Assembly: GCF_036237315.1 (NCBI RefSeq)
Contig: NZ_CP108356.1
Span: forward strand, 434,001 to 498,000
DNA from: Streptomyces sp. NBC_01351
GTDB lineage: Bacteria; Actinomycetota; Actinomycetes; Streptomycetales; Streptomycetaceae
Length of the DNA: 64,000 bases
Direction: 5' to 3'
The position numbers and the translations under genes were made by a program. Positions 1 through 64,000 of the stretch are shown one piece after another; positions within the stretch are counted from its first letter, which is position 1; the number at the start of each line of letters is the position of its first letter. The notes under the pieces were generated by a model, which saw only the letters and a program-made list of their open reading frames with translations, was not told where the DNA came from and searched no databases.

Positions 1-555
1 GTGGCGGCGGCGCTGATCGCGCTGATCCTGTTCGCGCTGCTGCGCAGTCTGCTCGCGCCGGTGATCCTTCTGGCCGCGGTCGGGCTGGGCTTCGCCGCCA
101 CGCTCGGCGCCTCGACGCTGGTGTTCCAGCACGCGCTGGGCCGGCCCGGGGTGGACTTCACGCTGCCGCTCGTGCTGTTCCTGTTCGTGGTCGCGCTGGG
201 CACGGACTACAACATCCTGATGGGCGACCGGATCCGGGAGGAGATGGAGCGGCCGGGTGCGGCCCGCGCGGCGGTGGGCCGCGCGGTCCGGCACACCGCG
301 CCGGCCATCGCCACGGCAGGCCTCGTATTGGCCGCGTCCTTCGGGAGTCTGGCCGTCAATCCTGCCCCGTCCACCCAGCAGATCGGCTTCGCGACGGCGC
401 TCGGGATCCTGCTGTCCGCCTTCGTCCTGTCGATCGTGCTGGTGCCGGCGCTGGCCGCGCTGTTGGGGCGGTCCACGTGGTGGCCGGTGCGGCCGCGCCC
501 TTCCGGGGAGGCCGCCGGTCAGGAGCACGCCCCGGACCGGGTCCTGGTCGGTTGA
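1..555 (+). CDS. MMPL family transporter, C-terminal part (5' end outside window)
   Basis: This is the last 184 residues of an RND/MMPL-type membrane exporter; the gene begins before the window. Visible are a transmembrane helix at residues 1-25, a second near 45-65 running into the family motif ALGTDYNILMGDRIREEM, then helices near 100-120 and 128-152 and a short cytoplasmic tail. The GTDYN segment in the fourth helix of an MMPL repeat is characteristic of actinobacterial MmpL proteins, which export lipids or small molecules using the proton gradient. The substrate cannot be inferred. The GTG at position 1 is an internal codon, not a start. The gene converges on the betaine transporter operon, with a hairpin between them. 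Confidence 0.85.
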   Translation: MAAALIALILFALLRSLLAPVILLAAVGLGFAATLGASTLVFQHALGRPGVDFTLPLVLFLFVVALGTDYNILMGDRIREEMERPGAARAAVGRAVRHTAPAIATAGLVLAASFGSLAVNPAPSTQQIGFATALGILLSAFVLSIVLVPALAALLGRSTWWPVRPRPSGEAAGQEHAPDRVLVG

Positions 556-619
556 GCCACGGGATCGTGTTCGGGTGGGCAACCGCACGGTGTCTGCCGC
601 GCCACCGCGCGCAGGCATG

Positions 620-668
620 AAGGGCGCCGGCGTGCAGGACCGTACGAGGTCCCGCACGCCGGCGCCTT
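620..668. terminator. Bidirectional terminator hairpin between convergent genes
   Basis: A perfect 12-bp stem pairs 624-635 (GCGCCGGCGTGC) with 654-665. It encloses a second 5-bp stem, GGACC at 637-641 with GGTCC at 648-652. The structure sits between the MMPL stop and the stop of the opposing betaine permease gene, where it can end both transcripts. Confidence 0.75.
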
Positions 669-673
669 CGGTG

Positions 674-2470
674 TCAGGCGAGCTCGTCGACCTCGGGGTG
701 CTCCTTCAGCCAGGCGCGGACCGCCTGCTGCTCCTGGCCCTTCCCGGTCTCCTGGATCTTCGCCTCCAGGCTGGTCAGCTGCTCCTCGGTGAGCTTGAAC
801 GAGCTCAGCCAGCGGGCCACTTCGGGCTCGTCGGCGGCGAAGCCCTTGCGGGCCAGGCTGTGGATCCCGTCGCCCTTGCCCCATACCCCCTTCGGGTCCT
901 CGAGCTTGGTCAGTTCGTACGTCGAGTACGCCCAGTGCGGCGACCACAGCACGACCGCGACGGGCTCCTTCTTCTCGTAGGCCCGCTTGAGCTCGGCGAG
1001 CATGCCGGGGGTGGAGCCGTCGACGACCTGGTACTCCGTGTCCAGGCCGTACTCCTTCAGGACCTTCTCCTTGAGCGCGCCCATGACCCCGGCGCTGGGC
1101 TCGATGCCGATGATCCGGCCCTTGAACTGCTCGGACCTGCCCTTCAGATCGGCCAGCGAGCGCACGTCCTTGACGTACGAGGGCACGGTCAGCTCCAGCG
1201 AGGTGGGGCCGTACCAGGAGCCGAGGTCGTCCAGCTGGTTCCCGTACTTCTCCCAGTACTCCGCCTGGGTGACGGGCAGCCAGGCATCGGTCTGGAAGTC
1301 GAGCCGGCCGCCCGCGAGTCCGGTGAACAGGGCGCCCAGTTCCAGCTGCTTCGCGTCGACCTTGAAGCCGCGGCGCTCCAGGAGCTCCTTCCACAGGAAG
1401 GTGGAGGCGATGCCCTCGTCCCACGGGACGTAGCCGACGGACAGGGTGCGGCCCTTGCCGATGTTCGCGGCGCCGGCCGGCCGGTCCCCCTGGGCAGAGG
1501 CCCCGCCGAAGGTGTTCAGACCGCCCGCGACGAGGGCCAGGATGACGGCCCCGGTGACGGCGAGTGCCGGCTGGGGGCGGTGGTTCCACACCCTGGCCGC
1601 GCCCGTGGCGGCGGACCGCGCCTTGGCGAGGGCGCGCCGGCCCAGCGGGGAGACCTGACGGCCGAGCGCCCCGGTCATCCGGTCGAGGTACATGGCGAGG
1701 ATGACGATGGCGATGCCGGCCTCGAAGCCGAGGCCGATGTCGACGCTGCCGATGGCCCGGTAGACGGCGCCGCCGAGCCCGCCACCGCCGACCATGCCGG
1801 CGATGACGACCATGGACAGGCCGAGCATGATGACCTGGTTCACGCCCGCCATGATGGTGGGCAGGGCCAGCGGCAGCTGAACGCGGACGAGGGTGTTGCG
1901 CGGGGTGGTACCGAAGGCGTTGGCGGCCTCGACCAGTTCCTCGTCGACCTGGCGGATGCCGAGCTCGGTCATCCGTACGCCCGGAGGCAGCGAGAAGATG
2001 ATCGTCGCGACGATGCCGGGCACCACGCCCACCCCGAAGAAGATGATGCCGGGGATGAGGTAGACCATGGCCGGCATGGTCTGCATGAAGTCGAGGGCCG
2101 GCCGCAGGACGGCACTGACCCGGTCGGACCGCGACGCCCAGATGCCGAGCGGGATCGCGAAGACCAGTGTGACGAGGGTGGCGACCAGGACCAGGGACAG
2201 CGTGGCCATGGCGTCGTCCCACAGGCCGACGGAGTCGACGAGCGCGAAGCCGGCGAAGGCGAGCAGGCCCGCGAGCAGGCCTCGCAGCCACCAGGCGGCG
2301 ACGGCGAGGATGCCCGCGAACAGCAGCGGGGCGGGCGCGGAGAGGACGGCGACGATGCCGTCGTAGAGGCCGGTGACGAGCGCGCTGATGGCGTCGAACA
2401 GCCAGGACAGGTGGCGCTGGAGGAAGTCGACTCCGCTGTCGACCCAGGCTCCGAGGTGCAGGCGGGGCAT
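674..2470 (-). CDS. Glycine betaine/proline ABC transporter, permease fused to substrate-binding protein
   Basis: The 598-residue protein fuses a ProW/OpuAB permease to an OpuAC substrate-binding domain. Residues about 1-290 hold several membrane helices and the EAA-loop sequence VEAANAFGTTPRNTLVRVQ, which contacts the ATPase. After a single helix near 310-335, residues 345-598 form the binding domain (LSVGYVPWDEGIASTF, then LWSPHW) with aromatic residues suited to caging a trimethylammonium group. The anchored domain would face outside and pass compatible solutes to the permease for osmoprotection. The ATG start shares one base with the stop of the ATPase gene (TGATG), which implies translational coupling. 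The fused permease/receptor arrangement is known in Lactococcus OpuA. Choline or proline betaine are alternative substrates. Confidence 0.9.
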   Translation of the reverse strand: MPRLHLGAWVDSGVDFLQRHLSWLFDAISALVTGLYDGIVAVLSAPAPLLFAGILAVAAWWLRGLLAGLLAFAGFALVDSVGLWDDAMATLSLVLVATLVTLVFAIPLGIWASRSDRVSAVLRPALDFMQTMPAMVYLIPGIIFFGVGVVPGIVATIIFSLPPGVRMTELGIRQVDEELVEAANAFGTTPRNTLVRVQLPLALPTIMAGVNQVIMLGLSMVVIAGMVGGGGLGGAVYRAIGSVDIGLGFEAGIAIVILAMYLDRMTGALGRQVSPLGRRALAKARSAATGAARVWNHRPQPALAVTGAVILALVAGGLNTFGGASAQGDRPAGAANIGKGRTLSVGYVPWDEGIASTFLWKELLERRGFKVDAKQLELGALFTGLAGGRLDFQTDAWLPVTQAEYWEKYGNQLDDLGSWYGPTSLELTVPSYVKDVRSLADLKGRSEQFKGRIIGIEPSAGVMGALKEKVLKEYGLDTEYQVVDGSTPGMLAELKRAYEKKEPVAVVLWSPHWAYSTYELTKLEDPKGVWGKGDGIHSLARKGFAADEPEVARWLSSFKLTEEQLTSLEAKIQETGKGQEQQAVRAWLKEHPEVDELA

Positions 2471-3522
2471 CAGGCTGCCACCTCCGTGCAGGCCATGGGC
2501 GGCCGTTGTTCGTCGCCGATGAAGGCGATGAGCCGGTCCTGCGGCACGGAGCCGATGACGGCACCGTCCGCGTCGGTGACGGCGACCGGGTGCGGGACGC
2601 GGGCGCTGACCCCGCACAGGTCGGCGACCGAGGTGTCGGCCTGGACGGTGGGGCAGTCGCAGGCGTCCGCGTCGACGGGAGGCACGTCCATGACGGCATC
2701 GGCCGTGAGCACTCGCGAACGGTCCACGTCCTGGATGAAGGAGGCGACGTAGTCGTCGGCGGGGCGGGTGAGGATGTCCTCGGCCGTGCCCTGCTGGACG
2801 ATGCGGCCGTCGCGCATGACGGCGATGCCGTCGCCGATGCGCATGGCCTCGTTGAGGTCGTGGGTGATGAAGACGATGGTCTTCTTGAAACGTTGCTGGA
2901 GCTCCAGCAGCTGGTCCTGCATGTCGCGGCGGATCAGCGGGTCCAGGGCGCTGAAGGACTCGTCCATCAGCAGCAGGTCGGCGTCGGTGGCCAGGGCCCG
3001 GGCGAGGCCGACGCGCTGCTGCATGCCGCCGGAGAGCTCGTCGGGCCAGGACTTCTCCCAGCCTTCCAGTCCGCACAGCGCCAGGGCTTCGGCCGCGCGC
3101 CGGTCGCGCTCGGCGCGGGGCACGCCCTGCACCTCTAGGCCGTAGCCCGCGTTCTCCAGGACGTTGCGGTGCGGGAAGAGCGCGAAGTGCTGGAAGACCA
3201 TGGATATCTTCGTGGAGCGTACGCGGCGCAGCTCGCCCGCGCTGAGCGCGGTGAGGTCCTGGCCGCCGAACAGGATGCGTCCCGCGGTGGGCTCCAGCAG
3301 TCCGTTCAGCATGCGCAGCAGCGTGGACTTGCCGGATCCCGACAGACCCATCACGACGAAGATCTGGCCGGGTTCGACGCTGAACGAGGCGTCGATCACC
3401 GCGGCCGTGGTCCCTTCGGCGCGCAACTCTTCGCGGCTGGTGCCGCCTTCGAGTGCGCGGACCGCGTCGTCGGGTCGTCGTCCGAACACCTTGTAGACGT
3501 GCTCGGCTTGGAGCGTGGACAC
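2470..3522 (-). CDS. Glycine betaine/proline ABC transporter ATP-binding protein
   Basis: This is the ATPase of the betaine importer, a ProV/OpuAA-type protein of 350 residues. It shows Walker A GLSGSGKST, the Q-loop region MVFQHFALFPH, signature LSGGMQQR, Walker B LLLMDESF and switch histidine ITHD. The C-terminal 90 residues resemble a CBS-type regulatory segment (VQADTSVADL, then PVAVTDADGAVIG), the region that senses ionic strength in OpuA; here the unit looks degenerate and rich in acidic residues and Cys. I chose GTG at 3522, because VSTLQAEHVYKVFG matches the usual N-terminus and GTGAGG lies just upstream as a ribosome site. It is the first gene of a two-gene operon. Confidence 0.9.
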   Translation of the reverse strand: MSTLQAEHVYKVFGRRPDDAVRALEGGTSREELRAEGTTAAVIDASFSVEPGQIFVVMGLSGSGKSTLLRMLNGLLEPTAGRILFGGQDLTALSAGELRRVRSTKISMVFQHFALFPHRNVLENAGYGLEVQGVPRAERDRRAAEALALCGLEGWEKSWPDELSGGMQQRVGLARALATDADLLLMDESFSALDPLIRRDMQDQLLELQQRFKKTIVFITHDLNEAMRIGDGIAVMRDGRIVQQGTAEDILTRPADDYVASFIQDVDRSRVLTADAVMDVPPVDADACDCPTVQADTSVADLCGVSARVPHPVAVTDADGAVIGSVPQDRLIAFIGDEQRPPMACTEVAA

Positions 3523-3916
3523 ATAAACCTCACGGGTCGTACGGGTACGGCGCGCGCCGGGCTGACCGGCGGGCCGTAGAGCGGGACGGGATCTGCCCGT
3601 GTGCGCCTCACCTCCGGCTCGAACGGCCGGAGTGCATGGTTCCGCTCCACCGTCGACCATGCCCTGCATGCATTCGCCTAAGCAAACCCAGGCGTGATCC
3701 TCGTCACTTGCGGGGGCGCGGGACCCTGCTGCGGGAGTGCACGCCACGGGCAGGGTCGCCGAGGGCGGGCGCGCGCTTCCCCGAACCCGAGTTGGATCGG
3801 ACGCGCAGTGGGCCTGACCTGCCGCCGGGCCCGGCGCACCGCCGCCCAGGGCGTGTCGGAGGCCACAGTGCGCGTCCGGTGATTCGACCCGGGCTCCGGG
3901 CGTCCGCGGGTGTGAG
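3523..3916. other. Intergenic region upstream of the betaine transporter operon
   Basis: This 394-bp stretch lies between the start of the betaine ATPase gene and the stop of the GntR gene. Open frames across it have no recognisable family and look like shadows. It should carry the promoter of the transporter operon on the minus strand, but I see only weak candidates, such as TTGCTT on the minus strand near 3680. No RNA gene was recognised. Confidence 0.4.
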
Positions 3917-4714
3917 CTACGTAACGCGGAAGCCGGTGGCCGCGTAGTGGAGCCGGTCGCGATGGAGGACCAGGCGGTCCCAGGTGGGGAAGGCCAGGTC
4001 GGTGACGGCCAGCAGTCGGCCGGAGCCGTCGTGCAGGGTGCGGCGCACGGTCAGGCCGCTGGTCGCGCCGCCGACCGGGGGGTGGGTGGTACGGGTCATG
4101 GTGAGGGTCTCGGCGACCCGGCCGTCCACGGACGCCCGGTCGAGCCAGCTCTGCAGCGCCCTCAGCTCCTCCTCCCGTACGGACCCCATCCGGTCGCGGC
4201 AGCGGGCCAGTTCGGGGCTCCGGGCGACGGCGCCGGGGCTGAAGTAGGTGACGGCGTCCCGCAGGGCCTCCCCGGCCGGACCGCGCTCGCGGCGGTGGTG
4301 CACCAGGGTCTGGTCCCCGCCGCGCATGCCGAGCAGCCCGGCGAGCGAGGGCGGCACGGTGACCAGGGTGAGCCGGCTCTGGGCGGCCGGGGCGCGGACG
4401 GGGGCGGGCGCGGCGTGCGCGGTCGGTGCGGGTGCGGATGCGGTCGCGGCGGGTGCGGTCGCGGCCAGTGCGGTCGCGGCGGCGGGGCGGCTGCCCCGGC
4501 GGCCGGTGACGACGAGGCCGTCCTCGCGCAGGTGCTGGAGGGCGGCCCTGATGGTCTGCCGGTTGACCTGGTAGCGGGCGGCCAGGGTGCGCTCGGAGGG
4601 CAGTCGGGCGCCGGGGGTGTGCGCGGTGCGGTCGAGCTCGCGCCGCAGGGCTGCGGCGATCCGCTGGTACTTGGGCATGGCGGCCGGGCCGCCGCCCCGC
4701 GAAGGGGAGGGCAT
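3917..4714 (-). CDS. GntR family transcriptional regulator, HutC/UTRA type
   Basis: The protein has an N-terminal winged helix (about 13-75: MPKYQRIAAALRRELD, LPSERTLAARYQVNRQTIR), a roughly 40-residue alanine/proline linker, and a C-terminal UTRA ligand domain ending in DLAFPTWDRL. This is the architecture of HutC-subfamily regulators, which bind small effectors such as sugars, amino acids or phosphorylated metabolites. The linker is encoded by imperfect short GC-rich repeats near 4390-4480 and probably varies between strains. A second start at 4678 (Met13) fits the family N-terminus better than 4714, so the true protein may be 253 residues. A HutC-type operator lies upstream at 4772, which suggests autoregulation. 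The effector and other targets are unknown. Confidence 0.88.
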   Translation of the reverse strand: MPSPSRGGGPAAMPKYQRIAAALRRELDRTAHTPGARLPSERTLAARYQVNRQTIRAALQHLREDGLVVTGRRGSRPAAATALAATAPAATASAPAPTAHAAPAPVRAPAAQSRLTLVTVPPSLAGLLGMRGGDQTLVHHRRERGPAGEALRDAVTYFSPGAVARSPELARCRDRMGSVREEELRALQSWLDRASVDGRVAETLTMTRTTHPPVGGATSGLTVRRTLHDGSGRLLAVTDLAFPTWDRLVLHRDRLHYAATGFRVT

Positions 4715-4771
4715 GGCTTCTCCTCTGACGGGTGGTCAAGGACTGCGCGGTCTGCCCGACCAACGTAGCAT

Positions 4772-4783
4772 TGGTCTATACCT
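4772..4783. promoter_or_regulatory. Candidate HutC/DasR-like GntR operator
   Basis: TGGTCTATACCT contains GTCTATAC, an exact fit to the HutC-subfamily consensus GT-N-TA-N-AC. It matches 10 of 12 bases of the DasR-responsive core TGGTCTAGACCA. It lies just upstream of the GntR gene, so autoregulation is the simplest reading. Confidence 0.6.
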
Positions 4784-4849
4784 ATACGTGAGGGGGTGAC
4801 CGCCCCCGCCGCCCACCTTGGCCGATTCCTTACCCCGGGGCCCCTGGCC

Positions 4850-6391
4850 CTACCCGCGCAGCGGGTTCGGCAGGGGGATGTAGCGGGCGTCCGCGCCGTC
4901 CGCCTGGGTCCAGCGCAGGAGGAGGTTCGTCTTGCCTGGGAGGGACGGGGCCGTGAGGAGGTCCGTGATCTCCGGGAGGTCGTGCCCGGTGGCGTAGTTC
5001 AGGAACTCCTCGCGGGCCGCGGGCCACAGGAGGGCGGCCGTCTGCGGGTGGCGGTCGGCGAGTTCGCCCGCGATCTCCGTCAGGTGGTTGACCACCAGGC
5101 AGTAGACCAGGCGCTGCCAGGCGGCCTCGCGCGGGAGGTCCGGCAGCAGTTTGACCCCCTCCGCATCGCGGAAGAGGGCCTGTACGGGCGTCCCCGCGCC
5201 GTCCACCGCGACCAGGGTGTTCTGGAGGTGGGCCTCCAGTACGAGCCCGTGCCGGTCGAACAGCTCCAGTACGGGGGGCACGACCTGGCGCAGGTACGCC
5301 CGCCACCAGGCGGCCGGGTCGGCGGCGTCGGCCAGCGGGCTGCCCGGGTAGCCCTCGGCGAGGGCCGCGGCGAGCAGCGGGGTGGAGCCGGGGGCGGTGT
5401 GCGTGCGCAGACCGTCGCGGACCAGGACGGCGAGTTCCTCGAAGGCGAACCCGGCGGTGCGGTAGCCGCGGTCGGCGAGCCAGGCCGCCCCCGAGCCGGA
5501 GCGGCGCAGGGCGGCGAAGCCCGACTTGACCGCCGCGTCGGTGCGGCGGAGTTTCAGCAGGTCGTGGCGCCACAGGCGGCGCACGTCGTTGGTGATCCGG
5601 ACGTCGAGGCTGAACTTCACGAACAGGTCGGCGGCCGGATCGGGTACGTACAAGGTCCGGATCGAGGCGGTGGGCCAGGCCGGAAGCCGGGTCTCCCCGA
5701 GGCGCAGGAGTCGTCCGTCGCCGAGAGCTTCCCGCACGGCGGGCCGGGCGGCCGCCAGGTCGAGCTGCCAGGGATGGGCGGGCAGGAGACGGTATCCGGC
5801 GGGCGCCCGGGGCCCGTTGAGGGAGTCGGCGAGGGAGTCGATGGCATCGGCGGCGGCCGGGCCGCCCTCCTCGACGCACTGGTCCTCGCGCAGCCCGAGG
5901 AAGACCAGCGGGAAGCGTGCGTGCGCCTCCGGCGCGTAGGGCAGCCAGCTCGCGGCCGGGGCCCCGCCCCTGGCCTTGGGGGCGGGGTGGTGCGGGTGGC
6001 CCATGACGAGGGACTGTTCGGAGAGCAGGTACGGGTCCGCCGGGGGCTCCGCGGCGCGGCGGGCGGCCAGCAGCGCGGCGAGGGCGTCGCGGCTGTCGAC
6101 GATCTCGACGGGGAGTTCGTCGTTGGGAACTCCGGTGAAGCGGCCCAGCTCGTCGGAGATGAGCTTGACCAGCTCGGTGTGGTTCAGCGGATGCCACCCG
6201 TCCGCCGTGCGCAGTTCGGGGCTCCCGGTCCGGCGCCCGCCGTGCACGCGGAGCAGCCGGCCGCTGCCGCGCAGTCGGTGGACATCGCCGCCGAGAGGTT
6301 CCGCGGCCTCCCTGAGCAGGCAGTTCAGGAGCGGGGTGGCGGCGTATGCGTCGGCGGCGGCGTTGAGGTCCACTGGTTCCATTCGGTCCAT
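4850..6391 (-). CDS. IucA/IucC family NIS siderophore synthetase
   Basis: This 513-residue protein belongs to the NRPS-independent siderophore synthetases, which activate a carboxylate (usually citrate or a succinyl arm) with ATP and join it to an amine or hydroxylamine. The ATP-site signatures are GHPHHPAPKARGG, ASIRTL (Ser/Arg/Thr contacting phosphate), FVKFSLDVRITNDVR (Lys and Arg), and EAHLQNTLV followed by FRDAEG. The C-terminal fingers/FhuF-like region is present. It is shorter than aerobactin-type members (about 580-600 residues). It is divergent from a second synthetase at 6496, with a near-palindrome between them. No hydroxylase or decarboxylase gene is close, so the diamine substrate must come from elsewhere. 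The product is not predictable from this. Confidence 0.9.
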   Translation of the reverse strand: MDRMEPVDLNAAADAYAATPLLNCLLREAAEPLGGDVHRLRGSGRLLRVHGGRRTGSPELRTADGWHPLNHTELVKLISDELGRFTGVPNDELPVEIVDSRDALAALLAARRAAEPPADPYLLSEQSLVMGHPHHPAPKARGGAPAASWLPYAPEAHARFPLVFLGLREDQCVEEGGPAAADAIDSLADSLNGPRAPAGYRLLPAHPWQLDLAAARPAVREALGDGRLLRLGETRLPAWPTASIRTLYVPDPAADLFVKFSLDVRITNDVRRLWRHDLLKLRRTDAAVKSGFAALRRSGSGAAWLADRGYRTAGFAFEELAVLVRDGLRTHTAPGSTPLLAAALAEGYPGSPLADAADPAAWWRAYLRQVVPPVLELFDRHGLVLEAHLQNTLVAVDGAGTPVQALFRDAEGVKLLPDLPREAAWQRLVYCLVVNHLTEIAGELADRHPQTAALLWPAAREEFLNYATGHDLPEITDLLTAPSLPGKTNLLLRWTQADGADARYIPLPNPLRG

Positions 6392-6447
6392 CCGGTGCGC
6401 CGGGGTTCGCGGGACGCGACCACCCGGCCGTGATCTTCAGTATCCGC

Positions 6448-6465
6448 GATGATGACGTGATCATC
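6448..6465. promoter_or_regulatory. 18-bp near-palindrome between divergent siderophore synthetases
   Basis: GATGATGACGTGATCATC pairs at 16 of 18 positions: arms GATGAT and ATCATC, with an ACGT centre. It is the most AT-rich patch in the 104-bp gap and is placed to control both genes. It does not resemble the TTAGGTTAGGCTAACCTAA-type iron box of DmdR/IdeR, so the regulator is unknown. Confidence 0.5.
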
Positions 6466-6495
6466 CCGTGAAGCGACTATCCGCGGAGCCGCAGC

Positions 6496-8043
6496 ATGTA
6501 CTTTCCCGCCTCGCCGGCCGAAGAGGCCGTCGCCGCCGAGCTGGACGGCGTCCGCCCCGACCTCGCCGCCGCGTACGCCGGCTCGCTGCACGGCGCCCGG
6601 GCGGCCGTGCTGACCCGGCTGTGGCGGGCGTTGGCCTTCGAGCCGCTGCCGTGGGTGGTGGACCGGGAGCGGGGGCCGGGCGGGCTGGTGCTGCTGCTGG
6701 ACGGCGGCGGGCGGCTGGAGGGCCCGGCGCCGGATCCGTACGCGACCGGGCCGTACGTGGCCGAGCTGCTGCTCGACGGCCGGGCGTACGGGCAGGCAGC
6801 GCGCCTGGTGGCGGCGCTCGGGGTGCCGCACGGGGACGGGTTCGCCGCCGAGCTGGACGGCAGTACGGCCAACCTCGCGCTCTCCCGGGCCGGTCAGCCG
6901 CCCGCCGCGCAGGACACAGCAGGACAGGACGCGGCCGGGCAGGATTCCGCCGCGCGAAGCACCTGGGAGTGGGAGCAGCGGATCGTGGACGGGCATCCGT
7001 ACCACCCGAACTGCCGCTCCCGGCCCGGCTTCTCGGTGGCCGAGCAGCTGGCGTACGCGCCCGAGCACCGGCCGGTGGTGGAGCTCGGGCTGGTCGCCCT
7101 ACGGGCCGAGGAGTGCCTGGTCACCGGGGGCTGGCCGGAGGAACTGCGGGACGGGGGGCGGGTCCTGGTCCCGGTGCACCCGTGGCAGGCGGCGCACACC
7201 CTCAAGCACGAGCCGGTGCGGGCGGGTTTCGCGGCGCATCCGCTGATGGCCCTGCGGACACTGGCACCCGCCGCCGGCGGAGCGCACGTGAAGACGGCGC
7301 TGAGCACCCGTCTGACCTCCTCCGTCCGCGACATCTCCGTCTACTCCATCGAGACGGCGGCGGCCGTCTCCGCCTTCGCCGAGACCCTCGCGGAGCGGCT
7401 CGACGGGCGGCTGCACATCACGCGCACCCTCGGCGCGGCGACCGCGTACAGCCCCGACCTCGCGGCGGTGCTGCGGGAGCCGCCCGAGGTGTACGCGGAC
7501 ACCGCGGCCGGTGAACGGGTGCTCCCGGTGGCCTCGCTCGCCGGGCTCCCCGAGGCGCGCTCGGCGGCCTGGCGCGCCGCCTTCGCCCGCCTCGCGCTCT
7601 CGGTGTGCCTTCGCGTGCTGGACCTGGGGGTGGCGCTGGAGGCGCACGGCCAGAACCTCCTCGTCGTCCTCTCCGCCTCGGGGAGCCCGCTCCGGCTGGT
7701 CTACCGGGACCTCGCCGACATCCGCATCAGCCCGGCACGGCTGGCCCGACACGGGCTTCCGGTGCCTCCGCTGTCCGGCCGGCTGATCACCGACGACGTG
7801 ACCGTGCTGCGGCGCAAGCTGTTCGGGTCCCTGGTGGCGGGGGCGCTCGGGGCCACGGCGGGCTCGGCCGGCGCCCTGCGCGAGGACCTCGCCGCGGCAT
7901 CCCCGGCCCTGCCGGCCACGGCCGACACCGAGGCCCTGCTGACCGGGCCGCTGCCGACCAAGGCGCTCACCCTGATGCGGCTGAGCCCCGGTGTACCCGG
8001 TGATCAGTGGGCGGACCTGCCCCAGCCGTCGGCCGTTCATTGA
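6496..8043 (+). CDS. IucA/IucC family NIS siderophore synthetase, divergent paralogue
   Basis: This second NIS synthetase has 515 residues and the same fold signatures: GHPYHPNCRSRPGF, LVPVHPWQ, MALRTLAPA, HVKTALSTRLTSSVR and EAHGQNLLV followed by YRDLADIRIS. Compared with its neighbour and the family, the phosphate-contacting Ser of the S-x-R-T motif is Ala here (ALRT), and the Lys of HPxxKxR is Arg. The following Arg/Thr, Lys and Arg residues are kept. Paired NIS synthetases usually act one after the other on the two ends of a citrate or dicarboxylate scaffold. The changes suggest altered kinetics or substrate, or a partly non-catalytic role. The methyltransferase gene starts 44 bp downstream and may be co-transcribed. 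Confidence 0.9.
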   Translation: MYFPASPAEEAVAAELDGVRPDLAAAYAGSLHGARAAVLTRLWRALAFEPLPWVVDRERGPGGLVLLLDGGGRLEGPAPDPYATGPYVAELLLDGRAYGQAARLVAALGVPHGDGFAAELDGSTANLALSRAGQPPAAQDTAGQDAAGQDSAARSTWEWEQRIVDGHPYHPNCRSRPGFSVAEQLAYAPEHRPVVELGLVALRAEECLVTGGWPEELRDGGRVLVPVHPWQAAHTLKHEPVRAGFAAHPLMALRTLAPAAGGAHVKTALSTRLTSSVRDISVYSIETAAAVSAFAETLAERLDGRLHITRTLGAATAYSPDLAAVLREPPEVYADTAAGERVLPVASLAGLPEARSAAWRAAFARLALSVCLRVLDLGVALEAHGQNLLVVLSASGSPLRLVYRDLADIRISPARLARHGLPVPPLSGRLITDDVTVLRRKLFGSLVAGALGATAGSAGALREDLAAASPALPATADTEALLTGPLPTKALTLMRLSPGVPGDQWADLPQPSAVH

Positions 8044-8087
8044 CCGGGGGGTGAAGCGGAGCGCCGGGCGGGCTACTGTCCAGGGGC

Positions 8088-8774
8088 ATGACAGCCACCT
8101 CGGGTCTGAGCTCCGTACGGGCGTCCTACGACACCGTCGCCGTCGACTACGCACGGCTCCTCGGCCCGGAGTTGTCCGGCAGACCCCTGGACCGGGCCAT
8201 GCTGGCCGCGTTCGCCGAGTACGTGCGCGGCGACCGGCGCGGGGTCGACCGATCCGAGGGCCACCCGCGCGGCGGAGGCCGCGCCGTCGCGGACGTGGGC
8301 TGCGGGCCGGGGCGGGTCACCGCGCACCTGGACGGGCTCGGCGTACCGACGTTCGGCATCGACCTGTCCCCGGCGATGGTGGCCGTGGCCCGGCGGACCT
8401 ATCCGGGACTGCGCTTCGAGGTCGGTGCGATGGCGGCGCTTGACATCGCGGACGGGGTGCTCGGCGGGGTGCTCGCCTGGTACTCCACGGTGCACACCCC
8501 GCCGGCGGAACTGCCCGCCGTGTTCGCCGAGTTCGCCCGGGTACTGGCGCCCGGCGGCCACGCGCTGATCGCCTTCAAGGCCGGCGACGACCGGAAGGTC
8601 CGGCTGGAGCACGCGTACGGCCACCCGGTCGACCTCGACGTGTACTGGACGCCGCCCGACCTGATCGCCGGGCTGCTGGCCGGCGCCGGGCTCGCCGAGG
8701 TGGGCCGCCTGGTGCGGGAGCCCGGCGAGAACGAGAACTGCCCGCAGGGCTTCCTGCTCGCCCGCAAGGGCTGA
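8088..8774 (+). CDS. SAM-dependent methyltransferase, class I
   Basis: This 228-residue Rossmann-fold methyltransferase has motif I VADVGCGPGRVTAHL (residues about 67-81), acidic motif II FGIDLSPAMV, motif III-like LGGVLAWYSTVH, and the post-motif LAPGGHALIAF. It belongs to the broad methyltransferase-11/25 class that acts on small molecules or unknown substrates. It follows the plus-strand siderophore synthetase by 44 bp in the same direction, so tailoring of the siderophore is possible but unproven. It converges on a P450 gene. Confidence 0.85.
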   Translation: MTATSGLSSVRASYDTVAVDYARLLGPELSGRPLDRAMLAAFAEYVRGDRRGVDRSEGHPRGGGRAVADVGCGPGRVTAHLDGLGVPTFGIDLSPAMVAVARRTYPGLRFEVGAMAALDIADGVLGGVLAWYSTVHTPPAELPAVFAEFARVLAPGGHALIAFKAGDDRKVRLEHAYGHPVDLDVYWTPPDLIAGLLAGAGLAEVGRLVREPGENENCPQGFLLARKG

Positions 8775-8797
8775 GCGCCGCCCCCGATCCGCCCCGG

Positions 8798-9991
8798 CTA
8801 CCAGCGCAGCGGGAGCCGGCTCACACCCCGCATGAGGGTGCCCGGGAGCCAGTCTCGGGGGCCGGCCTCCGGGTCCTCGGCGAGGTCCGGGAAGCGTTCG
8901 AGGAGGGCCCGGATGGCGATGCGGCCCTCCATGCGGGCCAGCGGGGCGCCGAGGCAGAAGTGGATCCCGTGGCCGAAGGCCAGGTGGCCCTGGCCGGTGC
9001 GGCGGATGTCGAAGACGTCCGGGGAGGGTTCTTTGAAGCGTTCCGGGTCGCGGTCTGCCCCCGCGAGGGCGATGAGGACCGAGGAGCCGGCCTCGATGGA
9101 GGTGTTGCCGATCTCCAGGTCGGCCAGGGCGAAACGGTACGTGGCGTGCTGCACGGGGCCGTCGTAGCGGAGCGTCTCCTCCACCGCGCCGTCGATCAGC
9201 CCGTCCGGGTCGGCGCGCAGGGCCGCCAGCTGGTCGGGGTGCGCGAGCAGGGCCCGTACGCCGTTTCCGATCAGGTTCACCGTGGTCTCGTGGCCGGCCA
9301 CCAGCAGCAGGAAGGCCATCCCGATCAGCTCGTCCGGGGAGAGCTGGTCGCCGTCCTCGTCGCGCGTCCGGATCAGGGCGCTGAGCAGGTCCTCGCCAGG
9401 GTCCGCGGCCTTGGCCTCGACGAGTTCGAAGAGGTACGCGGTCATCTGCTCCAGGACCCGGGCGTCCGCGCCCGCGGAGTTCTGCGGGGCCACGATCTCG
9501 CCGGACCAGTAGCGGAAGCGCTCCTGGTCGAGGTCGGGGACGCCGAGCAGCTCGCAGATGACGGTCATCGGCAGGGGCGCGGCGAAGGAGCGGATCAGAT
9601 CGGCCCGGCGGTCGGGGAGGGCGGCCATGGCGTCCAGCAGCTCGTCCGTCACCTGCTGGACGCGGGGGCGCAGGGCCTCCACGCGGCGCGAGGTGAACTC
9701 GCGGGCGACCAGCCGGCGCAGCCGGGTGTGATGGGGCGGGTCGGACTCCAGCATGTTGCGGTTGGCGGCGTAGGCCTGCGTCGTGTCGAACAGCTCGGAG
9801 CCGAGCCAGTTCTTGGAAAGGACCGGGTGGGTCAGGGCCTGCCGGGCCTCCTCGTGGCCGACGACCAGCCACGTGCGCTCTCCACCGAGCTCTATCCGGT
9901 GGACGGGGCCCGCCTGGCGCAGCGCGGCGTAGAAGGGATAGGGGTCGGCGTTGAACTCCTCGGCGTGCGCGCCGAGATCCACGAGAGACAT
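8798..9991 (-). CDS. Cytochrome P450
   Basis: A complete bacterial class I P450 of 397 residues. The I-helix oxygen-activation motif is LLLVAGHETTVNLIGNG (about residues 227-243), the K-helix is VEETLRY (ExxR), and the haem-ligand loop is LAFGHGIHFCLGAPLARMEG with the axial Cys near residue 345. It needs ferredoxin and reductase partners that are not encoded beside it. The sequence resembles CYP105/CYP107-like macrolide or steroid hydroxylases, but the substrate is unknown. The start at 9991 has no strong ribosome site. The gene is divergent from the flavin oxidase at 10151. Confidence 0.92.
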   Translation of the reverse strand: MSLVDLGAHAEEFNADPYPFYAALRQAGPVHRIELGGERTWLVVGHEEARQALTHPVLSKNWLGSELFDTTQAYAANRNMLESDPPHHTRLRRLVAREFTSRRVEALRPRVQQVTDELLDAMAALPDRRADLIRSFAAPLPMTVICELLGVPDLDQERFRYWSGEIVAPQNSAGADARVLEQMTAYLFELVEAKAADPGEDLLSALIRTRDEDGDQLSPDELIGMAFLLLVAGHETTVNLIGNGVRALLAHPDQLAALRADPDGLIDGAVEETLRYDGPVQHATYRFALADLEIGNTSIEAGSSVLIALAGADRDPERFKEPSPDVFDIRRTGQGHLAFGHGIHFCLGAPLARMEGRIAIRALLERFPDLAEDPEAGPRDWLPGTLMRGVSRLPLRW

Positions 9992-10150
9992 GCGGGCAGC
10001 GTACGACCGCCGCCCGCCGGGCCGAACCGGTTATCCCACGAGCTGAAGCGTTTCGGCGGCGGCCCCCCGCCGTGGGCCGTTCGGGCGGCGCCCCGGTGTG
10101 TGGGGGCCCGCCTGCACCGGGATCGGGCCCGGCGGTGGCAGGAAGGGAGG

Positions 10151-11704
10151 ATGAGCCTTCCTCGCCGCCGGGTCCTGGGCAGTGCCGCCGCGGCCGTCCT
10201 GACCGCCGTCGGGGCAGCGGGCCGCGGGCCCGACTACGGCGCGCTCTCCCGCGGGCTCGACGGCCGGCTCGTGCTCCCCGGCGACCGGGACTTCCCCGAG
10301 GCGCGGCAGCTGTTCCAGCCGCGCTACGACTCCCTCGCCCCGGCCGCGGTGGCCTATCCGGCGCACGCCGCGGACGTGGTGGCCTGCCTGGACTTCGCCC
10401 GCCGCTCGGCCGTCCCGGTGGTGCCGCGCGGCGGCGGGCACGGCTACGCGGGCTGGTCCACGCGCGCCGGCGGACTGGTCGTCGACCTCGGGGCCCTGGC
10501 GCAGGTGGCCGTGGCGGGGGCAGGCGGGGTGGGGGCCGGCAGGTCGGGGGGCACCGAGGCGGGGGACGGCGTACGGGTCGGCGCCGGTGCCCGCCTCGGG
10601 GACGTGAACGCCGCTCTCGCCGGGCGCGGACTGGGCATCCCGACCGGGCTGTGCCCCTCCGTCGGCATCGCCGGCCTCACCCTCGGCGGCGGCCTGGGAC
10701 TGGCCTCACGGGCGTACGGGGCCACCTGCGACCGGCTCACCGGGGCCACGGTGGTCACCCCCGACGGGGCCGTCCGCGAGGTCGGCCCGGACCGGGACCC
10801 CGAGCTGTACTGGGCGCTGCGCGGCGGCGGGGGCGGCAACTTCGGGGTGGTCACCGAGTTCCGCTTCCGTACGCATCCGGTGGCCGACGCGGCCTTCGCC
10901 GAACTGCACTGGCCGGGCGACGACTCCGCGGCGGTGCTGCGGGGCTGGCAGCGGTGGCTGGCCGGGCTGCCGGACCCGTTCTGGAGCCAGGTGGAGTTCA
11001 CCGTCGGCGCCGGCCTCTCCGCCGTGCCCGCGCTGCGCGTGGTCTGCCTCGACGGGCGCCGCGAGCTGGAACGGGAGTTGACCCGGCTGACGGATCTGGT
11101 CAGCAGGCCGGTCCGGGACAGCCGGCTCGTCGTACGGGGGTACGGGGACACCGTGCGGGCCATGTCGGGCTGCCTGGAGCGGAGCCCCGCGGAGTGCCGG
11201 CTGCCGGGGGTGCTGCCCGGCCGGGACCCGCGGGGGCGGCTCGGCCGGGAGTCGTACGCCGCCCGCTCCGACTTCTGGGCGGCCGGCGGGCTGCCGGACG
11301 CGGCGATCGGTGCGGTCCTGGACGCCGTGCGGCGCCACCCGTCGGCAGTGCCCCGGGGCGGGCTCGGGGTGGTGCAGTTCGACGGGGTCTGCGGCGGCGC
11401 GCTGAACCGGGTGCCGGCCACCACCACCGCCTTCGCGCACCGCTCCGCCGCCTTCCTCGCCCAGTACCTCGTCTACTGGCCCGAGTCCGCGCCGGCCGCC
11501 GAGGTGGCCCGGCACCAGAGCTGGCTCGACGGGCTCTGGCAGGACCTCCGTCCCTGGGCGAGCGGGAGCGCGTACCAGAACTACAGCGACCCGAAGCTCA
11601 CCGGCTGGCGCGAGGCGTACTACGGGCCGAACCTCGCCCGGCTGGAGACGGCCCGGCGCCGATACGACCCCGACCGGTTGTTCCGTTTCCCCCACGCCCT
11701 CTAG
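10151..11704 (+). CDS. Secreted FAD-linked oxidase, berberine-bridge (BBE) type
   Basis: A 517-residue FAD-dependent oxidase. A twin-arginine leader (PRRRVLGSAAAAVLTAVGAAG) suggests export in folded form. The PCMH-type FAD domain has PRGGGHGYAG, whose His normally forms the 8-alpha bond to FAD, and GLCPSVGIAG, whose Cys lies where BBE and carbohydrate oxidases make the 6-S-cysteinyl bond, so bicovalent flavin is likely. The C-terminal berberine motif is YQNYSDPKL, YYGPNLARLE and YDPDRLFRF. Typical substrates are sugars, oligosaccharides or alkaloid-like alcohols. ATG 10151 directly follows GGAAGGGAGG. The secreted protease gene begins 9 bp after its stop, so they form an operon. Confidence 0.9.
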   Translation: MSLPRRRVLGSAAAAVLTAVGAAGRGPDYGALSRGLDGRLVLPGDRDFPEARQLFQPRYDSLAPAAVAYPAHAADVVACLDFARRSAVPVVPRGGGHGYAGWSTRAGGLVVDLGALAQVAVAGAGGVGAGRSGGTEAGDGVRVGAGARLGDVNAALAGRGLGIPTGLCPSVGIAGLTLGGGLGLASRAYGATCDRLTGATVVTPDGAVREVGPDRDPELYWALRGGGGGNFGVVTEFRFRTHPVADAAFAELHWPGDDSAAVLRGWQRWLAGLPDPFWSQVEFTVGAGLSAVPALRVVCLDGRRELERELTRLTDLVSRPVRDSRLVVRGYGDTVRAMSGCLERSPAECRLPGVLPGRDPRGRLGRESYAARSDFWAAGGLPDAAIGAVLDAVRRHPSAVPRGGLGVVQFDGVCGGALNRVPATTTAFAHRSAAFLAQYLVYWPESAPAAEVARHQSWLDGLWQDLRPWASGSAYQNYSDPKLTGWREAYYGPNLARLETARRRYDPDRLFRFPHAL

Positions 11705-11713
11705 GAGCTGCGC

Positions 11714-12868
11714 ATGCTACGCACGTTGACGATGGCCGCGGCGGCGGCCGCACTGCTGGTGGGCGGGGGGCCGCTGCCGGTGGCCGAGGCGGAGAACGCC
11801 GTCGGGCGCTGGTCCGTCCGGGAGGCGGAGTCCTTCTGGACGGCCGAACGGATGGCGTCGGCCGTACCACTGCCCGCCGATCCGGTGCCGGTCGGAAGCC
11901 CGGCGCCATTCGGCATTCAGGTGGCGGCCGGGATCCCGCCGGCGGCGGGCTACCCGGCCCCGGCGTCCGGCCCGGCTGCGCCGATCGCATCACCGCCGCC
12001 GATCCCGACCCCGGCCGCGACCCCGACGCTGACCCCAACCCCGGCCCCGGCACCCGGAGCGGCACCCCAGCCGACGCCGACACCCACGCTCCCCACGCCC
12101 GGCCCCCTCCCGGACCCCGCCCTCCCCCGCCTGCCGGCCGCAGGCCCCGGCGTCGGCCAGGACTTCAACGGCATCCCGGTCGTCGGCCGCATGTACCTCG
12201 TCAAGGGCGGCGGCGCGTACTTCTGCACCGCCAGCGTGGTCTCCTCCCCCGGCCGCGACCTGGTGATGAGCGCGGCCCACTGCCTGACCGGCGCCGGCTC
12301 CCAGCGGGTGGCCTTCGTACCGCATTACACGCGGGCGAAGCCTCAGCCGTACGGCATGTTCCCGGTGCTGCGGACCGCGGCCGGGCGGTCCAGGATCTGG
12401 ATCGACCCGCGCTACCGCTCGCAGGGCGTCAACCGGGCCGCCGCGCTCGACGTGGCCTTCGCGCAAGTGGGGCCCGGCGCCGGCGGCAGGCCGGTGGAGG
12501 ACGTGGTCGGCGGGAACCGCCTCGTCACCGGGGCCGGTTACGCGCACCCCCGGGTGTCGCTCTTCGGATACCCGGCCTCCGCCGCCCGGCCGCGCCTGTG
12601 CGTGAACCGGACGACGAAGTTCACCAGCTCCGATCCGGGGATCCCGGGATCGTTCCTGCGCATTCGCTGCACGGGCTACCCGGGCGGGACCAGCGGCGGG
12701 CCGTTCCTGGCCCGCTACGACGCGCGGACCCGGACCGGTGATGTGGTGGGGGTCATCGGCGGCTGGAAGACGGGCGGGGACACGGCCGACGTCTCCTACA
12801 GCTCCTACTTCGGCAAGGACGTCAGGAAGTTGTACGAGAAGGCTGTCGCCGAGGCGAAGGCGGGGTGA
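11714..12868 (+). CDS. Secreted trypsin-like serine peptidase with proline-rich linker
   Basis: A signal peptide (residues 1-26, ending VAEAEN) leads into a 384-residue exported protease. Residues about 70-145 are a Pro/Ala/Thr-rich linker, typical of cell-wall-spanning or surface proteins. The chymotrypsin-fold catalytic region follows, with the triad visible as SAAHC (His), ALDVAF (Asp) and PGGTSGGPF (nucleophilic Ser). Two Cys pairs (FCTAS with AHC, LCVNR with IRC) could form disulphides. It sits 9 bp behind the secreted flavin oxidase, which suggests joint extracellular function. Its last 47 bp overlap an opposing hypothetical gene. Confidence 0.9.
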   Translation: MLRTLTMAAAAAALLVGGGPLPVAEAENAVGRWSVREAESFWTAERMASAVPLPADPVPVGSPAPFGIQVAAGIPPAAGYPAPASGPAAPIASPPPIPTPAATPTLTPTPAPAPGAAPQPTPTPTLPTPGPLPDPALPRLPAAGPGVGQDFNGIPVVGRMYLVKGGGAYFCTASVVSSPGRDLVMSAAHCLTGAGSQRVAFVPHYTRAKPQPYGMFPVLRTAAGRSRIWIDPRYRSQGVNRAAALDVAFAQVGPGAGGRPVEDVVGGNRLVTGAGYAHPRVSLFGYPASAARPRLCVNRTTKFTSSDPGIPGSFLRIRCTGYPGGTSGGPFLARYDARTRTGDVVGVIGGWKTGGDTADVSYSSYFGKDVRKLYEKAVAEAKAG

Positions 12869-13259
12869 GGGACGGCGGGGTGAGGGAGGCTTCGGGGCAC
12901 GACGGCTCTGGGCGCGGCGGCTCGGGGCGCGACGCCCGTACCCAGCGGGTGCGGCGCGGGTTGCCGACCGTACGCGGGGCCTCCGGGAGCCCGTCGCCGG
13001 TCAGCGGGTCCGCCGGTGCGAGGCCGAGCCGGCGCCGCAGGTCGGCGAGGGCCGCGTGGACCGGCGCGAGGACGACCTCCGCCCCCGGGTCGATGTGCGC
13101 GAGGGCGTGCGCGGTGGTCTCGATCGCCTCGGCGGCGTCCTCGGCGGCGCTCCGGCTCCACCCTCCGTGCACGGCGGTGTCGTAGAGGTGGCAGGCCGCG
13201 TCGGCCACGGCATCGGCCCGTTCATCGACGCCCGGCGCCGCGATGGTCGGCAGTTCCAT
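12822..13259 (-). CDS. Hypothetical protein with helical N-terminus and basic, proline-rich tail
   Basis: This 145-residue frame is not assigned to a family. Residues 1-95 are Ala-rich and predicted helical, with an acidic stretch (WSRSAAEDAAEAIETTAHAL) that may form a small helical bundle. The remaining 50 residues are Pro/Arg/Ser-rich. The 3' end overlaps the protease gene on the other strand by 47 bp, so the tail may partly be a by-product of the opposing coding sequence. The stop of the next gene upstream (HXXEE protein) is 6 bp from its ATG, which supports membership of a minus-strand operon with the HXXEE and AEC genes. Confidence 0.5.
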   Translation of the reverse strand: MELPTIAAPGVDERADAVADAACHLYDTAVHGGWSRSAAEDAAEAIETTAHALAHIDPGAEVVLAPVHAALADLRRRLGLAPADPLTGDGLPEAPRTVGNPRRTRWVRASRPEPPRPEPSCPEASLTPPSLTPPSPRRQPSRTTS

Positions 13260-13265
13260 GCCGGG

Positions 13266-13826
13266 TCAACGAGCCGGCGCCGCCGGGGGGTGCGACCGGA
13301 TCCGCCGGGCCACCGCGTGCGCGGCGACGGTGGCCGCGCCGGCCAGGGCCAGGCCGCGGGCCAACTCGCGCGGCCGGGTGGGCCGCAGGACCCCGGCGCG
13401 CCGCAGCCGGCCGCGCGCCCACAGGGTGAAGGGGACCACCAGCAGCGGTGAGGTGACCACCCCCGGCGTGTAGCCGCGGGTCGCGGCGGCCTGGGCGAGG
13501 TGGACGAGGCCGTGCAGTCCGAAGCCGTTGAGGGAGTCCTGGTAGAAGGCCGAACGCCCGCCGGTGCGGTACCCGTCGGCGGCCGCTGCCGCGACCACGA
13601 GCCCCATGCATCCGACTGCGGTGGCGAACTCGCGCCCGTCCACCGCTTCGAGGCGCCGCCAGATCCGGTCGGGCAGCCGGGGATGGCGCTCGCGCAGCAC
13701 GGGAACCCGGGTACGGGACCAATGGGCCATGGCGGCCACTTCTTCGAGGTCGTGCACGGTCCAGGCGGCGAGCAGGCCGAGGGTGGCGGCGGCCGCCGGT
13801 ATCGCGGGCATCGAACGTTCGCTCAT
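13266..13826 (-). CDS. HXXEE domain-containing membrane protein
   Basis: A 186-residue protein with the HXXEE signature WTVHDLEEVAAMAHW at residues 22-36 and hydrophobic segments near 10-27, 75-90 and 115-145. HXXEE proteins are multi-pass membrane proteins of unknown activity; the His and two Glu could bind a metal. The ATG at 13826 overlaps the stop of the AEC transporter gene by four bases (ATGA), which indicates translational coupling. Upstream in-frame sequence is a shadow of the transporter gene and was excluded. Confidence 0.75.
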   Translation of the reverse strand: MSERSMPAIPAAAATLGLLAAWTVHDLEEVAAMAHWSRTRVPVLRERHPRLPDRIWRRLEAVDGREFATAVGCMGLVVAAAAADGYRTGGRSAFYQDSLNGFGLHGLVHLAQAAATRGYTPGVVTSPLLVVPFTLWARGRLRRAGVLRPTRPRELARGLALAGAATVAAHAVARRIRSHPPAAPAR

Positions 13827-14770
13827 GGGACGACAGTCTGCAGCCACAGCGGCAGCAACAGCAGGGAGACCACCGAACTCTTGATCACGAGGGAGGCGGA
13901 GAGGTCGACGCCCACGTCGTAGCGCTGGGCGAAGACGAACAGGTTCTGCGGGGTGGGCATCGCGGCGAGCAGGACCAGGTACGCCAGCCAGTCGCCCCGC
14001 ACCCCGAACAGCATCCCGCACACCGCCCAGGTCAGCAGCGGGAAGGCCAGGCACTTGAAGGCGATCAGGGCCAGCTCCTCGCGCGTGGTGCCCCGGACGT
14101 CCAGGCCGAGGCCGCCGAGGTGGAGGCCGAGGGCGAACAGGGCCACCGGCGAGGCGCTGTCGCCGACGAAGGCGGCGCCGTCCAGGACCACGGCCGGGAC
14201 GTGGACGGAGAGCAGGTTGAGCAGGATCCCCGCGTTGCAGGAGAGCACCAGCGGGGTGGCCAGGGAAGCGCCGACGGCGCGGGCCAGGCGAGGGCCCGGG
14301 CCTCCCTCGGCGGGGCCGGTGCGGCCCAGTTCCATGAGGGAGATCACGACCAGGGACAGCACGCAGACCTGGAACAGCAGGATCGGGAAGATCGGCGCGG
14401 CCGTCCCGAAGACGGTGATGAAGACGGGGACGGCGAAGTAGGCGGTGTTCACCTGCACTCCGCCCATCACGCGCAGCGCGACGGCGCGCGGGTCCCGTAC
14501 GGAGTTGGCGACCGATGCGACGGCGACCAGGGTCACCGCGAGGGCCGCGGCCGTGGCGTAGCCGCCGATCGCCCGCCAGTCGAAGAGGGCGCCGAGGTCT
14601 CCGGCGTAGATGTTGCCGAAGAGGTAGCAGGGGACGGCGAAGAGGAAGGCGTAGTCGGAGAAGGCCTTGGAGGCCTCCGCCGGAACGATTTTGCGCCGTG
14701 CCAGCAGCACTCCGCCGCCGAATGCCAGCAGGACCGGCAGCAGTTTCTCCAGTGCGGCTGCCCCACCCAT
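13823..14770 (-). CDS. AEC family (auxin efflux carrier-like) transporter
   Basis: This 315-residue integral membrane protein starts ALEKLLPVLLAFGGGVLLAR and has about ten hydrophobic helices in two halves, as in the AEC/BART superfamily. Conserved-looking sites include FAVPCYLFGNI, GGVQVNTAYFAVPVF in the fourth and fifth helices, and AAMPTPQNLFVFAQRY near the C-terminus. Bacterial members transport malonate, malate or other carboxylates; the substrate here cannot be predicted. GTGs and an ATG lie further upstream in frame, but ATG 14770 gives the usual family N-terminus. It is the first gene of a minus-strand operon and is divergent from the histidine kinase. Confidence 0.85.
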   Translation of the reverse strand: MGGAAALEKLLPVLLAFGGGVLLARRKIVPAEASKAFSDYAFLFAVPCYLFGNIYAGDLGALFDWRAIGGYATAAALAVTLVAVASVANSVRDPRAVALRVMGGVQVNTAYFAVPVFITVFGTAAPIFPILLFQVCVLSLVVISLMELGRTGPAEGGPGPRLARAVGASLATPLVLSCNAGILLNLLSVHVPAVVLDGAAFVGDSASPVALFALGLHLGGLGLDVRGTTREELALIAFKCLAFPLLTWAVCGMLFGVRGDWLAYLVLLAAMPTPQNLFVFAQRYDVGVDLSASLVIKSSVVSLLLLPLWLQTVVP

Positions 14771-14856
14771 GCGTACCGCACTCCCCCGTGATCGATTGGC
14801 CGGCAGCCTACCCGTACCCCCGTTTCGGGTCCGGTGGCGCATAGGCTGGACCGATC

Positions 14857-16215
14857 ATGAGCGACAGACCCCGCATCCGGCTGGGCGGCCGGACCCGTGA
14901 GCGCCCCCGCACTCCCACGACCGGTCGGCCCGGCCGGACCGGCGGGCCCGGCGCGCTGGCTCAGCTCGGCCTGGTGCTGCGCACGCCCGCCCGCGCGGCG
15001 CAGCCCTTGTTCTCGCAGGCGCCCAAGTTCTGGCAGCGGATGCTGCCCTACGCGGTCGTCGGCGTCTTCGTGGCGTCCCTGCTGCCGGTGACCATCACGG
15101 TACTGACCACCGACTACGGGCTCGCCGGCGGCTGGTCGGGCGCGCTGGGCGTGGCGCAGACCGTGCCGCTGCTGCTCGCCGTGACCCGGCCGGTGCCCGC
15201 GTGGGCCCTGATCCTGCTCTCCGACACCATCGGCGCGGTGCTGCTGAGCCACGCCGACCGGGTGGGCACGCAGGTCTGGCCGTGGACGCCGATGGCCATC
15301 GTCGGGTACCTGCTGCTGATGGCGTGCCTGGGGCTGCGCGAGCCCATCCGGACACTGGTCGGGGTGTGGCTGGCGACCGGCGCGGTGGGGGCGGTGCTCG
15401 GGTTCTCCCAGCCCGAGGGTTCGACGAACACCGCCGCGCTGCTGTTCGTGCTCGCCGGGGTGATGCTGGTGCTGACGGGCGCGTTGCGCGGGCTCGGCGA
15501 AGCGCAGCGGCGGATCGCCGAGCAGGAGGTCATCAGCGAGGCGGAGCGGGCCCGGCGCACCCTGCTGGAGGAACGGACCCGGATCGCGCGGGAGTTGCAC
15601 GACGTGGTGGCCCACCACATGTCGGTGATCACCGTCCAGGCGGATTCGGCGCCTTACCGGCTGCCGGGCATGGCGGAGCCGGTGCAGGAGGAGTTCGCGG
15701 CGATCGCGGCCAGTGCGCGGGAGTCGCTCGGCGAGATGCGGCGGCTGCTGACGGTGCTGCGCGGTGACGGTACGGAACGCGCCGAGGGCGAGAAGGCCCC
15801 GCAGCCGGGGATCGACCGGGTCCAGCAGCTGGTGGAGACGACCGTACGGGCGGGGCAGCCGGTGGAGTTGTCCCTTGCGGCGGGCGCGGCCGAGGCGGCG
15901 CCGCCGGCCGTGGACCTGTCGGCGTACCGGATCGTGCAGGAGGCCCTGGCCAACGTGGTGCGGCACGCGCCGGGGGCGCAGACCCGGGTGTCGGTGACCG
16001 TCGACGGGGGCGAGGTGCTGGTCCTCGTGGTCAACGGCCCCGCCCCGGGCGCCGTGGTGGCCCTGGAGAGTTCGGGCACGGGGCACGGTCTGGTGGGGAT
16101 GCGGGAGCGCGTACGGTTGACCGGCGGGACGCTGGACACCGGTCCGCTGCCCGACGGCGGCTTCCGGGTCGCCGCCAGACTGCCCCTGAACGACCCTACA
16201 GAGGACGACAGTTGA
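14857..16215 (+). CDS. Two-component sensor histidine kinase, NarL/DesK type
   Basis: A 452-residue membrane kinase. After a basic N-terminus, residues about 60-215 contain four to six hydrophobic helices with almost no extracytoplasmic domain, so it may sense membrane state or intramembrane signals. The HisKA_3 box is ERTRIARELHDVVAHHMSVI, with the phosphorylated His in ELHDVVAH. The ATPase domain has YRIVQEALANVVRHAP (N box) and GTGHGLVGMRERVRL (G box). The response regulator follows with a one-codon overlap, so they form a cognate pair. Targets are unknown; the DUF1023/acyltransferase operon starts 224 bp after the regulator. Confidence 0.93.
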   Translation: MSDRPRIRLGGRTRERPRTPTTGRPGRTGGPGALAQLGLVLRTPARAAQPLFSQAPKFWQRMLPYAVVGVFVASLLPVTITVLTTDYGLAGGWSGALGVAQTVPLLLAVTRPVPAWALILLSDTIGAVLLSHADRVGTQVWPWTPMAIVGYLLLMACLGLREPIRTLVGVWLATGAVGAVLGFSQPEGSTNTAALLFVLAGVMLVLTGALRGLGEAQRRIAEQEVISEAERARRTLLEERTRIARELHDVVAHHMSVITVQADSAPYRLPGMAEPVQEEFAAIAASARESLGEMRRLLTVLRGDGTERAEGEKAPQPGIDRVQQLVETTVRAGQPVELSLAAGAAEAAPPAVDLSAYRIVQEALANVVRHAPGAQTRVSVTVDGGEVLVLVVNGPAPGAVVALESSGTGHGLVGMRERVRLTGGTLDTGPLPDGGFRVAARLPLNDPTEDDS

Positions 16216-16892
16216 CCATCCGGGTGATCATTGTCGACGACCAGGCCATGGTGCGGGCGGGGTTCGCCGCACTGCTGTCGGCGCAGGCCGACATCGATGT
16301 GGTGGGCGAGGCGCCCGACGGGCGCCAGGGGGTGCAGGTGTCCCGCTCCACACATCCCGACGTGGTGCTGATGGACGTGCGGATGCCGGAGATGGACGGG
16401 CTCACCGCAGCCCGGGAGCTCCTCGATCCTCCGCCGGGGGTGGTGCACCGGCCGAAGGTGCTGATGCTGACCACCTTCGACATCGACGACTACGTGTACG
16501 AGGCCCTGCGCGCCGGCGCCTCCGGCTTCCTCCTCAAGGACGCCCCGCCGACCGACCTGATCGCGGCGGTCCGGGTCGTCGCCTCGGGCGAGGCGCTGCT
16601 GGCCCCGTCGGTGACCCGGCGGCTGATCGCGGACTTCGTCCAGCAGCGGCCGGCGCCGCGCAAGGACCCGGCGCTGCGGCTGAACGGGCTCACGCCGCGC
16701 GAGACCGAGGTACTGGAGCTCATCGCGCGCGGGCTGTCGAACCAGGAGATCGCCGGCCATCTGGTGCTCGCCGAGCAGACGGTGAAGACCCACATCGGGC
16801 GGGTGCTGGCCAAGCTGGACCTGCGCGACCGGGCCCAGGCCGTGATCTTCGCGTACGAGGCGGGACTGGTGCGGCCGGGCGACTCCGGCTGA
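16212..16892 (+). CDS. LuxR/NarL-family response regulator
   Basis: A 226-residue regulator with a CheY-like receiver (VIIVDDQAMVRAG, phospho-acceptor Asp in VVLMDVRMPEMDG, Lys in GFLLKDAPP) and a C-terminal LuxR helix-turn-helix (LTPRETEVLELIARGLSNQE, then TVKTHIGRVLAKL). The TTG start overlaps the kinase stop (TTGA), so translation is coupled. Phosphorylation by the upstream kinase should promote dimerisation and DNA binding. An earlier start is excluded because it would lie inside the kinase. Confidence 0.93.
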   Translation: MTIRVIIVDDQAMVRAGFAALLSAQADIDVVGEAPDGRQGVQVSRSTHPDVVLMDVRMPEMDGLTAARELLDPPPGVVHRPKVLMLTTFDIDDYVYEALRAGASGFLLKDAPPTDLIAAVRVVASGEALLAPSVTRRLIADFVQQRPAPRKDPALRLNGLTPRETEVLELIARGLSNQEIAGHLVLAEQTVKTHIGRVLAKLDLRDRAQAVIFAYEAGLVRPGDSG

Positions 16893-17115
16893 TCTCCGCC
16901 GCCGTCAGTCCGCCTTCAGGTCGATCGTGGACGGCAGCCGGTCGGCGCGACCCCCCGTACGGTCTCGCACGGCCGGGCCGTCTCCTCCACCCCCTACCGG
17001 GGTATGACATCCGACTTGGCTCCCCGGTCCGACGCCCGCTCAGGTACCTCCTTCCTACCTTCCTCCTCGTCACGGGGCTCGCCCCGGCGCTCGTCACGAG
17101 GAGAGGAGAAGGGGC

Positions 17116-18222
17116 ATGCGCCGCTTCGGAAGGACGCTGGTCACTGCCGCGCTGGCGGTGACCGTCGTCGCGGGTACCGCGGGATGGGCCTCCGGCGACA
17201 GCCAGCGGGCGGTCACCGGGCCGCCACCGGGCGCCGCCGCCTGGCGGGCGGACTCGGTCGCCGGCCGGCCGCTGCCCGATCCGGCGGGCGCGACCCCGCA
17301 GGAGGTGGCACGGTTCTTCGCCGGGCTGGACGATTCCGCGCGGCGGCGGCTCGTACGGTCCCACCCCCTCGTCGTGGGGAACCTGGACGGGGCGCCGCTC
17401 GCCCTTCGGTACGAGGCCAACCGGATCGCCGTCGCGGCCACGGGCGAGGCCCGCTACGCGTCGCTCGCGGCGCCGGGCCGGCAGATCCTGGCCTTCGACC
17501 CGCGCGGCCGGGGGCAGGTCGCCGAGGTGTTCGGCGACCTGGAGCGGGCGCGGCACGTCTCGGTGATCGTGCCCGGCTCGGACAACGACGCCGGTACCTA
17601 CGACGCCGGGCGCAAGCCGCACACCGGCCCGGCCGGGATGGCCCGGACGCTGCGGGCGGCGACCGGGGCGCCAGGGACGACCGGGGACGCGCAAGCGAGC
17701 GGGGACGCGCAAGCGGCCGGGGCGGCCTCGGGGGCCGTCGCGGTCGTCGCGTGGATCGGGTACACGACCCCGGTCGGGGTCGGTCTGGACGCGGCCGGCG
17801 GGCGGCTGGCCTCGGCCGGGGCGACCCGGCTGGCCCGGTTCACCGCCGGCCTGGATGCGGTCGGCGCGCCCGACCCAGTGCTGTTCTGCCACAGCTACGG
17901 CTCGGTGGTCTGCGGGCTCGCCGCCCGGGACACGGACGCCACCGACATCGTGGCCTTCGGCACCCCCGGCATGCGGGCGGACACCGCAGCCTCGCTGCAC
18001 ACCCGAGCCCGCGTGTGGGCGGCCCGGGGGCCCTCCGACTGGATCGCCGACGTGCCGAACGTCGAGTTCGCCGGGATCGGCCACGGCGCCGACCCCACCT
18101 CCCCGGCGTTCGGCGCCCGCCGGGTGCCCGCCGCGGACGTGCAGGGCCACACCGGCTACTTCACGCCCGGCACCCAGTCCCTGGCGGCGTTCGCCGCGAT
18201 CGCGAACGGAGACGTCCGATGA
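17116..18222 (+). CDS. Secreted alpha/beta hydrolase, DUF1023 family
   Basis: This 368-residue protein has a signal peptide (residues 1-26) and a C-terminal DUF1023 alpha/beta-hydrolase region. The segment VSVIVPGSDNDAGTYD holds the first strand and oxyanion region, and LFCHSYGSVVCGL carries the likely nucleophilic Ser. WIADVPN and GHGADPTSPAFG may supply Asp and His. Residues around 190-215 are a low-complexity Ala/Gly repeat. DUF1023 enzymes are thought to be lipases or esterases. The stop overlaps the start of an acyltransferase-3 membrane protein (ATGA), so a secreted deacylase is paired with an acylase. A GAGGAGAAGGGG ribosome site precedes the ATG. Confidence 0.85.
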   Translation: MRRFGRTLVTAALAVTVVAGTAGWASGDSQRAVTGPPPGAAAWRADSVAGRPLPDPAGATPQEVARFFAGLDDSARRRLVRSHPLVVGNLDGAPLALRYEANRIAVAATGEARYASLAAPGRQILAFDPRGRGQVAEVFGDLERARHVSVIVPGSDNDAGTYDAGRKPHTGPAGMARTLRAATGAPGTTGDAQASGDAQAAGAASGAVAVVAWIGYTTPVGVGLDAAGGRLASAGATRLARFTAGLDAVGAPDPVLFCHSYGSVVCGLAARDTDATDIVAFGTPGMRADTAASLHTRARVWAARGPSDWIADVPNVEFAGIGHGADPTSPAFGARRVPAADVQGHTGYFTPGTQSLAAFAAIANGDVR

Positions 18223-19439
18223 GCACCCTCACCGCTCTGAAGCGCACCGCCGAGCGGATCGACCGGCAGACCCCCACCCATCGCGACCGGGCGATCGACG
18301 GGCTGCGCGCCCTGGCGCTGCTCGCCGTGCCGACCGGCCACTGGCTCCTCGGCGGTTTCACCCTCGACGCGGACGGCGGCCTGCACAACGCCAGCCCGCT
18401 GTCGGCCTTCGGCGCCCTCGCCCCGGCGAGCTGGGTCCTCCAGATGCTGGGCATCTTCTTCCTCGTCGGCGGGTACGCCTCGGCGCTCTCGTACCGCCGC
18501 CGCAAGGGGTCGACGGGCACGTGGCTGAAGGGCCGGATCGCCCGGCTGGGCCGGCCGGTGCTCGGGGTGACCGCCGTGTGGGCGCTGGCCGCGCCCGTCC
18601 TGTACGCGGCCGGGGTCCCGTTGGCGACGCTGCGGACCGGGGCGACGCTGGTGATCCAGCCGCTGTGGTTCGTCGGGGTGTACGTGCTGATCACCGCGCT
18701 GACTCCGTACTGCGTGCGGGCGGCAGGGCGGCTCGGCGGCTGGGCGGCGGCCCCGCTGCTCGCTTCGGTCGCCGTGGTGGACGTCCTGCGCTACGGGCCG
18801 CTCGCCGGCTCCGTGCCGTCCTGGCTGTCCCTGCTGAACATCCTGCCGGGCTGGCTGTTCGCGTACCAGCTGGGCGTCTCGTGGGGCGAGCGGCGGATCG
18901 GCCGGCGCGGGGCCTGGCTGCTGCTGGCGGGAGGGACGCTGCTGTTCGCCGTACTGCTGGTGGTCTTCCACTACCCGGCTTCGATGGTGGGGGTCCCGGG
19001 CGAGGCGCGCACCAACTCGCACCCGCCGTCGCTGCTGGTACTGGCCCTGGCCGCGGCCCAGTCGGGGGCGGCGATCCTGCTGCGCGACCGGCTGGCCGCC
19101 CTGCTGGCGCGGCCCGCGGTGTGGGCTCCGGTGGTCGTGATCAACCTGTGCGCGATGACGATCCTGTGCTGGCACCAGACGGCCATGCTGGCCGCAGCCG
19201 TTCCCGGTTCCTTCGTGGGAGAGGTGGCGGGGCTGACCACGGCTCCGGACACCCTGGGGTGGATCGTGGCGCGGGTGGCATGGATGCCGGTGTTCGCGGT
19301 GCTGCTGGTGGGCATCACCCGGTACGCGCGCCGGTTCGAGAACCCGCCGGAGGGCGTGCGCGGGGGCCGGGCGGTGCGGCGGACCGTGGCGGGGCTGCTG
19401 GCGGCGGGGTTCGCGGTGTTCGCACTGGGCCTGGCGTAG
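18219..19439 (+). CDS. Acyltransferase-3 family membrane protein
   Basis: A 406-residue integral membrane acyltransferase with about ten helices. The family hallmark RDRAIDGLRALALLAVPTGH near residues 23-42 contains the active-site-type Arg and His. Later landmarks are WFVGVYVLITALTPY and LCWHQTAML. Such proteins O-acylate exported sugars, cell-wall polymers or natural products, usually with acetyl or succinyl groups. Its coupling to the secreted DUF1023 hydrolase suggests that acyl groups on an extracellular molecule are both added and removed, but the acceptor is unknown. A strong terminator follows at 19459. Confidence 0.85.
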   Translation: MSTLTALKRTAERIDRQTPTHRDRAIDGLRALALLAVPTGHWLLGGFTLDADGGLHNASPLSAFGALAPASWVLQMLGIFFLVGGYASALSYRRRKGSTGTWLKGRIARLGRPVLGVTAVWALAAPVLYAAGVPLATLRTGATLVIQPLWFVGVYVLITALTPYCVRAAGRLGGWAAAPLLASVAVVDVLRYGPLAGSVPSWLSLLNILPGWLFAYQLGVSWGERRIGRRGAWLLLAGGTLLFAVLLVVFHYPASMVGVPGEARTNSHPPSLLVLALAAAQSGAAILLRDRLAALLARPAVWAPVVVINLCAMTILCWHQTAMLAAAVPGSFVGEVAGLTTAPDTLGWIVARVAWMPVFAVLLVGITRYARRFENPPEGVRGGRAVRRTVAGLLAAGFAVFALGLA

Positions 19440-19458
19440 GACCCGGGACGCAGACGGC

Positions 19459-19492
19459 GAGAGCGCCGCTCCCCGAGGGGAGCGGCGCTCTC
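19459..19492. terminator. Strong bidirectional terminator
   Basis: A perfect 16-bp inverted repeat (GAGAGCGCCGCTCCCC at 19459-19474, complement at 19477-19492) lies between the convergent acyltransferase and DUF350 genes. The nominal loop is 2 nt, so in practice the tip opens to a slightly larger loop. Confidence 0.85.
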
Positions 19493-19513
19493 GTCATGGC
19501 GTATGAGCGCGTG

Positions 19514-19936
19514 TCAGGCGATCGAGGCGGCGACGATCGCGGCCACGGCCAGGTTGCAGGAGGCCGTGACCCAGACCGCAGGGTGCGGCTCGGGGTCGAC
19601 CACGATGGCGCCGAGCTTGCCGGGCGTCACCAGGTCGAGCACCAGGAAGGCGACCGCCATCAGGACCAGGCCGAGCACGCCGAAGGCCGCCGTCGACAGC
19701 AGACCCTTGCCGAAGTCGTCGTAGGTCGTCCAGATCGAGGTGAAGACGATGCCGCCGATGCCGAGGAGCGCGGAGCTGAGCATGACGGCCGCGTTGCGGT
19801 TGCGCTCCTCCCAGATCTGCTTGGGCAGCTTCCCGGGCGTCAGCACGTCCACGAGGACGATGCCGAGGATCAGCAGGACCAGGCCCAGGGCGCCGTAGGC
19901 GCTGGTTCGGCCAAGTCCGTTGATGATGTCGCTCAT
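19514..19936 (-). CDS. DUF350 family membrane protein
   Basis: A 140-residue protein with four hydrophobic helices arranged as two tandem repeats. The first carries LVDVLTPGKL and the second LDLVTPGKL at equivalent positions, which is the typical DUF350 duplication. The two halves are joined by a hydrophilic loop (WEERNRNAAVML). The biochemical role is unknown. DUF350 genes are repeatedly linked to ATP-grasp ligases, as with yjfL and the glutathionylspermidine-synthase-like yjfC in E. coli. Here the gene is divergent from a GNAT/ATP-grasp fusion with only 96 bp between starts, so a shared regulatory region is likely. Confidence 0.85.
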   Translation of the reverse strand: MSDIINGLGRTSAYGALGLVLLILGIVLVDVLTPGKLPKQIWEERNRNAAVMLSSALLGIGGIVFTSIWTTYDDFGKGLLSTAAFGVLGLVLMAVAFLVLDLVTPGKLGAIVVDPEPHPAVWVTASCNLAVAAIVAASIA

Positions 19937-20032
19937 TGAGAAGCCTGTCTCCGCGTGGGTGGGATAAGTATGTGCCGTGGGCTGGCCGAATGTATCGCAC
20001 AGCCCTGCGGCGGACCATGGGGAGGTCGGCAA

Positions 20033-21826
20033 TTGGCAAAGGTCAGGGCGGCGCGGGCGGACGAGGCGGAGGCCCTGACGGGGCTGGTGATGCGCTCCAA
20101 GGCGCACTGGGGGTACGACCCCGGGTTCCTCGCCGCGTGCGCGGATGACCTGCGGATCCGCCCTCAGGACGTGGTCGTGCGCAGGATCGTGGTGGCCGAG
20201 GACGAGCGCGGGGCGGTGCTCGGACTCGCCTCCCTGGAGGGCACTCCCCCGCGGGGTGTCCTGGGACTGCTGTTCGTGGAGCCGGCGGCCATCGGGCTTG
20301 GAGTGGGGCGGCTGCTCTACGCGGACGTGCTGCGACGGGCGGTGGAGCTGGGGGTGCGCAGGCTGGCGATCGACTCCGATCCGCACGCGGCCGGGTTCTA
20401 CCGGGCGATGGGGGCGGTGGCCGCGCCGGGTGGCCGGGACACGGGCCACGGGCCCGACGGCCTCGTGCCCTTCGAGGTGGCCCCCGTCCCGCTCGCCGAC
20501 TGGGCGCGGGAGTGGACCGGCGGCGGCCAGGCCGTGCACCTGGGCAACGTCGCGGAGTTCAACGCGCAGTTCGCCGACGCCACCTTGGACCGGGAGCAGC
20601 GGCCCGCCCACCACTACGCGTGCCTGGCCGCCTTCTACAGCCCGCACCCGGCCGTGCTGGTGCTGCCGCGGGCGGTGCCTCGGGAGTGGACGGCGCTCGT
20701 CGGCCGCCAGTTGGGCTGGTCGGGGGTGGAGGTGTACGACGGGCTGGTGGAGGCCGAGCGGGGTCCGGGGTTCCTCGGCGCCGTACGGGAGCGGCCTGCG
20801 CTCGCCGCGCGGCTGACGGGGGCCGGGCTGCCCCTCGTACCGTGGGGGCTGACGCAGCCGTTCGCGGAGCTGGCGGGCCGGCCGTGGCAGGCCCGGGAGC
20901 TGCGGTACGAGTCGAAGTCCGCGTCGCACGAGATGTTCGGCCGGATCCTGGCGGAGGGCGGGCATCCCGGGATCGTGCTGCCCGCGCAGTGGCGGGCCGG
21001 TACCCGGTGGGCGGCGGTGCGGCTGCTGTCGGCGCGGGCCAGGGCGGGCGAGATCACCGTTCTGAAATCGGAGCACGGCGTCGGGGGTTCGGGCACCACG
21101 GTGGTCACCCCCGCGCAGGTCCGGGCGGCCGGCGGGGCCCGCGCCCTGCTGCGGCGGCTGCCGCGCGGGCCGCTGCTGGTGGAGGAGTACGTCAGCGCCC
21201 CGCCCGAGGACGAGGACCCGCGCGATCTCACGTACGACGGCTTCGTGGACGCCGAGGGCCGGGTGCACGAGGCCGGCGGCGCCGTGATGGACGTCCGGGA
21301 CGGCTGCTACGCGGGCGCCACGGTCGGCCCCGGGGTGCTGCCCGAGTGGGCCGGCAAGCCCCTCACCGCTTTCGGCGCCGCCGTGGGCCGGGAGCTGGCC
21401 GCCGCCGGCTACCGGGGCTGGTTCGACGTGGACTTCGTGACCGCCGGCGCGGAGCGGCTCGCGCCGACCGAGACCAATCTGCGGCTGACCGGGCCGTCCA
21501 TCGCCTTCATGGTGGCGGCCCGGCTCGACGCGCTGCGGGGCGCGGGTCACCTCGTACGGATCGTCGACCGGGTGGAGCTCGGCGCGCGGCTGCCCGAGGC
21601 GCAGCTGGACGAACTGTGCACGGACCTGGCGCGGGCCTGCGCCGAGCTCGACGCGGTCTTCGTCCCCGCCATTCCGACGGCCGCCTTCGACCCGATGCCC
21701 TGGCTCGGCGTGCTGGTGGCCGCGCACGGCGCGGAGGCGCTGGACGCGGCCGAGGCACTGGTGCGGTCCCGGGCACGGGAAGTCGGCGCGGACTTCGAAG
21801 ACTTCCAGGACGTCGAGAACTACTAG
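20033..21826 (+). CDS. GNAT acetyltransferase fused to ATP-grasp (peptide-ligase-like) domain
   Basis: A 597-residue two-domain protein. Residues about 1-155 form a GNAT fold (LRIRPQDVVVRRIVVAEDE, LFVEPAAIGLGVGRLLYADV, then HAAGFYRAMGA). Residues about 165-597 look like a pre-ATP-grasp plus ATP-grasp ligase of the pheganomycin PGM1 type: ITVLKSEHGVGGSGTTVVTP (nucleotide Lys and glycine-rich loop), PLLVEEYVSAP (hinge acids) and TETNLRLTGP (metal-binding Glu/Asn). It should activate a carboxylate as acyl-phosphate and join it to an amine. I chose TTG 20033 because GGGGAGG lies 7 bp upstream; an in-frame ATG at 19955 would put the start inside the probable promoter. Its stop shares CTAG with the opposing gene. 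Confidence 0.8.
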   Translation: MAKVRAARADEAEALTGLVMRSKAHWGYDPGFLAACADDLRIRPQDVVVRRIVVAEDERGAVLGLASLEGTPPRGVLGLLFVEPAAIGLGVGRLLYADVLRRAVELGVRRLAIDSDPHAAGFYRAMGAVAAPGGRDTGHGPDGLVPFEVAPVPLADWAREWTGGGQAVHLGNVAEFNAQFADATLDREQRPAHHYACLAAFYSPHPAVLVLPRAVPREWTALVGRQLGWSGVEVYDGLVEAERGPGFLGAVRERPALAARLTGAGLPLVPWGLTQPFAELAGRPWQARELRYESKSASHEMFGRILAEGGHPGIVLPAQWRAGTRWAAVRLLSARARAGEITVLKSEHGVGGSGTTVVTPAQVRAAGGARALLRRLPRGPLLVEEYVSAPPEDEDPRDLTYDGFVDAEGRVHEAGGAVMDVRDGCYAGATVGPGVLPEWAGKPLTAFGAAVGRELAAAGYRGWFDVDFVTAGAERLAPTETNLRLTGPSIAFMVAARLDALRGAGHLVRIVDRVELGARLPEAQLDELCTDLARACAELDAVFVPAIPTAAFDPMPWLGVLVAAHGAEALDAAEALVRSRAREVGADFEDFQDVENY

Positions 21827-23835
21827 GACTCGTCGCGGGAGTCCGCGGAGGGTCCGGGTGTCCAGGACAGGAAGCGGACCACGACGAAGGCCGCGATCAT
21901 CAGCGGGATGTTGAACGTGTACACGAGGGCGGCCTGGCGCGGCCAGTCCTGTTTGGCCGCCAGCCGGTAGAAGTTGTCCTGTGGCCACCAGGCGATCAGC
22001 AGGTAGGCGACGGCCAGGTGGGCCGCGGCGATGAGGCCGTCGCTCTGCCCACGGCTGTGGCCCCTCACCCATCCCCGGCCCACGAACAGGAACAGCATCC
22101 CCCCGACGAACGCCCACGACTCGAAGACGTAGAGGATGGAGAACAGGGTCGCCCATGGACTGGGCACCCCCCTGAGGTCCATGGAGCCGGGCCAGAGCAC
22201 GTACGTGAGCAGCAGGACCAGCCCGGCCACCGGAAGCAACAGGCAGGCCTCCAGCCAGCCCACCGCCGACGGCCCCGGCGTGCGGGCGGACCCGTACTTG
22301 CCGCTGCCGCCGGCCGAAGCCTCCGGTTGCACGGGCTTCGGCACCGCCTCCCGGTCCTCCCCGCCCGCCCGGGTGCGGGGCAGGGTGCGCAGCCGGACCA
22401 TCCGGGTCGGCCTGTCGGCGGCGGGCACCTTCCCCCACAGGTGATCGCGCAGCGCGTCCAAGTCCGGTTGGACTGCGACCCGGTCCCCGTCGCGGGCGGC
22501 CGGCGGCGGGACGACGTAGGCGGCGATCCTGTCCTGCGGCCCGCCGGGGGCGGTGACCACGACGGCCGCGCCGACGCCCGGGTGGGTGCGGATCTCGGAC
22601 TCGACCGCGTACGGATCGAACGCGCTGCCGTCGGCCCTGGTGATGCGGTCGCGCAGGCGGCCGCCGTACTCCAGCAGTCCGTCGGGGCGGAGCCGGCCGA
22701 GGTCCCCGGTGGGGACGGCGTCACCGCCGCCGGGCGGGGTCAGCCGGATCTCCCCGTCCAGGACGTGGACCTGCCAGCCGGGGAAGGGGGTGCCGAGCAG
22801 CGATGTGCGCTCCGGGTCGTCCTGCGGGCGCTGCAACTGGGGCAGTTCGAAGTAGGTGCCGGTGCCGGCGGCTTCGGTGAGGGCGAACACGTTCAGTACG
22901 CGGGCGCCGGCGCGGAGCCGGTCCTGGAGGGCGATCTGCTCGTCGAGGTAGAGCCGGTCCCCGGTGACGGCGAGCAGTCGCACGGACCACAGGCGGGGAG
23001 CGGGTTGGCGCCGGCCGCCGGGGACGGTGTGGCTGCCGTCCGCGTCCCGGGTGAACAGCCGTACGGCGGTGCCCGGGTCGGAGTGGAGGACGGTGACGTC
23101 CTTCATGGAGACGGTTCGGGCGAGGTCCTCGGGCTTCCACGTGGCGCCCTCGGGCAGGACGAGGGCGCCGCCGGTACACAGGGCCCTGGTCCAGCCGGCC
23201 GCGAAGGCGGTGACGTCCGGGCCCGCGGTGAACAGGTGGAGGTCCTCGGGGGTGAGGCGGGCGGCCTCGGCCCAGCCGTCATGGGCGGCGAGCAGCCGGC
23301 CGTGGCCGACGGGGACGGCGCGCGGCTCGGCCGCACCGGTGAACAGGATCGCCGCGGTCCGGCCGGGGGCGGGGGGCGGCGGCGGTGTGCCGGGCCGCTC
23401 GACGATGGCGGCGGCCTCCGCGTCGAGCCGGATCACCCGCAACCCGCCACCGTGGTCGAGGGCGGCCTGCTGGGCCACGTCGGTGAGCAGGATGAAGGGC
23501 TCGGCGGCGGCGAGCTGCCGGCGCCCGGTGCGAGGGTGCTCGACGTCGAGGAGGACGTAGACTCCGCCGGCCTTGAGGACCGCGAGGAGGGCGACGACGA
23601 GTTCGGCCTGCCGGACGGTGCCGACGGCGACGAGCTCGCCCGGTGGAAGGCCGGCGGCGAGCAGATGGTGTGCCAGCTGGTTGGCGCGCGCGTCGAGTTG
23701 GCCGTAGGTGAGGCTGCGCTCGCCGACGACGAGGGCGAGGGCCTCGGGGGCGTCACGGGCCCACTGCTCGAAGCGGTGCAGGACGGTGTCGGTGGTGCTC
23801 TTGCCGAAGCGTACGGACTCGGATCCCTGCGTCAT
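21823..23835 (-). CDS. Adenylation-domain protein with C-terminal membrane anchor, probably catalytically altered
   Basis: The 670-residue protein begins with an NRPS-type adenylation fold (FEQWARDAPEALALV, LTYGQLDARANQLAHHLL, AVLKAGGVYVLLD, then TGDLGRLRPDGLLEYGGR). The A3 phosphate loop, normally SGTTGxPKG, reads LFTGAAEPRAVPVGHG with no Lys. The A10 motif, normally NGKVDR, reads AGGEDREAVP, so the catalytic Lys is Glu. From about residue 530 four transmembrane helices follow (LLPVAGLVLLLTYVLWPG, FVGGMLFLFV, LAVAYLLIAWW, IPLMIAAFVVVRFL). There is no carrier protein. It may be a pseudoenzyme, sensor or membrane scaffold. It converges on the GNAT/ATP-grasp gene, and both stop codons lie in one CTAG. 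Confidence 0.8.
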   Translation of the reverse strand: MTQGSESVRFGKSTTDTVLHRFEQWARDAPEALALVVGERSLTYGQLDARANQLAHHLLAAGLPPGELVAVGTVRQAELVVALLAVLKAGGVYVLLDVEHPRTGRRQLAAAEPFILLTDVAQQAALDHGGGLRVIRLDAEAAAIVERPGTPPPPPAPGRTAAILFTGAAEPRAVPVGHGRLLAAHDGWAEAARLTPEDLHLFTAGPDVTAFAAGWTRALCTGGALVLPEGATWKPEDLARTVSMKDVTVLHSDPGTAVRLFTRDADGSHTVPGGRRQPAPRLWSVRLLAVTGDRLYLDEQIALQDRLRAGARVLNVFALTEAAGTGTYFELPQLQRPQDDPERTSLLGTPFPGWQVHVLDGEIRLTPPGGGDAVPTGDLGRLRPDGLLEYGGRLRDRITRADGSAFDPYAVESEIRTHPGVGAAVVVTAPGGPQDRIAAYVVPPPAARDGDRVAVQPDLDALRDHLWGKVPAADRPTRMVRLRTLPRTRAGGEDREAVPKPVQPEASAGGSGKYGSARTPGPSAVGWLEACLLLPVAGLVLLLTYVLWPGSMDLRGVPSPWATLFSILYVFESWAFVGGMLFLFVGRGWVRGHSRGQSDGLIAAAHLAVAYLLIAWWPQDNFYRLAAKQDWPRQAALVYTFNIPLMIAAFVVVRFLSWTPGPSADSRDES

Positions 23836-23937
23836 GAACCGATGATGCCACCGGGCACCGACAGCGGGCAGGGATCGGTAATTTCCCTGCGAGGCAGAGG
23901 AGTTGGCGGCTCAGGAGAGTGGCCGGCGGTCGAATCC

Positions 23938-23968
23938 TTGACCTCAAGTTCGCTTGAGGTCGTAGCGT
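23938..23968 (+). promoter_or_regulatory. SoxR-box promoter (MerR-type, 19-bp spacer)
   Basis: The -35 TTGACC (23938-23943) and -10 TAGCGT (23963-23968) are separated by 19 bp, the elongated spacing that MerR-family activators correct. The spacer is filled by CCTCAAGTTCGCTTGAGG (23942-23959), matching the SoxR site CCTCAAGTTAACTTGAGG at 16 of 18 positions. The flanks extend it to 9-bp arms. The -10 ends 8 bp before the ATG, so the transcript is probably leaderless. Confidence 0.88.
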
Positions 23969-23975
23969 TCGAGCC

Positions 23976-25898
23976 ATGGACATGGAAGTCACCGCCTGGA
24001 CCTCGCTGCACAGCGCGATCAACGCCGAACAGGACCGTCGCCCGCTCTCCCGGGCGAGCCTGCGCCGCATCGCCGCCTTCGGCCGCCCGCACCGCCGCGG
24101 GCTCACCTGCTTCCTCCTGCTGAGCGTGGTCACCGCCCTGCTCGCGGTGGCCACCCCGGTGCTCGCCAGCCGGGTCGTCGACGCCATCGTCGCCGGCCGG
24201 GACAGCGGAACGGTCGTCCGGCTCGCGCTGCTCATCGCGCTGATCGCGGTGGCCGAGGCGGGGCTGGGCCTGCTGATCCGCAGACTGTCGGCGACCCTCG
24301 GCGAGGGGCTGATCCTGGACCTGCGGACGGCGGTCTTCGACCACGTGCAGCGGATGCCGGTCGCCTTCTTCACACGGACCCGGACGGGCGCCCTGGTCAG
24401 CCGGCTCAACAATGACGTGATCGGTGCCCAACGGGCCTTCAGCAACACCCTGTCGGGAGTGGTCGCCAACACCGTGACCCTGCTGCTGACCCTGGTCGTG
24501 ATGCTGAGCATCTCGTGGCAGATCACCCTGCTGGCGCTGGCGCTGCTGCCGGTGTTCGTGTTGCCTGCCCGCCGGATGGGCACCCGCATGGCGGGGATGC
24601 AGCGGGAGGCCGCGGCGCTGAACGCCGCGATGGGCACCCAGATGACCGAGCGGTTCTCCGCCCCCGGCGCGACGCTGGTCAAGCTGTTCGGGCGCCCCGC
24701 GGACGAGTCCGCCGAGTTCGCGGCCCGGGCGGCGCGGGTGCGCGACATCGGGATCCGTACGGCGATGGCCCAGTCGACCTTCATCACGGCCCTCACCCTG
24801 GTCTCCGCCCTGGCGCTGGCGCTCGTCTACGGGCTCGGCGGCTTCTACGCCCTGCGCGGGACCCTGGACGCCGGTTCCGTCGTCGCCCTCGCCCTTCTGC
24901 TGACAAGGCTCTACGCGCCGCTCACGGCACTCGCGGGTGCCCGGGTCGAGGTGATGAGCGCCATGGTCAGCTTCGAGCGGGTCTTCGAGATCCTCGACCT
25001 GAAGCCGCTGATCGCGGAGAAGCCGGACGCCCGCCGGGTGCCGGAGGGGCCGGTGGCCGTGGAGTTCGACGGGGTCTCCTTCGGCTACCCCTCCGCCGAC
25101 AAGGTCTCGCTCGCCTCGCTGGAGTCCGTCGCCACCCTGGACACCCGGGGCGGGACGCCGGTGCTGCACGAGGTGTCCTTCCGCGCCGAACCCGGCCAGA
25201 TGATCGCCCTGGTGGGCTCGTCGGGCGCCGGCAAGTCGACCATCGCGCAGTTGCTGCCGCGGCTGTACGACGCCGACGCGGGCACGGTCCGCCTCGGCGG
25301 GATCGACGTACGGGACCTCACGGCCGACTCGATCCGCGAGACGCTCGGCATGGTCACCCAGGACGGGCACCTCTTCCACGAGTCGGTTCGGGCGAACCTG
25401 ATGCTGGCCAGGCCGGACGCGACCGAGGAGGAGATCTGGGAGGCCCTGCGCCGCTCCCGCCTGGAGGGGCTGGTCGCCTCGCTGCCGGACGGGCTGGACA
25501 CGGTCGTCGGGGAGCGCGGCTACCGCCTGTCGGGCGGGGAGCGGCAGCGACTGACCATCGCCCGGCTGCTGCTGGCCCGGCAGCGGGTGGTGGTCCTCGA
25601 CGAGGCCACGGCCCACCTGGACTCCACCTCGGAGGCGGCCGTGCAGGAGGCCCTGGGCGAGGCCCTCGCGGGCCGGACCGCGGTGGTGATCGCGCACCGG
25701 CTGTCGACCGTGCAGGCGGCGGACACGATCCTGGTCGTCGAGGACGGCCGGATCGTGGAACGGGGCACGCACACCGAGCTGCTGGCGGCTCGGGGACGGT
25801 ACGAGGAGCTCTACCGGACCCAGTTCGCCACGGCGGACGCGGCCGGGGGTGACGGGGTACCGGCTTCGGGCGGCGCCGTCCCGGCCTCGGGAGCATGA
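23976..25898 (+). CDS. ABC transporter, fused membrane and ATP-binding domains (putative SoxR-regulated exporter)
   Basis: A 640-residue half-transporter of the MsbA/multidrug type. Six transmembrane helices span about 50-310, starting FLLLSVVTALLAVATPVLAS. The nucleotide-binding domain has Walker A GSSGAGKST, a Q-loop at VTQDGHLFHESV, signature LSGGERQRLTIARLLL, Walker B VVVLDEATAHLD and switch histidine IAHRLS. It probably homodimerises and exports a hydrophobic or redox-active compound. The promoter carries a near-perfect SoxR site; in S. coelicolor an ABC transporter is one of the few SoxR targets and responds to endogenous redox-active pigments. An in-frame ATG six bases downstream is an alternative start. 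A VOC gene follows after 7 bp. Confidence 0.92.
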   Translation: MDMEVTAWTSLHSAINAEQDRRPLSRASLRRIAAFGRPHRRGLTCFLLLSVVTALLAVATPVLASRVVDAIVAGRDSGTVVRLALLIALIAVAEAGLGLLIRRLSATLGEGLILDLRTAVFDHVQRMPVAFFTRTRTGALVSRLNNDVIGAQRAFSNTLSGVVANTVTLLLTLVVMLSISWQITLLALALLPVFVLPARRMGTRMAGMQREAAALNAAMGTQMTERFSAPGATLVKLFGRPADESAEFAARAARVRDIGIRTAMAQSTFITALTLVSALALALVYGLGGFYALRGTLDAGSVVALALLLTRLYAPLTALAGARVEVMSAMVSFERVFEILDLKPLIAEKPDARRVPEGPVAVEFDGVSFGYPSADKVSLASLESVATLDTRGGTPVLHEVSFRAEPGQMIALVGSSGAGKSTIAQLLPRLYDADAGTVRLGGIDVRDLTADSIRETLGMVTQDGHLFHESVRANLMLARPDATEEEIWEALRRSRLEGLVASLPDGLDTVVGERGYRLSGGERQRLTIARLLLARQRVVVLDEATAHLDSTSEAAVQEALGEALAGRTAVVIAHRLSTVQAADTILVVEDGRIVERGTHTELLAARGRYEELYRTQFATADAAGGDGVPASGGAVPASGA

Positions 25899-25905
25899 TG
25901 CTGTG

Positions 25906-26292
25906 ATGGACATCAAGCTGGAGCTCGTCGCCGTGCCCGTCACCGATGTGGACCGGGCCAAGGCCTTCTACGAACGGATCGGCTTCAACGCCGACCATGA
26001 CGTGACCGTGAGCGAGGACATCCGCTTCGTGCAGCTGACCCCGCCGGGGTCGAAGTGCTCGATCGCGGTCGGCAAGGGGCTCACCCGGATGGCTCCGGGA
26101 TCACTGGACAACATGCAGGTCGTCGTCACCGACATCGAGGAGGCGTACGAGGACCTTCGGGGGCGGGGCATCGAGGTGACCGAGATCCAGGACTTGCCCT
26201 GGGGCTCGTTCGTCTACTTCTCGGACCCCGACGGCAACGGCTGGGCGGTCCAGCAGACCACCCCCCGCAAGGCGACCGAGCCCCCGGCGTGA
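25906..26292 (+). CDS. VOC family (glyoxalase/bleomycin-resistance-like) protein
   Basis: A 128-residue VOC protein with the paired beta-alpha-beta-beta-beta modules: LELVAVPVTDVDRAKAFYER at the N-terminus and VYFSDPDGNGWAVQQTT at the C-terminus. Family members are dioxygenases, isomerases or drug-binding proteins. The C-terminal metal Glu (usually E in DPDGNxxEL) is replaced by Ala/Val-Gln here (NGWAVQQ), so metal catalysis may be absent and a ligand-binding role is possible. It begins 7 bp after the SoxR-controlled ABC exporter and should share its transcript, consistent with binding a toxic compound. Confidence 0.85.
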   Translation: MDIKLELVAVPVTDVDRAKAFYERIGFNADHDVTVSEDIRFVQLTPPGSKCSIAVGKGLTRMAPGSLDNMQVVVTDIEEAYEDLRGRGIEVTEIQDLPWGSFVYFSDPDGNGWAVQQTTPRKATEPPA

Positions 26293-26411
26293 CCGTGCGT
26301 GACCCCGACCGGGGCCAGACGGCGGCCCACCGGGTGCATTCGGGGGAACGGACGGGCTGACTTCGGAGCGCGTCCGGTCGCCGGGAAGGGCTCCCTGGAA
26401 GGGTCCGACGG

Positions 26412-27215
26412 ATGACCACCATGATCGTGGTGGCAGCGGTCGCGCTCCTCGCCTCGATCGCCGCCAACCGCTACCTGCGGCCCAGAGTGGTGAGCGACGA
26501 CGATCCAGGCATGAGCGTCCGCGAGCTGATCGGACCGATGCAGACCCTCACCGTCCTGCTCCTGGCCTTCGTCCTCGCCACCTCGGCCGCCTCGTACAGC
26601 AAGGCGGACGATGCCGCCCGCGCCGAAGCGCACGCCCTCGACCACCTCGCCGAGGTGGCCTCGTACCTGCCCGATGCCCACCGCACACGGCTTCAGTCCG
26701 ACGTCGTCTGCTACGCGCGTGCCGTGCGGCAGATGGAATGGCCGGCGATGGCGGACGGCCGGAGCGCCTCCGAACCCGGCGTGTGGAGCGGCGACTTCCG
26801 CCGGTCGTTCCGGGAACTGCGGGCCGATCAGTCCTTCGGCATGCTCGTCGCCGCCGACGAGAACCGCTCCGCACAACGCCAGCAGCGGCTGGCCCAGGCC
26901 AGCCCCACGATTCCCCCGCCGATCATGTGGTTCCTGCTCATCGCCCTGGCCCTGACCATCCTCGGCCTCGGCATCTCCATCCCCCACCGGAACAACGGCG
27001 CACAGCTCGTCGCCCTCACGGTGATCACGGCCCTGCTGACCAGCGCGCTCGTGATGATCTACACGATCGACCGGCCCTTCGCCGGATTCATCCACATCTC
27101 GCCGACTGCGATCCAGGCCATCGAGCAGGAGACCTTCCAGGAGCTCACCGCCGCCCGGGCCGGGACCCTGCTTCCCTGCGACGGCTCGGGGCTCGCGCTG
27201 GCGGCGGCCCGTTGA
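26412..27215 (+). CDS. DUF4239 (bestrophin-like) membrane protein
   Basis: A 267-residue protein with two hydrophobic helices at the N-terminus (about 3-18 and 45-65) and two near the C-terminus (IMWFLLIALALTILGLG and LVALTVITALLTSALVMIYT). A hydrophilic domain of about 110 residues lies between them. This is the arrangement of DUF4239 proteins, described as bestrophin-like, whose function is unproven. The cytoplasmic domain has SKADDAARAEAHALDHLAEV, a typical helical segment. The gene stands alone, 119 bp after the VOC gene, and converges on a small hypothetical gene. Confidence 0.75.
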   Translation: MTTMIVVAAVALLASIAANRYLRPRVVSDDDPGMSVRELIGPMQTLTVLLLAFVLATSAASYSKADDAARAEAHALDHLAEVASYLPDAHRTRLQSDVVCYARAVRQMEWPAMADGRSASEPGVWSGDFRRSFRELRADQSFGMLVAADENRSAQRQQRLAQASPTIPPPIMWFLLIALALTILGLGISIPHRNNGAQLVALTVITALLTSALVMIYTIDRPFAGFIHISPTAIQAIEQETFQELTAARAGTLLPCDGSGLALAAAR

Positions 27216-27269
27216 CCGTCGGGCGGGTCGGGGCGGGCGGCAGTACCGGAGCACCGCCGCCCGGTGGGC

Positions 27270-27611
27270 TCAGGCGGAGGCGTGGTGGTGGTCGAGCTCC
27301 CACGCGTGGTGCTTGAACTCGTGGCGGAAGTCGGCGTGGTCCTCCCACTGGCGGGCGATGCCGCGCAGGACGTCCCAGTTGTGCTCCACCGACTGGTCGA
27401 TGACGCGGCGCATGGCCGGGTCGGCCGACTCGCGCTTCTCCAGCAGGCCCTTGATCGCGGAGGCCTCCAGGACGGCGTTGCGCAGCGCCCGCAGCGCGCG
27501 GCCGGTGTCGTCCATGGAGAATCCGTACTCGCTCCCCGTCTCCGCGTCGAACAGCGGGGTGAGCCGCGCTTCGATGAACGCGGTGATCCGCTCGAAGTGC
27601 TGCACATCCAT
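27270..27611 (-). CDS. Small hypothetical protein, possibly DUF6221-like
   Basis: A 113-residue acidic, helical protein. The N-terminal FIEARLTPLFDAETGSE and C-terminal RQWEDHADFRHEFKHHAWEL resemble actinobacterial DUF6221 proteins, but the match is from memory and loose. The C-terminus is His-rich (HHAWELDHHHASA). ATG 27611 is preferred over an upstream frame extension at 27653. It stands in a divergent position to the sigma-factor fusion at 27776, 164 bp away. Function is unknown. Confidence 0.65.
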   Translation of the reverse strand: MDVQHFERITAFIEARLTPLFDAETGSEYGFSMDDTGRALRALRNAVLEASAIKGLLEKRESADPAMRRVIDQSVEHNWDVLRGIARQWEDHADFRHEFKHHAWELDHHHASA

Positions 27612-27775
27612 CAGGGGCTCCGTCTCTTGCCCGGCCACCCTTCGACCCGGCATTTCGCTCGCTTCGGCTGTTCGGCGCCATTATGCCGGGCGTCACCGGA
27701 CCGGCCGGATCGGCGGTCGACGGTATGCCGGTGATCTATTTTGATGATCGGCAGCCGACAAGGGGGACGAGACAG

Positions 27776-29173
27776 GTGGACGAGAGTTCAGAGCTGACCG
27801 AGCGCTTCTTGGAGCACCGCTCTCATCTGAGAGCGGTGGCCTACCGGATGCTCGGTTCACTCAGCGAGGCCGAAGACGCCGTCCAGGAAGCCTGGTTGCG
27901 TCTGGACCGCTCCGACACCAGTGAGGTCGAGAACCTCGGCGGCTGGCTGACCACGGTCGTGGCGCGGGTGTGCCTGAACATGCTGCGCAGCCGCGAGACC
28001 CGGCGCGAGGAGTCCATCGAGGCGTACGCGACCGACCCGGCGGCGGGCCGCGAGGACGGGGTGGATCCCGAGCAGGAGGCGGTGCTGGCCGACTCGGTCG
28101 GGCTGGCGCTGCTCGTCGTACTCGACAAGCTCGCGCCGGCCGAGCGGCTGGCGTTCGTCCTGCACGACATGTTCTCCGTGTCCTTCGACGAGATCGCCCC
28201 GATGCTCGACAAGACCCCGGCCGCGACCCGGCAGCTCGCCAGCCGCGCCCGGCGCCGGGTCAAGGGCGTGCCGCTGGTGCCCGACGCCGATCTGACCCGT
28301 CAACGCGTCGTCGTGGACGCCTTCCTGGCCGCCACCCGTGGCGGGAACTTCGACGCGCTGGTCACCCTGCTCCACCCCGATGTGGTGCTCACCGCCGACA
28401 AGGCCGTCATTCCCTCCCCCGCCGCCATCACCATCAGCGGCGCCGTCACCGTGGCCACGGGCGCGATGGCCGCCATGCAGCGGGCCCAGGGCACTCAGAG
28501 CGCGCTGGTCAACGGCATGGTCGGCCTCGCGATGGCTCCGCTCGGACAGCTGGTCCTGGTGCTCCGCTTCACCGTGGAGGACGATCTGATCACCGCGATC
28601 GACGTGGTCGCGGAGCCGGAGCGGCTGGGCGAGCTCGACATCGCCGTCCTCGACGATGTGCGGCGCGTCATCGTGGTGATGGGCGTGGCCGGCACGGGCA
28701 AGACGACCGTGGGCCGGCTGCTCGCGGAGGCGCTCGGCGTTCCGTACGCGGAGGGCGACGCCTTCCACCCGGCGGCCAACGTGGCCAAGATGTCCGCCGG
28801 GACCCCGCTCGACGACGCGGACCGGTGGCCGTGGCTCGACTCCATCGGCGAGTGGATCCGCGACAGCGCGCGGCTGCACGGCGGAGTGGTGGCGGCGTCG
28901 TCGCTCAAGCGCGTCTACCGCGACCGGCTGCGCGCCGCGGCACCGGGGACGGTGTTCGTGCACCTCACCGGTGAGCGCCCGTTGGTCGAGGAGCGGATGG
29001 CGGCGCGCAGGAGCCACTTCATGCCCCCGACCCTGCTGGATTCGCAGTTCGCCACCCTGGAACCGCTCGGGGCGGACGAACTCGGCGTCGTCGTCGACGT
29101 GTCCGCATCCCCGGAGGACATCACCGGTGCGGCGCTGACGGCCCTGGGTCAGCTCCGCACCACCGAGGACTGA
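27776..29173 (+). CDS. ECF sigma factor (ECF41/SigJ-like, SnoaL domain) fused to gluconokinase
   Basis: A single open frame encodes two usually separate proteins. Residues about 8-75 are sigma region 2 (LRAVAYRMLGSLSEAEDAVQ) and 110-165 are region 4 (LAPAERLAFVLHDMF, ATRQLASRARRRVKG). Residues 178-285 are the SnoaL-like domain of ECF41 factors; where that family usually has DGGGK, LTADKAVIPSP is found. Residues about 300-465 are a GntK-type gluconokinase: P-loop GVAGTGKTTVG, GDAFHPAANVAKMSAG, LDDADRWPWLD and HFMPPTLLDSQF. The kinase would phosphorylate gluconate to 6-phosphogluconate. GTG 27776 follows AGGGGG; a longer start at 27683 is possible. No stop or frameshift separates the halves. 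Coupling of gluconate metabolism to transcription is inferred. Confidence 0.88.
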   Translation: MDESSELTERFLEHRSHLRAVAYRMLGSLSEAEDAVQEAWLRLDRSDTSEVENLGGWLTTVVARVCLNMLRSRETRREESIEAYATDPAAGREDGVDPEQEAVLADSVGLALLVVLDKLAPAERLAFVLHDMFSVSFDEIAPMLDKTPAATRQLASRARRRVKGVPLVPDADLTRQRVVVDAFLAATRGGNFDALVTLLHPDVVLTADKAVIPSPAAITISGAVTVATGAMAAMQRAQGTQSALVNGMVGLAMAPLGQLVLVLRFTVEDDLITAIDVVAEPERLGELDIAVLDDVRRVIVVMGVAGTGKTTVGRLLAEALGVPYAEGDAFHPAANVAKMSAGTPLDDADRWPWLDSIGEWIRDSARLHGGVVAASSLKRVYRDRLRAAAPGTVFVHLTGERPLVEERMAARRSHFMPPTLLDSQFATLEPLGADELGVVVDVSASPEDITGAALTALGQLRTTED

Positions 29174-29206
29174 GGGAACCGGTTCGGGGTCGCCGTACCG
29201 CTGCTG

Positions 29207-30265
29207 TCACGCGTCCTGTAGCTGCGCGGCGGCGAGGGCGAGGCCGACGGCCGCCGTCCCGCAGCGGTCGGCGAGGGTCGCGACCTCCGTGCGCATGCCG
29301 TCGGTCTCCGGGCCGTGCCATCCCGGCGCGGCCACCGCCGCGCGCAGCCGGACGGCGTGCGATCGCAGCGCGGCGGCGTGCTCGCACAGGCCGGGCCGGC
29401 CTTCGGGCACCGGACGTGGGGCCCGACGGGGCAGCGGCCCGGTGGCTCGGCGGCGGGCGAGGGCGGGCTGCCGGGCGGGGGCGGGCCGGGCGGCGCGGGC
29501 AGGCCGTACGGCGGGAGCAGGCCGTACGGCGGGAGCAGGCCGGAGGCCGGGGGCCGGAGCGGGGTGCCCGGTGGGCCGTTCCGGCAGGCCCTGGCCCCGG
29601 TCGCAGAAGGCCCAGAACGCGGCGCCGAGTCCGAGGAGCGGTTCGGCGGCCTGGGCCCGCCCCGTGGCGACCTGCCAGCCGGCGTGGTCGTTGAAAGGGT
29701 TCGCGTCGGTCAGGGCGTTCCAGGCGAGGATGTCCGCGAAGTACGGGGAGAGCAGCGCGAAGGCGTGCTCCGCTCCCCGGTCGCGCATGATGTGCCGGAA
29801 CAGCCGGACGGCCTCGGCCTGCCGGCCCTCCCCGACCGCCGCGAGGACGGCCGCCGCCCCCGGGTCGGCGAGGAGTTCGGGACGGGCCGCGCCCGCGCTC
29901 CGGATCCGGGCCCTGAGCCCGCAGACGGCGATGCTGATCGCGAGGCTCTCCCGGCCGGCCAGGATTCCGGCGAGCCGGCCCGCCCGGGCGGCGCCCCGTC
30001 CGCGCGGCGCCCAGCCGAGGCCCGCCGGGTCGGTGAGGGTGCGCAGCAGGGTGCGCCAGCCGAGCCGGTGGCGCCCTCCCCTGGCGAGCGCGGCGGCGGG
30101 GAGCCGGGGGCCGAGTGCCAGTGCGGAGGCGTGCCGGGCGGCCTCGCCGACCGCGTCGGCGGCTTCGGCGAGCGCGCGGCACAGGGCGTCGAGCAGGTCT
30201 GCGTCCCGGTCGGGGGAGGTCGGGTACGACGAGGACGCGGAGGACGCGGTCACGGCGTCGGGCAT
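29207..30265 (-). CDS. Hypothetical protein with Pro/Ala/Arg repeat segment
   Basis: A 352-residue protein not recognised from any family. Residues 20-225 are Ala-rich and helical (LDALCRALAEAADAVGEAAR, SPYFADILAWNALTDANPFN). Residues about 230-285 are a low-complexity PAPAVRPAPAVRPAR repeat encoded by tandem 18-bp DNA units. A C-terminal helical part (about 290-352, GRPGLCEHAAALRSHAVRLR) follows, with the spacing of a helical-hairpin or WXG100-like segment (PGWHGPE), though this is not certain. It lies 78 bp downstream of the unusual P450, in the same direction, and may form an operon with it and the pseudo-beta-lactamase. Confidence 0.6.
   Translation of the reverse strand: MPDAVTASSASSSYPTSPDRDADLLDALCRALAEAADAVGEAARHASALALGPRLPAAALARGGRHRLGWRTLLRTLTDPAGLGWAPRGRGAARAGRLAGILAGRESLAISIAVCGLRARIRSAGAARPELLADPGAAAVLAAVGEGRQAEAVRLFRHIMRDRGAEHAFALLSPYFADILAWNALTDANPFNDHAGWQVATGRAQAAEPLLGLGAAFWAFCDRGQGLPERPTGHPAPAPGLRPAPAVRPAPAVRPARAARPAPARQPALARRRATGPLPRRAPRPVPEGRPGLCEHAAALRSHAVRLRAAVAAPGWHGPETDGMRTEVATLADRCGTAAVGLALAAAQLQDA
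29500..29535. repeat. Tandem 18-bp repeat inside coding sequence
   Basis: Two identical copies of GCAGGCCGTACGGCGGGA (29500-29517 and 29518-29535) are followed by a partial third copy. They encode the PAPAVR repeat of the hypothetical protein on the minus strand and keep the frame, so copy number could vary without disrupting the protein. Confidence 0.85.
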
Positions 30266-30343
30266 GGGTTCCTCTTGTGGGTTCGCCAGGGGGATGGGGG
30301 GAGGGCCGGGAGGGCCTGAGGATGGAGGGGACGTGCGGCGGCG

Positions 30344-31645
30344 TCAGCGGCGGGTGAGGGTGATCCGGATGGCGCCCGGGTCGAGGGTGGCGGGGAGTGG
30401 TCCCACCGGGTCCAGCACCGGCCGGGCGGCCGCGAGGCGGTGGCCCCGGAGCACCTCGGCGCAGAACGCCGCGGTGATCATCAGTCCGAGCTGGTCGCCC
30501 GGGCAGCGGCCGTCGCCATGGCTGAACGGGGCGATCCGGACGTCCCGGTCGGCGTCGGGGTTCTTCCACCGGCCCGGTACGAACACGTGCGCCGCCGGTA
30601 CCCGTTCGGGATCGCGCTGGTGGAACGCGGCGGGCAGCAGCACGGCGGTGCCCGCCGGGTAGCGCACCCCCCGCCACTCCGTCGGGGTGCGGGTGACGCG
30701 GATCAGGTCGGGCACCACGGGGTACAGGCGCAGGGATTCCCGTACGCAGGCCCGCAGTCGGGGCAGTTCACCACCGGCCCCGCCCCGGGCGGCTTCCGCG
30801 GCGGCCGCGTCCTGTTCCGCGGGGTGCGCGCCGAGCAGGAGCAGGGTGCGCAGCACGGTGCCCGGGACGGCGTCCATGGCGAGCAGCCAGTGGTGGGCCT
30901 GGCGCAGGGGGTCCAGGGCCCCGGAGGGGGCGGCCCGGCTGGTGGCCCGGCCGACGAGGGTGTTTCCGTCGGCGTGGGCGGCGTACTCCTGGATGCGGGC
31001 GAGGGCCTTGCCGTACACGGTGCGGGCGGTTCGGGCCCGGCCGCCGCGCAGTTGCCGGAGCCAGCCGGCGAGTTCCTCGTCGGAAGCGGCGGCGTCGCCG
31101 AGCACGATCCGGCGGGCGGCGCGGTGCACGGCGTGGCGGGCGCGTACGAGGTCGAGGGTGCGGGTGGCCGTCAGGTGCGGGGCCTCTTCGGCGACGGCCG
31201 CCAGGAAGGTGGCCCCCGAGGGGTGCACGGGGGTGCCCGCGGCCAGCGCCTCTTCGTTGATCCGGCGCCGCTGGGCGCGCAGTTCGCCGCGGGCGCAGCC
31301 GGTGCCGGCGGGTTCAGCGAGGCCGAGGCCGCGGCACTTCTCCGGCGGGTCGGCCGCGAGGAGGCTCACGGGTTCGGCGTAGAAGCGGTGGAGGTCCGGC
31401 GGGTCGAGGAGGACGAGGAAGGTCCGGCCCGACCGGGTCCTTACGAGGACGGGGGCGTCGCCTCGGCGGGCCCGCAGGGCGCTCAGTGCGGCGGCGGAGG
31501 CGCGTGGTGTGCCCGTGCGGACGAAGTCGCGCAGGCGGGCGCCGAAGGTGGGGGCGGCGGGTGTCCGCCGGTCGGGAGCTTCCGCGCCGAGGGCCCGTAC
31601 GCGGGCTCGGAGCCCGTCGAGGGCGGCCCCTTGGACCGTACGCAT
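30344..31645 (-). CDS. Cytochrome P450 with atypical I-helix
   Basis: A 433-residue P450-fold protein. The K-helix ExxR is in RACVRESLRLYPVVP and the haem loop is PFSHGDGRCPGDQLGLM with the axial Cys retained. The I-helix region, WLLAMDAVPGTVLRTLLLLG, lacks the usual G-x-(D/E)-T-T oxygen-activation motif, as in P450s that use peroxide or catalyse isomerisation or dehydration rather than hydroxylation. ATG 31645 is the likely start; longer in-frame sequence upstream is a shadow of the next gene. It sits 46 bp behind the pseudo-beta-lactamase and 78 bp ahead of the repeat protein. The substrate is unknown. Confidence 0.85.
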   Translation of the reverse strand: MRTVQGAALDGLRARVRALGAEAPDRRTPAAPTFGARLRDFVRTGTPRASAAALSALRARRGDAPVLVRTRSGRTFLVLLDPPDLHRFYAEPVSLLAADPPEKCRGLGLAEPAGTGCARGELRAQRRRINEEALAAGTPVHPSGATFLAAVAEEAPHLTATRTLDLVRARHAVHRAARRIVLGDAAASDEELAGWLRQLRGGRARTARTVYGKALARIQEYAAHADGNTLVGRATSRAAPSGALDPLRQAHHWLLAMDAVPGTVLRTLLLLGAHPAEQDAAAAEAARGGAGGELPRLRACVRESLRLYPVVPDLIRVTRTPTEWRGVRYPAGTAVLLPAAFHQRDPERVPAAHVFVPGRWKNPDADRDVRIAPFSHGDGRCPGDQLGLMITAAFCAEVLRGHRLAAARPVLDPVGPLPATLDPGAIRITLTRR

Positions 31646-31691
31646 GCGTGTACCTCCGCAGCCGGGACAACGACGGTCGGTGACATCGGCA

Positions 31692-32501
31692 TCACCGTAC
31701 GTCGCACCCGGGGAGTCCGCGAGCGCCGGTCCGCGCGAACACGGCCTCGCGGAAGGCGGAGCGCAGGGGCCGCGGCCCGGCGGGCGTCGGGAGGAGCATC
31801 GCCCACCGGTGGTACCGGGGCGAGATCCACAGGGCCTGGCCGTGGTCCGCCGGGGCGGGGTGGGTCCAGACGCCGTGGGGGGCCGGGTGCCAGAGGAGGC
31901 CGCGGGCGGGCGCGAGTTCGCCCGTGCGGATGCGGAGGGACTCGGCGGTCCAGGCGCGGGTGATGGCCGCCCCGCCCTCCGGTGTCGGCGCCGGGGCCGG
32001 CGAGAGGAGGTGGCGCAGGAAGCGGACGAGGTCGGCCGGGGGTGCGTACAGGGTGCCGTCGGCGAGCCGGGTGCCGGCCATGCCGAGCGGGCGCCAGATC
32101 CGGGTGGCCGCGAGCTCGCCGAGGGCGCTCCCGGAGAGGTGCTCGGCGAGCCGGGTGAGGGCGGCGGTTCCGCCGGGGTGGGTGAGGAGGTGGTGGACGG
32201 TGGTCCCGGCGGGGGCGTCCGTGTCCCCGTAGGCCGCAAGGGGGGTGTGCAGCCGCAGCGCGCCCTCCTCGACGAGGCTCCCGACGACCGGCCAGAGGGC
32301 CAGTACCCCGAGGAGTCCGCCGACGTCGACGGGCTCCTCGGGGTCGGGGTCGGCATCGGCATCGCGGTTTCCGCCGCCGCCGTCGGCGTGGTGCGAGCCC
32401 GCGTGAACGCCGTCGGCGTCGCCGACCGCCCACACCGCCCCGGGGTCGGCGGCCGCCACGAGAGCCCGGATGTCATCGGCCTGGTCGCTCAGGAGCGTCA
32501 T
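31692..32501 (-). CDS. Beta-lactamase/serine-hydrolase-fold protein lacking the SxxK motif
   Basis: A 269-residue protein that reads as a class C beta-lactamase-like (DUF/ester hydrolase) fold in its middle and end: LVEEGALRLHTPLAAY, VHHLLTHPGGTAAL, LAATRIWRPLGMAGTRLADG and YAPPADLVRFL. Where active members have the catalytic SxxK (as in GSVTK), the sequence instead reads an acid- and Gly-rich stretch, DADADPDPEEPVDVGGLLG, with no Ser/Lys pair. It is also shorter than the usual 350 or more residues. It is therefore probably not a hydrolase and may have a binding role. It is divergent from the MFS exporter and heads the minus-strand operon with the atypical P450. Confidence 0.7.
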   Translation of the reverse strand: MTLLSDQADDIRALVAAADPGAVWAVGDADGVHAGSHHADGGGGNRDADADPDPEEPVDVGGLLGVLALWPVVGSLVEEGALRLHTPLAAYGDTDAPAGTTVHHLLTHPGGTAALTRLAEHLSGSALGELAATRIWRPLGMAGTRLADGTLYAPPADLVRFLRHLLSPAPAPTPEGGAAITRAWTAESLRIRTGELAPARGLLWHPAPHGVWTHPAPADHGQALWISPRYHRWAMLLPTPAGPRPLRSAFREAVFARTGARGLPGCDVR

Positions 32502-32720
32502 GGTCACCCACGTTAACGAGGCACGCACCGGGCCTGCGGCCCATCGCGTCGGAGTCCGCGTGCCCGCCACCCGAATGCCCGTCCGCCGCCCCGGCCCCAC
32601 CCCGGGCCCCCGCGTCCGTGCGCTCGTCGGCGGCGGGACGGGGCGTTCCCGGCGCCGCACACACAGGGGCAGCGGGGTCGCCGGGTGGCCCTTCGCGGCC
32701 GCGAGGGCCAGCCTGGGGGC

Positions 32721-34271
32721 ATGACCGCACCCACCGAGCCCGGCACCCCCGGCGGCCCCGGCGCGCCCGGGGTCGTGCTCGCGTCCGCGCGCGGCCGGTG
32801 GATCCTGCTGACCACCGTGCTCGGGTCGAGCATGGCGATGCTGGACTCGACGGTGGTCAACGTCGCGCTGCCGCGCATCGGGGAGGACCTCGGCGCCGAT
32901 CTGGCCGTACTCCAGTGGACGGTCAACGCCTATCTGGTGACCCTGGCCGGGCTGATCCTGGTGGGCGGGGCGCTCGGTGACCGTTTCGGGCGGCGGCGGA
33001 TCTTCGTCCTGGGTGTGATGTGGTTCGCCGTGGGCTCGCTGCTCTGCGGCATCGCGCCGAACGCCGGGGTGCTGGTGGCCGCCCGCGCCCTGCAGGGCGT
33101 CGGCGGCGCCCTGCTCACCCCCGGTTCGCTCGCGCTGATCCAGGGCTCGATCCGCGCCGAGGACCGGTCGCGGGCCGTGGGCCTGTGGTCGGGGATGGGC
33201 GGGGTGGGCGCGGCGGTGGGGCCGTTCCTGGGCGGCTGGCTGGTGGACGGACCCGGCTGGCGCTGGGTGTTCCTGCTGAACGTGCCGCTGGCCGCGGTGT
33301 GCGTGCCGGTTGCCCTGCGACACGTACCGGAATCGCGGGATCCGCAGGCGCACGGGAAGTTCGACGTGGCCGGTGCGGCGCTGGGGGCGGCCTCGTTGGC
33401 GCTGATCACCTACGCCCTGATCGAGGCGCACTCCGCCACGGCGCCGGTGGTGGCCGCGGCGGTGGGCGGCGTACTGCTGGGCGGTGCGTTCATCTGGCTG
33501 GAGCGGCGGCGGGCGGAACCGATGCTGCCGCCGGCGATCTTCCGCTCCCGGCAGTTCACGGCCGTCAATCTGGTCACCCTGTGCGTGTACGCGGCCATCG
33601 GCGGGTTCTTCTTCCTCGTCGTGCTCCAACTCCAGGTGGTGTCCGGCTACTCCGCGCTGGCCGCCGGGGCGGCGATGCTGCCGACCACCGCGCTGATGCT
33701 GCTGCTGTCGGCCCGCTCCGGCGAGCTCGGGGAGCGGATCGGGCCGCGGATCCCGCTCACGGTGGGGCCGCTGGTGTGCGCGGCGGGGACGCTGCTGATG
33801 CTGCGGGTGGGGCCGGATGCCTCGTACGCCGGGGACGTACTGCCCGCGATGGCCGTGATGGGCCTGGGCCTGGTGATCCTGGTGGCTCCGCTGACGGCGA
33901 CCGTACTGGCCTCCGTGGACCCGGGCCGGGCCGGGCTGGCCAGCGGGATCAACAACGCCGCGGCGAGGGCGGCCGGGCTGCTGGCGGTGGCGGCGCTGCC
34001 GCTGCTGGCCGGGATGGGGCCGGAGTCGTACCGCTCGGCGGCCCAGTTCGACGCCGCCTTCGGGCCGGCCATGCTGTGGTGCGCGGGGGCGTTCGTGGCA
34101 GGGGCCGTCGTGGGCTGGGCGACCGTACGCTCCCCCGCGCCCGGGGCCTGCCACCCGGAGTGCCAGACGCACTGCGCGGTGGCCGCGCCGCCGCTCGAAC
34201 CCCCGAGGGAGGCCGGGGGTCGACCGCGGGAAGGAGCGGGCCCGGCCGATCGCGGGCCGGACCGGGGCTGA
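32721..34271 (+). CDS. MFS transporter, DHA2 (EmrB/QacA) family
   Basis: A 516-residue drug:H+ antiporter with about 14 helices. Motif D1 at the start of the first helix reads LGSSMAMLDSTVVNVALPRI, motif A between helices 2 and 3 reads GALGDRFGRRRIF, and motif C-like glycine-rich WSGMGGVGAAVGPFLGGWL follows. Motif A confirms the MFS fold. The C-terminal 45 residues are hydrophilic and Cys-containing (CHPECQTHC), which is unusual and could bind metal. The gene is divergent from the pseudo-beta-lactamase/P450 operon and may export a product made there. The DUF6629 gene begins 4 bp after its stop. Confidence 0.92.
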   Translation: MTAPTEPGTPGGPGAPGVVLASARGRWILLTTVLGSSMAMLDSTVVNVALPRIGEDLGADLAVLQWTVNAYLVTLAGLILVGGALGDRFGRRRIFVLGVMWFAVGSLLCGIAPNAGVLVAARALQGVGGALLTPGSLALIQGSIRAEDRSRAVGLWSGMGGVGAAVGPFLGGWLVDGPGWRWVFLLNVPLAAVCVPVALRHVPESRDPQAHGKFDVAGAALGAASLALITYALIEAHSATAPVVAAAVGGVLLGGAFIWLERRRAEPMLPPAIFRSRQFTAVNLVTLCVYAAIGGFFFLVVLQLQVVSGYSALAAGAAMLPTTALMLLLSARSGELGERIGPRIPLTVGPLVCAAGTLLMLRVGPDASYAGDVLPAMAVMGLGLVILVAPLTATVLASVDPGRAGLASGINNAAARAAGLLAVAALPLLAGMGPESYRSAAQFDAAFGPAMLWCAGAFVAGAVVGWATVRSPAPGACHPECQTHCAVAAPPLEPPREAGGRPREGAGPADRGPDRG

Positions 34272-34275
34272 GCCC

Positions 34276-34902
34276 ATGTGCTGGAGCGCGACGGCCGATC
34301 TGACGGCGGGCACGGTCATCTCAGCCGTGGGAGTGGCGTGTCTGGTTCGGGTGCGACGCGTCCGCGATCTGCCCCTCGCCGCGCTGCCGCTGCTGCTGGG
34401 CGCGCACCAGCTGGTGGAGGCCGCCGTCTGGGCCTCGGGCGGCGGCCGGTCCCCCGCCGTCACGGTCTGGGCCGTGATCGCCCTCCCCGTGCTGCCCGTG
34501 TGGGTGCCGCTCGGGGTGCTGCTGGCCGCCGCGCCGGAGGCCCGGCGCAGGCTGTGGGGGCCGTTGGCCGTCGGCGTAGCCACCGCGGCCGTCCTCTCGT
34601 ACTGCCTGGCGACCGGGCCGGTGACCGCCGAGATCCGGGGCCACACCCTCGGCTACGGCGTGAATGTTCCGTGGATGCCGCTGGTCCTGACGTGCTATCT
34701 GTTCGCCACCCTGGGCTCCCTGCTGCTCGCCGCGGACGGGCGGCTGCGGTTCCTCGGCGTACTGCTGGCCGCCGGGGCATTGGCCTGCTCAGCGCTGTGG
34801 CGACTGGAATTCGCGTCCACGTGGTGCGCCTTCGCGGCGGTCGCCTCCGTCCTGGTGCTGGGCTGGGTCCGGCGCCGGGAAGCCGGTTCTCCCGTGCTGT
34901 GA
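34276..34902 (+). CDS. DUF6629-like membrane protein
   Basis: A 208-residue hydrophobic protein that begins MCWSATADLTAGTVISAVGV, the hallmark start of actinobacterial DUF6629 proteins, with LPLLLGAHQLVEAAVWASGG nearby. About six hydrophobic segments span its length. The family has no known function. The ATG is 4 bp past the MFS stop, so it is co-transcribed and may be an accessory membrane protein. Confidence 0.7.
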   Translation: MCWSATADLTAGTVISAVGVACLVRVRRVRDLPLAALPLLLGAHQLVEAAVWASGGGRSPAVTVWAVIALPVLPVWVPLGVLLAAAPEARRRLWGPLAVGVATAAVLSYCLATGPVTAEIRGHTLGYGVNVPWMPLVLTCYLFATLGSLLLAADGRLRFLGVLLAAGALACSALWRLEFASTWCAFAAVASVLVLGWVRRREAGSPVL

Positions 34903-34917
34903 TCGACCGAAAGTTAC

Positions 34918-36649
<1,732 letters not shown>

Positions 36650-36727
36650 GGGGCGGGGCCGCACGGGCCGCGGGCCGCCGGAAAAGCGTTTGACGTCCAT
36701 CGGCGTCCGACGATCGGATGGCGGCCC

Positions 36728-37627
36728 ATGAGCACAGCACGGATGCACCCCGGACAGCACCCCATCGACGCGGAGCTCGTACGGCGCCTGGTAGCCGGAC
36801 AGTTCCCCCGGTGGGCGGAGCTGGCGGTGGAGCGGTTCCCGTCGGGCGGCACGGTCAACGCCATGTACCGGCTGGGCGACGGCATGGTCGTACGGCTGCC
36901 CCTGGTGCGGGGCGGAGCCGAGGATGTGGCGATGGAGCGGCAGTGGCTGCCGCTCCTCGCGGCCCGGCTCCCGACGGCGATCCCCGAGGTGCTCGGGGCC
37001 GGGGAGCCCGCCGAGGGGTACCCGTGGCCCTGGTCGGTGTACCGGTGGCGGGCCGGGGAGCCTCCCGAGGCGGGCGCGCTGAGCCGGCCCGGGCGGCTGG
37101 CCGAGGACCTGGCGGCCTTCGTGGCGGCGATGCGGGGCATCACCCTGCCGAGGGCGCCGACGGCCCACCGCGGCGGGCCCCTCGCCGCGCAGGACGCGGA
37201 GACCCGGGCGGCGATCGGGCAACTGCGCGGGATCCCGGAGGAGGGCGTCGACTGCGACGCGGTGGCCGCCGCATGGGAGGACGCGCTGCGGGCACCGGAG
37301 TGGGACGGGCCGCCGGTGTGGCTGCACGCCGATCTCATGCCGGGCAACCTGCTGGTGGACGACGGCAGGCTGGCCTCGGTGATCGACTTCGGGTGCACGG
37401 GGGTGGGCGATCCCGCCTGCGACCTCTTCCCGGCGTGGAACCTGCTCCCGGCCGACGCGCGGGCCGTCTTCCGCGAGGCCCTCGGCGTGGACGGGGCGAC
37501 CTGGATCCGGGGCAGGGCCCGGACCCTCTCCCAGGCGCTGATCGCGCTGCCGTACTACCGCGGCACGAATCCGGCGATGGCCGAGAACGCCCGGCACGTG
37601 ATCCGGGCGGTACTGGAAGACCGCTGA
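36728..37627 (+). CDS. Aminoglycoside phosphotransferase family kinase
   Basis: A 299-residue protein with the APH/choline-kinase fold. Nucleotide-binding GGTVNAMYRLGDGMVVRLP (about residues 40-58) precedes the hinge region, and the catalytic loop is VWLHADLMPGNLLVDDG with the Brenner-type HxDxxxxN, followed by VIDFGCTGVGDPACD (metal-binding Asp). Such enzymes phosphorylate aminoglycosides, macrolides, sugars or choline-like alcohols; the substrate is not deducible. In-frame Met6 is an alternative start. It stands alone, with a strong terminator after it. Confidence 0.9.
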   Translation: MSTARMHPGQHPIDAELVRRLVAGQFPRWAELAVERFPSGGTVNAMYRLGDGMVVRLPLVRGGAEDVAMERQWLPLLAARLPTAIPEVLGAGEPAEGYPWPWSVYRWRAGEPPEAGALSRPGRLAEDLAAFVAAMRGITLPRAPTAHRGGPLAAQDAETRAAIGQLRGIPEEGVDCDAVAAAWEDALRAPEWDGPPVWLHADLMPGNLLVDDGRLASVIDFGCTGVGDPACDLFPAWNLLPADARAVFREALGVDGATWIRGRARTLSQALIALPYYRGTNPAMAENARHVIRAVLEDR

Positions 37628-37650
37628 GCCCGTGGGCCCGTCCGGCCCGT

Positions 37651-37700
37651 ACGGGTCGTACCGCAGCCGCCGCGACGGCGGCCGCTGCGGTACGACCCGT
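37651..37700. terminator. Bidirectional terminator hairpin
   Basis: A 16-bp perfect outer stem (ACGGGTCGTACCGCAG at 37651-37666 with its complement at 37685-37700) continues into an inner GC-rich stem with a small bulge. It separates the kinase gene from the opposing CMD gene. Confidence 0.85.
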
Positions 37701-37701
37701 G

Positions 37702-38181
37702 TCAGTGGCCGGGCAGTACGCACACGCTGTCGAGGCCGAGCACGTGGTTGAGCCTGCCGAAGGCCAGCCAGGAGCCGATGCTCATCGTGAGCTCCACGAT
37801 CTCCAGCTGGCTGTAGTGGGCGGTCATCCGGTCCCAGAACTCCTCGTCGAGCCCGTGGTGGTCGAGGGTGTACCGCTCGGCGTACTCCGCCGCCAGCCGG
37901 GTGCGGTCGTCGAAGGCCTCGGTGGTGCGCCAGTCGGTGACCGCCTCCGGGAACTCCTCCTCGACCTTCTCGCCGTCCCGGTCCGTGCGCCAGTCGAGGC
38001 AGAAGACACATCCGTTGATCTGCGCGACGCGCAGCCGGGCCGCCTCGAACTCGCGCAGTCCCAGGGTCGTGTGGGCATACACCGACAGCGAGAAGTTCGC
38101 CGCGGCCATGCCGATGCCGGGGACCATGTCCCCCCACACGTACTCAATGGGGTGCTGGCCTTCGGGGATGTCGATCCTCAT
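37702..38181 (-). CDS. Carboxymuconolactone decarboxylase family protein (AhpD-like)
   Basis: A 159-residue helical protein. ARLRVAQINGCVFCLDWRTD carries the CxxC pair (CVFC) and the conserved helix of AhpD/CMD-type proteins, which act as peroxidase-linked thiol enzymes or as decarboxylases. The C-terminal LTMSIGSWLAFGRLNHVLGL matches the family dimer interface. The ATG overlaps the stop of the DapB-like gene (ATGA), so the two are coupled. A redox or detoxification role is plausible; the substrate is unknown. Confidence 0.88.
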   Translation of the reverse strand: MRIDIPEGQHPIEYVWGDMVPGIGMAAANFSLSVYAHTTLGLREFEAARLRVAQINGCVFCLDWRTDRDGEKVEEEFPEAVTDWRTTEAFDDRTRLAAEYAERYTLDHHGLDEEFWDRMTAHYSQLEIVELTMSIGSWLAFGRLNHVLGLDSVCVLPGH

Positions 38182-39260
38182 CGCTGTTTCCTTCCGAGTT
38201 TGCCGATGGCGGGGCGCAGCGGGACGTCGAGTGCGTCGTAGAGTCCGGGTTCCGCCTCGGTGAGCCAGTCGATGGCGCCCACCAGGCGTCCCACGGCGGT
38301 CGCGTTGCCGCCGGCGGAGCGGTTGTCGCCCTCGTCGGTGGCCTCGACGGTCACCTCGATGCGGGGGCGGCCCTCGATGACGACCCGGTGGGCTCCGTCG
38401 CCGCCGTCGGGCGGGGTCGGCCAGTCCGGTGCGCACGAGGCGTGGATACGGGTGACGTGCTCGATGACGATGCGGGGTTCGCCCTCGACGATGCCCTGCA
38501 CCTCGAAGCGGATCGCCCCTTGGGTGCCGGCTTCGAACTCGCCCATGGTGCGGGTGGTCACGGTGGTGTCGAGCGCGCGGCGCTCCGAGGTCTCGCGGAT
38601 CTCGTCGAGTTCGACGCCGAGGGCCCGGGCCATCATCCGGATCTGGCCGCCCCACACCATGGTCGGGATGGAGGGCATGAGCATCATCGGCTCGTAGTCC
38701 ATGGGCTGGCCCATGCCGACGAGGTAGCGCACGGAGTCCGGCTGGTCGTAGGTGGAGTAGTCGAATATCTCCTGGCAGCGGATGGCGTCGATGGTGGTGG
38801 CGAGTCCGCTGATCAGGAGCGGGAGCACGTCGTTGCCCCAACCGGGGTCGACGCCGGAGGCGAAGAGCGAGCCGCCGCCCTCGGCTATCGCGGCCAGGAT
38901 CGGCTCGCGGAACTCCGGTGGGGCGCTGCGGTGGTCGTAGAGCGGGTAGAGGGCGGGGCTGACGACGACCGCGCCGGACCGGACGGCCCGCGTGAGGTCG
39001 GCGAGTGCCTCGTCGGGGCGGACGTCGCCCGAGGCGGCGTACACCACGGCCCGGGGGCGGGCGGCCAGTACGGCCTCGATGTCATCGGTGGCCGCCACCC
39101 CCAACGGGTGGTGGAGTCCGCCGAGTTCGCCCGCGTCGCGGCCGACCTTGGCCGGGTCGTGGACGATGACGGCGGTGAGCTCCAGCGCGGGATGGGCGTC
39201 GACGGCACGAATGGCCAAACGGCCGACGTTGCCGGTGCCCCAGACAACCGTGGGAATCAT
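38178..39260 (-). CDS. NAD(P)-binding DapB-like dehydrogenase (2,4-diaminopentanoate dehydrogenase-like)
   Basis: A 360-residue protein with an N-terminal Rossmann motif VVWGTGNVGRLAIRAVDAHP and the DapB-N-like segment PRAVVYAASGDVRPDEALAD. The rest resembles the large family of dihydrodipicolinate-reductase-related oxidoreductases found in mycobacteria, several of which act on amino-ketones or unknown substrates. Markers are SLFASGVDPGWGNDVLPLL, EIFDYSTYDQPDSVRYLVG and MGEFEAGTQGAIRFEV. ATG 39260 is preferred because the Rossmann motif follows immediately. It is coupled to the CMD gene and near the cholesterol oxidase, but a steroid-degradation role is conjecture. Confidence 0.8.
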   Translation of the reverse strand: MIPTVVWGTGNVGRLAIRAVDAHPALELTAVIVHDPAKVGRDAGELGGLHHPLGVAATDDIEAVLAARPRAVVYAASGDVRPDEALADLTRAVRSGAVVVSPALYPLYDHRSAPPEFREPILAAIAEGGGSLFASGVDPGWGNDVLPLLISGLATTIDAIRCQEIFDYSTYDQPDSVRYLVGMGQPMDYEPMMLMPSIPTMVWGGQIRMMARALGVELDEIRETSERRALDTTVTTRTMGEFEAGTQGAIRFEVQGIVEGEPRIVIEHVTRIHASCAPDWPTPPDGGDGAHRVVIEGRPRIEVTVEATDEGDNRSAGGNATAVGRLVGAIDWLTEAEPGLYDALDVPLRPAIGKLGRKQR

Positions 39261-39330
39261 GCGCGGAGGGTAGCCACAGGACCTGCACGTTTCCAGAGTC
39301 GTGCGGCGTGCAGTCACGCACCCCTCGGCG

Positions 39331-39504
39331 TCACTGGTTCTTGGCGCCCAGGACGAAGAGGAGGTAGACGAAGAAGGCGAAGAGGTGGCCGACGAACAGG
39401 TAGGCGATCAGCCGGATCACCAGGCCGCGCGGGAACTTCGATTCGATGCGGGCCCGTATGGTCACGGGGCGGACGGGGGTCACCTGGTTCTCTCCTCGGG
39501 ACAT
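39331..39504 (-). CDS. Small single-helix membrane protein, DUF6126-like
   Basis: A 57-residue protein: a basic N-terminus (ENQVTPVRPVTIRARIESKF) and a single hydrophobic helix LIAYLFVGHLFAFFVYLLFV ending LGAKNQ. It resembles DUF6126 microproteins found in streptomycetes directly beside XRE-cupin regulators, as here (16 bp behind the regulator). It may modulate the regulator or act in the membrane; no function is known. Confidence 0.75.
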   Translation of the reverse strand: MSRGENQVTPVRPVTIRARIESKFPRGLVIRLIAYLFVGHLFAFFVYLLFVLGAKNQ

Positions 39505-39520
39505 GGGCGCGGCTCCTCGG

Positions 39521-40189
39521 CTATCGGTGGTGCGTGGACGTGGTGGTTCCGCCGAGGCACAGCCCGGCGAGGCTGCTCTGCAGCAGGGTGTGGACGAACA
39601 GCAGCTCGGCCCCGCCCGGGGAGGCAGCGCCGATCCGGTGCGGGGTGAGCGAGTCGAAGTGCGCGCTGTCGCCCGGTTCGAGGAGGTGCTCGGCCTCCCC
39701 CAGGTGCAGCCGCAGCCGCCCGGCGAGGACGTACAGCCATTCCTCGCCGGGGTGTACGCGGACCAGTTCGCCCTGGCTGCGGCCGTGGGGGACGTGTACG
39801 CGCAGCGCCTGCATCCCGCGCCCGGAGCCGCCGGCCTGCCAGTACGTCCACCCGTCGGCCTCCCGGGCACCCGGACCGCCGGCCCGTACGATGGGATCGG
39901 CGACGGCGGGGGTCTCGCCGAGGAGCTCGGAGACCGTCGTGCCGTAGGTGCGGGCGAGGCCGAGCAGGAGCGGCAGCGAGGGCTGGCGGCGGCCGGTCTC
40001 CAGACGGGACAGGTGGGCGGGCGAGAGCCGGGCCCGGGCGGCGGCGGCCTCCAGGGTGAGGCCCGCGCGGCGGCGCAGTTCGCGCAGTTGCGGGGCGACG
40101 GCGGGCAGCTCGTCGGGGGCGCCTTCGGGACCGGGGGCTGAGCCGGAGCCGGAGCCGGTACCGGGGCCGGGGGCAGGACCGGGTGTCAT
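39521..40189 (-). CDS. XRE-family regulator with C-terminal cupin domain
   Basis: A 222-residue transcription factor with a Pro/Gly/Ser-rich N-terminal tail (residues 1-25), a Cro/C1-type helix-turn-helix (LRELRRRAGLTLEAAAARAR and LSPAHLSRLETGRRQPSLP), and a cupin-2 sensor (HPGEEWLYVLAGRLRLHLGE, then LEPGDSAHFDSLTPHRI). XRE-cupin proteins such as PuuR and MmyB-like factors usually repress catabolic or export genes until the cupin binds a small ligand. Two TTGCC-N5-GGCAA palindromes lie immediately upstream of the start, so autoregulation is likely. It is followed by the DUF6126-like microprotein gene. Confidence 0.88.
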   Translation of the reverse strand: MTPGPAPGPGTGSGSGSAPGPEGAPDELPAVAPQLRELRRRAGLTLEAAAARARLSPAHLSRLETGRRQPSLPLLLGLARTYGTTVSELLGETPAVADPIVRAGGPGAREADGWTYWQAGGSGRGMQALRVHVPHGRSQGELVRVHPGEEWLYVLAGRLRLHLGEAEHLLEPGDSAHFDSLTPHRIGAASPGGAELLFVHTLLQSSLAGLCLGGTTTSTHHR

Positions 40190-40209
40190 GCCCCGATTGA
40201 GCCAGATTC

Positions 40210-40245
40210 TTGCCTGCGCGGCAATCTAGGTTGCCTCTGAGGCAA
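40210..40245. promoter_or_regulatory. Pair of TTGCC-N5-GGCAA operator palindromes
   Basis: TTGCCTGCGCGGCAA (40210-40224) and TTGCCTCTGAGGCAA (40231-40245) are two 15-bp inverted repeats with centres 21 bp apart, two helical turns. They lie just upstream of the XRE-cupin start; the second overlaps the end of the DNA ligase gene. They are strong candidate binding sites for the regulator. Confidence 0.7.
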
Positions 40246-41773
40246 AACCGCCCTCTCCGAGCACCGTCTCCACCGTGTCCGCGTCCTCCGCTCCCTTGTC
40301 CGGGCGGTGCCTGAGCACCCGCGCGAAGCGCAGGGTCACTCCGGCCGGGTAGCGCGGGGAGCGCTGCAGGCCGTCGTAGGCGATCTCCACGACCAGTTCG
40401 GGCCGCACCCGCACGGTGAAGCCGTCGTCCGAGGTGGCGAGGGCGTTCAGCGCGCCGGTCTGCCAGCGCAGCATCTCGTCGGTGAGTCCTTTGAAGGTCT
40501 TGCCGAGCATGGCGTAGGTGCCGTCGGCGGCCCGCGCTCCCAGGTGCAGGTTCGACAGCAGCCCGGTCCGCCGGCCGTGGCCCCATTCGGCGGCGAGGAC
40601 CACCAGGTCGAGGGTGTGGACGGGCTTCACCTTCAGCCAGTGTTTCCCGCGCCGGCCGGCCGCATAGGAGGAGTCGAGGGCCTTGACCATGACGCCCTCG
40701 TGGCCGCGGCGCAGGGTCTCGGCCCGGAACGCCTCGGCCTCGGCCGCCTGCGCCACCGGGTCCTCCACGACGAGCCGGCGCACCCGGGCGTGCTCGGGCA
40801 CGAGGGCGGCGAGGGCCTCGTACCGTTCGCGGACCGGAAGGTCGAGCAGCACCTCCTCGCCGGCGGCCAGGATGTCGAAGAAGCAGGGGACGACCGGGAG
40901 CGCCCGCCGGGCGGCTTCGACGTCCACGCGGGAGCCGACACGGCTCGCGATGTCCTGGAAGGGGACCGGCCGGCCGTCCGCGGCCAGGCCGATGACCTCG
41001 CCGTCGAGGATGAACCGCTCCCCCGGCAGCGCCCGGGCCAGTTCGGCCACCTCGGGCAGCCGGTCGGTGATCTCGTCGAGGGAGCGCGTGTACACCCGTA
41101 CCTCGTCGCCTTCGCGGTGCACCTGGACCCGGATGCCGTCGAGCTTCTCCTCCACCGCGCAGGGTCCGAGCGCCGCCAGGGCCTCGGCCAGCGACGCGGC
41201 GGTGTTCGCCAGCATGGGCTGTACGGGCTGTCCGACGCGCAGGGTGAACTCGCCGAGCGCCTGCGCGCCCCGGGCCAGCACGGTCTGCGCGACCCGGGGC
41301 AGCGAGCCGTCCAGCATCACGGCTCGGCGCAGCTCGGCGGCCGGCACCCCGGCGGCGGTGGCCACGCCCTCCAGGGCCACCGCGTCGAGCGCGCCCTGGC
41401 GCACCTCCCCGGAGAGCAGGCTGCGCAGGAACGCCTGCTCGGCGCCGGTGGCCGCGCCCAGCAGGGCCTCGAGGATCCGGCGCCGCCGTGCCTGCGACCC
41501 GGTGCCCTTGGTGGCGGCGAGTTCGGTGACCGCCGCGTCGACGGCGCGCACGGTGAGGGTGGGCCGGGGCGCGGGCGGGGTCTCCTGCGCGAGGGCGCGC
41601 CAGCCGATGCCCGGGCGGCCCTGCGGGAGGCGACCGGCGAGGTAGGAGATCACCAGGCCGGCCTCCTCGGGCGGCGCTGCGGCGAAGAGTTCCGCGAGCA
41701 GGGCGGTCTTCCGGGAGCGGGCGGAGGTGTCGGCGACCTCCCGGGACACGCGCGCGAGTTCGGCCAGCAGCAT
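40226..41773 (-). CDS. ATP-dependent DNA ligase
   Basis: A 515-residue ligase of the archaeal/eukaryotic LIG1 type, also found as LigB in mycobacteria. An N-terminal DNA-binding domain (about 1-190) precedes the adenylation domain, whose active site is VEEKLDGIRVQVHR (motif I KLDG). Motif III-like LDGEVIG, FFDIL and motif IV EGVMVKALDSSY follow, with motif V HWLKVKP. The OB-fold ends with RFARVLRHRPDKG (motif VI). It seals nicks with ATP and is probably an accessory repair enzyme, since NAD-dependent LigA is the replicative ligase. A 5' frame extension to 41884 was rejected; the ATG at 41773 begins the typical MLLAELARVS. Confidence 0.9.
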   Translation of the reverse strand: MLLAELARVSREVADTSARSRKTALLAELFAAAPPEEAGLVISYLAGRLPQGRPGIGWRALAQETPPAPRPTLTVRAVDAAVTELAATKGTGSQARRRRILEALLGAATGAEQAFLRSLLSGEVRQGALDAVALEGVATAAGVPAAELRRAVMLDGSLPRVAQTVLARGAQALGEFTLRVGQPVQPMLANTAASLAEALAALGPCAVEEKLDGIRVQVHREGDEVRVYTRSLDEITDRLPEVAELARALPGERFILDGEVIGLAADGRPVPFQDIASRVGSRVDVEAARRALPVVPCFFDILAAGEEVLLDLPVRERYEALAALVPEHARVRRLVVEDPVAQAAEAEAFRAETLRRGHEGVMVKALDSSYAAGRRGKHWLKVKPVHTLDLVVLAAEWGHGRRTGLLSNLHLGARAADGTYAMLGKTFKGLTDEMLRWQTGALNALATSDDGFTVRVRPELVVEIAYDGLQRSPRYPAGVTLRFARVLRHRPDKGAEDADTVETVLGEGGFASEAT

Positions 41774-41934
41774 GCGGCCATCCTCCCGCCGACGGGCGCG
41801 CGGCGCAGGTCGGAAACGGTGGCCGCGTACCGCAGGCGTGGTACGCGCGGGCCGTCGGCGTACTCCTCGAGAAGTGCTGGACATCCCCCTCCGGGCGCTC
41901 GGATACGGGGCGCCCGGGCGTCTAGGGTTCCCGT

Positions 41935-44679
41935 ATGAAGCTCCGATTGCCCCGGCGCCGCCGAGACCGCCTGCTCGCGGGCGCCGCCGCCTTCGCCGTC
42001 GTCGCGGGGGCCGGCACCTGGTCGGCCGCGGGCGGCGGCGACCAGCCGACCGTGCGCCGGCAGGACCACGTCTTGGACATGCCCAGCTCGAAGACGCCCG
42101 GCCGGCAGACTCCCGATGTCGGGATCGACATCTCGTACTTCACCACCGACGGCGGGGAGAAACGTCCCGCCGTCCTCCTCGGCCACGGTTTCGGGGGCAG
42201 CAAGGACGACGTCCGCGAGCAGGCCGAGCGGTTGGCCCGGGACGGGTACGCGGTCCTGACCTGGTCCGCGCGCGGCTTCGGCCGCTCCGGCGGCGAGATC
42301 GGGCTGAACGATCCCGAGTACGAGGTCAAGGACGTCTCGCGGCTCGTCGACTGGCTGGCGGCCCGCCCGGAGGTGCGCCTGGACGCGGCGGGCGATCCGC
42401 GCGTCGGCGTTTCCGGAGCCTCCTACGGCGGGGCCGTCTCGCTGCTCGCTGCAGGGTACGACCGGCGGGTGGACGCCATCGCTCCGCAGATCACCTACTG
42501 GAACCTCGCGGACTCCCTCTTCCCCCAGGGCGTCTTCAAGAAGCTGTGGTCCGGCATCTTCTTCACCACCGGCTCCGTCAGCGGGATGCAGCAGGCCGGT
42601 CAACAGCCGACCGGTCAGCAGCAGGCGCAGGCCGGGTCGCAGCGGGAGGCTCCCGCGGCCCCCGGCTGCGGCCGCTTCCAGCCCGAGCTGTGCGCCATGT
42701 ACGAGCGGGTCGCGGTGGCCGGGAAGCCGGACCCCGAAGCCCGGGCCCTGCTGGAGCAGCGCAGTCCGTCGGCCGTGGGCGCCCGGATCAAGGTCCCGAC
42801 GCTGATCGTGCAGGGTCAGGACGACTCCCTCTTCCCGCTGGACCAGGCCGACGCCATGGCCAAGGCCATCGCGGCGAACGGCGCGCCCGTCTCCGTGGAC
42901 TGGGCGGACGGCGGCCACGACGGCGGCATGCGCGAGGCGGACCGGGTCGAGGCTCGGATCGCGACCTGGTTCGACCGCCACCTCAAGGGGGACGAGAGCG
43001 CGGACACCGGCCCGGTGTTCCGCGTCTCGCGCTCCGGCGGCATCGACTCCACCGACGGCCAGGTGCAGTTGCGCGGTGCGAGCGGCGAGCAGTACCCCGG
43101 GCTGACCTCCGGCCCGCGGGAGTTCGCCCTCACCGGGCGCGAGCAGAGCTTCGCCAACCCCGCGGGCGGGGCGCCTCCCGCGCTGTCCTCGCTGCCCGGT
43201 ATCGGCGGGCAGCTCGCCGTCTTCGGGGCCGGACTCTCGCTGGACTTCCCCGGGCAGAACGCCCGGTTCGAGTCCGAGCCGCTGGCCCGCGAGGTACGGA
43301 TCACCGGGACGCCGACCGTAACCCTGAACGTGAGGTCGACAGCCGCGGACGGATCGGCCGTGCTGTTCGGCAAGGTGTACGACGTCGGGCCGGACGGGCG
43401 GCAGCAGGTGCTGCCGAGTCAGCTGGTCGCCCCGGTACGGGTGGAGAACGCCCAGCAGGGTACGAGCGTCGAGCTGCGGCTGCCCGCGATCGACCACGCC
43501 GTGGAGGCCGGGCACCGGCTGCGGCTGGTGATCGCCGCGACCGACCTCGGCTACGCGACCCCGGCCGCGCCGGCCACGTACACGGTCTCGGCGCAGAGCG
43601 CCCTGACCGTCCCCGAAGCACCCGGAGTACGGACCGCCTCGGCCGGGCTGCCCGCCTGGACGTGGGGGCTGCCGTTGGGCGCCGCGGCACTGGCCGCCGC
43701 GCTGCTCGGCATCCGCAGGACCGGGCGACGGCCCGCGGCGGCGCAGCCGGATCCCGCACTGGCCGACGTACCGCTGGAGATCACGGGGCTGACGAAGCGG
43801 TACGCGAAGGCGCAGGACCGGTACGCGGTACGGGACCTGTCCTTCCGCGTGGAGAAGGGGCAGGTGCTGGGGCTGCTCGGGCCCAACGGGGCCGGGAAGA
43901 CCACCACCCTGCGCATGCTGATGGGGCTGATCTCGCCGGACGCCGGGGAGATCCGGGTGTTCGGGCACGCGGTGCGTGCCGGAGCGCCGGTTCTGTCGCG
44001 GGTCGGGGCCTTCGTGGAGGGCGCGGGATTCCTGCCGCACCTGACCGGCCGGGCCAACCTGGAGCTGTACTGGCAGGCCACCGGCCGCCCCGCCGAGGAC
44101 GCGCACATGGCGGAGGCCCTGGAGATCGCGGGGCTCGGCGACGCGCTGGAGCGGGCGGTGCGCACGTACTCGCAGGGCATGCGCCAGCGCCTCGCGATCG
44201 CCCAGGCCATGCTCGGGATGCCGGACCTGCTGATCCTCGACGAGCCGACGAACGGTCTGGACCCGCCGCAGATCAGGGAGATGCGGGACGTGATGATCCG
44301 GTACGCGGCCGGTGGGCGGACGGTGATCGTCTCCAGCCACCTGCTGTCGGAGGTGGAGCAGTCCTGCACGCACCTGGTGGTCATGGACCGCGGCCGCCGG
44401 GTGGCGGCGGGCGAGGTCGCCGAGATCACCGGCGGCGGGGACACCCTGCTGGTGTCGCTGGCGGAGCCGGTGGACGAGACGGGGATCGAGAAGGTGGCGG
44501 CACTGGAGGGAGTGGGTTCGGTGGCGGCCACCGATGACGGGTTGCTCGTGCGATTGGAAGGCGCGACGGCCGCGGGGCTGATCGCCGAACTCGTACGACT
44601 GGAGGTGCCGGTGACCGGAGTGGGACCGCACCGGCGACTCGAGGACGCGTTCCTCACCCTGATCGGAGGACCGGCATGA
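41935..44679 (+). CDS. X-Pro dipeptidyl-peptidase/CocE-type hydrolase fused to an ABC ATPase
   Basis: This 914-residue protein joins two normally separate modules. After an N-terminal hydrophobic leader (15-35), residues about 60-560 are an alpha/beta hydrolase plus beta-rich C-terminal domain of the CocE/X-Pro peptidase family: LLGHGFGGSKDD, nucleophile GVSGASYGG, Asp in VQGQDDSLFPLD and His in ADGGHDGG. A single helix (about 575-600, LPLGAAALAAALLGI) then leads to an ABC domain at 615-850: Walker A GPNGAGKTT, signature YSQGMRQRLAIA, Walker B LLILDEPTNGLD. The hydrolase would face outside and the ATPase the cytosol. The permease overlaps its stop (ATGA). It may export a peptide or ester and process it on emergence. 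Confidence 0.85.
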   Translation: MKLRLPRRRRDRLLAGAAAFAVVAGAGTWSAAGGGDQPTVRRQDHVLDMPSSKTPGRQTPDVGIDISYFTTDGGEKRPAVLLGHGFGGSKDDVREQAERLARDGYAVLTWSARGFGRSGGEIGLNDPEYEVKDVSRLVDWLAARPEVRLDAAGDPRVGVSGASYGGAVSLLAAGYDRRVDAIAPQITYWNLADSLFPQGVFKKLWSGIFFTTGSVSGMQQAGQQPTGQQQAQAGSQREAPAAPGCGRFQPELCAMYERVAVAGKPDPEARALLEQRSPSAVGARIKVPTLIVQGQDDSLFPLDQADAMAKAIAANGAPVSVDWADGGHDGGMREADRVEARIATWFDRHLKGDESADTGPVFRVSRSGGIDSTDGQVQLRGASGEQYPGLTSGPREFALTGREQSFANPAGGAPPALSSLPGIGGQLAVFGAGLSLDFPGQNARFESEPLAREVRITGTPTVTLNVRSTAADGSAVLFGKVYDVGPDGRQQVLPSQLVAPVRVENAQQGTSVELRLPAIDHAVEAGHRLRLVIAATDLGYATPAAPATYTVSAQSALTVPEAPGVRTASAGLPAWTWGLPLGAAALAAALLGIRRTGRRPAAAQPDPALADVPLEITGLTKRYAKAQDRYAVRDLSFRVEKGQVLGLLGPNGAGKTTTLRMLMGLISPDAGEIRVFGHAVRAGAPVLSRVGAFVEGAGFLPHLTGRANLELYWQATGRPAEDAHMAEALEIAGLGDALERAVRTYSQGMRQRLAIAQAMLGMPDLLILDEPTNGLDPPQIREMRDVMIRYAAGGRTVIVSSHLLSEVEQSCTHLVVMDRGRRVAAGEVAEITGGGDTLLVSLAEPVDETGIEKVAALEGVGSVAATDDGLLVRLEGATAAGLIAELVRLEVPVTGVGPHRRLEDAFLTLIGGPA

Positions 44680-45551
44680 GCACGGTGCGAAGCATCGCGC
44701 AGGAGGTGGCTCCGGGCTACCGGGCGAGCCGTACGCTGCCGCTCCGCGTGGAGGCGCTGCGGCAGTGGCGCCGGCGGCGGACGCTGGTGATGGGCGGGAT
44801 CCTGGCCGCGCTGCCGTTCATCCTGATGATCGCCTTCGCGGTGGGTGGCGGGCCGGGCAGCCGGGACGGCGGGAACGGCCGGATCACCCTGATCGACACG
44901 GCCACTGCCTCGGCGGCGAACTTCGCCGCGACCTGCCTGTTCGTCTCGGCCGGCTTCCTGCTGGTGGTGCCGGTGGCGCTGTTCTGCGGGGACACGGTGG
45001 CCTCGGAGGCGAGCTGGTCCTCGCTGCGCTACCTGCTGGCCTCGCCGGTGCCTCGGGCGCGGCTGCTGTGGAGCAAGCTCGTGGTGGCGCTCGGTTTCAG
45101 CCTGGCGGCGATGGTGCTGCTGCCGGTGGTGGCACTGGCCGTGGGAACGGCCGCGTACGGGTGGGGGCCGCTCCAGCTCCCGGCGGGCGGGGCGCTGCCG
45201 GCCGGGGAGACGGTGCCGAGGCTGGCGATCGCGGTGGCCTTCGTCTTCGTGTCGCAGCTGGTGACGGCGGGGCTGGCGTTCTGGCTGTCCACGCGGACCG
45301 ACGCGCCGCTGGGCGCGGTGGGCGGGGCGGTCGGGCTGACGATCGTCGGCAACGTGCTGGACGCGGTGACCGCGCTCGGGTCGTGGCGCGAGTTCCTGCC
45401 GGCACACTGGCAGTTCGCGTGGGCGGACGCCTTGCAGCCGCAGCTGGAATGGGGCGGGATGATCAAGGGGACGGCGGTGTCGGTGTCGTACGCGCTGGTG
45501 CTGTTCGCCCTGGCGTTCCGCGGGTTCTCCCGCAAGGACATCGTGTCGTGA
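44676..45551 (+). CDS. ABC-2 type transporter permease
   Basis: A 291-residue membrane protein with six hydrophobic helices (for example RTLVMGGILAALPFILMIAF, LFVSAGFLLVVPVALFC and LVVALGFSLAAMVLLPVVAL). It carries the ABC-2 permease layout and the segment SEASWSSLRYLLASPVPRARL, which contacts the ATPase in this family. The ATG overlaps the stop of the peptidase-ATPase fusion. It has a single permease gene, so it should dimerise or pair with itself. Substrate unknown. Confidence 0.88.
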   Translation: MSTVRSIAQEVAPGYRASRTLPLRVEALRQWRRRRTLVMGGILAALPFILMIAFAVGGGPGSRDGGNGRITLIDTATASAANFAATCLFVSAGFLLVVPVALFCGDTVASEASWSSLRYLLASPVPRARLLWSKLVVALGFSLAAMVLLPVVALAVGTAAYGWGPLQLPAGGALPAGETVPRLAIAVAFVFVSQLVTAGLAFWLSTRTDAPLGAVGGAVGLTIVGNVLDAVTALGSWREFLPAHWQFAWADALQPQLEWGGMIKGTAVSVSYALVLFALAFRGFSRKDIVS

Positions 45552-45565
45552 CGTCCTTGAACGGG

Positions 45566-45581
45566 AGAACCCCCGGGTTCT
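45566..45581. terminator. Short hairpin between convergent genes
   Basis: AGAACCC at 45566-45572 pairs with GGGTTCT at 45575-45581 around two bases. It overlaps the stop codon of the opposing 2-hydroxyacid dehydrogenase and could end either transcript. Confidence 0.5.
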
Positions 45582-46551
45582 AGCCGAGTACGCGTACGGG
45601 TGAGCCGTCGAGGAACGCGATGACGTCCTCGACGGCTTGGCCGTAGTACGTGGCGTAGTTGGCCCGTGTCACGTAGCCCAGGTGCGGGGTGGCGAGCAGG
45701 CGGGGCGCCGTCCGCAGCGGGTGGCCGGCGGGCAGCGGCTCGACGTCGAAGACGTCGATGCCGGCGCCCGCGATCCGGCCCGCGTGCAGGGCTTCGAGGA
45801 GCGCGTCCTGGTCGACGATGGCCGCCCGGGAGGTATTGACCAGGTAGCCGGTCGGCCGCATCAGGGCGAGCTCGGCGGCGCCGAGGAGGCCGCGGGTGCG
45901 CTCGCCGAGCGCGAGGTGGACGGAGACGAAGTCGCTGGTGGCGAGGAGTTCTTCCTTGGAGGGCGCGAGGGCGACGCCGACCTCGTCGGCCCGTTCCTTG
46001 GTGAGGTTGCCGCTCCAGGCCACGACGTCCATGCCGAAGGCGAGCCCGACTTGGGCCACCTTGCTGCCGATCTTGCCGAGGCCGAGCAGTCCGAGGCGCC
46101 GCCCGTGCAGGTCGGCGCCGACCGTCTGCTGCCAGGGGCCGCCGTCGCGCAGGGCCGCGGACTCCTGGACCAGGCCGCGGGCGAGGCCGAGCAGCAGGGC
46201 CCAGGTCAGTTCCACGGGCGGGGTGGAGGAGCTGGCAGTGCCGCAGACCGTCACGCCGTTGCGCTCGGCGGCCGCGTAGTCGATCACCGTGTTGCGCATG
46301 CCGGAGGCGATGAGCAGGCGCAGGCGGGGCAGCCGGTCGAGCAGCGAGCCGGGGAAGGGCACGCGTTCGCGCAGGGTGACGACGATGTCGAAGCCGGCCA
46401 GCCGGGCGGCGAGTTCGTCCTCGTCGTCCGTGTGCTCGGGGAAGCTCTCCACCTCGACGCGGCCGGCGAGCGGCGACCAGTCGGCTGCCGTGGCGCCGAC
46501 GCCCTGGAAGTCGTCGAGGAGCGCGCAGCGCAGCAGCGGGCCGCCCGTCAC
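45580..46551 (-). CDS. D-2-hydroxyacid dehydrogenase (NAD-dependent)
   Basis: A 323-residue dehydrogenase of the phosphoglycerate/glyoxylate reductase family. The nucleotide site is GLLGLGKIGSKVAQVGLAFG, the catalytic Arg is in NTSRAAIVD, the Glu region is GIDVFDVEPLP, and the catalytic His is in ATPHLGY. This enzyme interconverts 2-keto and D-2-hydroxy acids. GTG 46551 overlaps the stop of the aldo/keto reductase (GTGA); the longer in-frame extension upstream is a shadow of that gene. The pair therefore forms a coupled operon acting on keto acids or aldehydes. Confidence 0.9.
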   Translation of the reverse strand: MTGGPLLRCALLDDFQGVGATAADWSPLAGRVEVESFPEHTDDEDELAARLAGFDIVVTLRERVPFPGSLLDRLPRLRLLIASGMRNTVIDYAAAERNGVTVCGTASSSTPPVELTWALLLGLARGLVQESAALRDGGPWQQTVGADLHGRRLGLLGLGKIGSKVAQVGLAFGMDVVAWSGNLTKERADEVGVALAPSKEELLATSDFVSVHLALGERTRGLLGAAELALMRPTGYLVNTSRAAIVDQDALLEALHAGRIAGAGIDVFDVEPLPAGHPLRTAPRLLATPHLGYVTRANYATYYGQAVEDVIAFLDGSPVRVLG

Positions 46552-47498
46552 GCGGTGGGCGCCGGGGCGATGGCGTCGATCTCGGCGAGCAGCTCGGCGT
46601 CCAGGGGGTGGTCGGCGACGGCCGCGTTGGCGCGGACCTGTTCGGCGGAGGTGGCTCCGGCGATGACGGAGGCACAGCCGGGCTGGGCACCGAGCCAGCC
46701 GATGGCGAGTTCGAGGACGCTGCGGCCGTGCTTCTCGGCAAGGGCGGCGAGGGCTTCGACCACGTCGAGGCGCTGCTCGGTGAGGTAGGCGTCGCGGCCT
46801 TCGAGGCGGGAGCCGGTGGGGACGGGCGCGCCCCGGCGGATCTTGCCGGTGAGCAGGCCGTTGGCGAGCGGGAAGTACGGGAGCACGCCGACGCCGTAGT
46901 GCAGGGCCGCCGGGACCAGTTCGCGTTCGGCCGACCGCTCCAGCAGCGACCACTGGTTCTGGGCCGATACGAAGGGTGCCGCGCCCGTCTCGCGGGCGAC
47001 GTGGGCGGCTTCGGCGAGCTGCCAGGCGCTGAGGTTGGAGTGGCCGATGTAGCGGACCTTGCCCTCGGTGACGAGCTCGGTGAGCGCGGCGAGGGTCTCG
47101 GCGACGGGGGTGGCCGGGTCGGGGCTGTGCAGCTGGTAGAGGTCGATGTGGTCCGTGTCGAGACGGCGCAGGGACTCCTCGACGGCCCGCCGGATGTAGG
47201 CGCGTCCGCCGCGGGCTCCGGCGGCGGGCCCGTATTTCATGTCCATGCCGGCGAAGCCGAACTTGGTGGCGAGCACGACCTGGTCCCGGCGGCCCTTGAG
47301 GGCCTGGCCGAGGTGGCTCTCGGAACCGCCGAGGCCGCCGTAGATGTCGGCGGTGTCGAGGAGCGTGATGCCCGCGTCGAGGGCGGCGTCGACCACGGCG
47401 CGGGTTGCGCGGGCGTCGAGGCGGCCGCCGAAGTTGTTGCAGCCGAGGCCGACGGCGGAGACCTGGAGGCCTGAATTGCCCAGGGGGAGATGGCGCAT
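46548..47498 (-). CDS. Aldo/keto reductase
   Basis: A 316-residue TIM-barrel reductase. Catalytic residues are seen as LLDTADIYGG (Asp and Tyr), LATKFGFAG (Lys) and DLYQLHSPDP (His). The C-terminal nucleotide region ends in SVIAGATSAEQVRANA. It reduces aldehydes or ketones with NADPH. It is the first gene of the operon with the 2-hydroxyacid dehydrogenase. The 196-bp repeat element lies 51 bp upstream of its ATG and may affect expression. Confidence 0.92.
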   Translation of the reverse strand: MRHLPLGNSGLQVSAVGLGCNNFGGRLDARATRAVVDAALDAGITLLDTADIYGGLGGSESHLGQALKGRRDQVVLATKFGFAGMDMKYGPAAGARGGRAYIRRAVEESLRRLDTDHIDLYQLHSPDPATPVAETLAALTELVTEGKVRYIGHSNLSAWQLAEAAHVARETGAAPFVSAQNQWSLLERSAERELVPAALHYGVGVLPYFPLANGLLTGKIRRGAPVPTGSRLEGRDAYLTEQRLDVVEALAALAEKHGRSVLELAIGWLGAQPGCASVIAGATSAEQVRANAAVADHPLDAELLAEIDAIAPAPTA

Positions 47499-47549
47499 GT
47501 GATTCGTTCCTCCACACTCGTCGGCTACAAGATCGACCGGTCGCTCAGT

Positions 47550-47745
47550 CTAGGTCGTCTCTTTCGGATCTTGCCGGTCAAGCCCGCGTCGTCCGGTGCC
47601 GTGCCTCGCAAGGTGGAGGGGCGCCCGTGTACTGGACGTACTCGGGTGCCCCGACAACGCGGCGAGGTGCGGTGCCGGGCGGCGCGGGTCTGGGGGCACC
47701 TCCCAGCGGTAGCCGGGGGAGCAAGATCCGAAAGAGACGGCCTAG
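47550..47745. mobile_element. MITE-like non-coding element with 25-bp inverted ends
   Basis: The left end (47550-47574, starting CTAGGTCGTCTC and ending GGATCTTGC) is matched by the inverted right end (47721-47745) at 24 of 25 positions. CTAG stands at each outer edge, as expected for a 4-bp target duplication. The 196-bp body has no transposase or plausible coding frame but contains smaller inverted repeats (about 47619-47651). I recall similar ends in streptomycete intergenic elements, but no search was run. It fills most of the 331-bp gap 47499-47829; the remainder shows nothing recognisable. Confidence 0.75.
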
Positions 47746-47829
47746 GCGCGCGGCCTCGGCGGCGGCGGACGCCAGGGGACCGAGAGGGACGGGGCCGCAG
47801 GGGCCGGGACGTCTCCGGCAGGAGCCGTC

Positions 47830-49212
47830 CTAGTCCCGGAGGACCTTCACGGCCCGGTCGAAGGCCGAGTCCTTGTTCTGGTCGAACTCCTCCGTGGTGA
47901 AGACCGGCTCGGTGAGGTGCGGCGGGATGCCCGCGCCGTCGAAGGTCCTGCCCGACCGGGTCAGCAGCTCCTCGTTCGGCAGCCAGACCGACATGCCGTT
48001 GGGGAGCCCCCGCACCATGACGTCCGAGAAGACGCCCTGCGTGGGCTGCCCGATCCGCACGGTCCGGCCGGGCCGGTCCATGAGGGCCTGGGTGAAGGTC
48101 TCTCCCGCGCTGACGGTCGAACCGCCGGTCAGCACGGCGACCGGCCCGGTGTAGCGGGGGCCCTGGGCGGGCGTGACGTACAGGGGCTGGGGGCGCGTGT
48201 GCCGGGTGGGGTCCGCGGGATCGTTGCGGGCCCGCTTGGAGTAGGCGAGGTAGGGGGTGTCGGTCAGCCGCCCGGCGAGGTGGAGCCCCATGGCGTCGGA
48301 GCCGCCGCCGTTGATCCGCAGGTCGATGACCAGGCCCTTCAGGTGCCGGGTGCGCTCCCGGCCGAGGACCGTGTCCAGCGCCTTGTCGAGCTCGGCCAGC
48401 TCGGCGGCGTAGGAGGCCCCGTCGCCCGCGTAGCCGCCGAAGCCGGAGATCCGCAGGTAGCCCTGCCCGCCGGGGAGGTCTGCGTACGTGATCCGCCCGG
48501 CGGCGAAGTCCTGGAGGTTCCGCGCGTCCTTGAGGTCGCGCTCCACGACGAACTTCTTGACCTTGGCGTCGAGGTTCCCGTCGGGCAGGACGGTGCCGGG
48601 GCGGACCTGTGCGAAGCCCCGGTCGGGCCTGCCGTCGGCGTCGGCGTCGACGTCCCAGACGGCGACGTGGGCGTCGTGGAGCGGCTCGGTCATCTTGCCG
48701 AAGACGCCGAAGAGTTCGTCCGGGGTCGTCCCTTCGTGGACCATGGGCCGGTACCGGTCGCGTACGGCGTGCCAGTCGATGCCCTTGGCGGTGAAGAAGG
48801 GGTAGTTCTCCTCGAAGGACTGCCAGAAGACGTCGAAGGAGGCGAGCGGACCCCCGGGGGCCGAACGCGTGCAGGCGTCGGGCAGTTCCGTCATCCGGCG
48901 CAGGTTCCGTTCGCCGACGTCGCCGTCCAGCCGCACGGAGGCGCGGTCGCGGCCCCCGCGGGTGCGCACGGTGAGGACGGTGTTTTCGGGGGTGGTGTAG
49001 GCGCCGGGGCCGGTCCGCTGCGCGGTGTCGCCCGCGATGCAGCTGACGGCGGTGGTCTGGTACTCCTGGAGGGTTCCGTTCCGGATGGACAGCACGGTGC
49101 CGTAGCCGTCGGTGCGCCAGATCCCGTCGGTGGCCGGCTGGTGGGCGGTGGCGGCCGGCGCGGCTGCGCCGACGAGGGCCAGGGCGACGGCGGTGGCCGT
49201 GACGATGCGCAC
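47830..49212 (-). CDS. Secreted S41 family (C-terminal processing/tricorn-like) peptidase
   Basis: A 460-residue protein with a signal peptide ending near residue 23 (ATAHQPA). Residues about 25-130 are a beta-rich N-terminal domain, followed by a helical region (YPFFTAKGIDWHAVRDRY) and the S41 catalytic core: HLKGLVIDLRINGGGSDAMG and GPVAVLTGGSTVSAGETF, the latter with the nucleophilic Ser. No PDZ domain is obvious. These enzymes cleave peptides near hydrophobic C-termini or act on signalling or toxic peptides. The start is GTG 49212. It is isolated by repeat elements on both sides. Confidence 0.9.
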   Translation of the reverse strand: MRIVTATAVALALVGAAAPAATAHQPATDGIWRTDGYGTVLSIRNGTLQEYQTTAVSCIAGDTAQRTGPGAYTTPENTVLTVRTRGGRDRASVRLDGDVGERNLRRMTELPDACTRSAPGGPLASFDVFWQSFEENYPFFTAKGIDWHAVRDRYRPMVHEGTTPDELFGVFGKMTEPLHDAHVAVWDVDADADGRPDRGFAQVRPGTVLPDGNLDAKVKKFVVERDLKDARNLQDFAAGRITYADLPGGQGYLRISGFGGYAGDGASYAAELAELDKALDTVLGRERTRHLKGLVIDLRINGGGSDAMGLHLAGRLTDTPYLAYSKRARNDPADPTRHTRPQPLYVTPAQGPRYTGPVAVLTGGSTVSAGETFTQALMDRPGRTVRIGQPTQGVFSDVMVRGLPNGMSVWLPNEELLTRSGRTFDGAGIPPHLTEPVFTTEEFDQNKDSAFDRAVKVLRD

Positions 49213-49351
49213 GATCTTGCCTTCTCTGTAGGCGACTTGCTGGGTACCGCCCTACCGTCGCCGCCACGGGATCCACCGGGCCATACGGCTGTCCGGCCGA
49301 TCGGGGGTGGGGCCAGCCCCCGCTACCCTCGGTACCCGGGGGACCACACAT

Positions 49352-49408
49352 CCAGGAAGTGTCGTCAAAGTGGCGTCGGCCGGACGAGACTTTGACGACA
49401 CGACCTAG
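49352..49408. repeat. 57-bp palindromic element containing the galK stop codon
   Basis: A 20-bp inverted repeat with three mismatches joins 49352-49371 (CCAGGAAGTGTCGTCAAAGT) to 49389-49408, whose complement starts CTAGGTCGTGTCGTC. The inner 13 bp (GTGTCGTCAAAGT) pair perfectly around 17 nt. The right edge begins CTAGGTCGT, the same nine bases as the left edge of the 47550 element, so the two may be related. The galK stop TAG is part of this edge. It may also act as the terminator of the gal operon. Confidence 0.65.
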
Positions 49409-50562
49409 AGGAGGCGGGTCGCTCCGGCCGACGGGGCGGCCGGGGTGATCGACGGCGGCTTGAAGCCCGCGCGGGCGAAGGCCTCCGTCACGGCGCGGGT
49501 CACCGGCTCCTCGGCGTCCGCGTCGATCAGGGCCAGCGCCGAACCGCCGAAGCCGCCGCCCGTCATCCGGGACCCGTACGCCCCTGCCGCTTCGGCGGTG
49601 GCCACCGCGAGGTCGAGCTCCGGGCACGAGACCTCGTAGTCGTCGCGCAGCGAGCGGTGCCCCTCGCTGAGCAGAGGTCCGGTCTCGCGCAGCCGCCCGG
49701 CCCGCAGCAGTTCCTCGATCCGTACGACCCGTTCGTTCTCGGTGACGACGTGCCTGACCCGCCGGCGCCGCACGGGGTCGCCGAGCCGGTCCAGTGCCTG
49801 GTCCAACTCCTCGTACGGGAGGTCGCGGAGTGCCGGTACGCCGAGTTCCGCGGCCGCCTCGTGGCAGGAGGCCCGGCGCCGGGCGTACGCCCCGTCGGCG
49901 AGGGCGTGCTTGACCCGGGTGTCGATGACGAGCAGGCGCAGGCCCGCCGCCGCGCAGTCGAAGGGGATGTGCCGCTGTTCGAGGCTGCGGGTGTCGAGGT
50001 GGAGGGCGTGCCCTTCGGTCGAGCAGGCCGAGGCCATCTGGTCCATGACGCCGCAGGGGACGCCGACGTACGCGTTCTCCGCGCGCCGGGCGAGTGCGGC
50101 CAGTTCGGGGCGGGTGAGCGGGAGGCCGTACAGGTCGGTGAGGGCCAGCGCGGTGGCCACTTCCAGGGCGGCGGAGGAGGACAGGCCGGCGCCGTTCGGC
50201 ACATCGGACCGCACGTGCAGATCGACGCCCCTGACCGGAAGCCCGGCCTCCAGCAGGGCCCAGACGACCCCCGCGGGGTAGGCGGCCCAGCTCTCGGCGG
50301 TTTGCGGAGGGCGTGCCGGGTCGAGGGCGGCGAGGTCGAGGGTGACCACTCCGGAGGGGGCGTCGGCGGAGTGGAAGCGCAGGGCGCCGTCCGTGCGCGG
50401 AGAGGCCGCGACCTCGGTGCGCTGCGGGAGCGCGAAGGGCAGGGCGAACCCGTCGTTGTAGTCGGTGTGCTCGCCGATCAGGTTGACCCGGCCGGGAGCC
50501 GCCCAGACCCCCTCGGGGGGGTGTCCGTACAGCTCCTTGAACTCCTGCGCCGTCCTGCTCAC
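49405..50562 (-). CDS. galK: Galactokinase
   Basis: A 385-residue GHMP kinase. Motif 1 with the galactose signature is WAAPGRVNLIGEHTDYNDGF (catalytic Arg/Glu and Asp follow), motif 2 is PNGAGLSSSAALEVATALAL (ATP loop), MDQMAS carries the catalytic Asp (GVMDQMAS), and motif 3 is GSRMTGGGFGGSALAL. It phosphorylates alpha-D-galactose at O1 in the Leloir pathway. GTG 50562 overlaps the galT stop (GTGA), so they are coupled. The stop codon lies in the CTAG edge of a palindromic element. No galE is in the window. Confidence 0.95.
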   Translation of the reverse strand: MSRTAQEFKELYGHPPEGVWAAPGRVNLIGEHTDYNDGFALPFALPQRTEVAASPRTDGALRFHSADAPSGVVTLDLAALDPARPPQTAESWAAYPAGVVWALLEAGLPVRGVDLHVRSDVPNGAGLSSSAALEVATALALTDLYGLPLTRPELAALARRAENAYVGVPCGVMDQMASACSTEGHALHLDTRSLEQRHIPFDCAAAGLRLLVIDTRVKHALADGAYARRRASCHEAAAELGVPALRDLPYEELDQALDRLGDPVRRRRVRHVVTENERVVRIEELLRAGRLRETGPLLSEGHRSLRDDYEVSCPELDLAVATAEAAGAYGSRMTGGGFGGSALALIDADAEEPVTRAVTEAFARAGFKPPSITPAAPSAGATRLL

Positions 50563-51611
50563 GCGCTCGCCACCTCCCTCAGCCGTGCGGCCGCGTCCTC
50601 GGGCCGGACGTCGTTCATGTAGGCCTCCATGCCGGACTCGGTCCCGGCGAGGTACTTCAGCTTGTCCGCGGTCCGCCGGACGGTGAACAGCTCCAGGTGG
50701 AGGGCGAAGTCCTCGCGGCCGTCGCCGGCCGGGGCCTGGTGCCAGGCGGAGATGTACGGCGTCGGGTCGGGGAGATCGAACAGCCGGTCGAAGCGGCGCA
50801 GCAGTTCCAGGTAGACCCGGGGGAACTCGGCGCGCGCCTCGTCGCCCAGGGCGGGCAGGTCGGGGACCCGTCGGTGCGGATGGAGGTGGACCTCGTAGGG
50901 CCAGCGCGCCGCGTAGGGCACGAAGGCGGTCCAGTGTTCCCCCTCGAGGACGACCCGGCTGCTCGCGGCGGGTTCGGCGCGCTCGGCGGCCAGGACCTCC
51001 TCGAACAGGTTGCCTCCGGTGCGCGCGCGGTGGGCGGCGACGGCGGCGAGCATCCGGGTGGTGCGGGCGGTGGTGAAGGGGAAGGCGTAGATCTGGCCGT
51101 GCGGGTGGGCGAGGGTGACGCCGATCTCGGCGCCGCGGTTCTCGAAGCAGTAGACCTGCCGGACCCCTTCGCGCGCGGACAGCTCGGCGGTGCGGTCGGT
51201 CCAGGCTGCCAGTACCAGCGCGGCGCGCTCCTCGTCGAGTTCGGCGAAGGAGGTCTTGTGGTCGGGGGTGAAGCAGATGACCTCGCAGCGGCCGGTGTCG
51301 CCGGCGAGGGAGGGAAAGCGGTTCTCGAAGACCGCCACTTCGAAGTCGGGGGCCGGGATCTCGCTCGCGCGGCCGCCGGTGGAGGGGCACAACGGGCACT
51401 CGTCGGCGGGCGGGTGGTAGGTGCGGCCCTGCCGGTGGGAGGCGATGACGACGTGGTCGCCGAGCAGCGGATCGCGGCGTACTTCGGAGCTGCTCGCGAC
51501 GGCCGAGGCGTCGAGCGGACGGGTGTCGGGGAAGGCTCGTGCCGCGCCCTCTCCGGTGTCGTAGTAGAAGATCTCGCGGCCGTCGGCGAGGCGGGTACTC
51601 GTGCGCTTCAC
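50559..51611 (-). CDS. galT: Galactose-1-phosphate uridylyltransferase
   Basis: A 350-residue enzyme that exchanges UDP between UDP-glucose and galactose-1-phosphate. The catalytic HPHGQIY motif is near residue 170, with CPLCPS (Zn-type Cys pair), ENRFPSLAG, and the C-terminal FALHLELFTVRRTADKLKYL. I selected GTG 51611 because VKRTSTRLADGREIFYYD gives the normal streptomycete N-terminus; GTG 51629 (six residues longer) is possible. The promoter with -35 TTGACG and -10 TATATT lies about 50 bp upstream on the minus strand. It is divergent from a hybrid DeoR/LacI regulator that probably controls it. Confidence 0.93.
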   Translation of the reverse strand: MKRTSTRLADGREIFYYDTGEGAARAFPDTRPLDASAVASSSEVRRDPLLGDHVVIASHRQGRTYHPPADECPLCPSTGGRASEIPAPDFEVAVFENRFPSLAGDTGRCEVICFTPDHKTSFAELDEERAALVLAAWTDRTAELSAREGVRQVYCFENRGAEIGVTLAHPHGQIYAFPFTTARTTRMLAAVAAHRARTGGNLFEEVLAAERAEPAASSRVVLEGEHWTAFVPYAARWPYEVHLHPHRRVPDLPALGDEARAEFPRVYLELLRRFDRLFDLPDPTPYISAWHQAPAGDGREDFALHLELFTVRRTADKLKYLAGTESGMEAYMNDVRPEDAAARLREVASA

Positions 51612-51669
51612 GTGAGGAGCTTCTCTCACTGGAGGGGTGACGACCGGGGTGTGGCCGGGGTCGGGCCCG

Positions 51670-51699
51670 AATATATGAACGCGCCGACCGCCCCGTCAA
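51670..51699 (-). promoter_or_regulatory. galTK promoter
   Basis: On the minus strand, TTGACG (51699-51694) and TATATT (51675-51670) are separated by 18 bp and resemble a vegetative sigma-70 type (HrdB) promoter. The transcript would begin near 51663 with a leader of about 50 nt before galT. Confidence 0.75.
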
Positions 51700-51708
51700 T
51701 GACCAGTT

Positions 51709-51742
51709 GATCGGAAACGATCGTATCGATCGGATCGGTTCC
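51709..51742. promoter_or_regulatory. Candidate operator with four GATCG boxes
   Basis: GATCG occurs at 51709, 51719, 51728 and 51733. An imperfect 30-bp palindrome (GGAAACGATC at 51713-51722 with GATCGGTTCC at 51733-51742, 9 of 10 pairs) overlays them. The TATGAT -10 of the regulator gene is at 51744-51749. The site lies upstream of the gal promoter and over that of the regulator, and is the likely binding site. Confidence 0.6.
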
Positions 51743-51799
51743 CTATGATGGTGCGTACCGACTCGCGACAGCGGACCGTCACCACGTCAGGGGGACCAC

Positions 51800-52906
51800 G
51801 TGAGACCACATGTAGACCAACGTCAGGCGCGGGTGCGCGAACTCGTGCGGGCACGGGGCAGCGTGCGCGTGGCGGAGCTGGCGCAGGAGCTCGGCATCTC
51901 CCCCGTCACCCTGCGGCGGGACATCGAGGCGATGGCGGCCCGGGGCGAGATCCACCGGATGCACGGGGTGATCAGCCGGGTGGAGGCGGGGCGCACGCCG
52001 GCCGCCGGGTCGGCGTCCGCGTCGGCGGTGGCCGCCTCGCCTGCCGGGAGCGGCGGTGAGGGCCTGGTGGTCGGGATGGTGGTTCCGACGACCGAGTACT
52101 ACTACGCCGATGTCGTGCGCGGGGCCCGCGAGGCCGTCGAGGCGCGGGGCGCGCGGCTGACCGTGGGGCTGACCCGGTACCTGGCGGGCGAGGACCGGAC
52201 GCAGGCGGACCGACTGCTGTCCACGGGCGCGGACGGGCTGCTGCTCACGCCGAACTGGGAGGCCGGGTCGCCCGGTCCCGGGGAGGGGGCCTGGACGGCG
52301 GAACTGCCCGTTCCCACGGTGCTGGTGGAGCGGTGGGCGCCGCCGGGGCACCCCGCGGCGGCCCTGGACCGGGTGGCCTCCGACCACGCGCACGGCGCGG
52401 CCCGGGCCGTACAGCACCTGGTGGAGCTGGGCCACCGGCGGATCGCCCTCGCCAGCCGGTCCACCCCGACCTCGGCCCGACTGCGGGCGGGGTACGAGGC
52501 CGCCGTGACCGCCCTCGGGCTGGATCCTGCGCCGGACTGGCCGGTGTCCGGACCGGGCCCGCTCTCGGAGGCGGACCTGTTCGCCCGGACGCTGGACTAC
52601 CTGTGCGACGCGGTGGCGAAGGGCGGGGTGACCGCCGCTCTGATCCACAGCGACACCGACGCGATCATGTTGATCCCCCGGCTCCAGGCCCGGGGCGTGC
52701 GGGTGCCGGAGGACCTCGCCGTGATCACCTACGACGACGAGGTGGCCGGGATGGCCGACGTACCCCTGTCCGCGGTGGCCCCGGCCAAGCGCGAGGTGGG
52801 CGCGCGGGCGGCGGCGCTCCTGCTGGACCGGCTGACGGCCGGCGCCACGGAGGACACCCCTCGGCAGCACGTGGAACTGCTCCCGCTCCTGACCATCCGC
52901 GGCTGA
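51800..52906 (+). CDS. Hybrid transcriptional regulator: DeoR-type HTH with LacI/GalR sugar-sensor domain
   Basis: A 368-residue protein. Residues 1-60 are a DeoR-type winged helix (RQARVRELVRARGSVRVAEL, ISPVTLRRDIEAMAARGEI), not the LacI headpiece. Residues about 80-368 are a periplasmic-binding-protein-type sensor as in LacI/GalR (GMVVPTTEYYYADVVRGARE, ASDHAHGAARAVQHLVELGH, VITYDDEVAGMADVPLSAVA). It is a known but uncommon domain combination in actinomycetes. GTG 51800 follows AGGGGG. Being divergent from galTK with a repeated GATCG operator between them, it is the obvious candidate regulator of galactose use; the inducer is presumably galactose or a derivative. Confidence 0.9.
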   Translation: MRPHVDQRQARVRELVRARGSVRVAELAQELGISPVTLRRDIEAMAARGEIHRMHGVISRVEAGRTPAAGSASASAVAASPAGSGGEGLVVGMVVPTTEYYYADVVRGAREAVEARGARLTVGLTRYLAGEDRTQADRLLSTGADGLLLTPNWEAGSPGPGEGAWTAELPVPTVLVERWAPPGHPAAALDRVASDHAHGAARAVQHLVELGHRRIALASRSTPTSARLRAGYEAAVTALGLDPAPDWPVSGPGPLSEADLFARTLDYLCDAVAKGGVTAALIHSDTDAIMLIPRLQARGVRVPEDLAVITYDDEVAGMADVPLSAVAPAKREVGARAAALLLDRLTAGATEDTPRQHVELLPLLTIRG

Positions 52907-52942
52907 AGAGCGCGGGCCCCCGTCCGCCCGGGCCGTCCGCGC

Positions 52943-53734
52943 CTAGCCTGGCCGGCCCGCCGCCAAGCGCTCCAGGTACTCCCGGCCCCGCGCGAGCTGT
53001 CCGGGCAGCTCGGCGGCATCGGGGTACCAGCGCTTCTCGTACTCCCAGCAGAGCCAGCCGCCGGGTGGCGCCGCCATCACCGCCTCGGCGAGCGGCAACA
53101 CCCCGGCGCCGAGCGCCAGCGGGGTGAGCTCCTGCGCCGATGCCACGTCCTTGACCTGTACGTAGCCCAGGTGCGGGCCCAGCGTCCGCCGCGACTCGGC
53201 GGGGGATTCACCGCCCAGCCAGGTGTGCAGTACGTCCCACAGCGCGCCGGCGCCGGGATGCGCGACCGCGTCGAGGACACGGGCCGCCGCGGCGGCGGTG
53301 CGGTGGGAGTCGTGGGTCTCCAGCAGGATCCGCACGCCGTGCCGCTCGGCGAACGGCGAGGCGGCCAGCAGCCGGCGGACGGCATGGGCGTCGGCGGCCG
53401 CCTCGGGCTGGTCGCCACCGCCGGGGAAGACGCGGACGTACGGGGCTTCCAGGTCGGCGGCGAGCCTGACCAGGCCGCGCAGTTCGGCGAGGACCGGCTC
53501 GTCCTCGCCGGGGGCGGCCACCCGGGCGTATCCGGCGATCCCCAGGGCGGTGACGCCGGCGGCGGTCAGGGTCCGCAGTCCGGCGGCGCGTTCGGCGGTG
53601 GGGGTGCCGGGGTGGAGCGGCTCCTCGGGATGGGCGCGCAGTTCGAGGGCGTCGAACCCGTGGGACGCCGCGAGGGCGGCACTTCGGTCGAGGGGGGTGC
53701 CGGGCAGGCCGAGGGTGGAGAAGGCGTACTTCAC
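52943..53734 (-). CDS. Sugar phosphate isomerase/epimerase (xylose-isomerase-like TIM barrel)
   Basis: A 263-residue AP-endonuclease-2/xylose-isomerase-type barrel. Strand and metal sites are seen as FDALELRAHPEEP, APYVRVFPGG, RILLETHDSHRTA (Glu and His), ALWDVLHTWLGGE and YVQVKDVASAQ (Lys and Asp), with WLCWEYEKRWYP near the C-terminus. Such proteins isomerise or epimerise keto-sugars. The ATG overlaps the stop of the LacI-type regulator gene, so it is translated with it. It belongs to the sugar locus that continues on the other strand from 54979. Confidence 0.88.
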   Translation of the reverse strand: MKYAFSTLGLPGTPLDRSAALAASHGFDALELRAHPEEPLHPGTPTAERAAGLRTLTAAGVTALGIAGYARVAAPGEDEPVLAELRGLVRLAADLEAPYVRVFPGGGDQPEAAADAHAVRRLLAASPFAERHGVRILLETHDSHRTAAAAARVLDAVAHPGAGALWDVLHTWLGGESPAESRRTLGPHLGYVQVKDVASAQELTPLALGAGVLPLAEAVMAAPPGGWLCWEYEKRWYPDAAELPGQLARGREYLERLAAGRPG

Positions 53735-54807
53735 CGGTCGGGCCCTTCCGCCGGGGGCGGCGCGGTGGAGGCGCGCACCATCAGCTCGGTGGCCAGGGTG
53801 GTGATCCCGCCCGGCGGCAGCGGTCTGTGTCCCGTGACCAGTTGGGCGGCGAGCACCCCGGCCTCGCGCAGGGGCACGCGGACGGTGGTGAGCGCGGGGG
53901 CGGTGTCGGCGCAGATCGGGAGGTCGTCGAAGCCCGCGACGGAGACGTCTTCGGGGATGCGCAGGCCCGCCTCGCGCAGGGCGGCGGCGACTCCGGTGGC
54001 GACGGTGTCGTTGGCCGCCGCGACGGCGGTGAAGCGCGCCCCGCGGCGCAGGAGTTCGCGGGTGGCGTCATACCCTGCGGCGCGCTCGAAGCCGGCGTGC
54101 ACGGTGAGCTCGGCGCAGGCCGCGGCCAGGCCGGGGTCGTGCCGCAGCAGGGCCGCGTGGTGGCCGGCGAGCCGCTCACGGGTGGTGCTCAGACCCGGCG
54201 GCCCGGCGACGTAGGCAATCTTGCGGTGCCCGAGTGACAGCAGGTGCTCGGCGAGGCGGAAGGCGCCGCCGTGGTCGTCGAACATCACGGTGGCGACGGG
54301 CAGCCCGGCGGGCACGGGGAGCGGCGGTCGCCCGCAGAGGACGACGGGGGCTCCGTTGCCCGCAGCCCGTGCGATGCGCGCGGTGAGCGCCGCGGTGTGA
54401 TCCGGGTCTTCGACCGCGCCGCCGGTGAGCACGAGGCCGCCCGCCCGCTGTCCCTCCAGCAGGGCGAGGTAGGCCAGCTCGGCCTCGGGGACGCCCTCGG
54501 TGTTGCAGACGAAGGCGAGACGGCGGGTGCCTCCCCTGCCGACGGGCGCCAGGGCGCTCTGCAGGGAGCCGGCCAGGATGCCGAAGAAGCTGTCGGCGAC
54601 GTCGTGGACGAGGACTCCGACGAGGTCGGAGGTGGCGGCCGCGAGCGCGCGGGCGGGGCCGTTCACCACGTAGCCGAGCTCTTCGACCGCCTGTTCCACG
54701 CGGGTCCGGGTCCTACCGGCCACCGGGTATCCGCCGTTCAGTACGCGCGAGACCGTGGCGGGCGATACACCCGCGTGCACCGCGACCTCGGCGAGAGTCA
54801 CCGCCAT
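53731..54807 (-). CDS. LacI family transcriptional regulator
   Basis: A 358-residue repressor. The headpiece is VTLAEVAVHAGVSPATVSRV, continuing LNGGYPV, and the hinge lies at about 50-60 (LGYVVNGPARALAAATSD). The sugar-binding domain follows (VGVLVHDVADSFFGILAGSL, FDDHGGAFRLAEHLLSLGHR, VAGFDDLPICADTAPALTTV). Two AGAAAGCGCTTTCT-type palindromes in its upstream region are classical LacI-family operators. It likely represses the divergent dehydrogenase/DUF993/isomerase operon and itself. The gene for the barrel isomerase overlaps its stop. Confidence 0.93.
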   Translation of the reverse strand: MAVTLAEVAVHAGVSPATVSRVLNGGYPVAGRTRTRVEQAVEELGYVVNGPARALAAATSDLVGVLVHDVADSFFGILAGSLQSALAPVGRGGTRRLAFVCNTEGVPEAELAYLALLEGQRAGGLVLTGGAVEDPDHTAALTARIARAAGNGAPVVLCGRPPLPVPAGLPVATVMFDDHGGAFRLAEHLLSLGHRKIAYVAGPPGLSTTRERLAGHHAALLRHDPGLAAACAELTVHAGFERAAGYDATRELLRRGARFTAVAAANDTVATGVAAALREAGLRIPEDVSVAGFDDLPICADTAPALTTVRVPLREAGVLAAQLVTGHRPLPPGGITTLATELMVRASTAPPPAEGPDR

Positions 54808-54878
54808 ACCGCACCCCTCCTCTGTTGATCCCGGGCCATCGTCTCATCCGGTCCGCGGACCTCCATGGTCTCAGATCG

Positions 54879-54892
54879 AGAAAGCGCTTTCT
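54879..54892. promoter_or_regulatory. LacI-type operator 1
   Basis: AGAAAGCGCTTTCT is a perfect 14-bp palindrome with the central CG typical of LacI/GalR operators. It lies 72 bp before the LacI gene start and upstream of the promoter of the MocA-type gene. Confidence 0.85.
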
Positions 54893-54908
54893 ATCACTCG
54901 TTCGAGTC

Positions 54909-54938
54909 TTGCGCGGCGAAGATTCCCCGCCCTAGCCT
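54909..54938 (+). promoter_or_regulatory. Promoter of the MocA/DUF993/isomerase operon
   Basis: TTGCGC (54909-54914) and TAGCCT (54933-54938) are spaced by 18 bp. Transcription would start near 54945, directly before operator 2, so repressor bound there would block it. Confidence 0.55.
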
Positions 54939-54947
54939 GGCGTGAGT

Positions 54948-54959
54948 GAAAGCGCTTTC
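54948..54959. promoter_or_regulatory. LacI-type operator 2
   Basis: GAAAGCGCTTTC repeats the core of operator 1, with centres 68 bp apart (about 6.5 helical turns), allowing either looping or independent binding. It overlaps the predicted transcription start. Confidence 0.85.
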
Positions 54960-54978
54960 TGTCATCGGGAGGGACATC

Positions 54979-56130
54979 GTGGAACGCAGGACGATCAAGA
55001 TCGCCATGAACGGCGTCACCGGGCGCATGGGGTACCGGCAGCATCTCGTCCGGTCCCTGCTCGCCCTGCGCGAGCAGGGCGGCCTGGACCTGGGAGACGG
55101 CACCGTGCTGTGGCCGGAACCGGTGCTCATGGGACGCCGCGAGCCCGCTCTGCGGGCGATCGCCGAGCAGCACGGGCTGGAGCACGTGAGCACGGACCTG
55201 ACGGCCGTACTGGCTGACCCCGAGGTCGAGATCTACTTCGACGCGCAGGTCACCGGAGCGCGCGAGCCGGCGGTGCGGCAGGCCATAGCGGCCGGCAAGC
55301 ACGTCTACTGCGAGAAACCGACCGCTCTGAGCTTCGAGTCCTCACTGGAGCTGGCCCGGCTGGCCTCGGCCGCGGGGATCAAGCACGGCGTGGTCCAGGA
55401 CAAGCTGTTCCTGCCGGGGCTGCTCAAGCTGAGGCGGCTGATCGAGGGCGGCTTCTTCGGCGAGATCCTCTCCGTCCGGGGGGAGTTCGGGTATTGGGTC
55501 TTCGAGGGTGACTGGCAGCCCGCCCAGCGGCCTTCCTGGAACTACCGCTCGCAGGACGGCGGAGGCATCGTCGCCGACATGTTCCCGCACTGGGAGTACC
55601 TGCTCCACGAGCTGTTCGGCCGGGTGGAGTCGGTGCAGGCACTGCACCGCACCCACATCGGCCACCGCTGGGACGAGGAGGGCAAGCCGTACGAGGCGAC
55701 GGCGGACGACGCCGCTTACGGAATATTCGAGTTGGAGGGCGGGGTGGTCGCGCAGATCAACTCCTCCTGGGCGGTCCGGGTCAACCGTGACGAGCTGGTG
55801 GAGTTCCAGGTGGACGGCACGCACGGGTCGGCCGTCGCCGGTTTGCGCGGGTGCCGCGTCCAGCACCGCTCGACGACGCCGAAGCCGGTGTGGAACCCGG
55901 ACCTGCCGCAGACCGAGGCCTTCCGTTCCCAGTGGCAGGAGGTTCCGGACAATGCCCCCGCCGACAACGGGTTCAAAGCCCAGTGGGAGCTCTTCCTGCG
56001 GCACGTCGTACTCGACGAGCCCTGGCAGTGGGATCTGCTGGCCGGGGCACGCGGGGTGCAGCTCGCCGATCTCGGGCTGCGGTCCTCGGCGGAGGGTCGG
56101 CGGCTGCCGGTCCCGGAGGTGACCCTGTGA
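54979..56130 (+). CDS. Gfo/Idh/MocA family oxidoreductase
   Basis: A 383-residue NAD(P)-dependent sugar dehydrogenase. IKIAMNGVTGRMGYRQHLV holds the Rossmann site and GKHVYCEKPTALSFESSLEL the EKP motif. The catalytic region shows GGIVADMFPHWEYLLHELFG with the probable catalytic His. GTG 54979 follows CGGGAGGGAC at good spacing; the upstream GTG at 54946 would overlap operator 2 and is rejected. Enzymes of this family oxidise a sugar hydroxyl, often C3, or dehydrogenate inositols. The next gene overlaps by four bases (GTGA). Confidence 0.9.
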   Translation: MERRTIKIAMNGVTGRMGYRQHLVRSLLALREQGGLDLGDGTVLWPEPVLMGRREPALRAIAEQHGLEHVSTDLTAVLADPEVEIYFDAQVTGAREPAVRQAIAAGKHVYCEKPTALSFESSLELARLASAAGIKHGVVQDKLFLPGLLKLRRLIEGGFFGEILSVRGEFGYWVFEGDWQPAQRPSWNYRSQDGGGIVADMFPHWEYLLHELFGRVESVQALHRTHIGHRWDEEGKPYEATADDAAYGIFELEGGVVAQINSSWAVRVNRDELVEFQVDGTHGSAVAGLRGCRVQHRSTTPKPVWNPDLPQTEAFRSQWQEVPDNAPADNGFKAQWELFLRHVVLDEPWQWDLLAGARGVQLADLGLRSSAEGRRLPVPEVTL

Positions 56131-57284
56131 GCATCCGGCTCCCCTCGGCGGACGGCGAGTACCGGCTCCACCGCCCGAACACCGCCCCGTTCACGCCCCT
56201 CGACTGCGGGCCGGCCCGTAGTCGTACCTTCTACTCGGCCGCGCACGTGGTGGCCGATCCGCTGGCCGCGTCGGCCGAGGCCGGACCCTCGGTCGACTGG
56301 GATGCCACGCTGGCCTTCCGGCACCGGCTGTGGGCGCAGGGGCTCGGGGTCGCCGAGGCGATGGACACCGCGCAGCGCGGGATGGGCCTGGACTGGCCGG
56401 CCGCTGCCGAGTTGATCCGCCGCTCGGCGGCGGAGGCCCGGGAGGCAGGCGGCCGGATCGTCTGCGGCGCGGGCACCGACCAGCTCCCCGCCGGCGGCAC
56501 GCACTCCCTTGCCACGATCACCGCGGCGTACGAGGAACAGCTCGCGCACACCGAGGCGTGCGGAGCGGGGGCCGTCCTGATGGCCTCGCGGGCCCTGGCC
56601 ACGGCGGCCCAAGGCCCGGAGGACTACCTGGAGGTTTACGGCGGCCTGCTCCGGCAGAGCGCGCGACCGGTCGTACTGCACTGGCTGGGGCCGATGTTCG
56701 ATCCCGCGCTGGCCGGCTACTGGGGACACGACGACCTCGACGAGGCCACGGAGGTGTTCCTGAAGGTGATCGCCGAGTGCCCGGAGAAGGTGGACGGGAT
56801 CAAGGTCTCGCTGCTGGACGCGGAGCGGGAGGTGGACATCCGGCGGCGACTGCCCGCCGGGGTGCGCTGCTACACGGGCGACGACTACCACTACCCGGAA
56901 CTGATCGCCGGGGACGGGGAGCTGGCCAGCGACGCGCTGCTGGGGATCTTCGACCCGATCGCCCCGATCGCGGCGCGAGCCGCTCTCGCGCTCGACCGGG
57001 ACGACGTCACGGGCTTCCGGGAGCTGCTGGATCCGACGGTCCCCCTCTCCAGACACCTCTTCGCCCCGCCGACCCGGTTCTACAAGACCGGTGTGGTCCT
57101 GCTCTCCTGGCTGGCCGGATACCAGGAGCACTTCACGATGGTGGGCGGGTGGCAGTCTGCCCGGTCCCTCCCCCACCTGGCGACCGCGTACGAACTGGCC
57201 GACGACCTTGGCCTGTTCCCCGATCCGGGGTTGGCCGAAGACCGGATGCGCCGGCTGCTCTCGGTGTACGGGGTGGAGTCGTGA
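56127..57284 (+). CDS. DUF993 family protein (dihydrodipicolinate synthase-like TIM barrel)
   Basis: A 385-residue member of DUF993, whose fold is related to DapA-type lyases/aldolases. VCGAGTDQLPAGGTHSLATI and VLHWLGPMFDPALAGYWGHD mark the barrel; IDGIKVSLLDAEREVDIRR (read VDGIKVSLL) carries the Lys in a position suited for Schiff-base chemistry. It is predicted to cleave or condense a keto-sugar acid. Start GTG 56127 overlaps the previous stop and its own stop overlaps the next start. The function of DUF993 has not been established as far as I know. Confidence 0.85.
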   Translation: MSIRLPSADGEYRLHRPNTAPFTPLDCGPARSRTFYSAAHVVADPLAASAEAGPSVDWDATLAFRHRLWAQGLGVAEAMDTAQRGMGLDWPAAAELIRRSAAEAREAGGRIVCGAGTDQLPAGGTHSLATITAAYEEQLAHTEACGAGAVLMASRALATAAQGPEDYLEVYGGLLRQSARPVVLHWLGPMFDPALAGYWGHDDLDEATEVFLKVIAECPEKVDGIKVSLLDAEREVDIRRRLPAGVRCYTGDDYHYPELIAGDGELASDALLGIFDPIAPIAARAALALDRDDVTGFRELLDPTVPLSRHLFAPPTRFYKTGVVLLSWLAGYQEHFTMVGGWQSARSLPHLATAYELADDLGLFPDPGLAEDRMRRLLSVYGVES

Positions 57285-58114
57285 TCCCTTCCCCCGCACG
57301 GCTGAGCATCAATCAGGAGACGATCCGCCAGTGGTCGCTGCCCGAGCTGATCGCCGGTTGCACGGCGGCCGAGGTGGGTACGGTGGGGCTCTGGCGTGAT
57401 CCGGTGCGCCGGCACGGTGTGCGGGAGACCGCGAAGCTGGTCGCCGGGGCGGGGCTGCGTGTCAGCTCTCTGTGCCGGGGTGGCTTCTTCACCGCCGGGG
57501 ACCCGGCCGGCCGGGCCGCCGCGCTCGACGACAACCGCAGGGCCGTGGAGGAGGCGGCCGAACTGGGCGCCGACACACTGGTCCTGGTATCTGGCGGGCT
57601 ACCCGGCGGCGACCGGGATCTGGTCGGAGCGCGCGGGCGGATCGCCGACATCCTCGGTGAACTGGCGCCGTGGGCGGCCGGGCACGGGGTACGGCTGGGC
57701 ATCGAGCCGCTGCACCCGATGTACGCCTCGGACCGCTGCGTGGTGTCCACCCTCGGCCAGGCCCTCGACCTCGCCGAGCTCTTCCCCACGGAGCAGGTGG
57801 GGGTGGTGGTCGACTCCTACCACCTGTGGTGGGACGAGCGGCTCCCCGCGGATCTGCGCCGGGCCGGCGAGAGCGGGCGCATCGTGTCGGTCCAGGTGGC
57901 GGACTGGGTGACTCCGCTGCCGGAGGGCGTACTGCTGGGGCGCGGGCAGCTGGGCGACGGATCCATCGACCTGCGGGCCTTCCGGGAGCTGACCGACGCG
58001 GCGGGCTACCGGGGCCCGGTGGAGGTGGAGATATTCAACCCGGGGCTGTGGGCACGGGACGGCTCCGAGGTGTTGCGGGAGGTGATCGAGCGCTACCGCG
58101 AACACGTGGACTGA
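57281..58114 (+). CDS. Sugar phosphate isomerase/epimerase (inosose isomerase-like)
   Basis: A 277-residue xylose-isomerase-like barrel. Metal- and substrate-site motifs are LGIEPLHPMY (Glu), VGVVVDSYHLWWDE (Asp, His), VSVQVADWVTP and GPVEVEIFNPGLW (Glu). It is the last gene of the three-gene operon (GTG overlap with the DUF993 stop). Together with a dehydrogenase it could isomerise a 3-keto or 2-keto sugar. A second barrel of the same superfamily lies at 52943 next to the LacI gene. Confidence 0.88.
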   Translation: MIPSPARLSINQETIRQWSLPELIAGCTAAEVGTVGLWRDPVRRHGVRETAKLVAGAGLRVSSLCRGGFFTAGDPAGRAAALDDNRRAVEEAAELGADTLVLVSGGLPGGDRDLVGARGRIADILGELAPWAAGHGVRLGIEPLHPMYASDRCVVSTLGQALDLAELFPTEQVGVVVDSYHLWWDERLPADLRRAGESGRIVSVQVADWVTPLPEGVLLGRGQLGDGSIDLRAFRELTDAAGYRGPVEVEIFNPGLWARDGSEVLREVIERYREHVD

Positions 58115-58150
58115 GGCCCGGGATTCGATCGACCGATATGAGAGCGAGGC

Positions 58151-58669
58151 CTAATTCTTGGTGGGCACCAGGCCGAAGTGGTCCTGCTGGTACTGGAAGA
58201 GCAGGCAGTCGTCTCCCTTCTCGCAACCGCTCAGGTGCGGCTTGTCGGCCGGAAGGTTGTAGTAGGAGCCGGCGGGGTACTGAACGCGCTTTCCGTCGAT
58301 CTCCGCGTAGAACGTGCCCTTGAGTACGACCGTCGGAAGGTCTTGCTTGTGGAAATGCTCCGGGTTGTCCTTGCCGGCGGGGAAGGACACGAACGCCTCG
58401 TAGTGGCCGTTTCCGGCAAGGTCTCCCCGAACGTTCGCGTATTTCACCCCACCCGAGTCCGGAAGTTCCTTCCACTTATGGCCTACGGCGGGGAAGGAAA
58501 GGAACTCGGACTGGGCCTGCTTCCCGGGGTTCGCCGGCGCGGTCGAGGACGTCGATGCCGTAGTGGCCTTGACCTCCCCCGCCTCGGCACCGGAAGAGCA
58601 GGACGCCAGCAGGGCGACCGAAGCCATAGCTGCCAGAACTCCGGAAATCTTCCTCGCCTTGCCATGCAT
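58151..58669 (-). CDS. Lipoprotein with cupin-like domain
   Basis: A 172-residue secreted lipoprotein. The lipobox is LLASC at residues 20-24 and a Ser/Thr/Ala-rich linker reaches residue 50. The domain shows the cupin features EHFHKQDLPTVVLKGTFYAE (two His) and YNLPADKPHLSGC (third His). A metal-bound cupin is therefore likely. Two further Cys (SGCEKGDDC) may form a disulphide. It may bind a small molecule or act as an extracellular enzyme. The start at 58669 is preceded by AAAGGGAG. The gene and its 239-bp upstream gap are noticeably less GC-rich than the rest, suggesting later acquisition. Confidence 0.78.
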   Translation of the reverse strand: MHGKARKISGVLAAMASVALLASCSSGAEAGEVKATTASTSSTAPANPGKQAQSEFLSFPAVGHKWKELPDSGGVKYANVRGDLAGNGHYEAFVSFPAGKDNPEHFHKQDLPTVVLKGTFYAEIDGKRVQYPAGSYYNLPADKPHLSGCEKGDDCLLFQYQQDHFGLVPTKN

Positions 58670-58908
58670 GATGTCTCCCTTTGTTTATTGATTCGCGCGC
58701 GCCCGCTTTTCACTTCCACGCAATGCGGGCGAGCGCCGGTTACGCCACTATCGTTCCCTCCGCGCCGACTGTCGGCAATGACGAAATTGCTGCACATCCG
58801 GACATCGATCATCTGTAATTCGGCGGGCACTCAGGCAGTGCTGCTCACCCACGCTGAGGTGGCGGGTCGGTGAAAGTGGGGCCCGAAGCGTGACATACCG
58901 TGCCCTCC

Positions 58909-60537
58909 ATGGATCATGAGCACATAGCCGGGGCGGCCGGGGGCCGCGACGGTGCTGGTAGGCGGCGGTTCCTCGCGTTCGCGACGGGGGCTGCCACGGT
59001 GGCCGGGCTCGGGGCCGTATCCGGCTGCGCGGGCGGGGACGGCGGCGCCGAGGGACGGGGCGGGGACCGGCCCGGAGGGTCCGCGGCTCCGAGCGGGGAG
59101 CCGCCGGCGAGCGGGCCGCACGGCTTCGACGTCAAGGCCGAGAACGCCCGCCCGGGCAATGCCGACTGGCCGGTCACCAAGGCCGGCCCGGACCGCGCCA
59201 TCGAGGGGTTCGCGGACAAGGTCAGCGTGCTGCCCGGTGAGTCGTTCGGGCTGTTCGTGTCGACCACCGAGCCCCGGTTCACCGTCTCCGCCTACCGGAT
59301 GGGCTGGTACGGCGGGGCCCGGGCGCGGCTGGTGTGGCGTTCCGAAGCGCTGCCGGGGGCCCGGCAGCCCGAGCACACCGTGGACCCCGGCACCCGCATG
59401 GTCCGCACGCGGTGGGCCCGCGCCACCACGGTCGAGACCAAGGACTGGCCCGAGGGCTGCTACCTCCTCCGGCTCGACGCGCAGGGCGGCGAGGGCCAGC
59501 GTTTCGTACCGGTGACCGTCCGGTCGGCCGCGACGGCCGGCCGTACGGTGGTGGTCAACGCGGTGGCCACCTGGCAGGCCTACAACCGGTGGGGCGGCTA
59601 CGGCAGTTACGACGGCCCCAGCGGCGGCTACGCCTCCCGTTCGCTGTCCGTGACCTTCGACCGGCCCTACGAGTACGACGACGGCGCGGGCCTGTTCCTG
59701 GTGTACGAGGCCCCGCTGATCGCGCTCGCCGAGCGCCTCGGCATCCCCCTGGCGTACGCGACCACCACGGACGTGGCACGGGAGAAGCGGCTGCTGGAAG
59801 GTGCGGCGGCGGTGCTGTCGCTCGGGCACGACGAGTACTGGTCGCCGGAGCAGCGGGCGCACGTCACGGCCGCGCGCGACGCGGGCACCAACCTCGCGGT
59901 CCTGGGCGCGAACTGCTGCTTCCGCCGGATCCGCCTCGAAGCCTCCGACCTGGGCCCGGACCGGACGCTGGTCTGTTACAAGTCCTCGTACGCGCAGGAC
60001 CCGGCCTTCAAGCGGGGCCATCCGGCGACGGTCGATTTCCGGTCGGTGCCGGGCGCGGACCCGGAGAGTTCGCTCCTCGGCGTGATCTACGACGGTTATC
60101 CCGTGGACGCCCCGTACGTGGTGACGAACCCGGGCCACTGGCTGTTCGAGGGCACCGGTGCGAAGGCGGGCGACCGCTTCGAGCACCTGGTCGGGGTGGA
60201 GTACGACAAGGTGAACACCGGTTTCCCCACGCCCCGGCCGATCGAGATCCTGGCGCACTCCCCCGTGGTGTGCGACGGGCGGCCGAGCCATCAGGACACG
60301 GCGTACTACACGACGACCAGCGGGGCGGGGGTCTTCGCGACCGGGACGATGCGGTGGGTGGAGGCCCTGGACGCGACGGGCGACGGCCGTGACGGTCGGA
60401 ACCACGGCCTGGACGCGCGCTCCGGGGCGCTGACGACCCTGGTGACGGAGAACCTGCTCCGGGTCTTCGCGGCGGGCCCGGCCGGCCGGACGCATCCGGC
60501 GCAGGACAACGTCAAGGCGGTGTACGGGGGTTCGTGA
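58909..60537 (+). CDS. Secreted N,N-dimethylformamidase beta-subunit-like protein
   Basis: A 542-residue exported protein. A Tat-like leader (GRRRFLAFATGAATVAGLGA) runs into a lipobox (AVSGC), so it may be a Tat lipoprotein. A Gly/Pro/Ser-rich linker precedes a domain related to the large subunit of dimethylformamidase: YRMGWYGGARARLVW, VVNAVATWQAYNRWGGYGSY, VLSLGHDEYWSPEQRAHV and AVLGANCCFRRI. Members are widespread in actinomycetes without known substrates; amide hydrolysis is the family link. GTG 58900, three codons earlier, is an alternative start. Confidence 0.78.
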   Translation: MDHEHIAGAAGGRDGAGRRRFLAFATGAATVAGLGAVSGCAGGDGGAEGRGGDRPGGSAAPSGEPPASGPHGFDVKAENARPGNADWPVTKAGPDRAIEGFADKVSVLPGESFGLFVSTTEPRFTVSAYRMGWYGGARARLVWRSEALPGARQPEHTVDPGTRMVRTRWARATTVETKDWPEGCYLLRLDAQGGEGQRFVPVTVRSAATAGRTVVVNAVATWQAYNRWGGYGSYDGPSGGYASRSLSVTFDRPYEYDDGAGLFLVYEAPLIALAERLGIPLAYATTTDVAREKRLLEGAAAVLSLGHDEYWSPEQRAHVTAARDAGTNLAVLGANCCFRRIRLEASDLGPDRTLVCYKSSYAQDPAFKRGHPATVDFRSVPGADPESSLLGVIYDGYPVDAPYVVTNPGHWLFEGTGAKAGDRFEHLVGVEYDKVNTGFPTPRPIEILAHSPVVCDGRPSHQDTAYYTTTSGAGVFATGTMRWVEALDATGDGRDGRNHGLDARSGALTTLVTENLLRVFAAGPAGRTHPAQDNVKAVYGGS

Positions 60538-60679
60538 GGTCCGGTGGGGCGGGGTGGCCGTATGGCGGTGGACCACACCCGCACGGCGCGCTTAGGATCG
60601 TCATCACGGCATCGCGTGTCGGTCACCGACCGGGTGAGGCATGGAGGTGCCGTGGCGTGCCTTTCGGAGGCATTCACCC

Positions 60680-61078
60680 ATGTCAGTCGAACTGAACCAC
60701 ACGATCATCCACTCCCGTGACAACCGGGAGTCCGCCGAATTCCTGGCGCACATCCTCGACCTCCGGGTCGGGACCGAGTGGGGACCCTTCATCCCCGTCG
60801 AAACCGCCAACGGCGTCACCCTGGACTTCGCGACCATCCCGGCCGAGTCCATCACCCCGCAGCACTACGCGTTCCTCCTCTCCGAGGAGGAGTTCGACGT
60901 GGCGTTCGAGAAGATCCGGTCGGCGGGCCTCACGTACTTCGCCGACCCGCACGGCAAGCTCCCCGGCGAGATCAACCACAACGACGGGGGCCGCGGGGTC
61001 TACTTCTTCGACCCGAACGGGCACGGGATGGAGCTCATCACGCGCCCGTACGGATATCAGGAGGACGCGGCCGAGTAG
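60680..61078 (+). CDS. VOC family protein (extradiol dioxygenase/glyoxalase-like)
   Basis: A 132-residue VOC protein. LNHTIIHSRDNRESAEFLAH is the first module, with metal-ligand His in LNHT. QHYAFLLSEEEFDVAFEKI contains a further His, and GRGVYFFDPNGHGMELITRP the C-terminal metal Glu (MEL). The His/His/Glu set is complete, so unlike the VOC protein at 25906 this one can bind metal. The start at 60680 follows GGAGG at suitable spacing. Its substrate is unknown. Confidence 0.88.
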   Translation: MSVELNHTIIHSRDNRESAEFLAHILDLRVGTEWGPFIPVETANGVTLDFATIPAESITPQHYAFLLSEEEFDVAFEKIRSAGLTYFADPHGKLPGEINHNDGGRGVYFFDPNGHGMELITRPYGYQEDAAE

Positions 61079-61115
61079 CGCCCCCGGCGCTCGCGCTCCC
61101 GCTCGCGATCCACCC

Positions 61116-61901
61116 TCACGCCAGGGTGACGTCGGCGAAGGGAAGGTAGACGATGTGGGGCGCGCCCGTGTCGGGGTGGACCTCGACACGGGCGCGGACC
61201 CCGTACACCTCGGCCAGCAGTTCCTCGGTGAGTACCTCGGCCGGCGGCCCGGAGGCCGCGACCCGGCCACCGGACAGCACGTACAACCGGTCACAGAAGG
61301 CGGCGGCGAGGTTGAGGTCGTGCAGGACGAGCAGGCTGGTGGCGGGCAGGTCCCGGACCAGGGTCAGGATCTCCAGCTGGTAGCGGATGTCCAGGTGGTT
61401 GGTCGGCTCGTCGAGGGCGAGCATGCCCGGTTCCTGAACGAGGGCCCGGGCCACCAGGGCGCGCTGGCGTTCGCCGCCCGAGAGTTCGTCGAAGCGGCGG
61501 TCGGCGAAGCGGGCCACGCCCACGGTCTCGAGGGCTTCGGCGATCCGGCGGGCGTCCAGCGGTCCGTCCTGTTCCCAGAAGCGTTTGTGCGGGCTGCGCC
61601 CCATGGCGACGACCTCGCGGACGGTCAGTCCGAACGTGCCGCTCGCGTCCTGCGGGACGACCGCCATCCGCCGTGCCCGCTCCTTGACGGTGAGCGCGCC
61701 CGCGTCGGCGCCGTCCAGCAGTACCCGGCCGGCGGTGGGCCGCAGGGTCCCGTAGACGCACCGGAGCAGGGTGGTCTTCCCGCTGCCGTTGGGGCCGACC
61801 ACGCCGACGGTCTCACCGGGCCGGGCGGTGAGGTCGACGCGGTGCAGCAGTGTGTGCCCGTCGGTCTCGTAACGCAGGGCCTCGACCACGAGTTCCGTCA
61901 T
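61116..61901 (-). CDS. Iron-siderophore/metallophore ABC transporter ATP-binding protein (FecE-like)
   Basis: A 261-residue ATPase of the FecCDE class. Walker A is GPNGSGKTTLLR, the Q-loop region is MAVVPQDASGTFGLTVREV, signature LSGGERQRALVARAL, Walker B MLALDEPTNHLD and switch histidine VLHDLNLAAAFCDR. It energises uptake of iron-siderophore, haem or cobalamin-type cargo. The ATG overlaps the stop of the permease gene (ATGA). It is the last gene of the binding protein-permease-ATPase operon. Confidence 0.92.
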   Translation of the reverse strand: MTELVVEALRYETDGHTLLHRVDLTARPGETVGVVGPNGSGKTTLLRCVYGTLRPTAGRVLLDGADAGALTVKERARRMAVVPQDASGTFGLTVREVVAMGRSPHKRFWEQDGPLDARRIAEALETVGVARFADRRFDELSGGERQRALVARALVQEPGMLALDEPTNHLDIRYQLEILTLVRDLPATSLLVLHDLNLAAAFCDRLYVLSGGRVAASGPPAEVLTEELLAEVYGVRARVEVHPDTGAPHIVYLPFADVTLA

Positions 61902-62941
61902 CCGGCGATCCCCTCGGTACGGCTGGAGCGTCTCAGCATCCACAGGAAGACCGGCCCGCCGACGAGCGCGGTCACCACGCCCACCGGTATCTCCTCGGGC
62001 GCGGCCGCGGTACGGGCGAGGAGATCGGCCAGGGTCAGGAACACCGCGCCGCCCAGTGCGGCCACCGGGAGCAGTACCCGGTGCCCGGCGCCGACGATCA
62101 TCCGGGCCGCGTGCGGAACCATCAGCCCGACGAAACCGATCGCGCCGCTGTAGGCGACGAGCACGCCGATGACGAGGGAGGTCAGGACGAACACGGCGGC
62201 ACGGAAGCGCCCGGTGTCCAGGCCCAGGGTGTGGGCGCCCTCGTCCCCGGCGAGCAGCAGGTCGAGCGGCCGCGCGAGGGCGACGAGCAGGCCGGTTCCC
62301 AGCAGCAGCGCGGCGGCGGGCAGGGCGAGTTCGTCCCAGCGGGCCCCGCCGAGGCCGCCGAGGGTCCAGAAGAGGACGGAGCGCAGCTGGTCGGGTTGCG
62401 CGGCGAGCACCAGGACCAGGCTGGTGAGGGCCGACAGGACGTACTGGACGGCGACCCCGGCGAGGATCAGACGGCCGGTGGTCATGGTGCCGCCGCGCCG
62501 CGCCATCGCGTAGACGGCGACGAGCGCGCCCATCGACCCGGCGAAGGCGGCGAGCGGGACACCCACGTCCACGCCCGCGCCGGCCCCGATGGCGGATCCG
62601 GCGCCGAAGACGATGACGAGGACGGCTCCCGCGGAGGCACCGGAGGAGGCGCCGAGCAGGAAGGGATCCGCGAGCTGGTTGCGTACGAGGGCCTGCAGCA
62701 CGGTGCCCGCCACCGCGAGCCCGGCGCCGACGAGGGCGCCGAGGATCACCCGTGGCATCCGGACGTCCCAGACGATGGCGGAGAAGGCCCCGGCGGGCCG
62801 CTCCCCCGACAGCCCTCCGAGCACGATGTCGAGCACCCGGCCGGGCGCGATCCGTACGGGCCCCAGGGCCAGCCCCGCGACCGCCGCCGCAAGGAGCGCG
62901 GCAGCCAGCGCGCACAGCACGGCGGCCGTGCGCAGCCTCAC
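61898..62941 (-). CDS. FecCD/BtuC-family ABC transporter permease
   Basis: A 347-residue permease with about ten membrane helices (LRTAAVLCALAAALLAAAVA, GALVGAGLAVAGTVLQALVR, FLLGASSGASAGAVLVIVFG). The family motif YSGAIGFVGLMVPHAARMIV lies at the cytoplasmic loop that engages the ATPase. The GTG at 62941 overlaps the stop of the binding-protein gene (GTGA). One permease gene is present, so it works as a homodimer, as in BtuC-type importers. Confidence 0.92.
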   Translation of the reverse strand: MRLRTAAVLCALAAALLAAAVAGLALGPVRIAPGRVLDIVLGGLSGERPAGAFSAIVWDVRMPRVILGALVGAGLAVAGTVLQALVRNQLADPFLLGASSGASAGAVLVIVFGAGSAIGAGAGVDVGVPLAAFAGSMGALVAVYAMARRGGTMTTGRLILAGVAVQYVLSALTSLVLVLAAQPDQLRSVLFWTLGGLGGARWDELALPAAALLLGTGLLVALARPLDLLLAGDEGAHTLGLDTGRFRAAVFVLTSLVIGVLVAYSGAIGFVGLMVPHAARMIVGAGHRVLLPVAALGGAVFLTLADLLARTAAAPEEIPVGVVTALVGGPVFLWMLRRSSRTEGIAG

Positions 62942-63930
62942 GCGGCGTCGGGGTGGAGCTGGTGCCCCAAGGACTCGACGGCGTCGGCGACGCGCACGCC
63001 GAGTACGGCCGAGGACAATGGCAGCACGACGAACCGCCGGTTCTTGACGGCGGGAACCTCGGCGAGCGCCGGGTCGTTCAACAGGCGCTGCTTCTTGGCT
63101 TCGACGGTGGTGCCGCCGTAGTCGTAGATGAGGACGACCTCGGGCTTGCGCTCGATGACCTTCTCCCACGACACGTCGCCGAAGGTGTCCTTGAGGTCGG
63201 CGAAGACGTTCGTGCCGCCGGAGAGGGTGACGATCTCGTTGCCTATGCCGCCGCCTCCGGAGGTGGAGGCGGTCGCTTCGCCGGAGTCGTAGACGAAGAC
63301 GGACGGCCGGGGCTTGTCCTTGACCCGGGCGGTCACGGCGCCGATGCGGCGTTCCTCGTCGGCGATCAGCACGGCGCCGCGCTCGGGCACGCCGAAGGTC
63401 CGGGCGACTTCGGTGATCTCGGTCTTGAGCTGGTCGAAACCGACGGTGCCGGGGGTGCAGTACTCCACGTTCAGGCGGGAGTTGATGCCGGCCTGGGCGA
63501 GCCCCGCGCGGTCGCGGCCCTGCGCCTTGTCGAAGGCGCTCGCATAGCCGCCGTACACGAAGTCGGGATCGGCGCCGAGCAGGGTCTCCTTGGAGGGGTA
63601 CTCCTTGGCCAGCACCTTGATCTTGTCGTAGGCGGGCCGGTACGCGGGCAGCACGGCGTCGTCGAGATAGGCGGAACCGGCGATCCGGTCCTGGAGCCCG
63701 AGGGCGAGCAGGAGCTCGGTGGCGTGCTGGTTCATGGCGACGGCACGCCGGGGCGGGCTCTGGAAGGTGCTGGTCACACCGCAGTTGGTGACGGTGTACG
63801 GGAACCCGGGCGCGGCGGCCGCGCCTTGGGCCCGGTCGTCCCCGCCCTCCGCCGAACCGCCGCAGGCGGCCAGGGGCATCAGGAGCACCAACGGAAACAT
63901 TGCACGCAAAACGGTGCGGGAACGCGACAT
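62938..63930 (-). CDS. Metallophore ABC transporter substrate-binding lipoprotein (FecB/BtuF-like)
   Basis: A 330-residue lipoprotein: signal with lipobox LAAC (residues 20-23), then a class III binding fold: TVTNCGVTSTFQSPPRRAVA, ELLLALGLQDRIAGSAYLDD, and the C-terminal RRFVVLPLSSAVLGVRVADA. The family binds iron-siderophores, haem, cobalamin or, in some actinobacterial members with the NCG...TELLLALGL signature, the F420 precursor. The cargo therefore remains open. It starts the operon with the permease and ATPase; the upstream region is largely outside the window. Confidence 0.88.
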   Translation of the reverse strand: MSRSRTVLRAMFPLVLLMPLAACGGSAEGGDDRAQGAAAAPGFPYTVTNCGVTSTFQSPPRRAVAMNQHATELLLALGLQDRIAGSAYLDDAVLPAYRPAYDKIKVLAKEYPSKETLLGADPDFVYGGYASAFDKAQGRDRAGLAQAGINSRLNVEYCTPGTVGFDQLKTEITEVARTFGVPERGAVLIADEERRIGAVTARVKDKPRPSVFVYDSGEATASTSGGGGIGNEIVTLSGGTNVFADLKDTFGDVSWEKVIERKPEVVLIYDYGGTTVEAKKQRLLNDPALAEVPAVKNRRFVVLPLSSAVLGVRVADAVESLGHQLHPDAA

Positions 63931-64000
63931 GGCGAAGCCTCTCCGGGGGATCCGCGTCCCCTGGCCGACGTGAAGAAGGAGCAGAGGCGGTGCGTCAGTG

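Follow-up and report, generated by a model that had tools for sequence, protein, structure and literature searches.

A sigma factor and a gluconokinase in one frame of Streptomyces sp. NBC_01351: a probable deletion-born fusion from a dismantled gluconate operon

In Streptomyces sp. NBC_01351, one reading frame encodes a sigma factor and, directly behind it, a gluconokinase. This frame lies in a stretch of 64,000 nucleotides (434,001-498,000) of contig NZ_CP108356.1, analysed as a whole and called the window here, and it raises the question of whether a single polypeptide links gluconate phosphorylation to transcription, with the kinase sensing gluconate or ATP and gating the sigma factor, as proposed in a first-pass annotation, or whether the two genes have come together for a more ordinary reason. 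The second answer is strongly favoured: the protein would be a deletion-born fusion, made while a gluconate (gnt) operon was being dismantled, and not an evolved gluconate/ATP switch.

Translation of 27776-29173 (+) gives a single open frame of 465 residues with its sole stop at the end. The start, GTG 27776, agrees with that of separate orthologues (e.g., P0003, beginning MDES), and a second in-frame start candidate, ATG 27683, lies upstream. Residues 1-293 make up a complete SigJ/ECF41-like sigma factor (Pfam, NCBIfam, structure alignment), and from about residue 295 a complete GntK-type gluconokinase follows (Pfam, NCBIfam, PDB relatives). Thus, the description of one uninterrupted frame with sigma regions 2 and 4 is borne out by 465 codons and by matches to PF04542 and PF08281. 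The features of the frame are the following.

27776-29173 (+): fused frame, sigma factor plus gluconokinase; start picked by match to separate orthologues
27812-27997 (+): sigma-70 region 2, residues 13-74 (PF04542, E 2.1e-13)
28106-28258 (+): sigma-70 region 4, residues 111-161 (PF08281, E 5.6e-9)
28313-28630 (+): SnoaL-like C-terminal extension of SigJ/ECF41 type, about residues 180-285 (alignment with 5xe7)
28650-28663 (+): joint, from the sigma end (...LD) to the gntK start (RVIVVMG...), placed by eye against the sigma 3' and gntK 5' DNA of relatives
28658-29170 (+): GntK-type gluconokinase domain, residues 295-465 (TIGR01313; PDB 4eun, 3t61, 1knq)
28682-28705 (+): P-loop GVAGTGKT, residues 303-310 (20-sequence alignment)

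The best solved relative of the sigma half is a SigJ of known structure, 5xe7, which aligns with residues 10-282, and on this alignment the SnoaL-like regulatory domain read in the first-pass annotation holds, though Pfam sees it weakly (SnoaL_2, E 0.017, below cut-off). A SigJ-type model of NCBIfam spans residues 5-288 at 247.9 bits, under its curated cut-off of 271. The AF2 model, whose alignment contained sigma homologues only, has a mean pLDDT of 60.1, with the sigma and SnoaL parts mostly above 70 except about residues 71-120 and blocks of 73-92 in the SnoaL-like part; the kinase, without alignment rows, stays below 50, and the model is uninformative on contact between the halves.

The first-pass annotation names DGGGK as the usual motif of the SnoaL domain; a search in the text of PMC3426412 did not bring it up. 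The window has ADKAV at this position, so the motif is indeed changed as had been noted, and the same position reads ADKAV in five of seven separate relatives, ADAAV in L132 and ADRAV in L133. The change is, on these alignments, a trait of this sigma clade and not of the fusion. No COE gene was recognised beside the sigma gene; what adjoins it are genes for a bestrophin-like protein, for a protein that Pfam does not match and for the kinase. In the table of PMC3426412, 34% of ECF41 genes stand alone. The promoter TGTCACA-N16-CGTC has no exact match in the window with spacers of 13-19. For want of DGGGK, of a COE gene next to it and of an exact promoter match, the protein has been filed as SigJ/ECF41-like and not as a strict ECF41. 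With SigJ/ECF41 factors it shares sigma regions 2 and 4 and a SnoaL-like extension; it differs in the ADKAV or variant motif of its clade, in lacking a COE neighbour and in carrying a kinase in the same frame.

For the second half, TIGR01313 (gluconokinase) scores 176 bits over residues 299-450 against a cut-off of 113.75. All eight P-loop positions are invariant or nearly so in 20 aligned sequences including the window's, and other conserved gluconokinase columns of that alignment are also kept. By family model and conserved columns it is a GntK/IdnK-type gluconokinase with predicted activity, and the reading of a complete kinase with intact motifs stands.

Neither half departs from its relatives in rate. 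Mean dN/dS by the Nei-Gojobori method, which is rough at this G+C, is 0.32 for kinase pairs that include the window and 0.29 for other pairs, and 0.33 and 0.31 for the sigma half, the window pairs being slightly higher in both. The kinase set comprised the window and 11 of 35 relatives, with relative pairs of dS <=0.3 excluded (37 of 55 kept), and the L133 sigma sequence was kept in the sigma alignment despite an internal deletion. Relative-rate comparisons with the nearest proteins among the matches listed gave none of 28 below p 0.05, the lowest being 0.052. Such ordinary rates argue against decay of either half, but they do not date the fusion. Since motifs are kept and rates are ordinary, each half probably remains able to fold and function by itself.

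Other proteins of this architecture were looked for among protein records and in genomes. In a whole-protein search, in which 8000 candidates were scored and the best 120 listed, the 119 besides the own protein were sigma factors of 270-311 aa without fusion. A search with residues 290-465 admitted proteins of 256-814 aa, thus excluding free gluconokinases, and among the best 120 of 517 matches (a few rows being without Pfam entry) a sigma domain appeared in the Pfam column of the own protein only. In collections of 295, 395 and 392 genomes with overlapping membership, a full-length match occurred, among the matches listed (those ranking highest), only in the own genome; in 393 genomes around another centre, the own one not being listed, no top match extends past residue 299. 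Neither this draw of genomes nor one more yielded a closer sigma or kinase relative than the search of 295 genomes had. One apparent match to residues 1-398, in Rhizobium locus L057, was rejected as a fusion on finding an ordinary sigma stop.

The sigma stop was also located across loci. The set consisted of those loci, out of 127, with a sigma match of E <= 1e-60, two copies of the own fusion being left out; it keeps duplicates between collections and may include an own-genome paralogue. In all 110 other sigma loci measured in this way, the stop falls <=15 codons from residue 294. Orthologues with the same architecture, which the first-pass annotation suggested looking for, were thus not found, and separate genes throughout had been named beforehand as the outcome that would count against its proposal. 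This result speaks against a conserved family and not against this single fused frame. The sigma-gluconokinase architecture is unique in the data examined, to one genome, and the statement that no protein of this type has been described agrees with the literature and protein searches, in which none was found. Separately, the sigma orthologue P0041 (Streptomyces sp. NC-S4) extends about 17 residues beyond the usual stop, a second sign that the sigma stop would occasionally be lost.

Gluconokinases with partners other than sigma factors do occur among the matches listed. From their Pfam numbers, we take these partners to be GH3, Lrp/AsnC, aldose epimerase, DinB, G6PDH and permease domains. Among these listed proteins (P0128-P0240), many Arthrobacter-like gluconokinase domains share the protein with a GH3 (beta-N-acetylhexosaminidase) domain, and Lrp/AsnC, DinB, G6PDH or permease partners are single cases. 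The window's protein resembles them in placing a GntK domain and an unrelated domain in one protein, and it differs by its sigma domain, absent from the Pfam column of the other 119 of the best 120 of 517, a few of which have no Pfam entry.

The origin of the frame can be read by comparison with the same locus in relatives, for which 11 stretches around the best sigma relatives, plus L019, were used; the nearest genome compared at DNA level is about 80% identical in the sigma and kinase proteins. Six relatives (L019, L128, L129, L131, L132, L133) have a separate sigma gene (+), a gntR-type gene (-) and gntK (+), in the same order, with 0.9-2.3 kb from sigma stop to gluconokinase; in L128, the sigma stop is at 6800 and the gap is about 875 bases. 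The intervening gene of L128 encodes a GntR/FCD regulator (Pfam), its counterparts in L019, L129, L131 and L132 are close copies, and that of L133 is assigned from its size and position only; an additional frame lies in the gap of L019, L131 and L132. In all of the six but L019, gntK is followed by gntP (+). This gene encodes 465 aa in the five, being a GntP permease by Pfam in L128, recognised by sequence as a close copy of it in L129, L131 and L132, and assigned by size, place and 3' end in L133. Beyond gntP, these relatives carry homologues of one or both genes that follow the fused frame in the window.

This ancestral order is seen in five of the 11 stretches, L019 being the sixth case, and the other six of the 11 have no gntK beside the sigma gene: in L130 the kinase is elsewhere, some 8 kb farther along that contig, and in L134-L138 the sigma factor is 70-72% identical and lies in other surroundings without a kinase match. 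The L133 sigma orthologue (L133:6048-6905) lacks about 23 residues inside region 4 and may be broken. Among strains represented by proteins, Streptomyces sp. NPDC059874 has a separate sigma factor, P0003, which at 89% is the nearest, and a separate kinase, P0244, which at 87% is among the nearest, and P0004 (sigma) and P0248 (kinase) are likewise separate proteins of NPDC091371. P0248 has a C-terminal LSLVL, as in the GntP C-terminus, which suggests that NPDC091371 may also have lost gntP, by a deletion running into gntK.

Set against these relatives, the window has no gntR gene, no gntR/gntK divergent promoter region and no gntP. What surrounds the fused frame is the following.

27270-27653 (-): conserved upstream neighbour, divergent from the sigma gene, no Pfam match; synteny marker
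29194-29222 (+): scar, last codons of deleted gntP with stop TAG at 29219-29221; matches gntP 3' ends of relatives
29207-30265 (-): conserved downstream neighbour, no Pfam match; synteny marker
30344-31645 (-): P450-like gene, part of a 710-aa frame (30344-32476) aligning with relatives; synteny marker

At the joint, the sigma codons to ...GTCCTCGAC pass directly into the kinase ...CGCGTCATCGTGGTGATGGGC. Sigma homology reaches residue 293 and kinase homology resumes at about 296, with no non-coding remainder between them and almost no linker between the halves. About ten bases can be assigned to neither side, and the breakpoint is known only to that range; GTG 28658-28660 may be the former gntK start. 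Because third-position G+C stays at 0.95 and 0.97 in two 40-codon windows across the joint, there is no sign of a frameshift.

The other trace is the 29-base scar, which matches the gntP 3' end of five relatives with a score unreached in 1000 shuffles for four of them and reached once for L132. About half of it lies within the last part of the convergent gene 29207-30265, and this overlap would explain its survival. In the P450-like frame further on (30344-32476, -), relatives align only to the last 433-463 residues, and the first part of these 710 residues may be non-coding.

Relatives thus keep the parental genes apart and in this order; the intervening DNA is absent here. It is proposed that the ancestor had sigma (+), gntR (-), gntK (+) and usually then gntP (+), all separate; that loss of gntR and of the gntR/gntK intergenic region would have put sigma codon 293 in frame with the first gntK codons; and that a separate loss of gntP would have left the 29-base scar. 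A deletion origin is well supported, within the limit that for the closest strains (NPDC059874, with 89% identity in the sigma factor) the comparison covers proteins alone.

The layout that was lost is known from another species. In S. coelicolor, the gnt operon is SCO1678 gntR-SCO1679 gntK-SCO1680 gntP, with one promoter between gntR and gntK as the target of repression by GntR (PMC5425828). The window has the same kind of kinase, and its relatives keep the divergent gntR and gntK-gntP layout of that operon; the window itself differs in having neither gntR nor gntP and in having gntK joined to a sigma gene. Kaul et al. (2026 preprint, PMC12803068) present deletion-born fusions as a general way in which bacteria gain new genes, and here, as there, a deletion puts two formerly separate genes in one frame. 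Two cases given there from the M. tuberculosis complex lost the catalytic motifs of their parents, whereas here both parents are complete.

The remainder of the genome agrees with such dismantling. The relatives' GntP protein has no match in a protein search of it, and the GntP family has none either, as against matches in seven of 14 control genomes. A close GntR is likewise not found in it, the best relative of the lost GntR being 37% identical. A second gluconokinase, 46% identical to the window kinase, is present, and it is itself fused to an aldose 1-epimerase domain (L139:5740-7350, near 8017178-8017678). The gluconate operon is dismantled in this genome, and the fused kinase would thus probably not be essential.

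These losses also bear on whether an indel introduced at the joint during sequencing or assembly has merged two adjacent genes. The occurrence of the fusion in one genome only would fit such an error, as would a second protein record that puts a separate kinase there. A base error, however, cannot explain why gntP and a close gntR are found nowhere in the genome, and homology passes from 293 to about 296 without a non-coding remainder. Since two operon genes are not found in the whole genome, the artefact has been set aside as highly improbable.

The same protein record speaks for another possibility, that two proteins come from one frame, the kinase being also, or only, made from an internal start (GTG 28658 or ATG 28679); the fused frame would then be of little importance. 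The protein database holds a 164-aa kinase from the internal ATG (P0241) beside the 465-aa P0002, apparently from the same place, and 164-aa kinase entries from the same ATG exist in other strains too (P0244, P0272, P0311). Database sources seem to disagree on the kinase start. Against this, no Shine-Dalgarno-like stretch was found by eye ahead of 28658 or 28679, the GAGG leader that precedes the GTG start of the relatives' gntK is missing in the window (by eye), a start at 28679 would remove most of the first beta-strand of the kinase, and the sigma frame has no stop ahead of the kinase. Internal initiation is consequently given a small chance. Under the favoured deletion origin, the kinase is now probably translated as the tail of the sigma factor, and, being left without repressor, promoter region and ribosome-binding site, most likely only as such.

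There remains the proposal with which the locus was introduced. E. coli GntK forms dimers, and the same is expected of the GntK half. A fusion kept by selection, in which binding of gluconate or ATP acts on the sigma factor by way of this dimer-forming half, is rated as very improbable; were it true, one deletion would have turned a metabolic enzyme into a sigma-factor signal domain in a single step. Should the fusion be old, however, the ordinary rates of the two halves would point to a fused protein kept for some use, which would count against the favoured explanation.

A bifunctional regulator that has evolved so that the kinase, on binding gluconate or ATP, controls the sigma factor would be consistent with the kept motifs and the lack of decay in either half, and also with what is described for ECF41-type sigma factors. 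These are controlled by their own C-terminal domain (PMC3426412; review PMC8999054): in two species, activity rose about 20-fold and 120-fold when the domain was trimmed (PMC3426412), and its complete removal abolished activity (PMC3426412; PMC8999054). As activity is set by that domain, a kinase joined directly behind it might alter sigma activity. Nevertheless, the architecture is found in one genome only among the data examined, the halves have almost no linker, the origin is accounted for by deletion, and the own genome has no GntP-family permease that could be found. An evolved regulator is thus judged to have hardly any probability, and the idea of a gluconate- or ATP-sensing kinase that gates the sigma factor finds no backing in a protein of one genome, with the genes separate in every relative examined and a deletion at a locus without gntR and gntP. 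A regulatory role of the fusion is possible but unlikely; if the deletion origin is right, any effect on the sigma factor, through kinase-driven dimerisation or a disturbed inhibitory SnoaL domain, would be a side effect only.

In sum, the protein seems to have arisen incidentally, while a gene cluster for gluconate use decayed, and not as an evolved sensor. The explanation is ordinary but instructive, and a conserved regulatory protein has not been seen in the data examined. It offers a clean natural case of a deletion that joins the gene of a transcription factor to that of a metabolic enzyme and leaves both parents complete, with the ancestral order visible in relatives and the scar of a second lost gene remaining, and it may be used to test if such fusions are short-lived or able to gain a regulatory role.
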